The position numbers and the translations under genes are program-made. From Acidobacteriota bacterium (GTDB lineage: Bacteria > Acidobacteriota > Thermoanaerobaculia > UBA5066): a DNA stretch of 42,513 nucleotides. The stretch is from positions 1 through 42,513 of the forward strand of contig JAKPXO010000269.1 in the NCBI GenBank assembly GCA_029567505.1, given 5' to 3'. Positions 1-42,513 of the stretch are shown piece by piece. Within the stretch, counting starts at the first letter, position 1; every line of letters starts with the position of its first letter. A model generated the notes under the pieces. The model was not told the DNA's origin. It saw nothing but the letters and a program-made list of their open reading frames with translations, and made no database searches.

Positions 1-483
1 CGCGATGTTCCGTCCGTCGGCGAGCGCCCAGTTGTTGCAGACGAGGTAGTTCTGGTTCCCGCCCGCCACGGTCGGCGAGTTCGCCTCCTTGCCGTTCCCC
101 TTCACCTTCGACCCGCCCCACAGGTAGCGCTCGGGCGAGACCGCGGCGATGGACGGGGCGAGGCGGGCGATCGCCTTGGCGTCCTCGATCGTCAGGTCCT
201 TCCGGTTCCGCTCCTCCTCGGGAGGGGGGCCGCCGCCGCCGAAGAAGCGCGGCTCGTACTTCTGGAACTGGACGAGCGTCGTGCCGAAGGAGGAGAACGC
301 CTCCATCGTCGAGCGGTTGAAGCCGGTGACGAGGGCGACCATCGCGATGACGGTCCAGACACCGATGACGATCCCGACGATCGTCAGGAACGCGCGGAGC
401 TTGTGGGCGCGAAGAGCGATCGAGGCGAAGCGGAGGTTCTCGCCGAGAGTCCGCCGGAGGACGTCGAAGAGGCGCTCACTCAT
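1..483 (-). CDS. MacB-type ABC transporter permease (FtsX family), N-terminal part
   Basis: The first 161 codons of an inner-membrane permease of the MacB/FtsX family run off the left window edge. The protein starts MSERLFDVLRR, has one hydrophobic helix at about residues 24-48 (FLTIVGIVIGV), then the periplasmic core typical of MacB_PCD proteins. Such permeases pair with an ATPase and an HlyD-like adaptor for export of peptides, lipoproteins or drugs; the substrate cannot be read here. Its ATG lies inside the last codons of the upstream paralogue (8-nt overlap, ATGAGTGA), which implies translational coupling. The C-terminal FtsX membrane region is outside the window. Confidence 0.88.
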   Translation of the reverse strand, partial: MSERLFDVLRRTLGENLRFASIALRAHKLRAFLTIVGIVIGVWTVIAMVALVTGFNRSTMEAFSSFGTTLVQFQKYEPRFFGGGGPPPEEERNRKDLTIEDAKAIARLAPSIAAVSPERYLWGGSKVKGNGKEANSPTVAGGNQNYLVCNNWALADGRNIA

Positions 484-1696
484 AGCGCAGGGCCTCGATC
501 GGCGGCAGGCGCGAGGCCTTGACCGCCGGGAAGACGCCGGCGAGGACGCCGGTGAGCGTGGCGAGGAGGAGGCCGGTCGTGATGAGGAAGGGCGTCACGA
601 GGGTCGGCAGGGGCGTAAAGGCGTTGATGAGCGACGAGATGACCCAGCCGAACAGGACGCCGACCGCCCCTCCGCCGAGCGCGAGGAGCGTCGCCTCGAG
701 GAGGAACTGCCGGAGGATGTCGCCCTTGCGCGCCCCGATCGCGAGGCGGATGCCGATCTCCTTCGTCCGCTCGACGACCGAGACGAGCATGATGTTCGCG
801 ATGACGATCGCCCCGACGAGGAGCGAGATCCCGCTGATGAAGGCGAGGAGGGCGAACGCTCCCGCCGAGATGGAGCGCCAGACGACCTGGATCGCCTCCG
901 CCGTGACGAAGGAGACCGGGTCGGGGGCCGACGGGGCGGTCTTGCGCAGCGCCCGGAAGATCGCGCGCGCCTCGTCCATCGAGGCCGGGATCCCCTCGAC
1001 GCCGCCGCGCGCCTTCACGTAGATGCTGACGTTCCTCCTCGTCCCCCAGGCCTTCGCGAGAGCCTCCCGGGGGACGTAGACGACGTTGTCCTGGCTCTGC
1101 CCGAAGACGGAGCCCTGCTTGACGAGGAGGCCGATGACGCGGAACGGGATCCCGTCGATGGAGATCGTCCGCCCGACGGGGTCGAGGCGCGGCCAGAGCT
1201 CGTCGCGGACCTCGGTACCGATCACGGCCACGAAGGAGCGCCGCTCGTTCTCGGACTCCGTGAAGAAGCGGCCGAGGTCGACGTCGAGGTTCGAGATCTC
1301 CGCGACGTTCGCCGTCACCCCCGTGATCCGGACGTCGGAAAGGCGGCGGCTCCCGGCCCTCACGGAGCGGTTCGTCCCCGAGCTGGCTCCGACCAGGACC
1401 GCGTTCTTCGCGAGCTTTCGATAGGCCTCGAGGTCGCTCTTCTGGATCCGCTTCCGCTTCAGGGCGTCGAGGAACTCCTCGCGCGAGGTGATGATGCCGA
1501 ACCGTTCGATGGTGTAGACGTCGGGGGAGAGGGAGAAGAGCTTCGTCGCGACGTAGTTGTTGAGGCCCGAGATGACGGAGACGACCGCGATGACGGTCAT
1601 CACCCCGATGATGACGCCGAGGAGCGTCAGGAACGACCGCAGCTTGTGGGCGTTGATGGCCCGCAAGGCGACGCGGAGCAGCTCCCCGTTCAGCAT
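476..1696 (-). CDS. MacB-type ABC transporter permease (FtsX family)
   Basis: A complete 406-residue FtsX-type permease. It has an N-terminal membrane helix (about 20-45, with LLGVIIGVMTVIAVV), a periplasmic MacB_PCD-like domain (about 46-260), and three C-terminal helices (about 280-390) with the conserved FtsX segment ERTKEIGIRLAIGA. It is a paralogue of the next gene, so the operon carries two permeases that could form a heterodimer (inference). It follows the adaptor gene after 7 nt. No ATP-binding subunit lies in the window; it may be encoded beyond position 1. FtsX, MacB and LolC/E members look alike at this level, but the adjacent adaptor favours the MacAB-like type. Confidence 0.9.
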   Translation of the reverse strand: MLNGELLRVALRAINAHKLRSFLTLLGVIIGVMTVIAVVSVISGLNNYVATKLFSLSPDVYTIERFGIITSREEFLDALKRKRIQKSDLEAYRKLAKNAVLVGASSGTNRSVRAGSRRLSDVRITGVTANVAEISNLDVDLGRFFTESENERRSFVAVIGTEVRDELWPRLDPVGRTISIDGIPFRVIGLLVKQGSVFGQSQDNVVYVPREALAKAWGTRRNVSIYVKARGGVEGIPASMDEARAIFRALRKTAPSAPDPVSFVTAEAIQVVWRSISAGAFALLAFISGISLLVGAIVIANIMLVSVVERTKEIGIRLAIGARKGDILRQFLLEATLLALGGGAVGVLFGWVISSLINAFTPLPTLVTPFLITTGLLLATLTGVLAGVFPAVKASRLPPIEALRYE

Positions 1697-1703
1697 CGAG
1701 GGC

Positions 1704-2981
1704 CTACGACTTCTTCTCGTCCCGCGGGACGCCGCTGTTGTCGACCTTCACCCGGTCGCCGATCCGAAGGGAGCGAAGCGCGCGGAACGGCCCGGAGACG
1801 ATCTCTTCCCCTTCCGTCAGCCCCTCGACGACCTCGATCTGGAGCTCGGCCGTGATGCCGGTCTTCACCTTCCGGAACTCGACCTTCCCGTCCTTCGCGA
1901 GGACGAAGACCCCCTCGACGTCCTTCTTCTCGTCGGCGGAGGCGGACGGCGTCGGCGTCGGGGCCGGCTTCTTCCCCTTCTCGGGGCGCTTCAGCGACGC
2001 CTCGTCGGCGACGACGAGCGCGGGGATCGGGATCGCGAGCGCCCCCGCGCGCTTGTCGGTCTCGATCTCGCCCGACACGGAGAAGCCGGGCCGGATCGCC
2101 GCCGGCGGGTCCTTCAGCTGGACCTTGACCTTGAAGTTGACGGCCGTCGCGTCGGTGCCGAGGGCCGACTTCGTGATGGGGCTGCCGCCGATCTCGGTCA
2201 CGACCCCTTCGAACTTCCGGTCGGGCCAGGCGTCGAGCGTCATCTTCGCCTTCTGCCCGAGCTTCACGTTCGGGATGTCGGTCTCGTCGACCTCCATCTC
2301 GGCCTCGACGACCGACATGTCGGAGATCGTCAGGAGGACGGTGCCCGGGTTGTTCATCGTGCCGACGACGGCGTTCTCCCCCTGCTCGACGGGGCGGGCG
2401 GTCACGATTCCGTTCATCGGGGCGACGAGCGTCGTCTTGCCGAGAGAGTCCTTGCTCGCGAGGAGCTGCGCCCGCGCCTGCTCAATCCGGCGCTCCACGG
2501 CGTTGAGAGAGGCGCTGGCCGCGTCGAGCGCGAGCTTCGCCTTCTGCATCACCTGCTCCGAGGTGATCCGGGCCTCGAAGTTCTTCCGCTCGCGCTCGTA
2601 GTCGCGCTTCGCCTGCTCCACCGTCGCCCGGTCGGACTCGCGCTGGGCGAAGAGCGCCTCGAGGTTCGCCTGCTGGGCCTTCGTCGTCGCGTCGTACTGG
2701 GCCTTGTCGATCTGGAGGAGGAAGTCCCCCTTCTTCACGACGTCGCCCTCCTCGACCGCCAGGTTGACGATCTGGCCCATGACCTGAGAGGAAATTTCGA
2801 CTTTCGTCTTCGCCTGTACGCGTCCGCTGCAGCTGACCGTCGAGACGAGGTCCGCCTTCCCGACCTTCGCTGTCGTCACCCGCGTCAGGTTCCGGTCCTT
2901 TCCGGCCAGGGAGGCGACGACGATCAGGACAAGGACGAGGGCGGCGACCGCCCCGAGGATCCATTTCAGCCGGGAGCTCAT
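1704..2981 (-). CDS. Periplasmic adaptor (MacA/HlyD-like) of an ABC exporter
   Basis: A 425-residue membrane-fusion protein. It has one N-terminal signal anchor (about 6-25), a split lipoyl-type domain (VEISSQVMGQIVNLAVEEGD near 65; APMNGIVTARPVEQG near 190), an alpha-helical hairpin of about 90 residues between the halves, and beta-barrel and membrane-proximal domains. In MacA-type systems this protein links the permease to an outer-membrane channel. An unusual Pro/Thr/Ser-rich insert (PAPTPTPSAS) interrupts the C-terminal domain near residue 345. It is the first gene of the operon. The start at 2981 is preceded by a purine-rich GAGAGAG stretch. Confidence 0.9.
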   Translation of the reverse strand: MSSRLKWILGAVAALVLVLIVVASLAGKDRNLTRVTTAKVGKADLVSTVSCSGRVQAKTKVEISSQVMGQIVNLAVEEGDVVKKGDFLLQIDKAQYDATTKAQQANLEALFAQRESDRATVEQAKRDYERERKNFEARITSEQVMQKAKLALDAASASLNAVERRIEQARAQLLASKDSLGKTTLVAPMNGIVTARPVEQGENAVVGTMNNPGTVLLTISDMSVVEAEMEVDETDIPNVKLGQKAKMTLDAWPDRKFEGVVTEIGGSPITKSALGTDATAVNFKVKVQLKDPPAAIRPGFSVSGEIETDKRAGALAIPIPALVVADEASLKRPEKGKKPAPTPTPSASADEKKDVEGVFVLAKDGKVEFRKVKTGITAELQIEVVEGLTEGEEIVSGPFRALRSLRIGDRVKVDNSGVPRDEKKS

Positions 2982-3120
2982 CTCTCTCGCGTTCCTTTCG
3001 CCCGGCGCCGTGGGCCGGCGCCAATCGAGGGATACGAACGAAGGGGGCCGGTAGTTTCCCGTTTCGGCGGGCCCGGGCCCGGAAATCGAAGGGAGCGAGC
3101 CGTTTGCCCGCCCGGGCCGG

Positions 3121-4038
3121 TCAGCCGGAGACGACCCGGTTCCGTCCCTCGGCCTTTGCCCGGTAAAGGGCGCCGTCGGCCAGCCGGAGGAGCTCCGCGG
3201 CCGCCGGGGGAAGCGGAAGGCCTTCGGTGGAGGCGACCCCGACCGACACGGTCACGGGGACCGGAACGCTCACCCCGAGCGGACGACATTCCGTCGCCCG
3301 CCGGATCCGCTCCGCGACCAGGGCCGCGGGAACGAGGGCCGTCGTCGGGAGGAGGATCGCGAACTCTTCTCCCCCGAGGCGGGCGGCGAGGTCGCCCCTT
3401 CGGCAGCCCCGCTTCAGGACCGCCGCGAAGGCGGCGAGGACCTCGTCCCCCACGGCGTGCCCGTGGGAGTCGTTCACCCGCTTGAAGTGGTCGAGGTCGA
3501 ACGCGAGGAGGCTCGCCGGCTGGTTGTGCCGCTCGATCCGCGAGAGCTCCGAGGCGAGCGCCTCTCCGAAAGCGCGGCGGTTCGACAATCCGGTGAGCGG
3601 GTCGGTCAGGGCGAGCTTCTCGAGGATCTCGTTCTTCGAAGCCAGGTCCGAGAGGGCGCGCTGGAGGCGGAGCCCGACCTTCACCCGCGCCTTCAGCTCC
3701 ACCGGCTCGACCGGCTTGACGAGGTAGTCGTCGGCGCCCGTCTCGAGGCCGGTCACCTTCGCCTCCGTCTCCCCCTGCGTCGACATCATGATGACGTGGG
3801 TGAAGCGCGTCTCCTCGGTCCCCTTCAGGATCCGGCAGAGCGTGAGGCCGTCCATGTTCGGCATCTGCCAGTCGGTGACGACGACGTCGGGGCGGTGGAG
3901 GCGGACTTTCCCGAGCGCCTCCTGCCCGTCCCCGGCGCTCTCCACCTCGTAGTCCGCCGCCACGAGCACCTGCTCCAGGACTCGCCTCGAGAGGGCATCG
4001 TCGTCGACGATCAGGATGCGGGAGCGGATCTGGGCCAT
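3121..4038 (-). CDS. Response regulator diguanylate cyclase (receiver-GGDEF)
   Basis: A 305-residue protein of PleD/WspR type. The receiver domain (about 7-125) has the acidic triad at residues 12-14, phospho-acceptor Asp56 (VTDWQMP) and Lys108 (LVKP). A short helical linker leads to a GGDEF domain (about 143-303) with an active-type GGEEF at 222-226. An RRGD motif at 213-216, five residues upstream, matches the RxxD inhibitory site that binds c-di-GMP. It should make c-di-GMP from two GTP on phosphorylation, with product inhibition. No histidine kinase is adjacent. It stands alone, between the tRNA-Ser pair and the exporter operon. Confidence 0.93.
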   Translation of the reverse strand: MAQIRSRILIVDDDALSRRVLEQVLVAADYEVESAGDGQEALGKVRLHRPDVVVTDWQMPNMDGLTLCRILKGTEETRFTHVIMMSTQGETEAKVTGLETGADDYLVKPVEPVELKARVKVGLRLQRALSDLASKNEILEKLALTDPLTGLSNRRAFGEALASELSRIERHNQPASLLAFDLDHFKRVNDSHGHAVGDEVLAAFAAVLKRGCRRGDLAARLGGEEFAILLPTTALVPAALVAERIRRATECRPLGVSVPVPVTVSVGVASTEGLPLPPAAAELLRLADGALYRAKAEGRNRVVSG

Positions 4039-4087
4039 CAGGGGGGTCCCGAAGGCGGGACCGCCGATTCTCCCACGGGGGTCGGAA

Positions 4088-4175
<88 letters not shown>

Positions 4176-4186
4176 GTCGAAGGAGC

Positions 4187-5672
<1,486 letters not shown>

Positions 5673-5679
5673 CGGCCGG

Positions 5680-6603
5680 ATGGAGAGGCTCCCGGTCGGG
5701 GTCGTCGTCGTGAACTGGAACGGAGGCTCGCTCCTCGACGCCTGCCTCGACGCGCTCGCGAAAGAGCCGGCGTCGCGGGTCCTCGTCGTCGACAACGGCT
5801 CCGATGCGGAGGAGCTTCGCCGGCTCTCGGCACGCCCCGGCGTCTTCGTCCTCCCGCTCGGTGCGAACCGCGGCTTCGCCTCCGCGGCGAACGGCGGAGC
5901 GATCGACGCCCGGCTGAAAGCGCTGCCGTACCTCGCGTTCGTCAACAACGACGCCGTCCTCGAGCCGGGGTACCTCGCCGCGTGCATCGGCGCGCTGGAG
6001 GCCGACGCGGGGTTGGCCGCCGTCCAGGGCGTGATCCTGGACGGGGAAGGGCGCCTCGCCGACGGTCTCGGGATCGCGTGGAACCGGCGCCTCGAGGCCG
6101 TCCAGCTCGGCCATGGGGAGCCGCCGCCGGCCGCCGACGCGCCCGTCTTCCCGGTCCCCGGCGTCTCCGGCACGGCGCCCGTCTTCCGGCGGCGGGCGTT
6201 CGAGGAGGCCGGAGGCTTCGCCGGCTCCTTCTTCGCCTGGTACGAGGACGCCGACCTCGCCCTCCGGCTCCTGCGCTCCGGAGCCCGCTTCGCCTGCGTC
6301 CCCGCCGCCCGGGCCCGTCACGCCGGCTCGGCGACGGGACGCCGGATCCCCGAGCGGAAGTGGCGGCTGCTCCTCGCGAACCGCCTCCGGACGCTTCGCC
6401 GCAATCTCTCGGCGGGCGCTCGTCTCTCCGCCTTCCTCGCCCACCCGGTGCCGCTCCCCGCCCTCCGCGACGCCGTCCGCGAGCTCGGCGCGGGGCGCGC
6501 CCTCCGGACGCTCGCCTCCGCCACGGCCGCGGTGACGCGACGCTCGGCCGAGGACCGCGCCGCGCGCGACGGACCCCCTCTCCTGCGGAGCCTGCCACGA
6601 TGA
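5680..6603 (+). CDS. Family 2 glycosyltransferase
   Basis: A 307-residue GT2 enzyme with a GT-A fold. It has the N-terminal VGVVVVNWNGG strand, VLVVDNGSDAE, GANRGFASAANGG, the NNDAV metal/nucleotide-binding segment (DXD equivalent) and the acceptor-side WYEDADLALRL motif. This set is typical of WcaA/RfbF-like rhamnosyl- or other sugar transferases that extend a lipid-linked oligosaccharide at the cytoplasmic face. Donor and acceptor cannot be told from sequence alone. The start at 5680 fits the conserved N-terminus; an in-frame ATG at 5641 would add 13 unusual residues. It is first of five overlapping genes. Confidence 0.9.
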   Translation: MERLPVGVVVVNWNGGSLLDACLDALAKEPASRVLVVDNGSDAEELRRLSARPGVFVLPLGANRGFASAANGGAIDARLKALPYLAFVNNDAVLEPGYLAACIGALEADAGLAAVQGVILDGEGRLADGLGIAWNRRLEAVQLGHGEPPPAADAPVFPVPGVSGTAPVFRRRAFEEAGGFAGSFFAWYEDADLALRLLRSGARFACVPAARARHAGSATGRRIPERKWRLLLANRLRTLRRNLSAGARLSAFLAHPVPLPALRDAVRELGAGRALRTLASATAAVTRRSAEDRAARDGPPLLRSLPR

Positions 6604-7559
6604 CGGGCCCCCTCTCCCGGGTGAGAGCGATCGTCGTCTCCTGGAACTCGGCCGGGCACGTCGGCCGGGCCGTCGCGTCGGTTCCCCCGCCGGCGCGGGT
6701 CGTCGTCGTCGACAACGCCTCGACCGACGGCTCGGCCTCCGAGGCGGAGCGGGCGGGCGCCGTCGTCCTCCGGCTGGAATCGAACGCCGGCTTCGGCCCG
6801 GCGTGCAACCTCGGGGCCGGGCCCGTGGACGGGCTCCCCGACGCCGAGACGCTCCTCTTCCTGAACCCCGACGCCGCCCTCGTCGACGGCCCCGCCGCGC
6901 TCGCCGCGCTCCTCGCCGAGCTGGACGCCGACCCGGCCGTCGCGGCCGTCGCGCCCGCCCTCGAGGGAGACGGGCAGGAGGAGTTCCAGCTGCGAAGGCT
7001 CCCGACGCTCGGCTCCCTCGCCCGGGAGGCGTTCCTCGTGAATCGCCTCTTCGCGTCGAACCGGGGCTTCCGCGGGGAGCGCTATCTCGACCGCGACCGC
7101 TCGGAGCCGTTCGACGTCGAGCAGCCCGCGGCCGCCGCGCTCCTCGTCCGGCGCGAGGCGTTCGAGCGGGTGGGCGGCTTCGACCCGGCCTTCGCCCCCG
7201 CCTGGTTCGAGGACGTGGACCTCTCGGCGAAGCTCCTCGAATCGGGGTACCGTATCCGCTTCGTCCCCGCGGCTCGCGCGAGCCACGTGGGCGGGACGAC
7301 GATGCGCGCGCTCCCCTACGACGACTACCTGCCGCTCTACACGCGGAACCTCATCCGGTACCTGGGGCGCCATTCCGGGCCGGCCACGCGTGCCGGGGCG
7401 CGGTCCGTCCTCGCCGTGGGGGCGCTCCTCCGCCTCGTCCTCCTCCCGTTCGTCCGCGGCGACCACGCCCGGCCGGAGGCGGCGCGGGCGTACGTTCGCG
7501 TCCTCCGCGGCCTCCTGGGCCTCGGCTTCCGGAGCGCGCTCCTTCCCGGGGGCGCCTGA
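6600..7559 (+). CDS. Family 2 glycosyltransferase
   Basis: A 319-residue GT2 paralogue of its neighbours. Visible motifs are RAIVVSWNSAG, VVVVDNASTDGS, LESNAGFGPACN, FLNPDAAL (DXD region) and WFEDVDLSAKL. A hydrophobic, arginine-flanked C-terminal segment (about 258-275) could be a membrane-associated helix. The ATG overlaps the preceding stop codon (ATGA), so the two are translationally coupled. Its likely role is transfer of one sugar residue during repeat-unit assembly of a surface polysaccharide; the specific linkage is unknown. Confidence 0.9.
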   Translation: MTGPLSRVRAIVVSWNSAGHVGRAVASVPPPARVVVVDNASTDGSASEAERAGAVVLRLESNAGFGPACNLGAGPVDGLPDAETLLFLNPDAALVDGPAALAALLAELDADPAVAAVAPALEGDGQEEFQLRRLPTLGSLAREAFLVNRLFASNRGFRGERYLDRDRSEPFDVEQPAAAALLVRREAFERVGGFDPAFAPAWFEDVDLSAKLLESGYRIRFVPAARASHVGGTTMRALPYDDYLPLYTRNLIRYLGRHSGPATRAGARSVLAVGALLRLVLLPFVRGDHARPEAARAYVRVLRGLLGLGFRSALLPGGA

Positions 7560-8591
7560 GTGCCGCGCGTCGTCGTCTCCCTCGTCACGCACGACGAGTC
7601 GCGCGACACCGAGCGGCTCCTCCCGACGCTTTTTGCCCAGACGTTCCGCGACTTCTCCGTCGTCGCCGTCGACAACCGCTCGGAGGACGGAACCCGCTCC
7701 GCGCTCGCGGCCGCGCAGAAGACCGCCCCGGTGCCGATGGAGATCGTCGCCTCCCGCGAGAACCTCGGCTTCGCCGGAGGACACAATATTGGGATCGCGA
7801 AGGCGATCGAGCGGGAGGCCGCGTGGGTCCTCGTCCTGAACGCCGACGTCGTCCTCGCTCCCGACTACCTCGAAAGGCTCCTCGTCGACGCCGACCGGCC
7901 CGGCCGGGAGTGGGTCGGCGCGATGACCGGGAAGATCCTTCGCGCCGACGGTCCGGAGCTCGAGCCGACGACCGTGATCGACACGGTCGGGATCCGGATG
8001 ACCCGTGGGGGACGGCACTTCGACGTCGGCGCGGGAGAGCCCGACACCGGCCGGTGGGACCGGCCCGCCGAGATATTCGGCGTCTCCGGCTGCGTCGCCC
8101 TCTACCGCGCCGCGGCCCTCGCGGACGTGAAGATCTCGACCGGCTACTTCGACGATGACTTCTTCGTCTACCGCGAGGACGTCGACCTCGCCTGGCGCCT
8201 CCGCGGACGAGGCTGGTCGGCCCGCTGCGTCCCTTCGGCGCTCGCGTGGCACCGGCGCCGGAACCTCCCGGAGCGGCGACGGCAGATGTCGGCCGTCGCG
8301 AACCTCCACTCGGTGAAGAACCGCTTCCTCCTCCGGATCAACAACGCCGGCCCCGACCACCTCCGCGCGACGTTCCCCCTGACGTTCGCCCGGGACGTCG
8401 TCGTCGTCGGGGCCTGTGCCTTCGCGGAGAGGACCTCGCTCGAAGCGCTCCGCTGGCTCGCGCGGAACCGACCCCGGCTCCTCGCCAAGCGCCGCGAAGT
8501 CCTCGAGCGACGGACGGTCTCCGACCGGGCGCTGCTCCGCTGGTTCGGACCCGACCCGGGAGGGGCGCGCATCCCGGATGTGGACGCGTGA
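7560..8591 (+). CDS. Family 2 glycosyltransferase
   Basis: A 343-residue GT2 enzyme starting at GTG 7560, immediately after the previous stop codon. It shows VVSLVTHDES, VVAVDNRSEDGT, ENLGFAGGHNIG, VLNADVVL (DXD region) and YREDVDLAWRL. The middle (about 115-175) is longer than in the two preceding paralogues and includes MTGKILR and IFGVSGCVALYR. The C-terminal 100 residues are Arg/Leu-rich and may bind the membrane or a partner. Same cluster, same general role. Confidence 0.9.
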   Translation: MPRVVVSLVTHDESRDTERLLPTLFAQTFRDFSVVAVDNRSEDGTRSALAAAQKTAPVPMEIVASRENLGFAGGHNIGIAKAIEREAAWVLVLNADVVLAPDYLERLLVDADRPGREWVGAMTGKILRADGPELEPTTVIDTVGIRMTRGGRHFDVGAGEPDTGRWDRPAEIFGVSGCVALYRAAALADVKISTGYFDDDFFVYREDVDLAWRLRGRGWSARCVPSALAWHRRRNLPERRRQMSAVANLHSVKNRFLLRINNAGPDHLRATFPLTFARDVVVVGACAFAERTSLEALRWLARNRPRLLAKRREVLERRTVSDRALLRWFGPDPGGARIPDVDA

Positions 8592-9721
8592 GGCTCGCGA
8601 TCCTCGGGACGCGCGGCGTCCCCGCGGCGTACGGAGGCTTCGAGACGCTCGCCGAGGAGCTCTCGGCCCGGCTCGCCGCGCGGGGGCACGACGTGACGGT
8701 CTACGCCCGGCGCGGCGCCGTCCGTGAGGAAGTCGTTTCCTGGCGCGGCGCCCGCGTCGTCTTCACGCCGACGCTCCGTCACAAGTACCTCGACACCGTC
8801 GTTCACGGCGTGACGTCGGGGCTTCACGCGGCCGCCGCCGGGTACGACGCCGTCCTCGTCTGCAACGGCGCGAACGCGCTCGCCTGCCGGCTCCCGCGGC
8901 TCTTGGCAGCCGGGACGCGGGTCCTCCTGAACGTCGACGGCCTGGAGCGGAACCGGAGGAAGTGGAATCGCCTCGGGAAGGCCGTCTACGCGCTCTCCGA
9001 GAGGCTCTCGTGCGTCCTCCCGGACGTCGTCGTGACCGACGCCGAGGAGATCCGGCGCTACTATCGGGAGCGGTACGGCGCCGAGTCGGCGTTCGTCCCG
9101 TACGGCTCCGACCTCCCCGAGCCGGAAGACGCGACGGTCCTCGGGCGACTCGGGCTCGAGCCGGGGCAGTATCTCCTCTACGTCTCGCGCTTCGAGCCGG
9201 AGAACAACCCCGACGCCGTCGTCCGCGCCTACCGGGACGTCCCGGGCGAGCGGCCCCTCCTCCTCGTCGGGTCGGCGCCGTACGCCGAGGGGTTCATCGC
9301 CCGCCTCCGGGACGAGGCGGCGCGGGACCCCCGCGTCGTCCTCCCCGGCGCGATCTACGGAGAGGGATACCGGGCGCTCCTGGCGAACGCGGCGGCGTAC
9401 GTCCACGCGACCGAGGTGGGCGGGACGCACCCGGCGCTGATCGAGGCGATGGGCTATGGACGTCCGGTCCTCGTCCACGACACCCCCGAGAACCGCGAGG
9501 TGGCGGGAGAAGCCGCCCTCTACTGGGACGCCCGCGCGCCAGAGACGCTCGCGCGGCTCCTCGGCGGCCTCCTCCCCGACGCCGGGCGGCGCTCGGCGCT
9601 CGGCGCGGCGGCCCGTCGCCGCGCCGCGGAGCGCTACCGCTGGGACGACGTGACCGACGCCTACGAAGCGCTTCTGTCCGGGCGGGACCCGGACGGGCTA
9701 CGATCGGCGCCGGAATGCTGA
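8588..9721 (+). CDS. Family 4 glycosyltransferase with DUF1972-type N-terminus
   Basis: A 377-residue GT-B enzyme. The N-terminus (LAILGTRGVPAAYGGFET) is the signature of DUF1972-type GT4 proteins, which include Cps2T-like rhamnosyltransferases. The C-terminal Rossmann half carries YLLYVSRFEPENNPD and the nucleotide-sugar binding stretch THPALIEAMGYGRPVL, with Glu in the EX7E-like position. GTG 8588 overlaps the preceding stop (GTGA). By family it probably adds rhamnose or another deoxysugar to the lipid-linked glycan; that specificity is inference. Confidence 0.9.
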   Translation: MRLAILGTRGVPAAYGGFETLAEELSARLAARGHDVTVYARRGAVREEVVSWRGARVVFTPTLRHKYLDTVVHGVTSGLHAAAAGYDAVLVCNGANALACRLPRLLAAGTRVLLNVDGLERNRRKWNRLGKAVYALSERLSCVLPDVVVTDAEEIRRYYRERYGAESAFVPYGSDLPEPEDATVLGRLGLEPGQYLLYVSRFEPENNPDAVVRAYRDVPGERPLLLVGSAPYAEGFIARLRDEAARDPRVVLPGAIYGEGYRALLANAAAYVHATEVGGTHPALIEAMGYGRPVLVHDTPENREVAGEAALYWDARAPETLARLLGGLLPDAGRRSALGAAARRRAAERYRWDDVTDAYEALLSGRDPDGLRSAPEC

Positions 9722-11154
9722 AGCAGCAGGCGAGGTCCGTCGCCGCCTCGCTCTACGCCGCCGACCTGGCCTCGACGCTCGCGGCCCTCGCCGCGGCCTA
9801 CATCGTCAGAAGCGAGCTCCTCCCCCGCTTCTTCCCCGAGAGGCTGACGCCCCTCTACCCGTTCACCTGGTACCTCGTCCTCGTCGGGCCGGTCGTCGTC
9901 ATCTGGACCGGTCTCCTCTTCCTGGCCGGCGCCTACCGGAGCCGGCGCACCTCGGGCCTGAAGGACGAAGCGCTCCTCGTCGGGAAGATCGTCCTCGGCG
10001 GGACCGTCCTCCTGACGATCCTCGTCTACGGCCTGAGGCTCGACTTCATCTCGCGGCCGTTCCTCCCGCTCTTCGCCGTCCTCAACACGCTCTTCCTCGT
10101 CGTGGAGCGGCTGACGATACGGATCGTCGCGCGGCGGGTCCGCGCCCGCGGGTACAACTACCGGACGGTCGTGATCATCGGCGACACGCCGCGCGCCCGG
10201 TCGATGGCGCGGCTCATCCACGACCACCCCTGGTGGGGGCTGAAGCTCCTCGGCCTCGTCCGCGAGCGTCCCGCCTCCTCGGAGGCCGGGACGACGGCGG
10301 GCGGCCTTCCGGTCCTCGGCTCCCTCGAGGACTTCCCGACGATCCTGACGTCCCTGCCCGTCGACGAGGTGATCCTCGCGGTCGACCGCGGCGACGTCGA
10401 CCAGCTCGAGGACGTCTTCCTGATGTGCGAGGAGATGGGGGTGAAGACGCGGCTCATCCTCGACTTCTTCCCCCACGTCTTCGCGAAGGTGGAGCTCGAG
10501 GAGTTCGACGGCACGCCGCTCCTCACCTTCTCGACGACCCCCGCCGAGACCGGCGCGCTCCTCGTGAAGCGCGCCGTCGACGTCGGGCTCGCGCTCCTCC
10601 TCGGCATCGTCTGCCTCCCGCTTGCCGCCCTCCTCGCCGTCCTGATCAAGCTGAGCTCGCACGGCCCCGTCCTGTTCCGGCAGGTGCGCTGCGGCCTGAG
10701 CGGCCGCCCCTTCACGTTCTACAAGCTCCGGACGATGACGGAGGACGCCGAGGAGCGGCTCTCCGAGGTGGCGCACCTGAACGAGCACGAGGGGCCGGTC
10801 TTCAAGCCGTCCCACGACCCGCGCGTCACCCGCTTCGGGCGTCTCCTGCGCCGCTTCTCGCTCGACGAGATCCCGCAGCTCTGGAACGTCCTGAAGGGAG
10901 AGATGTCGCTCGTCGGCCCGCGCCCGCCGCTGCCCGACGAGGTCGCCCGGTACGAGAAGTGGCAGCGCCGGCGCCTCTCGATGAAGCCCGGCCTGACCGG
11001 GCTCTGGCAGGTCTCCGGCCGGAGCGACCTCCCGAGCTTCGACCAGTGGATGGAGCTCGACCTCGCCTACATCGACAACTGGTCGCTCACGCTCGACGCG
11101 AAGATCCTCCTCCGGACGATCCCGACGGTCCTCAGCGGCCGCGGCGCGCGCTGA
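9715..11154 (+). CDS. Polyprenyl-phosphate sugar-1-phosphate transferase (WcaJ/WbaP type)
   Basis: A 479-residue membrane enzyme that starts exopolysaccharide or O-antigen units by placing a sugar-1-phosphate on undecaprenyl phosphate. It has several N-terminal helices (about 12-120), a nucleotide-binding-like domain (about 140-260), one further hydrophobic segment near 290-310, then the catalytic bacterial sugar transferase domain. Key motifs are FRQVRCGLSGRPF, FYKLRTM, SLDEIPQLWNV, SLVGPRPPLP and MKPGLTGLWQVSGRS. Its ATG lies 7 nt inside the end of the GT4 gene. As the priming enzyme it shows that the cluster makes a lipid-linked polysaccharide. No Wzx, Wzy or Wzz gene is in the window. Confidence 0.94.
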   Translation: MLKQQARSVAASLYAADLASTLAALAAAYIVRSELLPRFFPERLTPLYPFTWYLVLVGPVVVIWTGLLFLAGAYRSRRTSGLKDEALLVGKIVLGGTVLLTILVYGLRLDFISRPFLPLFAVLNTLFLVVERLTIRIVARRVRARGYNYRTVVIIGDTPRARSMARLIHDHPWWGLKLLGLVRERPASSEAGTTAGGLPVLGSLEDFPTILTSLPVDEVILAVDRGDVDQLEDVFLMCEEMGVKTRLILDFFPHVFAKVELEEFDGTPLLTFSTTPAETGALLVKRAVDVGLALLLGIVCLPLAALLAVLIKLSSHGPVLFRQVRCGLSGRPFTFYKLRTMTEDAEERLSEVAHLNEHEGPVFKPSHDPRVTRFGRLLRRFSLDEIPQLWNVLKGEMSLVGPRPPLPDEVARYEKWQRRRLSMKPGLTGLWQVSGRSDLPSFDQWMELDLAYIDNWSLTLDAKILLRTIPTVLSGRGAR

Positions 11155-11187
11155 GGGATCGGCGCCCCGGCTCCTCGGCGCGGAGAC

Positions 11188-11193
11188 TAGACT
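11188..11193 (+). promoter_or_regulatory. Candidate -10 element (TAGACT) for the propeller-GGDEF gene
   Basis: In the 90-bp gap after the glycan cluster, TAGACT lies 51 nt before the ATG at 11245. A strong Shine-Dalgarno (GGAGGAGA) ends 5 nt before that ATG. No convincing -35 is visible, so only the -10 assignment is offered. Confidence 0.3.
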
Positions 11194-11244
11194 GGTGGGG
11201 GGCCTTTCCGGCTCCGGTCCGTTCCGCGCGCGGAGGAGACCTGC

Positions 11245-14200
11245 ATGCGTCCGCCTCGACCGCTCCGTCCCGGCTCCCGTCGCGCCGCACTCGTCCTCGC
11301 CGGCCTCCTCGCGTTCGCGCCCGGCGCCGACGCGGAGGAGGCAGCTGCGTCCGGGACCACCCCCGCCGGACGGACGACGTTCCGCGCCTACGGCGTCGAG
11401 CGTGGCCTCGGCGACTTCCTCATCCTGACGCTCTACCAGGACCGGCGCGGCTTCCTCTGGGCGGGGACCGAGGACGGGCTCTTCCGCTACGACGGCCGCG
11501 AGTTCGAGCGGTTCGGACGGACCGAGGGGCTCCCCTCCACGTACGTCGGCGCGATGTGCGAAGGAGCCGACGGGACGCTCTGGGCCGGGACGTTCTCGGG
11601 CCTCGCCCGGTGGGCGGACGGCGCCTTCGTGCCGGTCGCCGGCGGTGCCGGCCTTCCCGCCGAGCCCGTGCGCGATCTGCAGGGGACCCCGGACGGGCGG
11701 CTCTGGGTCGGCCAGCGGAGCGGGCTCTACTTCGGGACGAGCGCGCGCGGCTTCTTTCCCGCGCCGGGCTGGCCCGGCGGCGACGCGAGCGCCCTCGCGG
11801 TCGACGGCCAGGGGCGTCTCTGGGCCGCGGCCTCTCCCGCCGCGGAAGGGGGGCGGACGCGGGTCCTGACGCTCTCGGATTCGGGCTGGCGCGAGTGGCC
11901 GCTGCCGGGTCTCGCGGGCGAACGGCTCACCGCGCTCGCGGGCGACGGGGCCGGCCGCGTCTGGGCACGTTCGTCCACGCAGCTCTTCGTCCTCGATCCC
12001 GGCGCCGACGCGTTCCGGCAGGCGCGGCCTCCCGCCCGCGTCGAGAGCCAGCTCGGCCGCCTCGCCGTCGACCGCGACGGTCGCATCCTCGTGCCCACGG
12101 AGACGGGGCTCCTCGTCCTGTACGAGGACGGGTGGCACCTCGTCGGCCGCGATCAGGGGCTTCCGACGGGATGGGCGCAGGTCGCCCTCGTCGATCGCGA
12201 GGGGTCGCTCTGGATCGGGAGCACGGGCCTCCACAGGCAGCTCGGCGGCGGCGTGTGGCACGGCTGTACGACGGTCGACGGCCTCCCGAGCGACGTCGTC
12301 CGCGCGCTCTTCCGGAGCGCCGACGGGACGCTCTGGGTCGGGACGGAGAAGGGTCTCGCCCGGGCGGCAGCGAGCCGTTTCGAGCTCCTCGCCGGGACCG
12401 AGCGGAACGGGATACGGACGATCCAGGAGGACCGCGCCGGCAGCCTCTACCTGGCCGGAGTCCCCGTCGAAGTGCTGCGCGTCGACCCGCGCCGCGGACG
12501 GATCGAACGGTTTGGCGCCGAGTCGGGGCTCCGCGGGACGCGCGTCCTCCGGATGGTCCTCGACCCCTCCGGCACGCTCTGGGTCGCGGCCGACGGCGGA
12601 GGCCTCCGCGCCGCGCGGACGGGACCGGGACCGCTTCGCTTCGAGCCGGTCGTCGTGCCCGGGGGCAGCGAGACCGAGTACTTCAGCGGCCTGATCCTGG
12701 ACGGGGAGGGACGCCTCTGGGCCGCCGGAGAGAAGGGCCTCGCCGTCCGCGACGGCGGGACGTGGACGCGCTTCACCAACGCGGACGGGCTCCGCGAGAC
12801 GCACGTCGCCTATGCCCTCTCGCTCCGGAGCGGCGAGCTCGTCGTCGCGTATTTCGAGGGCGCGGGCCTGAGCCGGGTGACGTACGACGGCGGGCGGATC
12901 TCCGTCGCCGACCTCCTCGCGCCCGGGAGCGTCCTCGCGACCCAGAAGGTCTTCATGCTCGGCGAGGACCGTTCGGGGCGGATCTGGGCCGGCACGGGCC
13001 TCGGCGTCACCTCCGTCGAGAACGGGGCCGAACGCCGCTACCGCGCCGAGGACGGGCTCGTCGGCGAGGACTTCAACAACATGACGTTCCTGGAGGACGC
13101 GGACGGGAGCCTCTGGTTCGGGACGATGTCCGGCCTCGCCCGGTTCGACCCCCGCGTGACGCCCCCCTCCGTCCCGCCGCCGGCGACGGCGATCCTCGAG
13201 ACGAAGCTCGGGCCACGCTCCTGGAAGGGGCCCGCTCCCGACGGCGAGCGCCTCGTCTACCGGGAGAACGTCCTCGAGGTGCGTTACGCCGGCCTGAGCT
13301 TCGTCCGCGAGAATGCCGTCGAGAGCGAGACCCGGCTCGTCGGCCTCGAGCCGGAGTGGCGCGCCTCGCGCATCCGGGAGCTCCGCATCTCGGCGCTCCC
13401 TCCGGGCGAGTACCGGTTCGAGGTGCGGAGCCGCGCGGCGGCGGGCGAGTGGGGCCCCGTCGCCGGCTTCTCGTTCTCGATCGCCCCGGCCTGGTGGCAG
13501 AGCCTCTGGTTCCGCGCCCTCGCGCTCCTGGCCCTGGCGGGCCTCGTCGCGCTCGCCGTCCAGCGTCGCCTCCGGAAGCTCCACCGGCGGACGGTGATCC
13601 TCGAGACGCTCGTCGACGAGAGGACCCGCGAGCTGAAGGCCGCGAACGAGGCGCTCCGGAACCAGAGCCTGACCGACCCGCTGACGGGCCTCCGGAACCG
13701 CCGCTACCTCGGCGTCTCCGTCCCCGAGGTCGTCGCGCAGGTGAACCGGAACCACCGGAACGTTGCCCTCGGCCGCGGCGATCGCGCCACCGTCAACGTC
13801 GACCTCGTCTTCCTGATGGTCGACGTCGACCACTTCAAGTCCGTCAACGACGCCCACGGCCACCACGCCGGGGACGAGGTCCTCCGGCAGCTCGCCGCGG
13901 TCCTCCGCTCCGCGACGCGCGAGAGCGACACCGTCGTCCGGTGGGGAGGCGAGGAGTTCCTCGTCGTCGGGCGCAACACGTGCCGCAAGGAGTGCGCCGT
14001 CCTGGCCGAGAGGATCCGCGCGCGGGTCGCGGCGCACGAGTTCCGCCTCGACGACGGGACGGTCCTGCGCCGGACCTGCTCGGTCGGCTTCGCCTCGTAC
14101 CCGGTGGTCGGGTCGACGCCGGACCACGTCGAGTGGGAGCAGGTCGTCGACCTCGCCGACCAGGCCCTCTACGCCGCGAAGCTCGGAGGGCGGAACGCCT

Positions 14201-14355
14201 GGGTCGGCCTCGTCGCCCGGGACGACCTCGGAGCGGACGCGATCACGCGGAGCCCCGCGCAGGAGCTCGCCGCGCTCGTCGAGCGGGGCGACTTCGAGGT
14301 CCGGACCAGCCTCCCCGACGCTTCCTCCCTGAGCTGGAAGGCCCACAAGGACTGA
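11245..14355 (+). CDS. Two-component-propeller sensor diguanylate cyclase
   Basis: A 1036-residue membrane sensor. The order is: Ala-rich signal peptide (cleavage near residue 31), about 640 residues of reg_prop beta-propeller repeats (repeated forms of G-x-LWVGT-x-GLARF), a Y_Y_Y domain (about 665-745), one transmembrane helix (about 752-772), a coiled coil ending in DERTRELKAANE, and a GGDEF domain starting LTDPLTGLRNRR near 809. The active site is GGEEF near 901 and RESD five residues earlier fits the RxxD inhibitory site. Periplasmic propellers of this type in Bacteroidetes hybrid kinases sense glycans; here the output is c-di-GMP. Position directly after the polysaccharide cluster suggests it may sense or tune surface glycan (inference). 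Confidence 0.94.
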   Translation: MRPPRPLRPGSRRAALVLAGLLAFAPGADAEEAAASGTTPAGRTTFRAYGVERGLGDFLILTLYQDRRGFLWAGTEDGLFRYDGREFERFGRTEGLPSTYVGAMCEGADGTLWAGTFSGLARWADGAFVPVAGGAGLPAEPVRDLQGTPDGRLWVGQRSGLYFGTSARGFFPAPGWPGGDASALAVDGQGRLWAAASPAAEGGRTRVLTLSDSGWREWPLPGLAGERLTALAGDGAGRVWARSSTQLFVLDPGADAFRQARPPARVESQLGRLAVDRDGRILVPTETGLLVLYEDGWHLVGRDQGLPTGWAQVALVDREGSLWIGSTGLHRQLGGGVWHGCTTVDGLPSDVVRALFRSADGTLWVGTEKGLARAAASRFELLAGTERNGIRTIQEDRAGSLYLAGVPVEVLRVDPRRGRIERFGAESGLRGTRVLRMVLDPSGTLWVAADGGGLRAARTGPGPLRFEPVVVPGGSETEYFSGLILDGEGRLWAAGEKGLAVRDGGTWTRFTNADGLRETHVAYALSLRSGELVVAYFEGAGLSRVTYDGGRISVADLLAPGSVLATQKVFMLGEDRSGRIWAGTGLGVTSVENGAERRYRAEDGLVGEDFNNMTFLEDADGSLWFGTMSGLARFDPRVTPPSVPPPATAILETKLGPRSWKGPAPDGERLVYRENVLEVRYAGLSFVRENAVESETRLVGLEPEWRASRIRELRISALPPGEYRFEVRSRAAAGEWGPVAGFSFSIAPAWWQSLWFRALALLALAGLVALAVQRRLRKLHRRTVILETLVDERTRELKAANEALRNQSLTDPLTGLRNRRYLGVSVPEVVAQVNRNHRNVALGRGDRATVNVDLVFLMVDVDHFKSVNDAHGHHAGDEVLRQLAAVLRSATRESDTVVRWGGEEFLVVGRNTCRKECAVLAERIRARVAAHEFRLDDGTVLRRTCSVGFASYPVVGSTPDHVEWEQVVDLADQALYAAKLGGRNAWVGLVARDDLGADAITRSPAQELAALVERGDFEVRTSLPDASSLSWKAHKD

Positions 14356-14356
14356 G

Positions 14357-14387
14357 CCCGGCCCCGGCCGCCAGGGCCGGGGCCGGG
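14357..14387. terminator. Bidirectional GC-rich stem-loop between convergent genes
   Basis: A perfect 13-bp stem of C and G with a 5-nt loop (GCCAG) fills the 45-bp gap between the ends of the propeller-GGDEF gene (plus) and the efflux outer-membrane gene (minus). No T tract is present on either side, so its strength as an intrinsic terminator is uncertain. Confidence 0.55.
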
Positions 14388-14400
14388 GCCGTTCGACGGC

Positions 14401-15831
14401 TCAGACCCCTCCGCCGAGCACCTTGTAGAGCGTCACGAGGTTCGCCTGCTCCGCGAAGCGGACGCCGACGGCGGCGCGCTGCGCGCCGAAGAGCGACTGC
14501 TGGGCGAAGAGGACCGGCAGGTAGGCGTCGATCCCCCCTTTGTACCGCGCGTCGGAGAGGCGGAGCGTCTCCTCGAGGGCGACGACGAGCGCGTCCTGCG
14601 CCTCCCGCTGGGCGACGAGCGTCGTCCGGAGCGCGAGGGCGTCGCTCACCTCCGCGAAGGCGGCCTGGATCGCCTTCTCGTACGTCGCGACGGCGATCTC
14701 GCGGTCGACCTTCGAGACCTTCAGGTTCGCGAAGAGGGAGCCGCTCGCGAAGAGGGGCGAGACGATCTGCGGCGCGAAGGTCCACATCTTCGTCCCGGAC
14801 TTGAAGAGGCCGTCGAGGTCGGGGCTCGAGGTGCCGAATCCCGCCGTGAGGGAGATCCGCGGGAAGAACGCCGCGCGGGCCGCGCCGATGTTCGCGTTCG
14901 CGCCGCGGAGCTGGTGCTCGGCGGCGAGGATGTCGGGCCTCCGGAGGAGGACCTCCGACGGGAGGCCGGCCGAGAGCCCCTTCGGGTCGGTCACGGCGAC
15001 GAGCCTGTCGGGGAGGAGCTCCTCCGGCACCTTCGCGCCGACGAGGAGCTCGAGGGCGTTCCGGGAGACGGCGGCTGCGCCCGTGTAGGCGGCGACGCTC
15101 GCGCGGGCCGCCTCGACCTGGCTCTCGGCCTGCCGGAGGTCGAGGTCGGAGGCGACGCCCGCCTCGCGGCTCTTCCGGATCAGCTCGAAGGCCGAGCCCT
15201 GGGCCTCGAGCGTCCCCTTCGAGAGCGCGAGGTTCTCCTCGTCGGCCGCCAGGGAGAGCCAGGTCGCGGCGACGGCCGCGACGAGCGAGGTCTGGGCCCC
15301 GCGGCGGGCCTCCTCGGTCGCGAGGTACTGCTCGAGGGCGCGCGTCTTCAGGCTCCGGAGGCGCCCGAAGAGGTCGAGCTCCCACGAGGCGAGGCCCAGG
15401 CCGACGGTGTACGTCGAGGAGACGCTCGCCACGCCGTCCTTCCCGAGGCTCTCGGGGATCCGGTACCGCTCGCCGGTCGCCTGGACACCGATCGTCGGGT
15501 TCAGCTCGGAACGCTGGATCCGGTAGAGCGCCTGCGCCTTCTGGACGTTGAGGGTCGCGACCCTGAGGTCGCGGTTGTTCGCGAGAGCGAGGTCGATGAC
15601 GGACCTCAGGCGCGCGTCGGTGAAGAACTCCTGCCAGGGGACGTCCTTCGCGGCGGGCGCGGCCGCGGCCTCGGGAGCCTCCTCGGCCGTGGGCGCCGGG
15701 GAGGCCTCCGCCGGGAAGGCGTCCGCCACGGGGAGCGGCGGCCGCTCGTACTTCGGGGCGAGCGTGCAGCCCGAGAGGCCGACGGCCGCCGCGAGGAGGA
15801 CGACGGGAAGCGTGTTTCGCGTGCGGTTCAT
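14401..15831 (-). CDS. RND efflux outer-membrane channel lipoprotein (OprM/NodT type)
   Basis: A 476-residue TolC-like outer-membrane factor. It begins with a lipoprotein signal peptide and lipobox (VGLSGC, Cys21), followed by two OEP repeats of long helices and beta strands (about 90-280 and 300-470). Family hallmarks include LRVATLNVQKAQALY, SWELDLFGRLRS and LLRRPDILAAEHQLR. It forms the trimeric exit duct for the pump encoded just upstream; the gap is 1 nt. It is last in the STAS-adaptor-pump-channel operon. Confidence 0.95.
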   Translation of the reverse strand: MNRTRNTLPVVLLAAAVGLSGCTLAPKYERPPLPVADAFPAEASPAPTAEEAPEAAAAPAAKDVPWQEFFTDARLRSVIDLALANNRDLRVATLNVQKAQALYRIQRSELNPTIGVQATGERYRIPESLGKDGVASVSSTYTVGLGLASWELDLFGRLRSLKTRALEQYLATEEARRGAQTSLVAAVAATWLSLAADEENLALSKGTLEAQGSAFELIRKSREAGVASDLDLRQAESQVEAARASVAAYTGAAAVSRNALELLVGAKVPEELLPDRLVAVTDPKGLSAGLPSEVLLRRPDILAAEHQLRGANANIGAARAAFFPRISLTAGFGTSSPDLDGLFKSGTKMWTFAPQIVSPLFASGSLFANLKVSKVDREIAVATYEKAIQAAFAEVSDALALRTTLVAQREAQDALVVALEETLRLSDARYKGGIDAYLPVLFAQQSLFGAQRAAVGVRFAEQANLVTLYKVLGGGV

Positions 15832-15832
15832 G

Positions 15833-18800
15833 TCAGTTCCCCTCCGCCGGGACGGGCGTCTCCGGCGGCGCCGCCTCGTGCTTCCTCTTCCTCGAGAAGA
15901 GGCTCACGACGACGACGTAGAAGAGCGGGATGAAGAGGACGGCGAGGAACGTCCCGGAGACCATGCCGCCGAGGACGCTCGTCCCGATCGCCTTCTGGGC
16001 GCCGGCGCCGGCTCCGCTCGCCAGGACGAGCGGCAGGACGCCGAAGCCGAACGCGAGGGAGGTCATGACGATCGGGCGGAGGCGCGTCTTCGCGGCCTCG
16101 AGCGTCGCCTCGACGAGCCCCATCCCGTCTTCCACGTAGCCCTTCGCGAACTGCACGATGAGGATGGCGTTCTTCGTCGTCAGGCCGAGGACGGTCAGGA
16201 GGCCGATCTGGAAGTAGACGTCGTTCGCCATCCCGCGCAGCGAGCTGCCGATGATCCCCCCGATGACGCCGAGCGGCAGGACGAGGAGGATCGTGATCGG
16301 GACCGTCCAGCTCTCGTAGAGGGCCGCGAGGACGAGGAAGATGACGAGGATCGAGAAGGCGTAGAGCGCGCCGGCCTGCGACTCCGACATCCGCTGCTGG
16401 TAGGAGAGGCCGGTCCACTCGTGGCCGACCCCCTTCGGGAGCTTCGCGATCAGCTCCTCCATCGCGTCCATCGCCTCGCCGGTGCTGTGCCCCGGCGCCG
16501 GCTCGCCCTGGATGTTGCGGGCCGGGAAGCTGTTGTAGCGCTCGAGGCGCGGCGGGCCGTAGACCCAGCGCCCGGAAGCGACCGCCGAGAGCGGGACGAG
16601 CTTGCCCTGCCGGTTGCGGAAGAAGAGCCGCTCGAGGTCGCTCGGGAGCATCCGGTACGGCGAGTCGGCCTGGGCCCAGACGCGCTTGACGCGGCCCCCC
16701 TGGACGAAGTTGCCGATGTAGGTGCTGCCGAAGGCCCCGGCGAGATAGCTCTGGATCGAGGGGACGGGGACGCCGAGCGCGCCCGCCTTGTCCCAGTCGA
16801 TGTCGATCTTGTACTGCGCGACGTCGGCCATGCCGTTCGGACGGACGCGCGCGAGGCGGGGATCCTGGGCGGCCAGGCCGAGGAGCTGCCCCTCGATCTG
16901 GGAGAGCTTGTCGTGGCCGAGCCCGCCCCGGTCCTGGAGCATCAGGTCGAACCCGGTCGCGACGCCCAGCTCGGTGACCGCCGGCGGCGGGAAGGCGAAG
17001 ATCATGGCGCCGCGGATCCGGGAGAAGGCGCCCATGGCGCGGCCGGCCACCGCCTGGGCCTTCAGCTCCGGCTTCTGCCGGAGGTCCCAGTCCTTCAGCT
17101 TGACGAAGACCATCCCCTGGTTCTGCCCGCGCCCGGAGAAGCCCATCCCCGAGATCGCCATGCAGGAGGCGACCGCCTCCTTCTGGTCGATCAGGTAGTG
17201 GTCGGTGACCTGCTTCTGGATCGCGCGCGTCTGCTCGAGCGTCGAGCCGGAGGGGAGCTGGACCATCGTCATGATCGAGCCCTGGTCCTCTTCCGGCAGG
17301 TACCCCGTCGGCATCCTCAGGTAGAGGAGCCCCATCAGCCCGACGATGACGAGGAAGACGAAGAGATAGCGCGCCCGCCTCCCGAGGACGTGCCGGACGA
17401 CGGCCAGGTAGAAGTCGCGGCCCTTGTAGAACGTCCGGTCGAACCAGAGGAAGAACGGCCGGAGGAGGCGGAACCCGGTCTCGGCCGCCTCGTGCCCCTT
17501 CGCGACCGGCTTCAGCAGCGAGGCGCAGAGGACCGGGGTGAGGATCAACGCCACGACGACGGAGAGGAGCATCGAGGCGATGACGGTGACGGAGAACTGC
17601 CGGTAGATGACGCCGGTCGAGCCGGGGAAGAAGATCATCGGCCCGAAGACGGCGGCCAGGACGAGGCCGATCCCGACGAGCGCGCCTGAGATCTCCTCCA
17701 TCGACTTCTTCGTCGCCTCGTACGGCGAGAGCCCCTCCTCGCTCATCACTCGCTCGACGTTCTCCACGACGACGATCGCGTCGTCGACGAGGAGCCCGAT
17801 CGCCAGGACCATGGCGAACATCGTCAGCATGTTGATCGAGTAGCCGAACAGGGCGAGGACGCCGAACGTGCCGAGGATGACGACCGGGACGGCGATCGTC
17901 GGGATGATCGTCGCCCGGAGGTTCCCGAGGAAAAGGTACATGACGAGGAAGACGAGGATGACCGCCTCGATCAGGGTCCTCACGACCTCGTCGATCGCGA
18001 CCCTCACGAAGGGGGTCGTGTCGAACGGGTAGACGACCTTCATCCCCGGCGGGAAGAACTGCGAGAGCTCCTCCATCTTCGCCTTGATCCTCGCGACGGT
18101 GTCGAGCGCGTTCGCCCCCGCCTCCTGGCGGATCGCGAAGGCCGTCGCCGGCAGGCTGCCGTAGGAGATCTCGATGTCCGGGATCTCGGTCCCGAGCTCG
18201 GTCCGGCCGACGTCGCTCACGCGCACGACCGAGCCGTCCGCGTCGTGCCGGAGCGGGATCGCCGCGAACTCCTCCGGCGTGACGAGGAGCGACTGGATCA
18301 GGATCGAGGCGTTCAGCCGCTGCCCCGGGACGGCCGGCGCCCCGCCGAACTGGCCGGCGGAGACCTCGACGTTGTAGGCGCGCACGGCCGCGACGACGTC
18401 GTCGATCGTCATCCCGAACTTCGTCAGCTTGTCCGGGTCGATCCAGAGGCGCATCGAGTAGCCGGTGCCGAAGACCTGGACCTCGCCGACGCCCGGCACG
18501 CGCGCGAGCGGAGACTCCACCTGCGAGGTGACGTAGTCGGCCAGGTCGGCGCGCGTCATGCTGCCGTCCTCGGAGAGGAGCCCGACGATGAGGAGGAAGT
18601 TGCGCGTCGACTTCGAGACGGTGACGCCCTGCTTCTGGACCGAGTCGGGCAGGGCCGGGAGCGCGAGCTGGAGCTTGTTCTGGACCTTCGACCAGGCGAG
18701 GTCCGGGTCCGTCTCCGGCGTGAAGGTGAGGGTCACCTCCGCGCCGCCGGAGGAGTCGGCCACGGAGCTGAGGTAGAGCATCGAGTCGAGGCCCGTCATC

Positions 18801-19003
18801 TTCGACTCGATGATCTGGATGACGCTGTCCTCGACCGTCTTCGCCGAGGCGCCCGTGTACTGGGCGCGGATCGTGATCGACGGCGGGGCGATCGGCGGGT
18901 ACTGGGAGACCGGGAGCTTCACGATCGCCAGGACCCCGCCGAGCATCATCGCGATCGCGATGACCCAGGCGAAGACCGGGCGCTTCAGGAAGAAGGACGA
19001 CAT
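15833..19003 (-). CDS. RND multidrug efflux pump (AcrB/MexB, HAE1 family)
   Basis: A 1056-residue inner-membrane proton-driven pump with the 12-helix duplicated layout. The N-terminus (FFLKRPVFAWVIAI, then QYPPIAPP) is HAE1-like. The proton-relay Asp pair is in GLLVDDAIVVVENV near residue 406, and the relay Lys is in GLTTKNAILIVQF near 940. Two large periplasmic loops carry the porter and docking domains. Length matches AcrB (about 1050). HAE1 pumps expel hydrophobic drugs, bile salts and solvents; the substrate here is unknown. It lies 9 nt after the adaptor gene. Confidence 0.96.
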   Translation of the reverse strand: MSSFFLKRPVFAWVIAIAMMLGGVLAIVKLPVSQYPPIAPPSITIRAQYTGASAKTVEDSVIQIIESKMTGLDSMLYLSSVADSSGGAEVTLTFTPETDPDLAWSKVQNKLQLALPALPDSVQKQGVTVSKSTRNFLLIVGLLSEDGSMTRADLADYVTSQVESPLARVPGVGEVQVFGTGYSMRLWIDPDKLTKFGMTIDDVVAAVRAYNVEVSAGQFGGAPAVPGQRLNASILIQSLLVTPEEFAAIPLRHDADGSVVRVSDVGRTELGTEIPDIEISYGSLPATAFAIRQEAGANALDTVARIKAKMEELSQFFPPGMKVVYPFDTTPFVRVAIDEVVRTLIEAVILVFLVMYLFLGNLRATIIPTIAVPVVILGTFGVLALFGYSINMLTMFAMVLAIGLLVDDAIVVVENVERVMSEEGLSPYEATKKSMEEISGALVGIGLVLAAVFGPMIFFPGSTGVIYRQFSVTVIASMLLSVVVALILTPVLCASLLKPVAKGHEAAETGFRLLRPFFLWFDRTFYKGRDFYLAVVRHVLGRRARYLFVFLVIVGLMGLLYLRMPTGYLPEEDQGSIMTMVQLPSGSTLEQTRAIQKQVTDHYLIDQKEAVASCMAISGMGFSGRGQNQGMVFVKLKDWDLRQKPELKAQAVAGRAMGAFSRIRGAMIFAFPPPAVTELGVATGFDLMLQDRGGLGHDKLSQIEGQLLGLAAQDPRLARVRPNGMADVAQYKIDIDWDKAGALGVPVPSIQSYLAGAFGSTYIGNFVQGGRVKRVWAQADSPYRMLPSDLERLFFRNRQGKLVPLSAVASGRWVYGPPRLERYNSFPARNIQGEPAPGHSTGEAMDAMEELIAKLPKGVGHEWTGLSYQQRMSESQAGALYAFSILVIFLVLAALYESWTVPITILLVLPLGVIGGIIGSSLRGMANDVYFQIGLLTVLGLTTKNAILIVQFAKGYVEDGMGLVEATLEAAKTRLRPIVMTSLAFGFGVLPLVLASGAGAGAQKAIGTSVLGGMVSGTFLAVLFIPLFYVVVVSLFSRKRKHEAAPPETPVPAEGN

Positions 19004-19012
19004 GGCGGCCCC

Positions 19013-20203
19013 TTACTTCGCCGCCGGGGCGGCCGGCCCGGTGGCCGCCGCGCCCGGCGCGGCCGGGACGAAGGGAACGGCCTTCACGTCCGCGCCGGGA
19101 CGGACCCGCTGGGTCCCCTCGACGATGACCTGATCCCCCTCGGCGAGGCCCGCGGTCACGAGCCAGCGATCGCCCATCGCGCGGCCGACCGTCAGCATCC
19201 GCTGCTCGACCTTCCCGTCCTTGCCGGCGACGAGGGCGTACGGCTCGCCCTTCGGCGTCCGGGCGACCCCCTGCTGGGGGACGAGGAGCCCGTCGGAGAG
19301 GACGCCCTCCTCGACGACGGCGCGGACGTACATGCCGGGGAGGAGGACGTGGTCGGGGTTCGGGAAGACCATCCGGAGCGTCACGGAGCCGGTGGTCGGG
19401 TCGACCGTCACCTCGCGAAACTTCAGCTTCCCCTCACGCGAGTAGGGGGTCCCGTCCTCCAGGATCAGCTTCACGCGGCTCCAGGAGGCGTCGCGGGTCA
19501 GGGCCCCGCCGTTGAGGCTCTTCTGAAGCCGCAGGAGATCGGCCGAGGACTGCGCCACGTCGACGTAGATCGGGTCGAGCTGCTGGACGGTCGCGAGCGG
19601 GACGGGCTGGTAGGCCGTCACCAGGGCGCCGACGGTCACGCTCGACCGTCCCGTCCGCCCCGAGATCGGCGCGCGGATCGGCGTGTAGGAGAGGTTGATC
19701 CGGGCGCTCTCGACCGTCGCCTTCGCGGCGGCGACGCTCGCCTCCGCCTGCTGGAGCGCCGCGACCGCGTCGTCGTAGTCCTGCTGGCCGACGGCGTGGA
19801 TCTCGACGAGGCCCTTCATCCGCTCGGCGCGCGAGCGCGCGGCCGGGAGGTTCGCCTCCGCCATCGCGAGGGACGCCTTCGCCTGCTCGAAGGCCGCCTG
19901 GTACGGGGCCGGGTCGATCTGGTAGAGGAGGTCTCCCGCCTTCACGTCGGAGCCCTCCTCGAACGTCCGCTCGCGCAGGATGCCGTTCACCTGCGGGCGG
20001 ACCTCGGCGACGAGGTACGGGTTCGTCCGGCCCGGGAGCTCCGTCGTCAGGACGACCCTCTCGGGGGTCATCGTGACGACGCCGACCTCGGCGGGTCCCG
20101 GCGGAGGGCCCGCGGCCGGCTTGCTGCAGGCCGTGCCGAGGGCCACCATCGCGAGGACGGCGCCGAGGGGAAGGGCGGAAGCGGGGAAGGAACGGGTCTT
20201 CAT
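19013..20203 (-). CDS. RND efflux periplasmic adaptor lipoprotein (AcrA/MexA type)
   Basis: A 396-residue membrane-fusion protein. The chosen ATG at 20203 has GGAG six nt upstream and gives a normal lipoprotein-like signal (MKTRSFPASALPLGAVLAMV, Cys near 26); two further in-frame ATGs lie at 20209 and 20215. The lipoyl halves (EVRPQVNGILRERTFEEG; NLSYTPIRAPISGRTG) flank a helical hairpin (about 90-165), followed by beta-barrel and membrane-proximal domains. It bridges the pump and the outer-membrane channel. The C-terminus is Ala/Pro-rich. It is second gene of the sigma54-type operon. Confidence 0.93.
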   Translation of the reverse strand: MKTRSFPASALPLGAVLAMVALGTACSKPAAGPPPGPAEVGVVTMTPERVVLTTELPGRTNPYLVAEVRPQVNGILRERTFEEGSDVKAGDLLYQIDPAPYQAAFEQAKASLAMAEANLPAARSRAERMKGLVEIHAVGQQDYDDAVAALQQAEASVAAAKATVESARINLSYTPIRAPISGRTGRSSVTVGALVTAYQPVPLATVQQLDPIYVDVAQSSADLLRLQKSLNGGALTRDASWSRVKLILEDGTPYSREGKLKFREVTVDPTTGSVTLRMVFPNPDHVLLPGMYVRAVVEEGVLSDGLLVPQQGVARTPKGEPYALVAGKDGKVEQRMLTVGRAMGDRWLVTAGLAEGDQVIVEGTQRVRPGADVKAVPFVPAAPGAAATGPAAPAAK

Positions 20204-20262
20204 GCTCATCTCCATCTCTTGAAGCGTGTCGAAAGGCATCCGCGGCGCGGGACCGGAGCGGC

Positions 20263-20571
20263 TCAGCTCGGCCGGGGGATCGGCGACGCGGCCGACCGGG
20301 CCGGCCAGTCGCGGGCGATCGACTCGACGAGAGCCTTCATCGCGCAGCCGCTCGCGACGATCGGGGCGCCGGTCTCGTGGATCAGGGCGAGGAGGTAACG
20401 CCCGGCGTCATCCACCTTCGTGACGCCGGTCAGGTCGAGGCCGGCGTCCCGCCCGCCCTCCCGAGCAGCCCGCCAGCTCTCCTCGAGGTCGCGGACCCAT
20501 GTCCCGATGAGGTCCCCCTCGAGCTTCAGTCGAACCTCCTGCTCGTAGGGCTCGATGGTGATCCTGAGCAT
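20263..20571 (-). CDS. STAS-like small protein leading the RND operon
   Basis: A 102-residue protein with the sulfate-transporter/anti-sigma-antagonist (STAS) pattern: alternating beta strands (VRLKLEGDLIG), then LDLTGVTKVDDAGRYLL before a helix, then VASGCAMKALVE. Classical anti-anti-sigma proteins have a phosphorylatable Ser in the D-S-S-G loop; here the loop reads DDAG, so regulation by that phosphorylation is unlikely. It is first gene after the sigma54-like promoter, with GGAGGA upstream of its ATG. Its target is unknown; it might modulate the neighbouring activator or the pump (inference). Confidence 0.75.
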   Translation of the reverse strand: MLRITIEPYEQEVRLKLEGDLIGTWVRDLEESWRAAREGGRDAGLDLTGVTKVDDAGRYLLALIHETGAPIVASGCAMKALVESIARDWPARSAASPIPRPS

Positions 20572-20595
20572 CGGCGGCTTCCTCCGAGTCCGCTA

Positions 20596-20613
20596 TCGCA
20601 ACCCCGATGCCCC
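20596..20613 (-). promoter_or_regulatory. Sigma54-type -24/-12 promoter of the STAS-RND operon
   Basis: On the minus strand GGCA (20611-20608) and TTGC (20601-20598) are placed so that the invariant GG and GC dinucleotides are 12 positions apart, start to start, as in TGGCAC-N5-TTGCW. The predicted start is near 20586, just before the GGAGGA of the STAS gene. The first T of the -24 box and the last W of the -12 box do not match. An adjacent sigma54 activator gene and upstream inverted repeats support the call. Confidence 0.65.
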
Positions 20614-20705
20614 GGGAGACTGGCCGAAGGTCTCACTCCAAGCCCCTGAACCCACTCGGCTAAACGGATCGGGCCGCGTTCGGGTTTCAGGCGAACGCCA
20701 GAAGA

Positions 20706-20743
20706 TTGGCGCCAAAATATTGGCACCGCGCCAACATGTTGGC
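20706..20743. promoter_or_regulatory. Cluster of TTGGC/GCCAA inverted repeats (probable activator sites)
   Basis: Three overlapping inverted repeats lie between the activator gene and the promoter: TTGGCGCCAA (20706-20715), TTGGC-N5-GCCAA (20720-20734) and the perfect 14-bp GCCAACATGTTGGC (20730-20743). They lie about 120-157 bp upstream of the predicted start, the usual place for enhancer sites of sigma54 activators. The neighbouring Fis-type regulator is the obvious ligand (inference). Confidence 0.7.
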
Positions 20744-20753
20744 ACTCAGGACG

Positions 20754-22841
20754 TCAGGCGCGGTCCGCGGCGCCCCCGCGATCTGGTCGGACGAGCCCGA
20801 GCTTCTTCAGCCGGAACTGGAGCGTCGAGCGGTTGAGGCCGAGGCGTGCGGCGGCGCCGTTCGCCCCCCCGAGCACCCACCCCGTGCTTTCGAGAACGGC
20901 GAGGACGTGCTCCCGCTCCGCTTCTCGAAGGGTCCGGGTCGGGATCGCCGGAGGCGCGCCGGAGCGCGACTTCAGTCCAACCAGCGGGACCTGGAGGACA
21001 GGGCCGGTCGTCAGGATGAGCGCCCGCTCGATCAAGTTCTGGAGCTCCCGGATGTTCCCGGGCCAGTCGTACCGCTGGAGGGCCGCCATTGTCTCGGAGG
21101 GGATCGTCTCGACCTTCTTCCGCGTCTTCCGGCCGAGCTGCTGGACGAAGTGGCGGACGAGGAGGGGGACGTCCTCCGGCCTCTCGCGAAGCGGAGGGAC
21201 GTGGATCGGGAAGACGTTCAGCCGATAGAAGAGATCGGCGCGAAACGTCCCCTCTTCGACCATCGCCTCGAGGTCGCGGTTCGTGGCGGCGATGAGGCGA
21301 GCGTCGGTGCGGAGGGTCTTCGAGCTGCCGAGCCGCTCGAACTCCCTCTCCTGGAGGATCCGGAGGAGCTTCGGCTGAAGCTCCAGCGGCACCTCGCCGA
21401 TCTCGTCGAGAAAGACGGTTCCGCCGCTCGCGAGCTCGAAGCGCCCGACGCGGTCGGAGATCGCCCCTGTGTACGCCCCCTTCTGGTGTCCGAAGAGCTC
21501 GCTCTCGAGGAGGCCCGACGGGATCGCGGCGCAGTCGAGCTTCACGAACGTCCGGCCCGCCCGGGCGCTCCGGTCGTGGATGGCGCGCGCGACGAGCTCC
21601 TTGCCCGACCCCGTCTCGCCGTGGATCAGGACCGTCGAGTCGGTCGGAGCGACCGTCTCGACCTGCCGGAGCACCCTTCGGAGCGCCTCGCTCCGGCCGA
21701 CGATCTCGTCGAAGCTCATCTCGCTGCGGATCTCGTCCTCGAGGTAGAGCTTCTCCCGCGCGAGCTGGTCCTTCAGCCCGGCGATCTCGCGGTAGGCGAG
21801 GGCGTTGTCGAGGGCGGTGGCCACCTGCCCCGCGACCTGGGCGAGGAGGTCCACCTCGTCGGCGTCGAACCGGGTTTCGTCCCGCCGACCCACCGTGAAG
21901 AAGCCGAGAGCCCTGCCTCGCGAGACGAGCGGGAAGGTCCAGCCGTGCCGGATCCCCTCGGCCCGCGCCACGTCCGAGCCCGGCGTCCCCTCGCGGTCGA
22001 CCGCGAGCTCCCGCGGTCGGCTCGAACGGAGAAGCTCCTCGACCGCGTCGCGGCGGACCGGGATCTCGGCCCCTTCCTTCACGAACCCGCGCCCCTCGGG
22101 GAAGTCGAGGACGTGGAGCCGCGCCCGGCTCCTTTCCGCGTCGAGCAGGATGACGCTCGCGACGTCGCACCGGAGGACCCTTCGGACGTTCGCGGAGATC
22201 GCGCGGAGGAGCTCTTCCAGGTCGAGGTTCGCGAGGACGGCGCTGCCCACCTCGAGGACGAGCCGGAGCCGCTCGCTGCTCCGCTCGAGCCTCTCGTGGG
22301 CGACCCGGACCCGCTCGAAGCTGGCCGCTCCTCCGATGGCCAGCGCGACTTGGTCGGCGACGACGGACAGGAACTCCGTCTCGGCCTCGTCGTACTCCAA
22401 CGGACGGAAGCTCCCGAAGGTCAACGCGCCGACCGGGCGGCCCGCCGAGAGAAGCGGGACGGCGAGGTAGGAGCGGATGCCGTGCCGCTCGAGCACCGCC
22501 TCGAGCCTCGGAAACGAGGGCTGCCCCGCAGGAGGGGGCCAGGCCACGACACGCCGGTTCGCGGCGACCCAGGCCTCGACGGTCTCTTCGAGCGGGATCG
22601 ACTCCGGCACCGCGACGATCGCCTGCTCGTCGACCCGCCAGACCTTCCAGGTCGGGCCTCGCCCGGGAACGTCGCCCAGGTAGAGGCTCATGAAGTCGAA
22701 CGTGGCGATCTGCCGGAGCTCGCGCGCGAGGCGCCCGACCAGCTCCGCGGGGTCGCGGATGACGCCCAGGACGTTCGAGATCCCGAGGAGCGCCCGGTAG
22801 CGCTCCTCCCGGGAGACCGTCGGGACCGGGTCGTCGCTCAT
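20754..22841 (-). CDS. Sigma54-dependent activator, GAF-GAF-AAA+-Fis
   Basis: A 695-residue enhancer-binding protein of FhlA-like layout. It has two GAF domains (about 15-175 and 195-345), a short coiled coil, an AAA+ domain with Walker A GETGSGKE (408-415), the sigma54-contacting loop GAYTGA (455-460, Tyr in place of the common Phe), Walker B FLDEIG (477-482) and FRADLFYRL (533-541), then a C-terminal Fis helix-turn-helix (about 637-681). GAF domains usually bind a small ligand, so it probably activates efflux in response to a metabolite or toxicant. It lies immediately upstream of the inverted-repeat cluster and the STAS-RND operon. A TATGCT element at 22871-22866 could be its own -10. Confidence 0.95.
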   Translation of the reverse strand: MSDDPVPTVSREERYRALLGISNVLGVIRDPAELVGRLARELRQIATFDFMSLYLGDVPGRGPTWKVWRVDEQAIVAVPESIPLEETVEAWVAANRRVVAWPPPAGQPSFPRLEAVLERHGIRSYLAVPLLSAGRPVGALTFGSFRPLEYDEAETEFLSVVADQVALAIGGAASFERVRVAHERLERSSERLRLVLEVGSAVLANLDLEELLRAISANVRRVLRCDVASVILLDAERSRARLHVLDFPEGRGFVKEGAEIPVRRDAVEELLRSSRPRELAVDREGTPGSDVARAEGIRHGWTFPLVSRGRALGFFTVGRRDETRFDADEVDLLAQVAGQVATALDNALAYREIAGLKDQLAREKLYLEDEIRSEMSFDEIVGRSEALRRVLRQVETVAPTDSTVLIHGETGSGKELVARAIHDRSARAGRTFVKLDCAAIPSGLLESELFGHQKGAYTGAISDRVGRFELASGGTVFLDEIGEVPLELQPKLLRILQEREFERLGSSKTLRTDARLIAATNRDLEAMVEEGTFRADLFYRLNVFPIHVPPLRERPEDVPLLVRHFVQQLGRKTRKKVETIPSETMAALQRYDWPGNIRELQNLIERALILTTGPVLQVPLVGLKSRSGAPPAIPTRTLREAEREHVLAVLESTGWVLGGANGAAARLGLNRSTLQFRLKKLGLVRPDRGGAADRA

Positions 22842-22914
22842 CGGCGCGTCGCGTTCCGCGGAGCCAGCATATCCGGACGCCTGCCTCGCGGCGCGAGGCT
22901 CCGCCGCCTCGACG

Positions 22915-23883
22915 TCAGGGCTGGGGCATCAGGGCCCGGGCTTCGTCCGAGTACTTGATGATCGCCTCGCCTTTCAGCTTCTCGACGTACTCGGCGAGCT
23001 TCTTCTGGAACTGCGTTTCCTGCTCCTTCCGCAGGATCTCCCCCTTCGCCTCGGCGAAGGGACGATAGCCGGCGGGGATCTTCTCGACGACCTTCAGGAC
23101 GTGCCATCCCGACTTCGTCTCGATCGGGTCCGACACGCCGCCGGCGGGAAGCGAGAACGCGGCGGCGTCGAGCGCCGCGGCGAGCTCACCGCGGCCGAAC
23201 GTCCCCATGTCGCCACCCTTGGAGCGCGTGGGTCCGTCGGAGAAGCGGACCACGACGTCCTCGAACCGCGCGCCCCCCTTCACGAGGGACGCGGCCTCGC
23301 GGGCCTTCTCCTCCGCCCCGGGCCCCGCATTGACGAGGATCTCCGAGACGCGGACCTTCTCGGGGACGGCCCACGTCTCCTTCTGCCTCTCGTAGACGAG
23401 GCGGAGGGCGTCGTCGGAGAGGTCGACGCGGCTGTTGACCTCCCGGCCGACGACGCGCTGGATCGTCGAGGTCCGTTTCAGCTGCTCGCGGAGCTTTGCC
23501 GGAGTCAGGTTCGACGCGGCCAGCGCGCGGACGAACTCCTCCTCCGAGGCGAGGTTGTTCTGTTCCTTCAGGTGCTTCACCTGCTCCTCGACCTCGGCGT
23601 CCGTCGCCACGAGGTCCAGGTCCCGTGCCCGGTCCTCGAGGAGCGATTCGTCGACGAGCTCCTTGAGCGCCGCTCGCCGGAGGTCGTCGCGGCGCCCCTG
23701 GTCGAGGTCGGGCGGGGCCTCGGCGAGGACGGCCCGCACCCGGTCGTCGAGCTGGCTCTGCGTGACGATCCGCCCGTTCACGTGGACGAGGATCTGTTCG
23801 AGGACCTCGGCGCCCGCGGGGAGCGCGAGGGCGGCGAGGAGGGCGAGGACGGCGGTGCCGGGACGGCGTCGGTGGAACGTCAC
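22915..23883 (-). CDS. SurA-like periplasmic peptidyl-prolyl isomerase
   Basis: A 322-residue protein with a signal peptide (about 1-25, LLAALALPAGA), an N-terminal SurA-type chaperone region (about 28-165, beginning EQILVHVNGRIVTQSQ), one parvulin domain (about 170-265, with VSEILV, FSDGPTRSKGGDMGTF and KSGWHVLKV), and a C-terminal helix. It assists folding of outer-membrane proteins. SurA of E. coli has two parvulin domains; one is seen here. The GTG start overlaps the upstream stop (GTGA). Confidence 0.92.
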   Translation of the reverse strand: MTFHRRRPGTAVLALLAALALPAGAEVLEQILVHVNGRIVTQSQLDDRVRAVLAEAPPDLDQGRRDDLRRAALKELVDESLLEDRARDLDLVATDAEVEEQVKHLKEQNNLASEEEFVRALAASNLTPAKLREQLKRTSTIQRVVGREVNSRVDLSDDALRLVYERQKETWAVPEKVRVSEILVNAGPGAEEKAREAASLVKGGARFEDVVVRFSDGPTRSKGGDMGTFGRGELAAALDAAAFSLPAGGVSDPIETKSGWHVLKVVEKIPAGYRPFAEAKGEILRKEQETQFQKKLAEYVEKLKGEAIIKYSDEARALMPQP

Positions 23884-24739
23884 GGCGCGGAGTCTAGCGA
23901 AAAGCGGGCCGCCCCCCCGACGTAGGGGAACGGGAGGTGCTCCTCGATGACGCCCACGCGATGCCGCTTGCGGGCCTCGGCGAGGAGCCGCTCCAGCGCC
24001 TCGCTGCTCCGCTTCTCGGACAGCGCCAGCCGGAGCGCCGGCCGCGCCTCCTCGAACGGGACGACCCGCCCGTCCGCCCGTTCATCCACCCGGAACAGAT
24101 GGACCCCGTGACCGGCCGGCTGGGGCGGGCTCACCCCTCCGGCCGGCAGCCCCCAGATCGCCTTCTCGAACTCGCTCGGCAGGTCGGTGCGCGAGAGCCA
24201 GCCGAGCCCTCCGCCCGACGCCGCGTTCGGGGCGCGGCTCGCCTCCCGGGAGACCTTCTCCCACGCCTCTCCGGCAAGGACCCGCCGGCGCGCCGTCTCG
24301 GCGGCGGCCCTGTCGGGAAGGATCATCTGCGAGAGCCTCACGAGCGGCGGGTGCTCCCAGCGCGCGGGCTCCGCGTCGTACTCGGCGCGCAGCTCGGTGT
24401 CGGTGATCTGCTCGAGGCGCGCCGCCCGGGCGAGGACCTCGGCCCGTCTCTCGGCCGCCGTCTTCCCGCGCGGCGAGGGCTCCGCCTCGGCGACGGCCCG
24501 CTCGAGGAGGCGTTCCTCGAGGTACTGGTCGAGGAGGCTCGAGGCGACCTGGGGGGAGACCTGGCCGAGGCCGGCGCCTGCGGCGGCGCGGACGTAGTTC
24601 TCGAAGTCCTCCTCCTCCACCGGCTCGTCGCCGACCATCGCGACGACCGAGGTCCGCGCGGCGGCCCGGGGCCCCTTTCGAGCGCATCCGGAAAGGGCGA
24701 GGGCCGCCACCAGAGGGACGAGGACCAGGGCGCCCCTCC

Positions 24740-24743
<4 letters not shown>
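23880..24743 (-). CDS. Parvulin-type peptidyl-prolyl isomerase lipoprotein
   Basis: A 287-residue lipoprotein. GTG 24743 overlaps the mfd stop (GTGA) and gives a signal peptide with lipobox ALSGC (Cys20). A SurA_N-like helical region (VAMVGDEPVEEEDFENYV onward) precedes a parvulin domain (about 150-245) with VRLSQMILP, GGGLGWLSRTDLP and HGVHLFRVDE. This is a PrsA/PpiD-like foldase, anchored to a membrane on the periplasmic side. It is coupled to both mfd and the SurA-like gene. The tail after about 255 is short and has no recognised domain. Confidence 0.88.
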
Positions 24744-28267
<3,524 letters not shown>

Positions 28268-28305
28268 GGCGCCGAGATTACTCCGGAGCCGGGGTAACGG
28301 GAGCC

Positions 28306-28364
28306 GGGGTCAGGCGTGAAATCGTGTATTGTCTTCGACAACACACGATTTCACGCCTGACCCC
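28306..28364. repeat. REP-like palindrome, copy 1
   Basis: A 59-bp inverted repeat between mfd and the EfpL-type gene. Arms of 28 nt run from GGGGTCAGG to CCTGACCCC with one A/G mismatch and a TTC loop. The inner part is CGTGTATTGT paired with ACAACACACG. On the left it is preceded by two copies, 15 bp apart, of GGAGCCGGGGT (28285-28295 and 28300-28310), the second overlapping the foot. Related to the copies at 29093 and 38076. Confidence 0.9.
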
Positions 28365-28397
28365 GCGACCCGACGGGCGCCGCACGTGTCGCTGCCC

Positions 28398-28403
28398 TAG
28401 AAT
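28398..28403 (+). promoter_or_regulatory. Candidate -10 element (TAGAAT) of the EfpL-type gene
   Basis: TAGAAT lies 56 nt before the ATG at 28460, downstream of the palindrome. No good -35 is seen, but the same hexamer also stands before enolase in this window, so it may be a usual -10 form in this host. GAAGGGAGAGC before the ATG serves as ribosome-binding site. Confidence 0.4.
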
Positions 28404-28459
28404 CCCGCCCCTCCGCCGTTCCGGACAGCGGCCCGGCAGCGGCGCGACGAAGGGAGAGC

Positions 28460-29035
28460 ATGGCGAGTCTCATCGAAGCGATCGAAATCAAGAAGAAGAG
28501 CTTCTTCGAGCACGAGGACGATCCGTACCTCTGCCTCGACGTCACGGTCTCGACTCCGACGGCGCGCGGAGGGCAGACGCTCGTCCGTCTGAAGATGCGG
28601 AACCTGAAGACCCGCGCCGTCTTCGACAAGACGTTCAAGGCCGGGGAGAAGTTCAAGGAGCCCGACCTCGGGAAGGTCCAGGCGACGTTCCTCTACTCCG
28701 ACGCCGACGGCTTCCACTTCATGGACCAGGAGTCGTACGACACGCTCACGCTCTCGGCGGAGATGATTGGCGAGAACCGGTTCCTCCTCGTCGAGAACAC
28801 CGTCGTCGGGCTTCTGAAATTCAACGGCAACCCGATCGACCTCGACCTGCCGCCCCACGTCGAGCTGACGGTGACCTACACCGAGCCCGGGCACCGCGGC
28901 GACACGTCCAGCGGCGGCGTGACGAAGGCCGCGACCCTCGAGACGGGAATGGAGATCCGCGTCCCGCTCTTCGTGAAGGAGGGCGACCGGGTCAAGGTCC
29001 ACACCGAGACCCGCGAGTTCGCCGGAAGGGCCTGA
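28460..29035 (+). CDS. efpL: Elongation factor P paralogue, EfpL/YeiP type
   Basis: A 191-residue three-domain protein of the EF-P/eIF5A family, which relieves ribosomes stalled at polyproline. Domain I (about 1-68) carries the tip loop STPTARGGQT (31-40), which matches the SPTARG loop of YeiP/EfpL. Canonical EF-P has a modified Lys in PGKGQ; here Arg36 is at the tip, so no lysine modification is expected. Domains II and III are conserved (YSDADGFHFMDQESYDT; GHRGDTSSGGVTKAATLETG; final REFAGRA). It is monocistronic and flanked by two palindromic repeats. A standard EF-P may be elsewhere in the genome. Confidence 0.88.
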   Translation: MASLIEAIEIKKKSFFEHEDDPYLCLDVTVSTPTARGGQTLVRLKMRNLKTRAVFDKTFKAGEKFKEPDLGKVQATFLYSDADGFHFMDQESYDTLTLSAEMIGENRFLLVENTVVGLLKFNGNPIDLDLPPHVELTVTYTEPGHRGDTSSGGVTKAATLETGMEIRVPLFVKEGDRVKVHTETREFAGRA

Positions 29036-29092
29036 TTCCGGGACCCGACCCGTCGGCGGGGTCGACCGGCGGGAAGGGGGGACACGGGAAGG

Positions 29093-29151
29093 GGGGACAG
29101 GCGTGAAATCGTGTATTGTCTCCGACAATACACGATTTCACGCCTGTCCCC
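29093..29151. repeat. REP-like palindrome, copy 2
   Basis: A 59-bp inverted repeat with perfect 28-nt arms (GGGGACAGG ... CCTGTCCCC) and a TCC loop. The core is CGTGTATTGT/ACAATACACG. It differs from copy 1 in the foot (A for T), with the matching change on the other arm. Two copies of GGGAAGGGGGGACA, 15 bp apart (29071-29084, 29086-29099), precede or overlap it, the same arrangement as in copy 1. Confidence 0.92.
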
Positions 29152-29199
29152 GAGTTCGCTGCCCCCGAGGCTCGCGCGGGCGCGGCCCGGCGGGCGGCC

Positions 29200-29580
29200 T
29201 CAGGCCGCGCGGGGCCGGTGGTGCCACAGCAGATGGCCGTGCAGCCCCACGGCGGCGACCGTCGGCAGGAAGAAGACCGCCTCACCCGCCTCGCGGGGCA
29301 AGCCCGTGGCCCACAGCACCACGACCAGGGCCGCCCCGTTCAGGGCGACGAGGATCCCGGCGCAGACGAGCCGTGCCCGTGGGAGGAAAGCACACGCGAC
29401 GAGCGCGAGGACCAGGAGGGCCGCGAGCGGGAGCCCCGAGGCGAACGCGTAGACGAGCTGGTAGAGGAGCGTGAAGACGTTCCGGGTGGCGATCGCGTGT
29501 CCGAGCGCGAGGACTCCCACCGCGAACGCCAGGACCGGCGCCGACAGGATGAGCCCGACGAGGTAGGCGAGGGCCTTCAC
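29200..29580 (-). CDS. Small membrane protein of unknown function
   Basis: A 126-residue hydrophobic protein with four predicted membrane helices (about 5-28, 38-62, 68-88 and 98-120), ending in HGHLLWHHRPRAA. I do not recognise a family. The start is GTG 29580. It follows the porin gene on the same strand after a 25-nt gap, so the two are probably co-transcribed, and it may support the envelope function of the porin. The His-rich end is the only notable feature. Confidence 0.6.
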   Translation of the reverse strand: MKALAYLVGLILSAPVLAFAVGVLALGHAIATRNVFTLLYQLVYAFASGLPLAALLVLALVACAFLPRARLVCAGILVALNGAALVVVLWATGLPREAGEAVFFLPTVAAVGLHGHLLWHHRPRAA

Positions 29581-29605
29581 GCGCCGGGGATCGGGGGCGG
29601 CGAGG

Positions 29606-30943
29606 TCAGAAGCCGGCCCGGAGCGTGACCAGGAGCTCGTCGGGGTGGAGCGTCCTGCCCCAGACCTCCATGTCGTGACGGGCGTACTCGGCCGTCAGGT
29701 CGACGTTCCGGACGATACCGACGCGGAACCCGAAGTCGATCTTCGTCCAATCCCACGCGAAGGAGGGAGAGAACGACCCGGCGGGGACGGAGAAGTCGTT
29801 GTCGATCCGCGAGACGCGGACGGCCGGCTGGACCCAGTTGAACCACGGCTGGTCGCCGACGGCGAAGAGACCGTTCAGCGGGATGCGGTAGGACGCCTCG
29901 ACCTCGTAGCCCTTCCTCACGAGCCCGGCGACCTCCTGGCGCACGTACTGGCCGAAGAGCGAGAGGCGATCCCACCGGGCCTCGACGTTCACGCCCGCCT
30001 CGGTCTTGTCGCGCCCGTCGAGCAGGTCCACCCTCCCCGCCAGTCCGTCGTCGAGAAGGTCGAGGTCGCCGCCGTAGAGGCTCCCTTCGATGTCCACGTG
30101 GTCCGCGAGCTTCCGGTGGAAGACCCAGCCGAGGAGGTCGATTCCCTTCCGTCCGTCGTCCGACACGAAGCGGACGCCGAGCCCGCCTCCGCCCTGCGCC
30201 TTGCCGGAGAGGCGTGTGTCGTTCGCCTGCGCGTCATAGAAGACCGGGAATCCCGAGTTGTAGGGCGCCTCGCCGAGGCGCGCGAGATCCACCCGTTCCG
30301 GCGTCCCGTTGTCGCCGGCGAGCGAGTTCGTGTCCCGCAGGAAGAGCGGGTTCCCGTTCGCCGCCGCCGCCCTCCAGTAGAGGTGCTTGCCGAGGCTCCC
30401 GCCCGCCTCGACGCCGATCTCCTCGAAACGGTTGACGGCGGTCCCCCAGAGACCGTAGCTCTCGAGTCGGCGGGTCGTCTGCTTGGCGAAGCGGGGGGCC
30501 TTCCCCGCCTGCACGTAGAGGGACGTCCCTTCGAACGCCTTCAGCCCGTCGACACGCTTCCCGAACCGGAGCCACGCCTCTCGCACGCGCACCTCATCGC
30601 CCGTCGACGTCGGGTTGCGGTTGTAGAGGTCGATGAAGTGGATCTCGACCTTCGCCTTCAGGCCGTCGGTCAGGTCCCCTTCGCCGATCAGGTTCACCGT
30701 CGAGACCTCGAACGAGCCGCCGGGATCGGTCGTTCGCTGGTCGATGTCGACGTTCCCGATCCGGCCGACCGTCACGTAGTGGTCCTTCGAATGGCGGAAG
30801 TGGACCTTGACCTCGCCCTTCAGCCGGAATCGGCCGTCGCCGGTCGCGAGGCCGCCCGATTCCTGGGCGGTCGCCGCAGGCGACGCGGTCGCAAGAAACG
30901 CGAAGACGATGCAGTTCGACGCGAGGCGAGCCCGAGCGCGCAT
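29606..30943 (-). CDS. Phosphate-selective-type outer-membrane porin (OprO/OprP family)
   Basis: A 445-residue beta-barrel protein with a signal peptide (about 1-27, ending ATAQE) and many alternating amphipathic strands. Family-like features are the N-terminal FRLKGEVKVHFRHS strand, FEVSTVNLIGEGDLTDG, KVEIHFIDLYNRNP, VREAWLRFG and the C-terminal strand LLVTLRAGF, which ends in Phe as needed for recognition by BamA. It should form a trimeric anion-type channel; selectivity for phosphate is not certain from sequence. AGGAGG precedes the ATG, and TAGGAT at 30976-30971 may be the -10. A small membrane protein follows. Confidence 0.83.
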   Translation of the reverse strand: MRARARLASNCIVFAFLATASPAATAQESGGLATGDGRFRLKGEVKVHFRHSKDHYVTVGRIGNVDIDQRTTDPGGSFEVSTVNLIGEGDLTDGLKAKVEIHFIDLYNRNPTSTGDEVRVREAWLRFGKRVDGLKAFEGTSLYVQAGKAPRFAKQTTRRLESYGLWGTAVNRFEEIGVEAGGSLGKHLYWRAAAANGNPLFLRDTNSLAGDNGTPERVDLARLGEAPYNSGFPVFYDAQANDTRLSGKAQGGGGLGVRFVSDDGRKGIDLLGWVFHRKLADHVDIEGSLYGGDLDLLDDGLAGRVDLLDGRDKTEAGVNVEARWDRLSLFGQYVRQEVAGLVRKGYEVEASYRIPLNGLFAVGDQPWFNWVQPAVRVSRIDNDFSVPAGSFSPSFAWDWTKIDFGFRVGIVRNVDLTAEYARHDMEVWGRTLHPDELLVTLRAGF

Positions 30944-31060
30944 GCGAGGCCTCCTTCCGACAGTGGCCGGATCCTACCAAGGCCCGCGCCCGGGGAGCGA
31001 TCGGCGCGGGAACCGACCCATCGGTCCCCGCGCGGCGGCGACCGCGGACCCCTCCTCCCC

Positions 31061-31066
31061 TACAAT
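31061..31066 (+). promoter_or_regulatory. Candidate -10 element (TACAAT) of phaR
   Basis: TACAAT lies 25 nt before the phaR ATG, in the gap between the divergent porin and phaR genes. It predicts a start near 31073 and a short leader with a strong GGAGGAAG ribosome-binding site. No -35 match is evident. Confidence 0.4.
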
Positions 31067-31091
31067 CCCGGCACAACCCGGAGGAAGCGTC

Positions 31092-31646
31092 ATGACCCAG
31101 CCCGTCGTGGTCCGGAAGTACGAGAACCGCCGTCTCTACGACACCTCGTCGAGCCGCTACGTCAACCTGCCCGAGATCGCGCAGCTGATCCGGGAAGGGA
31201 CCGAGGTCCAGGTCGTCGACGCGAAGAGCGGCGACGACATCACCGCGGTGATCCTGACGCAGATCATCCACGAGGACGCGCGGGCGAAGCGGGGCGACCT
31301 CCCGATTCCGTTCCTGCGCGAGCTCGTCGTCGCCTCCGACCGCGCCTTCCGCGACTTCGTCGTCTGGTACGCCGACGCCGCGCTCTCGGCGCAGCGCGGC
31401 GCGAAGGAGGCGTTTCCCCCGCTCGCGCACGTCCTGCCGTTCCTCGAGAAGACGCTCGAAGGGCTGAAGGTGAAGGCGGCTCCGGCGGCGAAGCCGGAGC
31501 CAGCGGACGACGTCGCGGCCCTGAAGGAGAGGATCGCCGAGCTCGAGGAGCGGCTCGGGGCGGCGCGTCCCCCGCGACGCAAGGCGCCCGCGGCGGCGAG
31601 CGCGCCCCGCCGGGGCGGAAGGCGCGCTACGCCGCGACGCGGGTGA
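31092..31646 (+). CDS. phaR: Polyhydroxyalkanoate synthesis regulator PhaR
   Basis: A 184-residue protein with the PHA-accumulation regulator DNA-binding domain (about 5-67: VVRKYENRRLYDT, SRYVNLPEIAQLI, VQVVDAKSGDDIT) and a following PHB_acc-type segment (ILTQIIHEDARA onward). The C-terminus has a coiled coil (ALKERIAELEERLG) and a basic Ala/Arg-rich tail. In PHB-producing bacteria PhaR represses phasin and its own gene and binds the polymer. No PHA synthase or phasin gene lies in this window. The ATG at 31092 has GGAGGAAG upstream. The end overlaps the convergent kinase gene by 20 nt. Confidence 0.92.
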   Translation: MTQPVVVRKYENRRLYDTSSSRYVNLPEIAQLIREGTEVQVVDAKSGDDITAVILTQIIHEDARAKRGDLPIPFLRELVVASDRAFRDFVVWYADAALSAQRGAKEAFPPLAHVLPFLEKTLEGLKVKAAPAAKPEPADDVAALKERIAELEERLGAARPPRRKAPAAASAPRRGGRRATPRRG

Positions 31647-33801
31647 GGGCCGCGTAGAGGTCGGAGGCGCTCGCCGGGCGTCTCTCGGGTCGCTTGGACA
31701 GACACGCGAGGACGATCCGGTCGAGGTATTCCGGCAGATCGGGCCGGAGCGAGGAGGGGCGCGGAGGCTGCGCCGCGACGTGGCTCTGCATGACGGTCGC
31801 CGCGTCGGTCCCCGGGAAGGGGCGCTCCCCGGTGAAGAGCTCGAAGAGGACGACGCCGACGGTGTAGAGGTCGCTGCGCGCGTCGAGCCGCTGGCCCAGC
31901 GCCTGCTCCGGGCTCATGTAGTACGGCGTGCCGACGGTGTGGCCGTCGAGGGCGCCGTCCCCGCCCTCGTCGGTCCGGGCGATCCCGAAGTCCATCAGCT
32001 TCACGACGCCGTTCGGCAGGACCATGATGTTCTGAGGCTTGATGTCGCGGTGGATGATCCCCGCCTCGTGCACGGCCGTGAGGCCGCGGCAGAGCTGCTT
32101 CGCGATCTGGAGCCCCGGGGCGAGGGCGACGGCCCCCCGCCGGTCGAGCAGCTCGCGCAGCGTCGTCCCCGGGACGTACTCCATCGTCAGGAAACGGACG
32201 CCGTCCGCCTCGCCGAGGTCGTGCGTGCGGACGACGTTCGGGTGCGTGATCTTCCGCGCGAGGCGGATCTCCTGCTTGAGCGTCTGTGTGGCCTGGGTCC
32301 CCTCGGAGAACGCCTCCGGGGTGAGGACTTTTAGCGCCACCTCTTCGTCCAGCTCGCGATCGAGAACCTGGTAGACCGAGCCCATGCCGCCGCGGCCGAG
32401 GACGGAGACGACGTCGTAGCGCCCGGCGAAGAGCGCTCCGACGCGGGGCCCTCGCGCCGCCGCGTGGGCGGCGTCCGCGGGAAGCGTCCCGGCCGCGGTC
32501 ACCGAGGTCGGGGCCAGGCCTCGCGTCGCTTCGGCCGGCCGCCTCCGCATCTCGGCGAGGAGCTCCTCGAGCTGCCGCTTCTCGCGCAGCTCCCCGACGA
32601 GGGCCTCGAACGCGCGGGCGAGGACGCCGACCTCTCCGCTCCCTCCCGACGGCAGCTTCACGTCGAGGTTCCCGTCGCGGACGGCGATCGCGCCCGAGGC
32701 GAGCTGCTGCAGAGGCCGCGCGATCCGGCCGCCGAGGAGGAAACTGACCGGGACCGAGACGAGCAGAATGCCGAGGCCGACGAGGAGGAGCGTCTCGCGG
32801 ATCTTCCGGAACGCGGCCGTCTCCTCGTCGCGCGAGCGCGAGACGACGACGGCGCCGAGCGTCTCTCCCCCTGCCGAGCGGAGAGGGACCGCCTTGACGA
32901 CGCGCCGGTCGCCTCCGACGAGGAGGTCGAGCGGCGCGGCGTCGGCATTCCCGTCCAGCAGCCGGCTGTGGCCCGACGGGTCGCGGGCGAGCGCCGGAAG
33001 GAGGCTCGCGGCGCCGAACCCCTCCGTCGCAGCCGCGATCTCCAGCTTCGCCGGCTCGCCCTTCCTCCCCGTCTCGGCGACGAAGGCGACCTGACCTCCC
33101 GTCAGGTCGCGGAGCTCGCGTGCCCGCGCCTCGTCCAGGAGGACCGACGCGGCGACGACGCCGACGAGGCGGGCCTCCCCCTTCTCCGGGTCGCCGGCCA
33201 CGACCGGGGCCGCCGCCACGACCGCGAGCGCTGCTCCCTCGCGGATCGTCGCGGAGGACTCGGTCCAATCCTCGAGCGGCGAGGCGACCCAGGCGACCTC
33301 GCGGAACGAGCGCCGGTCCTCCTCGGTCGGCGGCTGGTCGCTCCGGGCGACGAGGACGCCGGCGCGGTCGAAGAAGAAGAAGGTCTTCGCCTGGAGGATC
33401 TCGGCCTTGTCCTTCGCGGTGTCCCAGACGGTGGCGGCCGGAGAGTCGAAGATCGCCTTGATGCCGGGCTCCTCCGCCACAGACCGGAGCGTCGCCTTCA
33501 GCTGAGACTCGAGACCGGCCCGGAAGACGGCGACGTCTCCCGGGATGGTCCGAAGCGCTTCGCGGATGCTCTCCTCGGCGATCCGGTTCGCGCGCCAGGT
33601 GGAGAGCGCCACCGCGGCTCCGAGGGTCACGACGACGAGGAGCGCCGCGGCGAGGAAGAACTGCGTGCCGAGTCGGACCCCTCCCGGTTTCGGCGCCGCC
33701 GCGCCGCGAAGAGGCGGCCCCGACGCCCCGGAGGAGCCCTCGCGCGGTGCGACCACCGTCGGGAGGTCGTCGGAGCGGCGGGATTCAGTAGCGGTTCTCA
33801 T
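31627..33801 (-). CDS. Membrane sensor serine/threonine protein kinase
   Basis: A 724-residue kinase with its sensor at the N-terminus. A cytoplasmic Pro-rich stretch (1-43), TM1 (44-66), a periplasmic Cache-like region (about 67-330), TM2 (337-358), HAMP (about 358-410) and a linker lead to the Hanks-type kinase domain (about 461-722). Catalytic residues are complete: glycine loop LGRGGMGSVY, Lys491, HRDIKPQN (584-591), DFG (604-606) and GTPYYMSPEQ. Most bacterial Ser/Thr kinases have the kinase first and the sensor outside at the C-terminus. Here the Cache-HAMP input resembles that of chemoreceptors and histidine kinases. It overlaps the cupredoxin gene by 17 nt. Confidence 0.93.
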   Translation of the reverse strand: MRTATESRRSDDLPTVVAPREGSSGASGPPLRGAAAPKPGGVRLGTQFFLAAALLVVVTLGAAVALSTWRANRIAEESIREALRTIPGDVAVFRAGLESQLKATLRSVAEEPGIKAIFDSPAATVWDTAKDKAEILQAKTFFFFDRAGVLVARSDQPPTEEDRRSFREVAWVASPLEDWTESSATIREGAALAVVAAAPVVAGDPEKGEARLVGVVAASVLLDEARARELRDLTGGQVAFVAETGRKGEPAKLEIAAATEGFGAASLLPALARDPSGHSRLLDGNADAAPLDLLVGGDRRVVKAVPLRSAGGETLGAVVVSRSRDEETAAFRKIRETLLLVGLGILLVSVPVSFLLGGRIARPLQQLASGAIAVRDGNLDVKLPSGGSGEVGVLARAFEALVGELREKRQLEELLAEMRRRPAEATRGLAPTSVTAAGTLPADAAHAAARGPRVGALFAGRYDVVSVLGRGGMGSVYQVLDRELDEEVALKVLTPEAFSEGTQATQTLKQEIRLARKITHPNVVRTHDLGEADGVRFLTMEYVPGTTLRELLDRRGAVALAPGLQIAKQLCRGLTAVHEAGIIHRDIKPQNIMVLPNGVVKLMDFGIARTDEGGDGALDGHTVGTPYYMSPEQALGQRLDARSDLYTVGVVLFELFTGERPFPGTDAATVMQSHVAAQPPRPSSLRPDLPEYLDRIVLACLSKRPERRPASASDLYAALTRVAA

Positions 33802-34684
33802 CGTCGTCCGGAGGCGGATAGTCCTTCCCGTGCTTGTTCTTGTGCGGCGTCTCCTTCCACTTCGTGGCGTCCAGCGTCACGGAGACGTCCGTCGTCCCGC
33901 CCGCCGCCACCGAAGCGGTCCCGCTCCACTCCCCGCCTCTTTCGTCCCAGACCTTCACGGCGTGCCGGCCCGCCGGGACCGCCGCGATCGTCGCCACGCC
34001 GTCCGCCCCGGACTGCGCGAAGAGCTCGCCGTCGAGGACGACGACGTAGGCCGCCATCTGCGGGTGGATGTTGCAGTAGACGCGGACGACACCCGCCTCC
34101 GCGAAGCGGGTCGTCCGCGCCGCTCCGTTCCGGTAGAGGCCCAGGTCGAACCGCCCCGGCTCCGACAGGCTGAAGACGTTGTGGAAGATCTTGTCGAAGT
34201 TCGGGAAGGAGACGGCCGCCCCCTTCGGCACCGCGAGGACGCGCGGCTCGAACCGTTTGTCGCGCGAGGCCATCTTCGGAGGCGGCGCCCCCCGGCGGGC
34301 CCGGCTTCCCGGAAGCCAGGCGACCGCGTCGGGCGCGGGGAGCGTCCGGCCGTCGGACCCCGTGACGAGGACCTTCACGCGCAGCGTCCCGGTCGGGATC
34401 GGCGTCGGAGTCGGCCGCGGCGTCGCGGTGGGAATCGGCGCTGGCGTGGACGTCGGCGTCGGCGGGACGAGGGGTGCCTCCGGCGCCTCCGCGCCCGGCG
34501 TCGGCAGGACGGCGGACGCATCCGGCTCTTCCGCGATCGCGGTCGGCGCGACCGTCGGCGCCGGAGCCGGAGTCGCCGTCGGTGTTGGCGTCGGCGTCGG
34601 CCGGCGGCGCTTCCACCACGACCCCGCGGCCGGGGCCTGGAGGAGCAGCACGGCCGCGAGCGCGGCCACGAGGAATCTCGACAT
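33785..34684 (-). CDS. Exported cupredoxin-like protein with Pro/Thr-rich linker
   Basis: A 299-residue exported protein. The signal peptide (1-21) is followed by a long linker of PT and PA repeats (about 29-98), then a beta-domain with the pattern of a type 1 copper site: His168 in KIFHNVFS, Cys204, His207 and Met210 in VYCNIHPQM. A small carboxypeptidase-regulatory-like fold follows (about 222-272, GVATIAAVPAGRHAVKVWD), then a charged tail (KNKHGKDYPPPDDD). It may carry electrons or bind copper in the periplasm; the linker suggests attachment across the envelope. Its end overlaps the sensor kinase gene, so the two are likely co-expressed, and the kinase may respond to it (inference). Confidence 0.8.
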   Translation of the reverse strand: MSRFLVAALAAVLLLQAPAAGSWWKRRRPTPTPTPTATPAPAPTVAPTAIAEEPDASAVLPTPGAEAPEAPLVPPTPTSTPAPIPTATPRPTPTPIPTGTLRVKVLVTGSDGRTLPAPDAVAWLPGSRARRGAPPPKMASRDKRFEPRVLAVPKGAAVSFPNFDKIFHNVFSLSEPGRFDLGLYRNGAARTTRFAEAGVVRVYCNIHPQMAAYVVVLDGELFAQSGADGVATIAAVPAGRHAVKVWDERGGEWSGTASVAAGGTTDVSVTLDATKWKETPHKNKHGKDYPPPDDDENRY

Positions 34685-34701
34685 CCGGGACGGGGCGGAT
34701 T

Positions 34702-35877
34702 CTAGTCCCGGAGCGACTCGTTCTCGGAACGGAGCCGGCGGACCACGGCAACGACCTCGGCCGCCGCCTCGTCGACCTGTCCTTCGGACGTGAAGCGACC
34801 CACGCCGAAACGCAGCGTCGCCTTCGCGAGCGGCTCCGGGAGGCCCAGTGCCCGCAGGACGTGGCTCGGCTCCCCGCTCGCCGTCGTGCAGGCCGAGCCG
34901 GAGGAGACCGCCACGCCGCGCAGCGACGATACGAGTCGCGAGCCGTCGACGCCGGCGAACGAGAGGCTCAGGTTTCCCGGGAGCCGGTCCGGCCCGGACG
35001 GCGGGCCGTTCGACGTGACACCGTCGAGGGAGGCGCGGATCGCGGTCTCGAGCCGGTCCCGCAGCCGGCCGAGGCGCTCGGCCTCCGCCTCCCTCTCGCG
35101 TCGCGCGATCCGGACGGCCGCCGCGAAGCCGACGATTCCGGGAACGTTCAGCGTCCCCGACCGCAGCCCCCGCTCGTGTCCGCCGCCGTGCAGGATCGGG
35201 GCGAGCGGGACGCGTGGCCGGGAGCGGACGAAGAGCGCCCCCACCCCCTTCGGTCCGTAGAGCTTGTGGGCGCTGAGGGACGCGAGAGCGACGCCCCCGC
35301 CGACCCCGAACGGGACCTTCCCGAAGGCCTGAGCGGCGTCGGTGTGGAAGGCGAGCCCCCGCTCCGCGCAAAGGGCGGCGATCCGGCCAATCGGGTTCAG
35401 CGCTCCGACCTCGTTGTTCGCGGCCATCACGGAGACGAGGATCGTCCGGTCGGTCAGCGCCGCCTCGACGCTCTCGGGCGAGACGCGCCCCTCCCGGTCC
35501 GGCGGGACGAGCGTCACCTCGAAGCCCTCCGCCGAAAGGGCGCGGCACGGGTCGAGGACGGCGCGGTGCTCGACGGCGGAGGTGACGACGTGCGCCCCGG
35601 TCCGGCGCGCGGCGCGCGCGAAGCCGAGGATCGCGAGGTTGTTCGACTCGGTCGCCCCCGACGTGAAGACGACCTCGCGGGGCGCGGCGCCGAGCGCCTC
35701 CGCGATCTCCTCCCGGGCGGCGTTCACGGCGCTCTCGGCCGCCCAGCCGTAGGCGTGCTGGAGCGACGCCGCGTTGCCGAACTCCCCCATGAGCCAGGGG
35801 AGCATCGCCTGAAGGACGCGCGGGTCCAGCGGCGTCGTCGCCTGGTGGTCCAGGTAGACGGGCCGCCGGCGGCTCAC
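34702..35877 (-). CDS. iscS: Cysteine desulfurase (IscS/NifS family)
   Basis: A 391-residue PLP enzyme that takes sulfur from cysteine for Fe-S clusters and thiolation. The N-terminus is VYLDHQATTPLD. PLP-binding features are SGATESNN, EHRAVL (His stacking on PLP), TDAAQAFGKV and the lysine in LSAHKLYGPKG. The catalytic Cys is in SSGSACTTASGEP, on a loop like that of group I IscS/NifS enzymes. GTG 35877 overlaps the stop of the Rrf2 gene (GTGA), so Rrf2 and desulfurase are coupled. No IscU, IscA or ferredoxin gene follows; the next gene is the cupredoxin-like one. Confidence 0.94.
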   Translation of the reverse strand: MSRRRPVYLDHQATTPLDPRVLQAMLPWLMGEFGNAASLQHAYGWAAESAVNAAREEIAEALGAAPREVVFTSGATESNNLAILGFARAARRTGAHVVTSAVEHRAVLDPCRALSAEGFEVTLVPPDREGRVSPESVEAALTDRTILVSVMAANNEVGALNPIGRIAALCAERGLAFHTDAAQAFGKVPFGVGGGVALASLSAHKLYGPKGVGALFVRSRPRVPLAPILHGGGHERGLRSGTLNVPGIVGFAAAVRIARREREAEAERLGRLRDRLETAIRASLDGVTSNGPPSGPDRLPGNLSLSFAGVDGSRLVSSLRGVAVSSGSACTTASGEPSHVLRALGLPEPLAKATLRFGVGRFTSEGQVDEAAAEVVAVVRRLRSENESLRD

Positions 35878-36317
35878 GGCGCGGCGCCGGCCGTCCCGGT
35901 CCCGCGGGGGACGGGGACGTGAAGCAGGTCCTCGAGCGAGACCGCGTCGAAGGCGCCGTTCACGAGGTGGTTCAGCCGGCGCATCGCGTCGGTGGCGACG
36001 CAGAAGGGACGCGTCCGGCAGCGCCCGGTCGCCGTGCCGGCGGCGCAGAAGGTGAGCGAGATCGGCCCCTCGAGCGCGGTGACGATCGCGCGGAGGGTGA
36101 CGTCCGCTGCGGGCCGGGCGAGTCGATACCCCCCACGGCTCCCCCTCTCGGAGGAGACCAGTCCGGCCCGGGCGAGCCTCTTCAGCACCTTCGCGACGAT
36201 GGTGGCGGATACGCCGAAAGCGGCAGCGAGCTCGGTGGTCGAAACGCACGCGTTGCGGCGCGCGATCTCGGTCATCACGAGGATGCCGTAGTCGACGATG
36301 CGGTTGAGCTTCAGCAT
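35874..36317 (-). CDS. Rrf2-family Fe-S cluster regulator (IscR/SufR-like)
   Basis: A 147-residue winged-helix repressor. The chosen ATG 36317 gives the normal Rrf2 N-terminus MLKLNRIVDYGILVMTEIAR; the open frame extends 27 codons further but past the promoter. The recognition helix region is STTELAAAFGVSATIVAKVL, followed by the RGSRGGYRLARP wing. Three Cys (F-C-x8-C-x5-C, in the region SLTFCAAG to RPFCVA) are well placed to hold a [2Fe-2S] cluster, so it should sense Fe-S status. Family knowledge predicts control of its own operon with the desulfurase. Confidence 0.92.
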   Translation of the reverse strand: MLKLNRIVDYGILVMTEIARRNACVSTTELAAAFGVSATIVAKVLKRLARAGLVSSERGSRGGYRLARPAADVTLRAIVTALEGPISLTFCAAGTATGRCRTRPFCVATDAMRRLNHLVNGAFDAVSLEDLLHVPVPRGTGTAGAAP

Positions 36318-36336
36318 CGCGGACCCCCGATCGGCC

Positions 36337-36365
36337 ACTATAGGCCCGGAAAGGTGCGGGTTCAA
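36337..36365 (-). promoter_or_regulatory. Sigma70-type promoter of the rrf2-iscS operon
   Basis: On the minus strand TTGAAC (36365-36360), a 17-nt spacer and TATAGT (36342-36337) form a good -35/-10 pair. The predicted start is near 36330, giving a leader of about 13 nt. The promoter lies in the 67-bp gap to the divergent ThyX-like gene, so Rrf2 binding here could affect both directions. Confidence 0.72.
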
Positions 36366-36384
36366 TTCGCGGGAATCGGGGGGC

Positions 36385-38031
36385 ATGACGCCCGTCACCC
36401 CTTCCGCCTTTCAGAACGTAGACTCCCGCCGCGTGCCCCCGCTCCTCTCCCCCCTTCCGCGCGTCCGCCTCGTCGACGCCTTCGCACGGCCGTTCGACGG
36501 CGTCGTCGCGGCTGCCCGGACCTGCTACAGCCCGAAGGGGATCGTCACCGTGGACGACGTCGCGGGGGACCCCCTCGCCGACCCGGCCGAGCGCGCGCGC
36601 CGGCGCGAGAGGCGGGACGCCCTCGCCCGGGACGTCTACGCCGCCGGCCACCACACCACCTTCCAGCACGCCCACCTGCAGTTCTCGCTCGAGAACGTCA
36701 GCCGGCAGCTCGTCTGGTCGTTCCTCCACGCCCACCCGCACTACAACTCCGAGCAGACCTCCCAGCGCTACGTCGAGGTGAAGCCCGGCCGCTACGCCGT
36801 CCCGGCGCTCGCCGGCGAGGCGCTCGAGCTCTATCGCGCCTGCTGCGAGATGCAGACGGACGCCTACCGACGGCTCGGCGACGTCCTCGTCCCCCGCGCC
36901 GCGCGCGCCTTCTTCGCGACCTTCCGCGGCCGCGCCAGCCAGCCCGAGCGCTGGGAGAAGGCGATCCGGAAGCGGGCCCTCGAGGTCGCGCGGTACGTCC
37001 TGCCGGTCGCGACGTTCACCACGCTCTACCACACCGTCCCGGCGCTCACGCTCCTCCGCTACCGGCGGCTCGCCGCGACGTTCGACGCGCCGACCGAGCA
37101 GCGGGTCGTCGTCGAGGCGATGACCGACGAGCTCCTCCGGCACGACCCCGCCTGGGCCGCCGTCCTCCAGGAGCCGATCCCGCTCGAGGAGACGCCGGAG
37201 CACGCCCTCGCCGAGCGCCTCTTCTCCTCGCCCCGGCGCGACCGCCCGGGCGACGGCTCGTTCCGCTCCCGGTTCGACGCCTCCCTCGAGGGCCGCGTCT
37301 CGAAGCTCGTCGACCGCAAGGCGCGCAACGAGGAGCTCCTCGCCGAGGCGGTCCGCGAGGTCGTCGGCGTCACGCCCGAGACGCTCTCCGACGACGACGC
37401 GATCGCCCTCGCCGTCGACCCCGCCGCGAACCGGCTCCTCGGCGAGTCGCTCAACCTGACCGAGCACGGCAAGGTCTCCCGCGCGCTCCACCACCCGGCG
37501 TACACCTTCCGGAAGCGGCTCTCGCACACCGCCGACAGCCAGGACCAGCGGCACAGGGCGACGCCCGGCTCCCGTCCGACGCTCCACGCCTACCTCTCCG
37601 ACGAGCCCGACTACGTCACCCCGATGCTCCTCGAGGAGCCGGGAGAGGCCCGGACGCTCTACGACGAGACGATGGCGCGGACGTGGGAGGCGATCGCCCG
37701 CCTCGGCGCGTTCGGCGTGCCGGACGAGTGGCGGGCCTACCTCCTTCCGAACGCCGTCGCGCTCCGCTTCACCGAGTCGGCCGACCTCGCCGGCCTGAGG
37801 CACAAGCTCGCGATGCGCCTCTGCTGGAACGCGCAGGAGGAGATCTGGCGCGCCTCGGTCGACGAGGCCGAGCAGGTCCGCGAGGCCGAGCCGCGCATCG
37901 GCCGCTGGCTCCTCCCCCCCTGCGGGCTCCGCGCCCGCGCCGGCGCGAAGCCGACCTGCCCCGAGGGCGAGCGCTTCTGCGGCGTCCTCGTCTGGAAGCA
38001 GGACCTCGCCGCCTGGCGCCGCCTCCTCTGA
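36385..38031 (+). CDS. Double-domain ThyX-like protein (FAD-dependent thymidylate synthase family)
   Basis: A 548-residue protein with two ThyX-like halves (about 15-270 and 285-540); ordinary ThyX is about 220-260 residues and makes dTMP with FAD and methylene-THF. In the first half the sequence after ENVSRQLVW reads HAH (115-117) where RHR is expected, then SEQTSQRY (122-129). In the second half, after KVSRALHHP, RKR (376-378) stands at the RHR position and QDQRHR (386-391) where E-x-S-x-R-Y is expected. By eye neither half has the full motif, so activity is uncertain. It may be a divergent ThyX subfamily. The start is ATG 36385 after a GGGGGG stretch; it is divergent from the Rrf2 gene. 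Confidence 0.8.
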   Translation: MTPVTPSAFQNVDSRRVPPLLSPLPRVRLVDAFARPFDGVVAAARTCYSPKGIVTVDDVAGDPLADPAERARRRERRDALARDVYAAGHHTTFQHAHLQFSLENVSRQLVWSFLHAHPHYNSEQTSQRYVEVKPGRYAVPALAGEALELYRACCEMQTDAYRRLGDVLVPRAARAFFATFRGRASQPERWEKAIRKRALEVARYVLPVATFTTLYHTVPALTLLRYRRLAATFDAPTEQRVVVEAMTDELLRHDPAWAAVLQEPIPLEETPEHALAERLFSSPRRDRPGDGSFRSRFDASLEGRVSKLVDRKARNEELLAEAVREVVGVTPETLSDDDAIALAVDPAANRLLGESLNLTEHGKVSRALHHPAYTFRKRLSHTADSQDQRHRATPGSRPTLHAYLSDEPDYVTPMLLEEPGEARTLYDETMARTWEAIARLGAFGVPDEWRAYLLPNAVALRFTESADLAGLRHKLAMRLCWNAQEEIWRASVDEAEQVREAEPRIGRWLLPPCGLRARAGAKPTCPEGERFCGVLVWKQDLAAWRRLL

Positions 38032-38047
38032 CCCACCCCCTCGGGAT

Positions 38048-38170
38048 GGGGTCAGGTTCGCTTTCCATTGGAGCCGGGGCCGTGTCTGCACTCGTGTATT
38101 GTTTCGAAACAATACACGAGTGCAGACACGGCCCCTCGAGCACGAAAGTCACAAAACAAGACCTGACCCC
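38048..38170. repeat. Composite palindromic repeat, copy 3 region
   Basis: An outer pair GGGGTCAGG (38048-38056) and CCTGACCCC (38162-38170) encloses a perfect 60-bp palindrome at 38076-38135 (GGGGCCGTG ... CACGGCCCC). The core CGTGTATTGT/ACAATACACG is the same as in copies 1 and 2, but the 13-nt middle arm differs. The palindrome foot is preceded by GGAGCCGGGG (38070-38079), the same flank as copy 1. The outer pair repeats the foot of copy 1, so this looks like one element inside another. It fills the gap between the ThyX-like gene and the ankyrin gene. Beyond it, CCCCACTGGGG is repeated. Confidence 0.85.
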
Positions 38171-38191
38171 ACTGGGGTTCCCCACTGGGGT

Positions 38192-39427
38192 CTACGGCTT
38201 CGGAGTGGCGGGGGTGCCGCGGATTGCTCTCTCCACGTCGGGGCTCTTCGCGGAGCGCGCGAGCTCGAGGAGCTCCTTGCGGTCCCTCGGGACGTCGGCG
38301 CCCGCGGCGATCAGGCTCTTCACCATCGGCAGGTCGCCTCTTCGCACGGCCGAGTGGAGGGCCGTCCATCCCATGGTGGTCCGGGCGGTGACCTTCGCCC
38401 CGGCGGCGAGGAGGAGCTCGACGACGTCGAGCTTCCCGGCCTCGGCGGCGGCGTGGAGGGCCGTGGCGTTTCCGGCCCCTTTCCGCATGACGTCGGCCCC
38501 TCCCGCGACGAGCGCCCGGACGACGTCGACCTCCTGCCCTTCGGCCGCCACGGCGAGAAGCGGCCTCCCGGCATAGCCCACGCCGTTCGGGTCCGCGCCC
38601 CCGGCGAGGAGAGCTCGGACGACTTCCGCGTGCCCCCTCTCGATTGCCGTCTCGAGGACGCTCCCGCGCGGCTCGCCTGTCGACGCCGGCATCCCCGCGG
38701 CGAGGAAGAGCCTCACGGCCTCGACGTCCCCCTCGCCGACGATCCGGTCGAAGGCGCTCGGGGTGAGCTCGAGACCCTGCTCCTCGAGCGCGGCCTTCGC
38801 CTGCGCTGCCGGAAGAAGGCCCGGGTCGGCGGCCTTCGACGGCCGCGCCGGCGGCCGGAAGAGCGGCGCGTCAAACGTGGCGTCGATCCCGAACGAGAAG
38901 CCCGGGTCGTCGAAGACGACCCGGCCCGCGAGGCGTCCGGGCCCGGTCGCCGCCGGCACGAGCTTCGCGACCTCGCGCACCTCCAGACCCGCCGGCAGCT
39001 CGTCGTGGTGAAAGAAGACGGCCGAGGCGCCGCCGCCGGCGCCGAGGACGACCTCGACCCCGCGGAAGGCGAAGGAGGGCAGCAGCCTCAGCAGCTCCTC
39101 GAGGACCTCCAGCGGCACCGGCTCCTCCGAGAGGACGAGCCGCGTCTCGTCGGCCGCCGCGTTCCGGGGCCGCACGACGACGGCGTAGGCGTGGTGGAGC
39201 GGCGCCTTCGTCCCCTGGGTCTTCATCTCGCCGCTCGCCGTCCCGGTCCACGTCGGCGACGGCGCGGCGGGAGGAGCTTTCACCTCGGAGCCCGCGGCTC
39301 CCGCGTTCGACACGGCCTTCGCGGTCGAAACGGCCACCGCCGCGAGGACGACGAGGAGGGCGTAGAAGGCCCCCGGGCGGCGCCGCCTTCGCTTCCGCGC
39401 CCGGCTCGCGTCCGCCCCCCTTCTCAC
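38192..39427 (-). CDS. Membrane-anchored ankyrin-repeat protein
   Basis: A 411-residue protein starting at GTG 39427, which overlaps the stop of the preceding ankyrin gene (GTGA). A very basic N-terminus (RKRRRRRP) precedes one membrane helix (about 23-40). Residues about 55-215 form a beta-rich region I do not recognise (with VPLEVLEELLRLLPSF). Five or so ankyrin repeats follow (about 225-400), with forms such as GNATALHAAAEAGKLDVVEL and LLLAAGAKVTARTTMGWTALH. Topology predicts the ankyrin part outside the cytoplasm, in the periplasm. A protein-binding role is likely; the partner is unknown. Confidence 0.82.
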   Translation of the reverse strand: MRRGADASRARKRRRRRPGAFYALLVVLAAVAVSTAKAVSNAGAAGSEVKAPPAAPSPTWTGTASGEMKTQGTKAPLHHAYAVVVRPRNAAADETRLVLSEEPVPLEVLEELLRLLPSFAFRGVEVVLGAGGGASAVFFHHDELPAGLEVREVAKLVPAATGPGRLAGRVVFDDPGFSFGIDATFDAPLFRPPARPSKAADPGLLPAAQAKAALEEQGLELTPSAFDRIVGEGDVEAVRLFLAAGMPASTGEPRGSVLETAIERGHAEVVRALLAGGADPNGVGYAGRPLLAVAAEGQEVDVVRALVAGGADVMRKGAGNATALHAAAEAGKLDVVELLLAAGAKVTARTTMGWTALHSAVRRGDLPMVKSLIAAGADVPRDRKELLELARSAKSPDVERAIRGTPATPKP

Positions 39428-40239
39428 CTCGCCCCCGCGGCCTTCAGCATCGCCACGACGTCGTCCTGGTCTCCCTTCCGCGCGAGCTCGAGCGGCGTCC
39501 CGGAGTGCTTCGCCTTCGCGTTCGGGTTCGCCTTCAGCTCGAGGAGGAGCTGGACGACGTCGGGAAAGCCGTTGCCGATTGCGACGTGGAGCGCCGTCTC
39601 GCCGGCGTTCACCTTCGTCGGCGCCTGGTTCACGTTCGCCCCTTTCGCGACGAGCCATCGGATCGCCTCCGGTCTCCGCCCCATCACGGCGTGCTTGAGC
39701 GGCGTGTAGCCGATGTCGTCGACCGCGTTGACGTCGCCGCCCGCGGCGACGAGCACCTCGAGCGTCTCGAGGTCCCCCGACCAGGCCGGCAGGAAGAGGA
39801 CCGTCCGCCCGTCCGTCAGCTTCTCGTTGACCTTCGCCCCCTTCGCGACCAGGTAGCGGACGATCTCGAGGTCCTCGCCGACGACCTTCTCGAGCGGGCT
39901 CTGGAGGAACCAGTGGACCTCTCCCCGGTCGTTGACCCTCCGGTCCTTCTCCAGGGCGTTCACGTCGGCGCCCGCCTCGACGAGGAGCCGGACGATCTCC
40001 AGGCTCTTCCGCCGGCAGGCCTTGACGAGCGGAGTCGACGTGACCGTGTCGTGCACGATCGGGGCGTTCGCCGAGTGCCCAGCCGCGAGGAGCTCCTTGA
40101 CGGCGTCGACGTCCCTGCGGTCGATCGCCACGTCGAAGAGGTGCCCCGGCGACGTCGCCTCGTCCTGGGCCGCGGCGGGGACGGCGACGGAGAGGATCAG
40201 AATGCAGAGCGCGGATACGCGTGGCCCGGCGCGGTTCAT
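39424..40239 (-). CDS. Secreted ankyrin-repeat protein
   Basis: A 271-residue protein with a signal peptide (about 1-24, ILSVAVPAAAQ) and about seven ankyrin repeats filling the rest, for example EIVRLLVEAGADVNALEKD, TPLKHAVMGRRPEAIRWLV and AGETALHVAIGNGFPDVVQL. It should act in the periplasm as a protein-binding scaffold. Paired secreted ankyrin proteins occur with catalases and toxin-immunity loci, but no such partner is adjacent. Its stop overlaps the start of the second ankyrin gene, so a common complex is plausible. GGAGG stands before the ATG. Confidence 0.87.
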   Translation of the reverse strand: MNRAGPRVSALCILILSVAVPAAAQDEATSPGHLFDVAIDRRDVDAVKELLAAGHSANAPIVHDTVTSTPLVKACRRKSLEIVRLLVEAGADVNALEKDRRVNDRGEVHWFLQSPLEKVVGEDLEIVRYLVAKGAKVNEKLTDGRTVLFLPAWSGDLETLEVLVAAGGDVNAVDDIGYTPLKHAVMGRRPEAIRWLVAKGANVNQAPTKVNAGETALHVAIGNGFPDVVQLLLELKANPNAKAKHSGTPLELARKGDQDDVVAMLKAAGAR

Positions 40240-40249
40240 ACGGCACCTC

Positions 40250-40268
40250 CGAAACGTGAGTCGTTTCG
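40250..40268. promoter_or_regulatory. Short inverted repeat upstream of the ankyrin operon
   Basis: CGAAACG-N5-CGTTTCG, a 7-bp perfect inverted repeat, lies just upstream of the ribosome-binding site of the first ankyrin gene. It could be an operator or a leader hairpin that limits translation. Nothing else in the 100-bp gap points to either choice. Confidence 0.35.
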
Positions 40269-40339
40269 ACAGACCCTATCACCGGCCCGGTCGCGCGACC
40301 GATGGGGTCCGCGCGTGTCCGCTCGCGGCGGGTCGCGCC

Positions 40340-40623
40340 TCAGGGCTCCCCGAGCGCCTCCTCGACGCGCCGGAGCACCTCGGACGCGGAGGTGTCGCCG
40401 TCGACGAGGACGACCGGCAGGCCGCCCGGCACCTCCTCGCGAATCGCGGAGAGGACGGCGGCGTCGTCCGTCACGACGGCGTCGACGCGGGCCGAGCGGC
40501 CGAGCCGCTCGAGCGTGGCGTCGATGCCCCGGGCCGTCAGGAGGACGGAGGAGGGAGGGAGGAGCGCGCGCAGGTCGTCCGCGAGCCGGTCCCGCCGCGA
40601 GGAGACGAGGAGGTGCTGCACGG

Positions 40624-40627
<4 letters not shown>
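40340..40627 (-). CDS. Small receiver-like protein
   Basis: A 95-residue protein with the strand-helix rhythm of a truncated response-regulator receiver: QHLLVSSRRDRLADDLRALL, then VDAVVTDDAAVL, then LPVVLVDGDTSASEVLRRVEEAL. The Asp pair in VVTDD resembles a phospho-acceptor site, but the early acidic pair and the conserved Lys are missing, so phosphotransfer is doubtful. GTG 40627 overlaps the stop of the CAP-domain gene (GTGA), which supports its being a real gene. Function unknown. Confidence 0.6.

Positions 40628-42513
<1,886 letters not shown>

Follow-up and report, generated by a model that had tools for sequence, protein, structure and literature searches.

Which protein reads the cluster of TTGGC and GCCAA inverted repeats found in the window (the whole 42,513-nucleotide stretch of acidobacterial DNA that was analysed), and what might it control? 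The cluster lies 10 bp past the stop codon of a gene encoding a sigma-54 activator, and upstream of a run of STAS, adaptor, RND permease and channel genes; all five genes lie on the minus strand. Sequence reading over 19000-22500 together with a repeat search revealed an 18-bp repeat present three times, at 20695, 20709 and 20728 (spacings 14 and 19). Its conserved core is a 14-bp palindrome GCCA-N6-TGGC in three non-overlapping copies, with 14 and 19 bp between centres. We term these UAS units, assigned to neither strand. Unit 1 (GCCAGAAGATTGGC, 20697-20710) is nearest to the predicted promoter and has a counterpart in five other genomes. Unit 2 (GCCAAAATATTGGC, 20711-20724) directly abuts unit 1, as it does in all six arrays that have three perfect units. 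Unit 3 (GCCAACATGTTGGC, 20730-20743) is the farthest from the promoter, separated from unit 2 by 5 bp; the corresponding linker of the other five arrays measures 3 to 5 bp.

The preliminary description had seen three overlapping inverted repeats formed by four half sites in 38 bp from 20706. The three strings it gave are all present in the sequence, while its count, start and register need correction. There are five exact half sites in 20706-20743, starting at 20706, 20711, 20720, 20730 and 20739, and the array begins further to the left, at 20697, with GCCAG. Only GCCAACATGTTGGC among the three strings is a complete unit; TTGGCGCCAA is the junction of the abutting units 1 and 2 and no unit itself, and TTGGC-N5-GCCAA is the joint of units 2 and 3 across the 5-bp linker. 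The latter string also equals the consensus of vertebrate nuclear factor I, a likeness that is irrelevant in a bacterium.

On the minus strand the array is followed by a predicted sigma-54 -24/-12 promoter (GGGCATCGGGGTTGC, 20598-20612), then by GGAGG (20581-20585), which sequence reading and alignment indicate is likely the ribosome-binding site of the STAS gene, and then by the STAS start codon. The promoter has the form GGCAYC-N4-TTGC. Its -24 element GGGCAT deviates from the TGGCAC of the consensus TGGCAC-N5-7-TTGCT quoted in a passage of PMC12316311, and 8 of 12 positions agree with the consensus. The GGCAYC-N4-TTGC motif, with the GG-N10-GC spacing of a -24/-12 promoter, is present in all seven orthologous regions (see below); among 5000 shuffles of each region, 1 to 9 produced a match. 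A search of 20540-20800 found neither a sigma-70-like promoter nor a terminator. The genome carries a sigma-54 gene on contig C495 (PF04552, E 1.7e-44). In the window the distances from the -24 GG to the three unit centres are 92, 106 and 125 bp. The palindromes are repeated and lie upstream of the promoter, as is usual for such sites, and the nearest centre falls just below the range of 100-250 bp described for most sites in part of PMC6615313.

The activator (20754-22841, minus strand, 695 aa) is a bacterial enhancer-binding protein of the organization GAF-GAF-AAA+-Fis helix-turn-helix, assigned by domain profiles and motifs, and is predicted to bind the array. The Pfam GAF, Sigma54_activat and HTH_8 profiles all score above their cut-offs, and there are two GAF stretches. 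The motifs GAYTGA, GETGSGKE, GGTVFLDEI and FRADLFYRL provide the loop, Walker A, Walker B and arginine finger. Both domains and motifs are those of group 3 of these activators, to which NorR, NifA and FhlA belong in the scheme outlined in PMC7175178, where pairs of D domains bind the UAS sites. The loop reads GAYTGA in the window and GAFTGA in the five other full-length orthologs. The Walker B pattern matched three of the six full-length orthologs, the window's included, and missed those of genomes G001, G010 and G008; a fragmentary ortholog in G013 shows the arginine finger only. The recognition helix NRSTLQFR[LM]K[KR]LG[LI] is present in all seven orthologs. Among NCBIfam models the best-scoring is FhlA (NF011958) at 521.8 bits, below its cut-off of 830, and the NorR model (NF003451) scores 374.8 bits, below its cut-off of 476. 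Directly upstream of the activator gene are two genes for PpiC/SurA-type peptidyl-prolyl isomerases (22915-25715). An open frame equal in length to the nearer of these (322 aa) precedes the activator in G011 and G012, a match of length only.

The first gene of the predicted target operon encodes a small STAS-like protein of 102 aa (20263-20571, minus strand; Pfam STAS_2, E 0.00019, 22.0 bits, below the cut-off of 29.2). It is followed, on the same strand, by genes for an RND periplasmic adaptor (19013-20239; TIGR01730), an RND permease of AcrB type (15833-19003; TIGR00915 and NF000282) and an outer-membrane efflux channel (14401-15831; TIGR01845), with all four models above their cut-offs. Of 147 genomes of the class, the same 7 that hold the activator orthologs gave a match to the STAS protein, G011 giving two. 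Pfam checks of the downstream genes covered G001, G008 and G010, and the adaptor and permease were matched in all three. The STAS protein of G008 is below the Pfam cut-off (E 5.8e-05), and that of G001 has no Pfam match yet aligns with the other STAS proteins. The channel was matched in G008, and the frame chosen in G001 is without a match. In G010 the STAS gene has AAG where the other orthologs have their ATG start (locus L136, 2818); it may begin at the next CTG.

The activator has orthologs in six further genomes among the matches listed for the 14 genomes of the family. Five are full-length, with identities of 93% (G011), 89% (G012), 67% (G010), 66% (G001) and 64% (G008), and the fragment in G013 is 79% identical over residues 516-690. 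Loci L041, L042 and L043 have the same identities and sites as G011, G012 and G001; they appear to represent these genomes and were not counted as extra ones. At six of the seven loci, that of the window included, there are exactly three perfect units, of which one pair always abuts. The second linker is 5, 5, 5, 4, 4 or 3 bp. The centre of the nearest unit lies 92, 92, 92, 94, 95 or 93 bp from the -24 GG, and the ranges for the three centres are 124-127, 106-109 and 92-95 bp. The outer units are thus 31-33 bp apart, i.e. about three helical turns. Perfect arms were found in 18 of 18 units tallied over these six loci (G008 being excluded from the tally), a count that is partly so by construction because the units were chosen with the motif itself. 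What is independent of the motif is the choice of the loci, made by orthology of the activator, and the outcome of aligning the six arrays: the invariant columns are the arm bases, together with one G next to the arms and outside the units. The central six bases vary, being AT-rich in some arrays and GC-rich in others. The preliminary description had proposed that sharing of half sites gives different spacings of one recognition element. The six-locus comparison reveals discrete units of constant interior in which one linker alone varies, and a model of overlapping or shared half sites is therefore rejected. This alters the choice of mutants, which should be made in the arms of three separate 14-bp units rather than in shared half sites.

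G008, with the lowest identity (64%), has a degenerate array and retains the promoter motif. Of its units one is perfect, two carry a single mismatch and one carries two; the distances to the -24 GG are 118, 100, 67 and 88 bp. Within the order, 6 of 19 genomes have the triple array, each time directly after the activator ortholog, and in a sample of the phylum 2 of 396 genomes have it, both at these orthologous loci. The seven family genomes whose top match to the activator falls short of E 1e-120 lack it. The pair pattern occurs in 7 of 14 family genomes, six of them at the orthologous loci and G008 as the seventh; there the three pair matches are away from the activator, and a reversed-pattern control gave 12. 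For more distant activators 115 loci (L011 to L120 and L136 to L140) were scanned with a helix pattern, which recognised 12 distinct non-ortholog loci, including a G011 paralog (L025, the same as L140). None of these 12 showed GCCA-N6-TGGC in the 350 bp that follow the stop codon, a result that says little on activators at large because loci missed by the pattern were dropped.

Could the array be a chance or compositional repeat? The GC-rich genome and a lone GCCA-N6-TGGC at 17802 within the RND permease gene speak for this; shuffles of the window average 0.33 units, and we take that lone unit as chance. The 182-bp intergenic region has three units, and at least two were reached in none of 20,000 dinucleotide shuffles. 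In the whole genome (5.14 Mb, 96% complete) this array is the sole place with a unit pair within 30 bp (reversed-pattern control 0). An abutting pair with up to two mismatches gave two additional matches, each with two mismatches (control 0). TTGGC-N0-12-GCCAA occurs at four places, two of them in this array (reversed control 30), and GCCAA-N0-12-TTGGC at six, again with two in this array (reversed control 24); further lone matches to the latter are on contigs C103, C292, C303 and C325. Lone matches on C341 and C232 were read in context; no exact GCCA-N6-TGGC occurs within 200 bp of either. On C341 a unit with a single mismatch stands at 5355, and the lone match is near a contig end and is spanned by no open frame of 150 codons. 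The C232 match sits within open frames of coding size. A search of plasmids with the intergenic DNA gave no match. The concern raised with the preliminary description, that the motif might be frequent and randomly placed in the genome, is not borne out by these TTGGC/GCCAA and unit-pair searches. Chance has a negligible probability and is refuted by the conservation of the array, which is kept in six genomes.

Pump operons are frequently under the control of repressors, and binding by the adjacent protein is a prediction; the palindromes might therefore be operators of another regulator, e.g. a dimeric repressor of the pump, with the neighbouring activator using other sites. We consider this improbable. 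The triple follows activator orthologs in six genomes, the position of the three units, 92 to 125 bp ahead of a -24/-12 motif, fits an activator, and none of the six other neighbouring genes scanned within 14401-25715 encodes a DNA-binding regulator. The inverted repeats could also act as RNA: the activator mRNA would end in hairpins that serve for termination, attenuation or stability. Transcribed from the minus strand, the window array (67 nt) does fold at -28.2 kcal/mol (z -3.70), with 1 of 200 shuffles as good. However, of the 18 units only 7, 10 and 10 have Watson-Crick pairs at positions 5/10, 6/9 and 7/8 (G-U pairs uncounted), and therefore a stem past four pairs is not kept. Moreover the terminator-like site looked for was not found, and the distance from array to promoter is nearly fixed. 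RNA hairpins as the main role are thus very improbable, though a side role is conceivable.

The analysis directly shows the sites and that they are conserved, a promoter-like sequence, the geometry, the order of the genes and a sigma-54 gene. From these we infer, with high confidence, that the adjacent sigma-54 activator uses the array as its upstream activating sequence, in a local switch for the STAS-RND genes. The enhancer role for the neighbouring AAA+/Fis protein put forward in the preliminary description is thus retained, shorn of its half-site sharing. Dimers of the activator would bind the three palindromes via the C-terminal Fis-type helix-turn-helix, and three adjacent dimers should favour assembly of the AAA+ hexamer, as for NorR. 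Reception of a signal by the GAF domains would render the hexamer active. It could then contact sigma-54 polymerase at the -24/-12 promoter, some 90 to 125 bp away, via looping of the DNA, and open the promoter. The STAS protein, adaptor, RND permease and channel would then be expressed, probably by transcription as a single operon.

A diverged relative of this system is found in G011. A paralogous activator on contig C664 has 61% identity, and its helix is KRTTLQYRMKKLGI compared with NRSTLQFRLKKLGL. At this locus (L140, 3490-4030) the activator gene is followed by related palindromes, GCC-N8-GGC, by a -24/-12 motif and by a STAS gene that is frameshifted and truncated, and runs into another reading frame. 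On contig C251 a STAS paralog (L159, 2885-3214; 47% identity, without Pfam match) is followed by a MlaE permease (PF02405, E 5.3e-82) and then an ABC ATPase. The DNA ahead of the C664 and C251 STAS regions aligns at 84%, and the two share the palindromes GCCGAATAGCYGGC and GCCRAACAGTCGGC, about 124 bp apart, together with a -24/-12 motif. Comparison of the sequences suggests that half site and helix have changed together, in a single case with few sites; the contrast is weak because the sites are about 124 bp apart and the C664 STAS gene is frameshifted. Since the G011 paralog heads a gene run of MlaE-type ABC transport, an MlaB-like role is suggested for the STAS-like protein. It is conceivable, if rather unlikely, that there is an envelope circuit in which either RND efflux or lipid transport is steered by MlaB-like STAS proteins together with paralogous activators whose half sites have diverged (GCCA/TGGC and GCCR/YGGC). 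If true, the two systems would form a natural pair from which the reading of a site by the Fis helix could be decoded.

The NorR motif is GT-N7-AC. Sections of PMC2941729 report that the norVW enhancer of E. coli has three NorR sites, which are essential and act as a scaffold for the oligomer. As in the present system, NorR is a GAF-AAA+-HTH activator whose gene lies beside three sites that precede a sigma-54 promoter. By contrast, the present activator has two GAF stretches, misses the cut-off of the NorR model, and has efflux pump genes downstream. The GcsR system of Pseudomonas aeruginosa also has three tandem palindromes upstream of an RpoN promoter (gcvH2), bound there by the activator, but these are 18-bp TGTAACG-N4-CGTTCCG sites and the regulator is TyrR-like (PMC4894688, in part). 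FhlA gives the best NCBIfam model for our activator and is likewise a GAF protein of group 3 (PMC7175178), although the activator is below the FhlA cut-off, and a portion of PMC6615313 likens FhlA sites to TGT/ACA repeats that have a spacer of 10-12 bp.

Literature searches gave no paper on this activator family or system among the matches listed. The strings GCCA and TTGGC are absent from the main text of PMC4641369 as available, where the motif logos are figures. Together with PMC6615313 it covers reconstructed sigma-54 regulons of Clostridiales and Desulfovibrio, i.e. of phyla other than that of the window, and activator genes in it are co-localised with sigma-54 promoters. To an activator family without a paper among the matches listed, the present analysis gives a predicted binding site, promoter and target, with clear predictions at the level of single bases. 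In the Clostridiales regulons, as summarized in parts of PMC6615313, 170 of 263 activators have a single operon as their target, more than one UAS site is present in 32 of 39 groups, and the sites are mostly placed 100-250 bp ahead of the promoter. The present array fits this comparative picture in another phylum, and the kind of system is therefore already known; it is most likely an ordinary, well-conserved bacterial control region, in which the STAS partner and the diverged paralogous system come less expected.

Follow-up and report, generated by a model that had tools for sequence, protein, structure and literature searches.

Three palindromes of 59, 59 and 60 bp lie within the 42,513-nucleotide stretch of an Acidobacteriota genome analysed here (the window), and they raise the question of how arms that vary from copy to copy stay complementary within each copy. 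A first-pass annotation took them for one family with a fixed foot, a fixed core and an interchangeable middle arm, kept complementary by selection on structure or by a copying process. The palindromes are real, as is the single mismatch in one of them, and the system to which they belong is the already described TIRtron/TIRYT system. We consider them very probably to be non-autonomous TIR-TIR hairpins of a TIRtron (a Y1/HUH element with long TIRs) from which the gene is missing. Each half would thus be one transposon end, two ends being joined as a hairpin, and the match between the arms would reflect their common descent from the TIRs of one family.

Anatomy of the palindromes

Each palindrome folds whole as one hairpin, and the units begin with GGTGCC or GGGG. 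As single-stranded DNA with one flanking base per side, copies 1, 2 and 3 fold at -34.3, -36.2 and -37.8 kcal/mol, respectively (z approximately -14 to -15). Copy 1 is located upstream of efp, copy 2 in a gap between convergent genes; the tandem unit beside copy 2 comprises 8 flank nt and 7 element nt, and its inner repeat overlaps the foot (Table 1). Allowing one mismatch, six occurrences of the 10-nt core are found where 0.07 would be expected. Matching change across 13 paired positions, as initially proposed, overstates the variation, since copies 1 and 2 have middle arms (13 nt) that are alike except at one position, and those of copies 1 and 3 differ at 7 of 13. The apparently interchangeable arm is in fact two TIR families, A (copies 1 and 2) and B (copy 3), with a common foot and core. 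Variation in arm and foot reflects TIR family and subfamily: these differ in foot (GGTGCC, GGGGTC or GGGGAC) and in arm (A or B).

Table 1. Positions of the palindromes and neighbouring TIR-related features in the window
Feature	Position	Strand	Description
Copy 1 left flank	28283-28305	.	Imperfect extra unit; outer foot-like GGGGT at 28291-28295, period 15
Palindrome copy 1	28306-28364	.	59 bp, family A, foot GGGGTC, loop TTC at 28334-28336, one A·C mismatch at 28328/28342
Copy 2 flank	29070-29099	.	Exact tandem duplication of CGGGAAGGGGGGACA, units 29070-29084 and 29085-29099
Palindrome copy 2	29093-29151	.	59 bp, perfect, family A, foot GGGGAC, loop TCC
Single arm beside copy 3	38048-38071	+	TIR family D (GGGGTCAGGTTCGCTTTCCATTGG)
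Palindrome copy 3	38076-38135	.	60 bp, perfect, family B (GGGGCCGTGTCTGCACTCGTGTATTGTT)
Single arm, other side of copy 3	38143-38170	-	TIR family E (GGGGTCAGGTCTTGTTTTGTGACTTTCG)

An arm related to the family D arm is present in the congener G001 and duplicated in G003, where family D TIRs surround a Y1 gene (L182), and the family E end recurs behind the Y1 gene on contig C132 of the present genome (G000).

A cognate transposase and its range

A search for a REP-associated Y1 transposase, which the first-pass annotation had recommended, was successful. Elsewhere in the same genome, a gene encoding Y1_Tnp and Bac_DnaA_C domains lies between two 28-bp perfect TIRs (GGTGCCAGGCGTGAAATCGTGTATTGTT) that are identical to the commonest hairpin halves, and the same arrangement of gene and arms occurs in two relatives (L052, L053). 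The product (TIRYT; P0001) matches PF01797 over the cut-off (E 3.5e-15), with readable NHVH and YIHRNP motifs, and its C-terminus matches PF08299 (Bac_DnaA_C), also over the cut-off, at 36.1 bits. Its dN/dS of 0.06-0.15 signifies purifying selection. No autonomous element with family B arms was found.

Family members were collected by pattern searches of 148 genomes, all fragmented MAGs, and were found in one genus of Thermoanaerobaculia: four congeners hold 60 family A and 4 family B palindromes, 20 of them in G000, and the 144 other genomes searched have none. A second TIR family, E, has five palindromes of its own, with no copies found in the congeners. Loops are mostly 3-4 nt. About 780 kb from three congeneric genomes, on contigs picked for already holding family members, were also scanned without any pattern; all near-perfect hairpins there whose arms reach 18 bp or more were part of the TIR system.

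Flank duplications bounded by the foot

Tandem copies of a unit that joins 7-9 flank nt to the first 6-7 element nt are present in nearly half of the flanks. Exact foot-bounded units occur at 29 of 125 palindrome flanks, compared with 1 of 34 single arms and 16 of 15,044 random positions; their element part is 6 or 7 nt in 25 of the 29, and some duplicated units extend further into the arm. At one site there is one unit in G000 and G003 and two in G001, and at another there are one, two and three in G000, G001 and G003. Because unit number thus differs between species at a site, the duplications arise in place. We also considered, and rejected, the idea that the 8 flank nt travel from locus to locus as a mobile tail: sharing is no more frequent among pairs from one genome (13 of 2134) than among pairs from different genomes (35 of 5523). 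An intermediate that takes these nucleotides to new places is therefore unsupported. Abutting direct repeats of at least 4 nt, the mark of a target-site duplication, were found at 0 of 63 palindromes (0.5 expected by chance), an absence expected from Y1 chemistry, and the two flanks of a palindrome show no inverted similarity. Flank duplications are absent from the ends of complete TIRtrons, a difference that is not significant with only six flanks (p 0.34) and was left out of account.

In the working that we propose, TIRYT, acting in trans, would recognise the single-stranded hairpin and cut near the foot, both inside the element (after base 6/7) and some 8 nt beyond it in the flank. If the ends were rejoined at those points within the site, this would leave tandem units of 8 flank nt plus foot, keep the site occupied, and let elements with the same foot replace each other, while hairpin-templated copying would rewrite the tip. 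Judged from the sequences, cutting at the foot by TIRYT has about an even chance of being correct. The tandem units agree with the last ~6 bp that stay behind upon REPIN excision in Pseudomonas (PMC3116915). More speculatively, the 6-7-nt foot could be both the cleavage and the landing site of TIRYT elements, such that the foot left by an excised hairpin receives a new one of the same or another TIR family, and sites are long fixed while their occupants are exchanged; we regard this extension as tentative and rather doubtful.

The main rival, a serious contender that falls somewhat short of an even chance, shares the transposon-end origin and gives the transposase no role after insertion. Here, the replication machinery would rebuild flanks and tips: the flank units would stem from backward slippage, by about 15 nt, of a polymerase stalled in the base of the hairpin, and the altered tips from template switching inside the hairpin. 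Slippage fits duplications that are local, lineage-specific and rarer at single arms, as well as the units that take in more of the arm. It fits less well with the sharpness of the inner boundary, and, with runs about as long as the period, little microhomology is involved. Through template switching, the arms of inverted repeats become homogenised and spacers inverted (PMC8604942), and hairpins can be maintained (PMC8794818). Private matched changes do sit at the tip; however, no complete or clean loop inversion was seen between orthologues. Furthermore, slippage leaves unexplained how a site comes to hold another foot type or another TIR family.

Fixed sites with different occupants

For 19 of the 20 family A/B palindromes of this genome, a sister species has a counterpart at the equivalent position. 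Between counterparts, arms differ by 3.3% and loops by 45%, and similarity in the adjacent 10 nt is no higher than chance; substitutions accumulate much more slowly in the arms than at synonymous sites. The copy 1 site holds palindromes with foot GGTGCC in G001 and G003, copy 2 is absent from both, and copy 3 is common to G003 and absent from G001. In sister species, one site is occupied by different foot types or TIR families, and at three of the five sites of a newer TIR family the sister species carry other families. Exchange does occur, of whole elements and between species at fixed sites; arms are not freely interchangeable inside one family, as the first-pass annotation had it.

Conserved sites and slowly evolving arms might instead mark host-selected structures, either bidirectional terminators or protein-binding hairpins, in which selection on the fold keeps arms matched and sites fixed. 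The enrichment of palindromes between convergent genes (20 of 36, against 70 of 331 background gaps; Fisher p 2e-5) is in keeping with such a role, but selection against harmful insertions would produce it as well. We consider this explanation unlikely. Copy 1 lies upstream of a gene, and copies 1-3 yield no Rfam family, no T tract and no intrinsic terminator call (GC-rich stem, then T tract) on either strand. Moreover, the arm sequence itself is conserved and not pairing alone, the stem body shows few compensatory changes, and feet and families switch at a site.

Matched and one-sided change in the arms

The first-pass annotation favoured continuous arm-to-arm correction along the whole stem. 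Matched deviating cells are indeed in excess (50, against 14.7 in shuffles), and private matched changes occur at the tip and in 3 of 5 family E palindromes. Once subfamily states are set aside, however, stem pairs 1-22 show 22 one-sided changes against 2 matched ones, ordinary unpaired mutations of the kind that the annotation had named as evidence against itself. Continuous covariation is unsupported for these pairs, and correction along the whole stem seems to us very improbable. Because the arms are TIRs of different families and subfamilies, most matched differences are inherited founder states, and arm matching arises mostly through descent. In family A, the tip alone has private matched changes beyond chance (12, against 0.64 expected); this fits hairpin-templated copying. 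Three unrelated terminators are ruled out by the hairpin scan and by the lack of Rfam families and terminator calls.

Implications and comparison with known systems

TIRYTs are seldom named in the literature we searched, which yielded no mechanism for them and no description of foot-bounded flank duplications or of TIR-family change at fixed sites. The duplications provide a natural record of where a TIRYT-type enzyme may cut, and they match the footprint of ~6 bp described in 2011 for REPIN excision. If sites do stay fixed while their occupants change, this would amount to a kind of cassette exchange by single-strand transposases and would bear on the very long persistence of REP-like repeat populations without free spread.

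Several known systems share parts of this picture. Quasipalindrome correction by template switching (PMC8604942, PMC8794818) likewise involves matched arm rewriting and fast spacer change, but in family A private matched changes are confined to the tip, and foot and family exchange is left unaccounted for. MITEs of DDE-type IS are also short non-coding elements built from two TIRs; here, in contrast, the transposase is Y1 and target-site duplications are lacking. IS200/IS605 elements have subterminal hairpins without TIRs, whereas perfect TIRs form the ends here. The REPIN/RAYT system (Bertels and Rainey 2011, PMC3116915) resembles ours in its non-autonomous inverted pairs forming hairpins, single-copy Y1 gene acting in trans, mostly extragenic location, clusters repeated along with flanking DNA, and ~6-bp remnant at one end upon excision. 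Our palindromes differ in having no GTAG tag, no separate small hairpin per half and a very short loop, and the Y1 enzyme is of another subclass, with a DnaA-like domain.

The closest match is the TIRtrons, with their TIRYT and TIR repeats (Di Nocera et al. 2013, PMC3733652), and TnpAY1 subclass 2.1 (Quentin et al. 2018, PMC6006769). Some features differ: TIR pairs are reduced here to palindromes of 59-60 bp that are near-perfect and mostly have loops of 3-4 nt, flanks carry foot-bounded duplications, the TIR family changes at fixed sites, and the autonomous family A foot, GGTGCC, lies outside the published GGGGWSAS motif. That motif, which its source gives for some TIRs only, fits copy 1 (GGGGTCAG), copy 2 (GGGGACAG) and families D, E and F, and fits neither the autonomous family A end (GGTGCCAG) nor copy 3 (GGGGCCGT). 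Shared features are a Y1 transposase with an HTH or DnaA-like C-terminal domain (subclass 2.1), long TIRs in place of GTAG REPs (28-bp perfect here), a GGGG[AT]CAG-type foot in several families, genome-wide TIR repeats as dimers (20 palindromes in G000, 64 in four congeners), and Acidobacteria among the hosts.

Results

The three palindromes that the first-pass annotation placed in the window are present, with a single mismatch among them. Folded alone, they have energies between -34 and -38 kcal/mol, at z-scores of roughly -14 to -15, and no terminator or Rfam family was called at any of them. Their 13-nt middle arms, described as different in all three, do separate copy 3 (family B) from copy 1 at 7 of 13 positions, but copies 1 and 2, both of family A, differ at one. 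The window also has a 577-aa ORF at 36298-38031 (+) with two Thy1 (ThyX) stretches, exceeding what one Thy1 domain needs.

Palindromes and single arms (one half of a terminal inverted repeat pair) in the window
Feature	Positions	Remark
Copy 1 palindrome	28306-28364	one A·C mismatch at 28328/28342
Copy 2 palindrome	29093-29151	
Copy 3 palindrome	38076-38135	flanked by D arm and E arm
Single arm, family D	38048-38071	one side of copy 3
Single arm, family E	38143-38170	other side of copy 3

The palindromes are made of transposon ends, and their cognate gene is at hand. In G000, the 5.1-Mb source genome in which the window makes up contig C227, contig C364 carries a Y1_Tnp gene whose C-terminal domain is Bac_DnaA_C. 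The gene lies between GGTGCCAGGCGTGAAATCGTGTATTGTT and an inverted copy about 1.08 kb away, and joined together these ends would give the palindrome found most often. The gene has a counterpart at the corresponding place in congeners G001 (matching on both flanks) and G003 (right flank only), and dN/dS of this transposase (TIRYT) gene is 0.06-0.15. Other families of terminal inverted repeats (TIRs) go with other Y1 genes of the genus: the family E end GGGGTCAGGTCTTGTATTGTGACTTTCG lies behind a Y1 gene on C132, and G000 contains five palindromes of this family; the family F end GGGGTCAGGTCTACCATCTTC precedes a Y1 gene on C23, and family D GGGGTCAGGTCCGTTTTCCGTTGAAA forms TIRs in G003. The palindromes themselves are very probably TIR-TIR in origin. 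The Y1 genes on C23 and C132 in G000, C68 in G001, C541 in G002 and C611 in G003 have different, GGGGTCAGGTC-type ends where these are readable, and a separate set of hairpins may go with each of them.

Core and arm patterns gathered 64 palindromes (60 of family A, 4 of family B) from G000 and three congeners, together with 41 single arms, some of which belong to repeat units adjoining a palindrome or terminate a complete element. Each of the four genomes of the genus has the core palindrome, whereas a search of 144 other genomes found it nowhere. A pattern-free scan of about 780 kb in three genomes, on contigs picked for holding members, returned only families A, B or E among hairpins with arms of at least 18 bp. 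By simple ORF calling, 36 palindromes have two called neighbours, 20 convergent, 12 tandem and 4 divergent, compared with 70, 208 and 53 background gaps (Fisher p 2e-5 for convergent at palindromes).

Matching arms had been attributed to selection on structure or to a copying process; in family A, paired change beyond shared descent lies near the stem's tip. Deviating cells in the 60 family-A palindromes are matched on both arms in 50 cases (14.7 in shuffles) and one-sided in 41, most matched cells being subfamily states (foot GGTGC or GGGGT; GCAAT; GAATT). With these removed, the 56 palindromes of standard length have 2 matched and 22 one-sided cells in pairs 1-22 versus 12 and 18 in loop-adjacent pairs 23-27, where independent arms would give 0.64 matched. 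Thus, arm identity is mostly descent, while the tip is truly rewritten in pairs. In the small family E sample, three of five copies have private matched changes, and there is one mismatch.

Sites are shared across the genus and their occupants change. Orthology was defined by flank similarity; the assemblies are fragmented, and two are MAGs. Of the 20 palindromes that G000 has in families A and B, 19 have a palindromic counterpart in place in one or more congeners, some of these matches resting on one flank. Divergence between orthologues is 3.3% in the arm bodies and 45% in the central five bases; for comparison, synonymous positions in the TIRYT gene differ at 19-29%. The first 10 flanking nucleotides have a mean identity of 0.57, the value that unrelated flanks also give when aligned in this way, and identity climbs to about 0.82 past 80 nt. 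Because loops are still somewhat more similar in orthologous than in non-orthologous pairs (sampling fraction about 0.01), the sites are inherited.

The foot, the outermost 6-7 element nucleotides, is the same in just 51% of orthologous pairs; that of copy 1 is GGGGTC in G000 and GGTGCC in G001 and G003. G001 and G003 lack copy 2, and G002 has a single arm close to the corresponding place; copy 3 is absent from G001, where a D arm persists. Family E was not found in the congeners: at three of its G000 sites (E2, E4, E5) a congener has arms of other TIR families, at E1 G001 has only degenerate GGGGTCCGG, and at E3 no such arm was found at the corresponding place in congeners. Foot-targeted replacement of occupants seems unlikely.

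A family-A subtype (foot GGTGCC, C-G pair closing the loop) at 4-5 G001 sites and in none of G000's GGTGCC copies suggests lineage-specific spread over old sites. Synteny is broken at palindrome L045 (G000:C376:3221-3279): orthologues of the left flank are on G001 C10 and G003 C53, and the right flank matches G003 C332, a pattern suggestive of a rearrangement there.

Palindrome flanks carry foot-bounded tandem duplications. Under a loose test (a 14-nt word of 8 flank and 6 element nucleotides recurring within 11-45 nt, up to 3 mismatches allowed), 58/125 palindrome flanks scored, compared with 7/235 equivalent foot words elsewhere and 118/5548 random positions. Exact runs of at least 11 occur at 29/125 palindrome flanks versus 1/34 single arms (Fisher p 0.006) and at 16/15,044 random positions; several comparisons here and above re-use the same sites, and the counts are not independent events. 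Periods are mostly 13-16, as in the exact 15-bp unit at copy 2 (29070-29099). Of the 29 exact units, 25 include 6 or 7 nt of the element and 21 include 7-9 nt of flank; since run length is near the period, little microhomology is involved. Some looser units extend further into the arm. Larger tandem units of about 17-27 nt of arm plus flank occur at L189 (G001 C36), L125 (G003 C332), L210 (G003 C47) and L141 (G001 C520), one of them adjoining a single arm. Unit number varies among genomes at the same site (1 in G000 and G003, 2 in G001; elsewhere 1 in G000, 2 in G001, 3 in G003), and the process therefore works in place. No target-site duplication was found at palindromes, and we rejected the 8 flank nucleotides as sequence moving between loci, having seen no such movement.

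Discussion

We give roughly even chances to a mechanism in which TIRYT would cut near the foot and the strands would then rejoin. Hairpin slippage with template switching is a serious rival for both duplications and tips (PMC8604942, PMC8794818), though we lean somewhat against it. Foot cutting, slippage, foot-targeted replacement and TIR-TIR origin are not all mutually exclusive.

We found neither the flank duplications nor the exchange of occupants at sites described in the open-access papers searched, and their novelty is relative to those. The gene and TIR arrangement matches the TIRYT/TIRtron system (Di Nocera et al., PMC3733652), which Quentin et al. (PMC6006769) assign to subclass 2.1. 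For REPINs, pairing of the 5' tail with the target has been proposed, and excision leaves the last ~6 bp (Bertels and Rainey, PMC3116915); the sharp foot boundary of the duplications agrees with that remnant and also with the way TnpAREP cleaves next to hairpins (PMC8266576).
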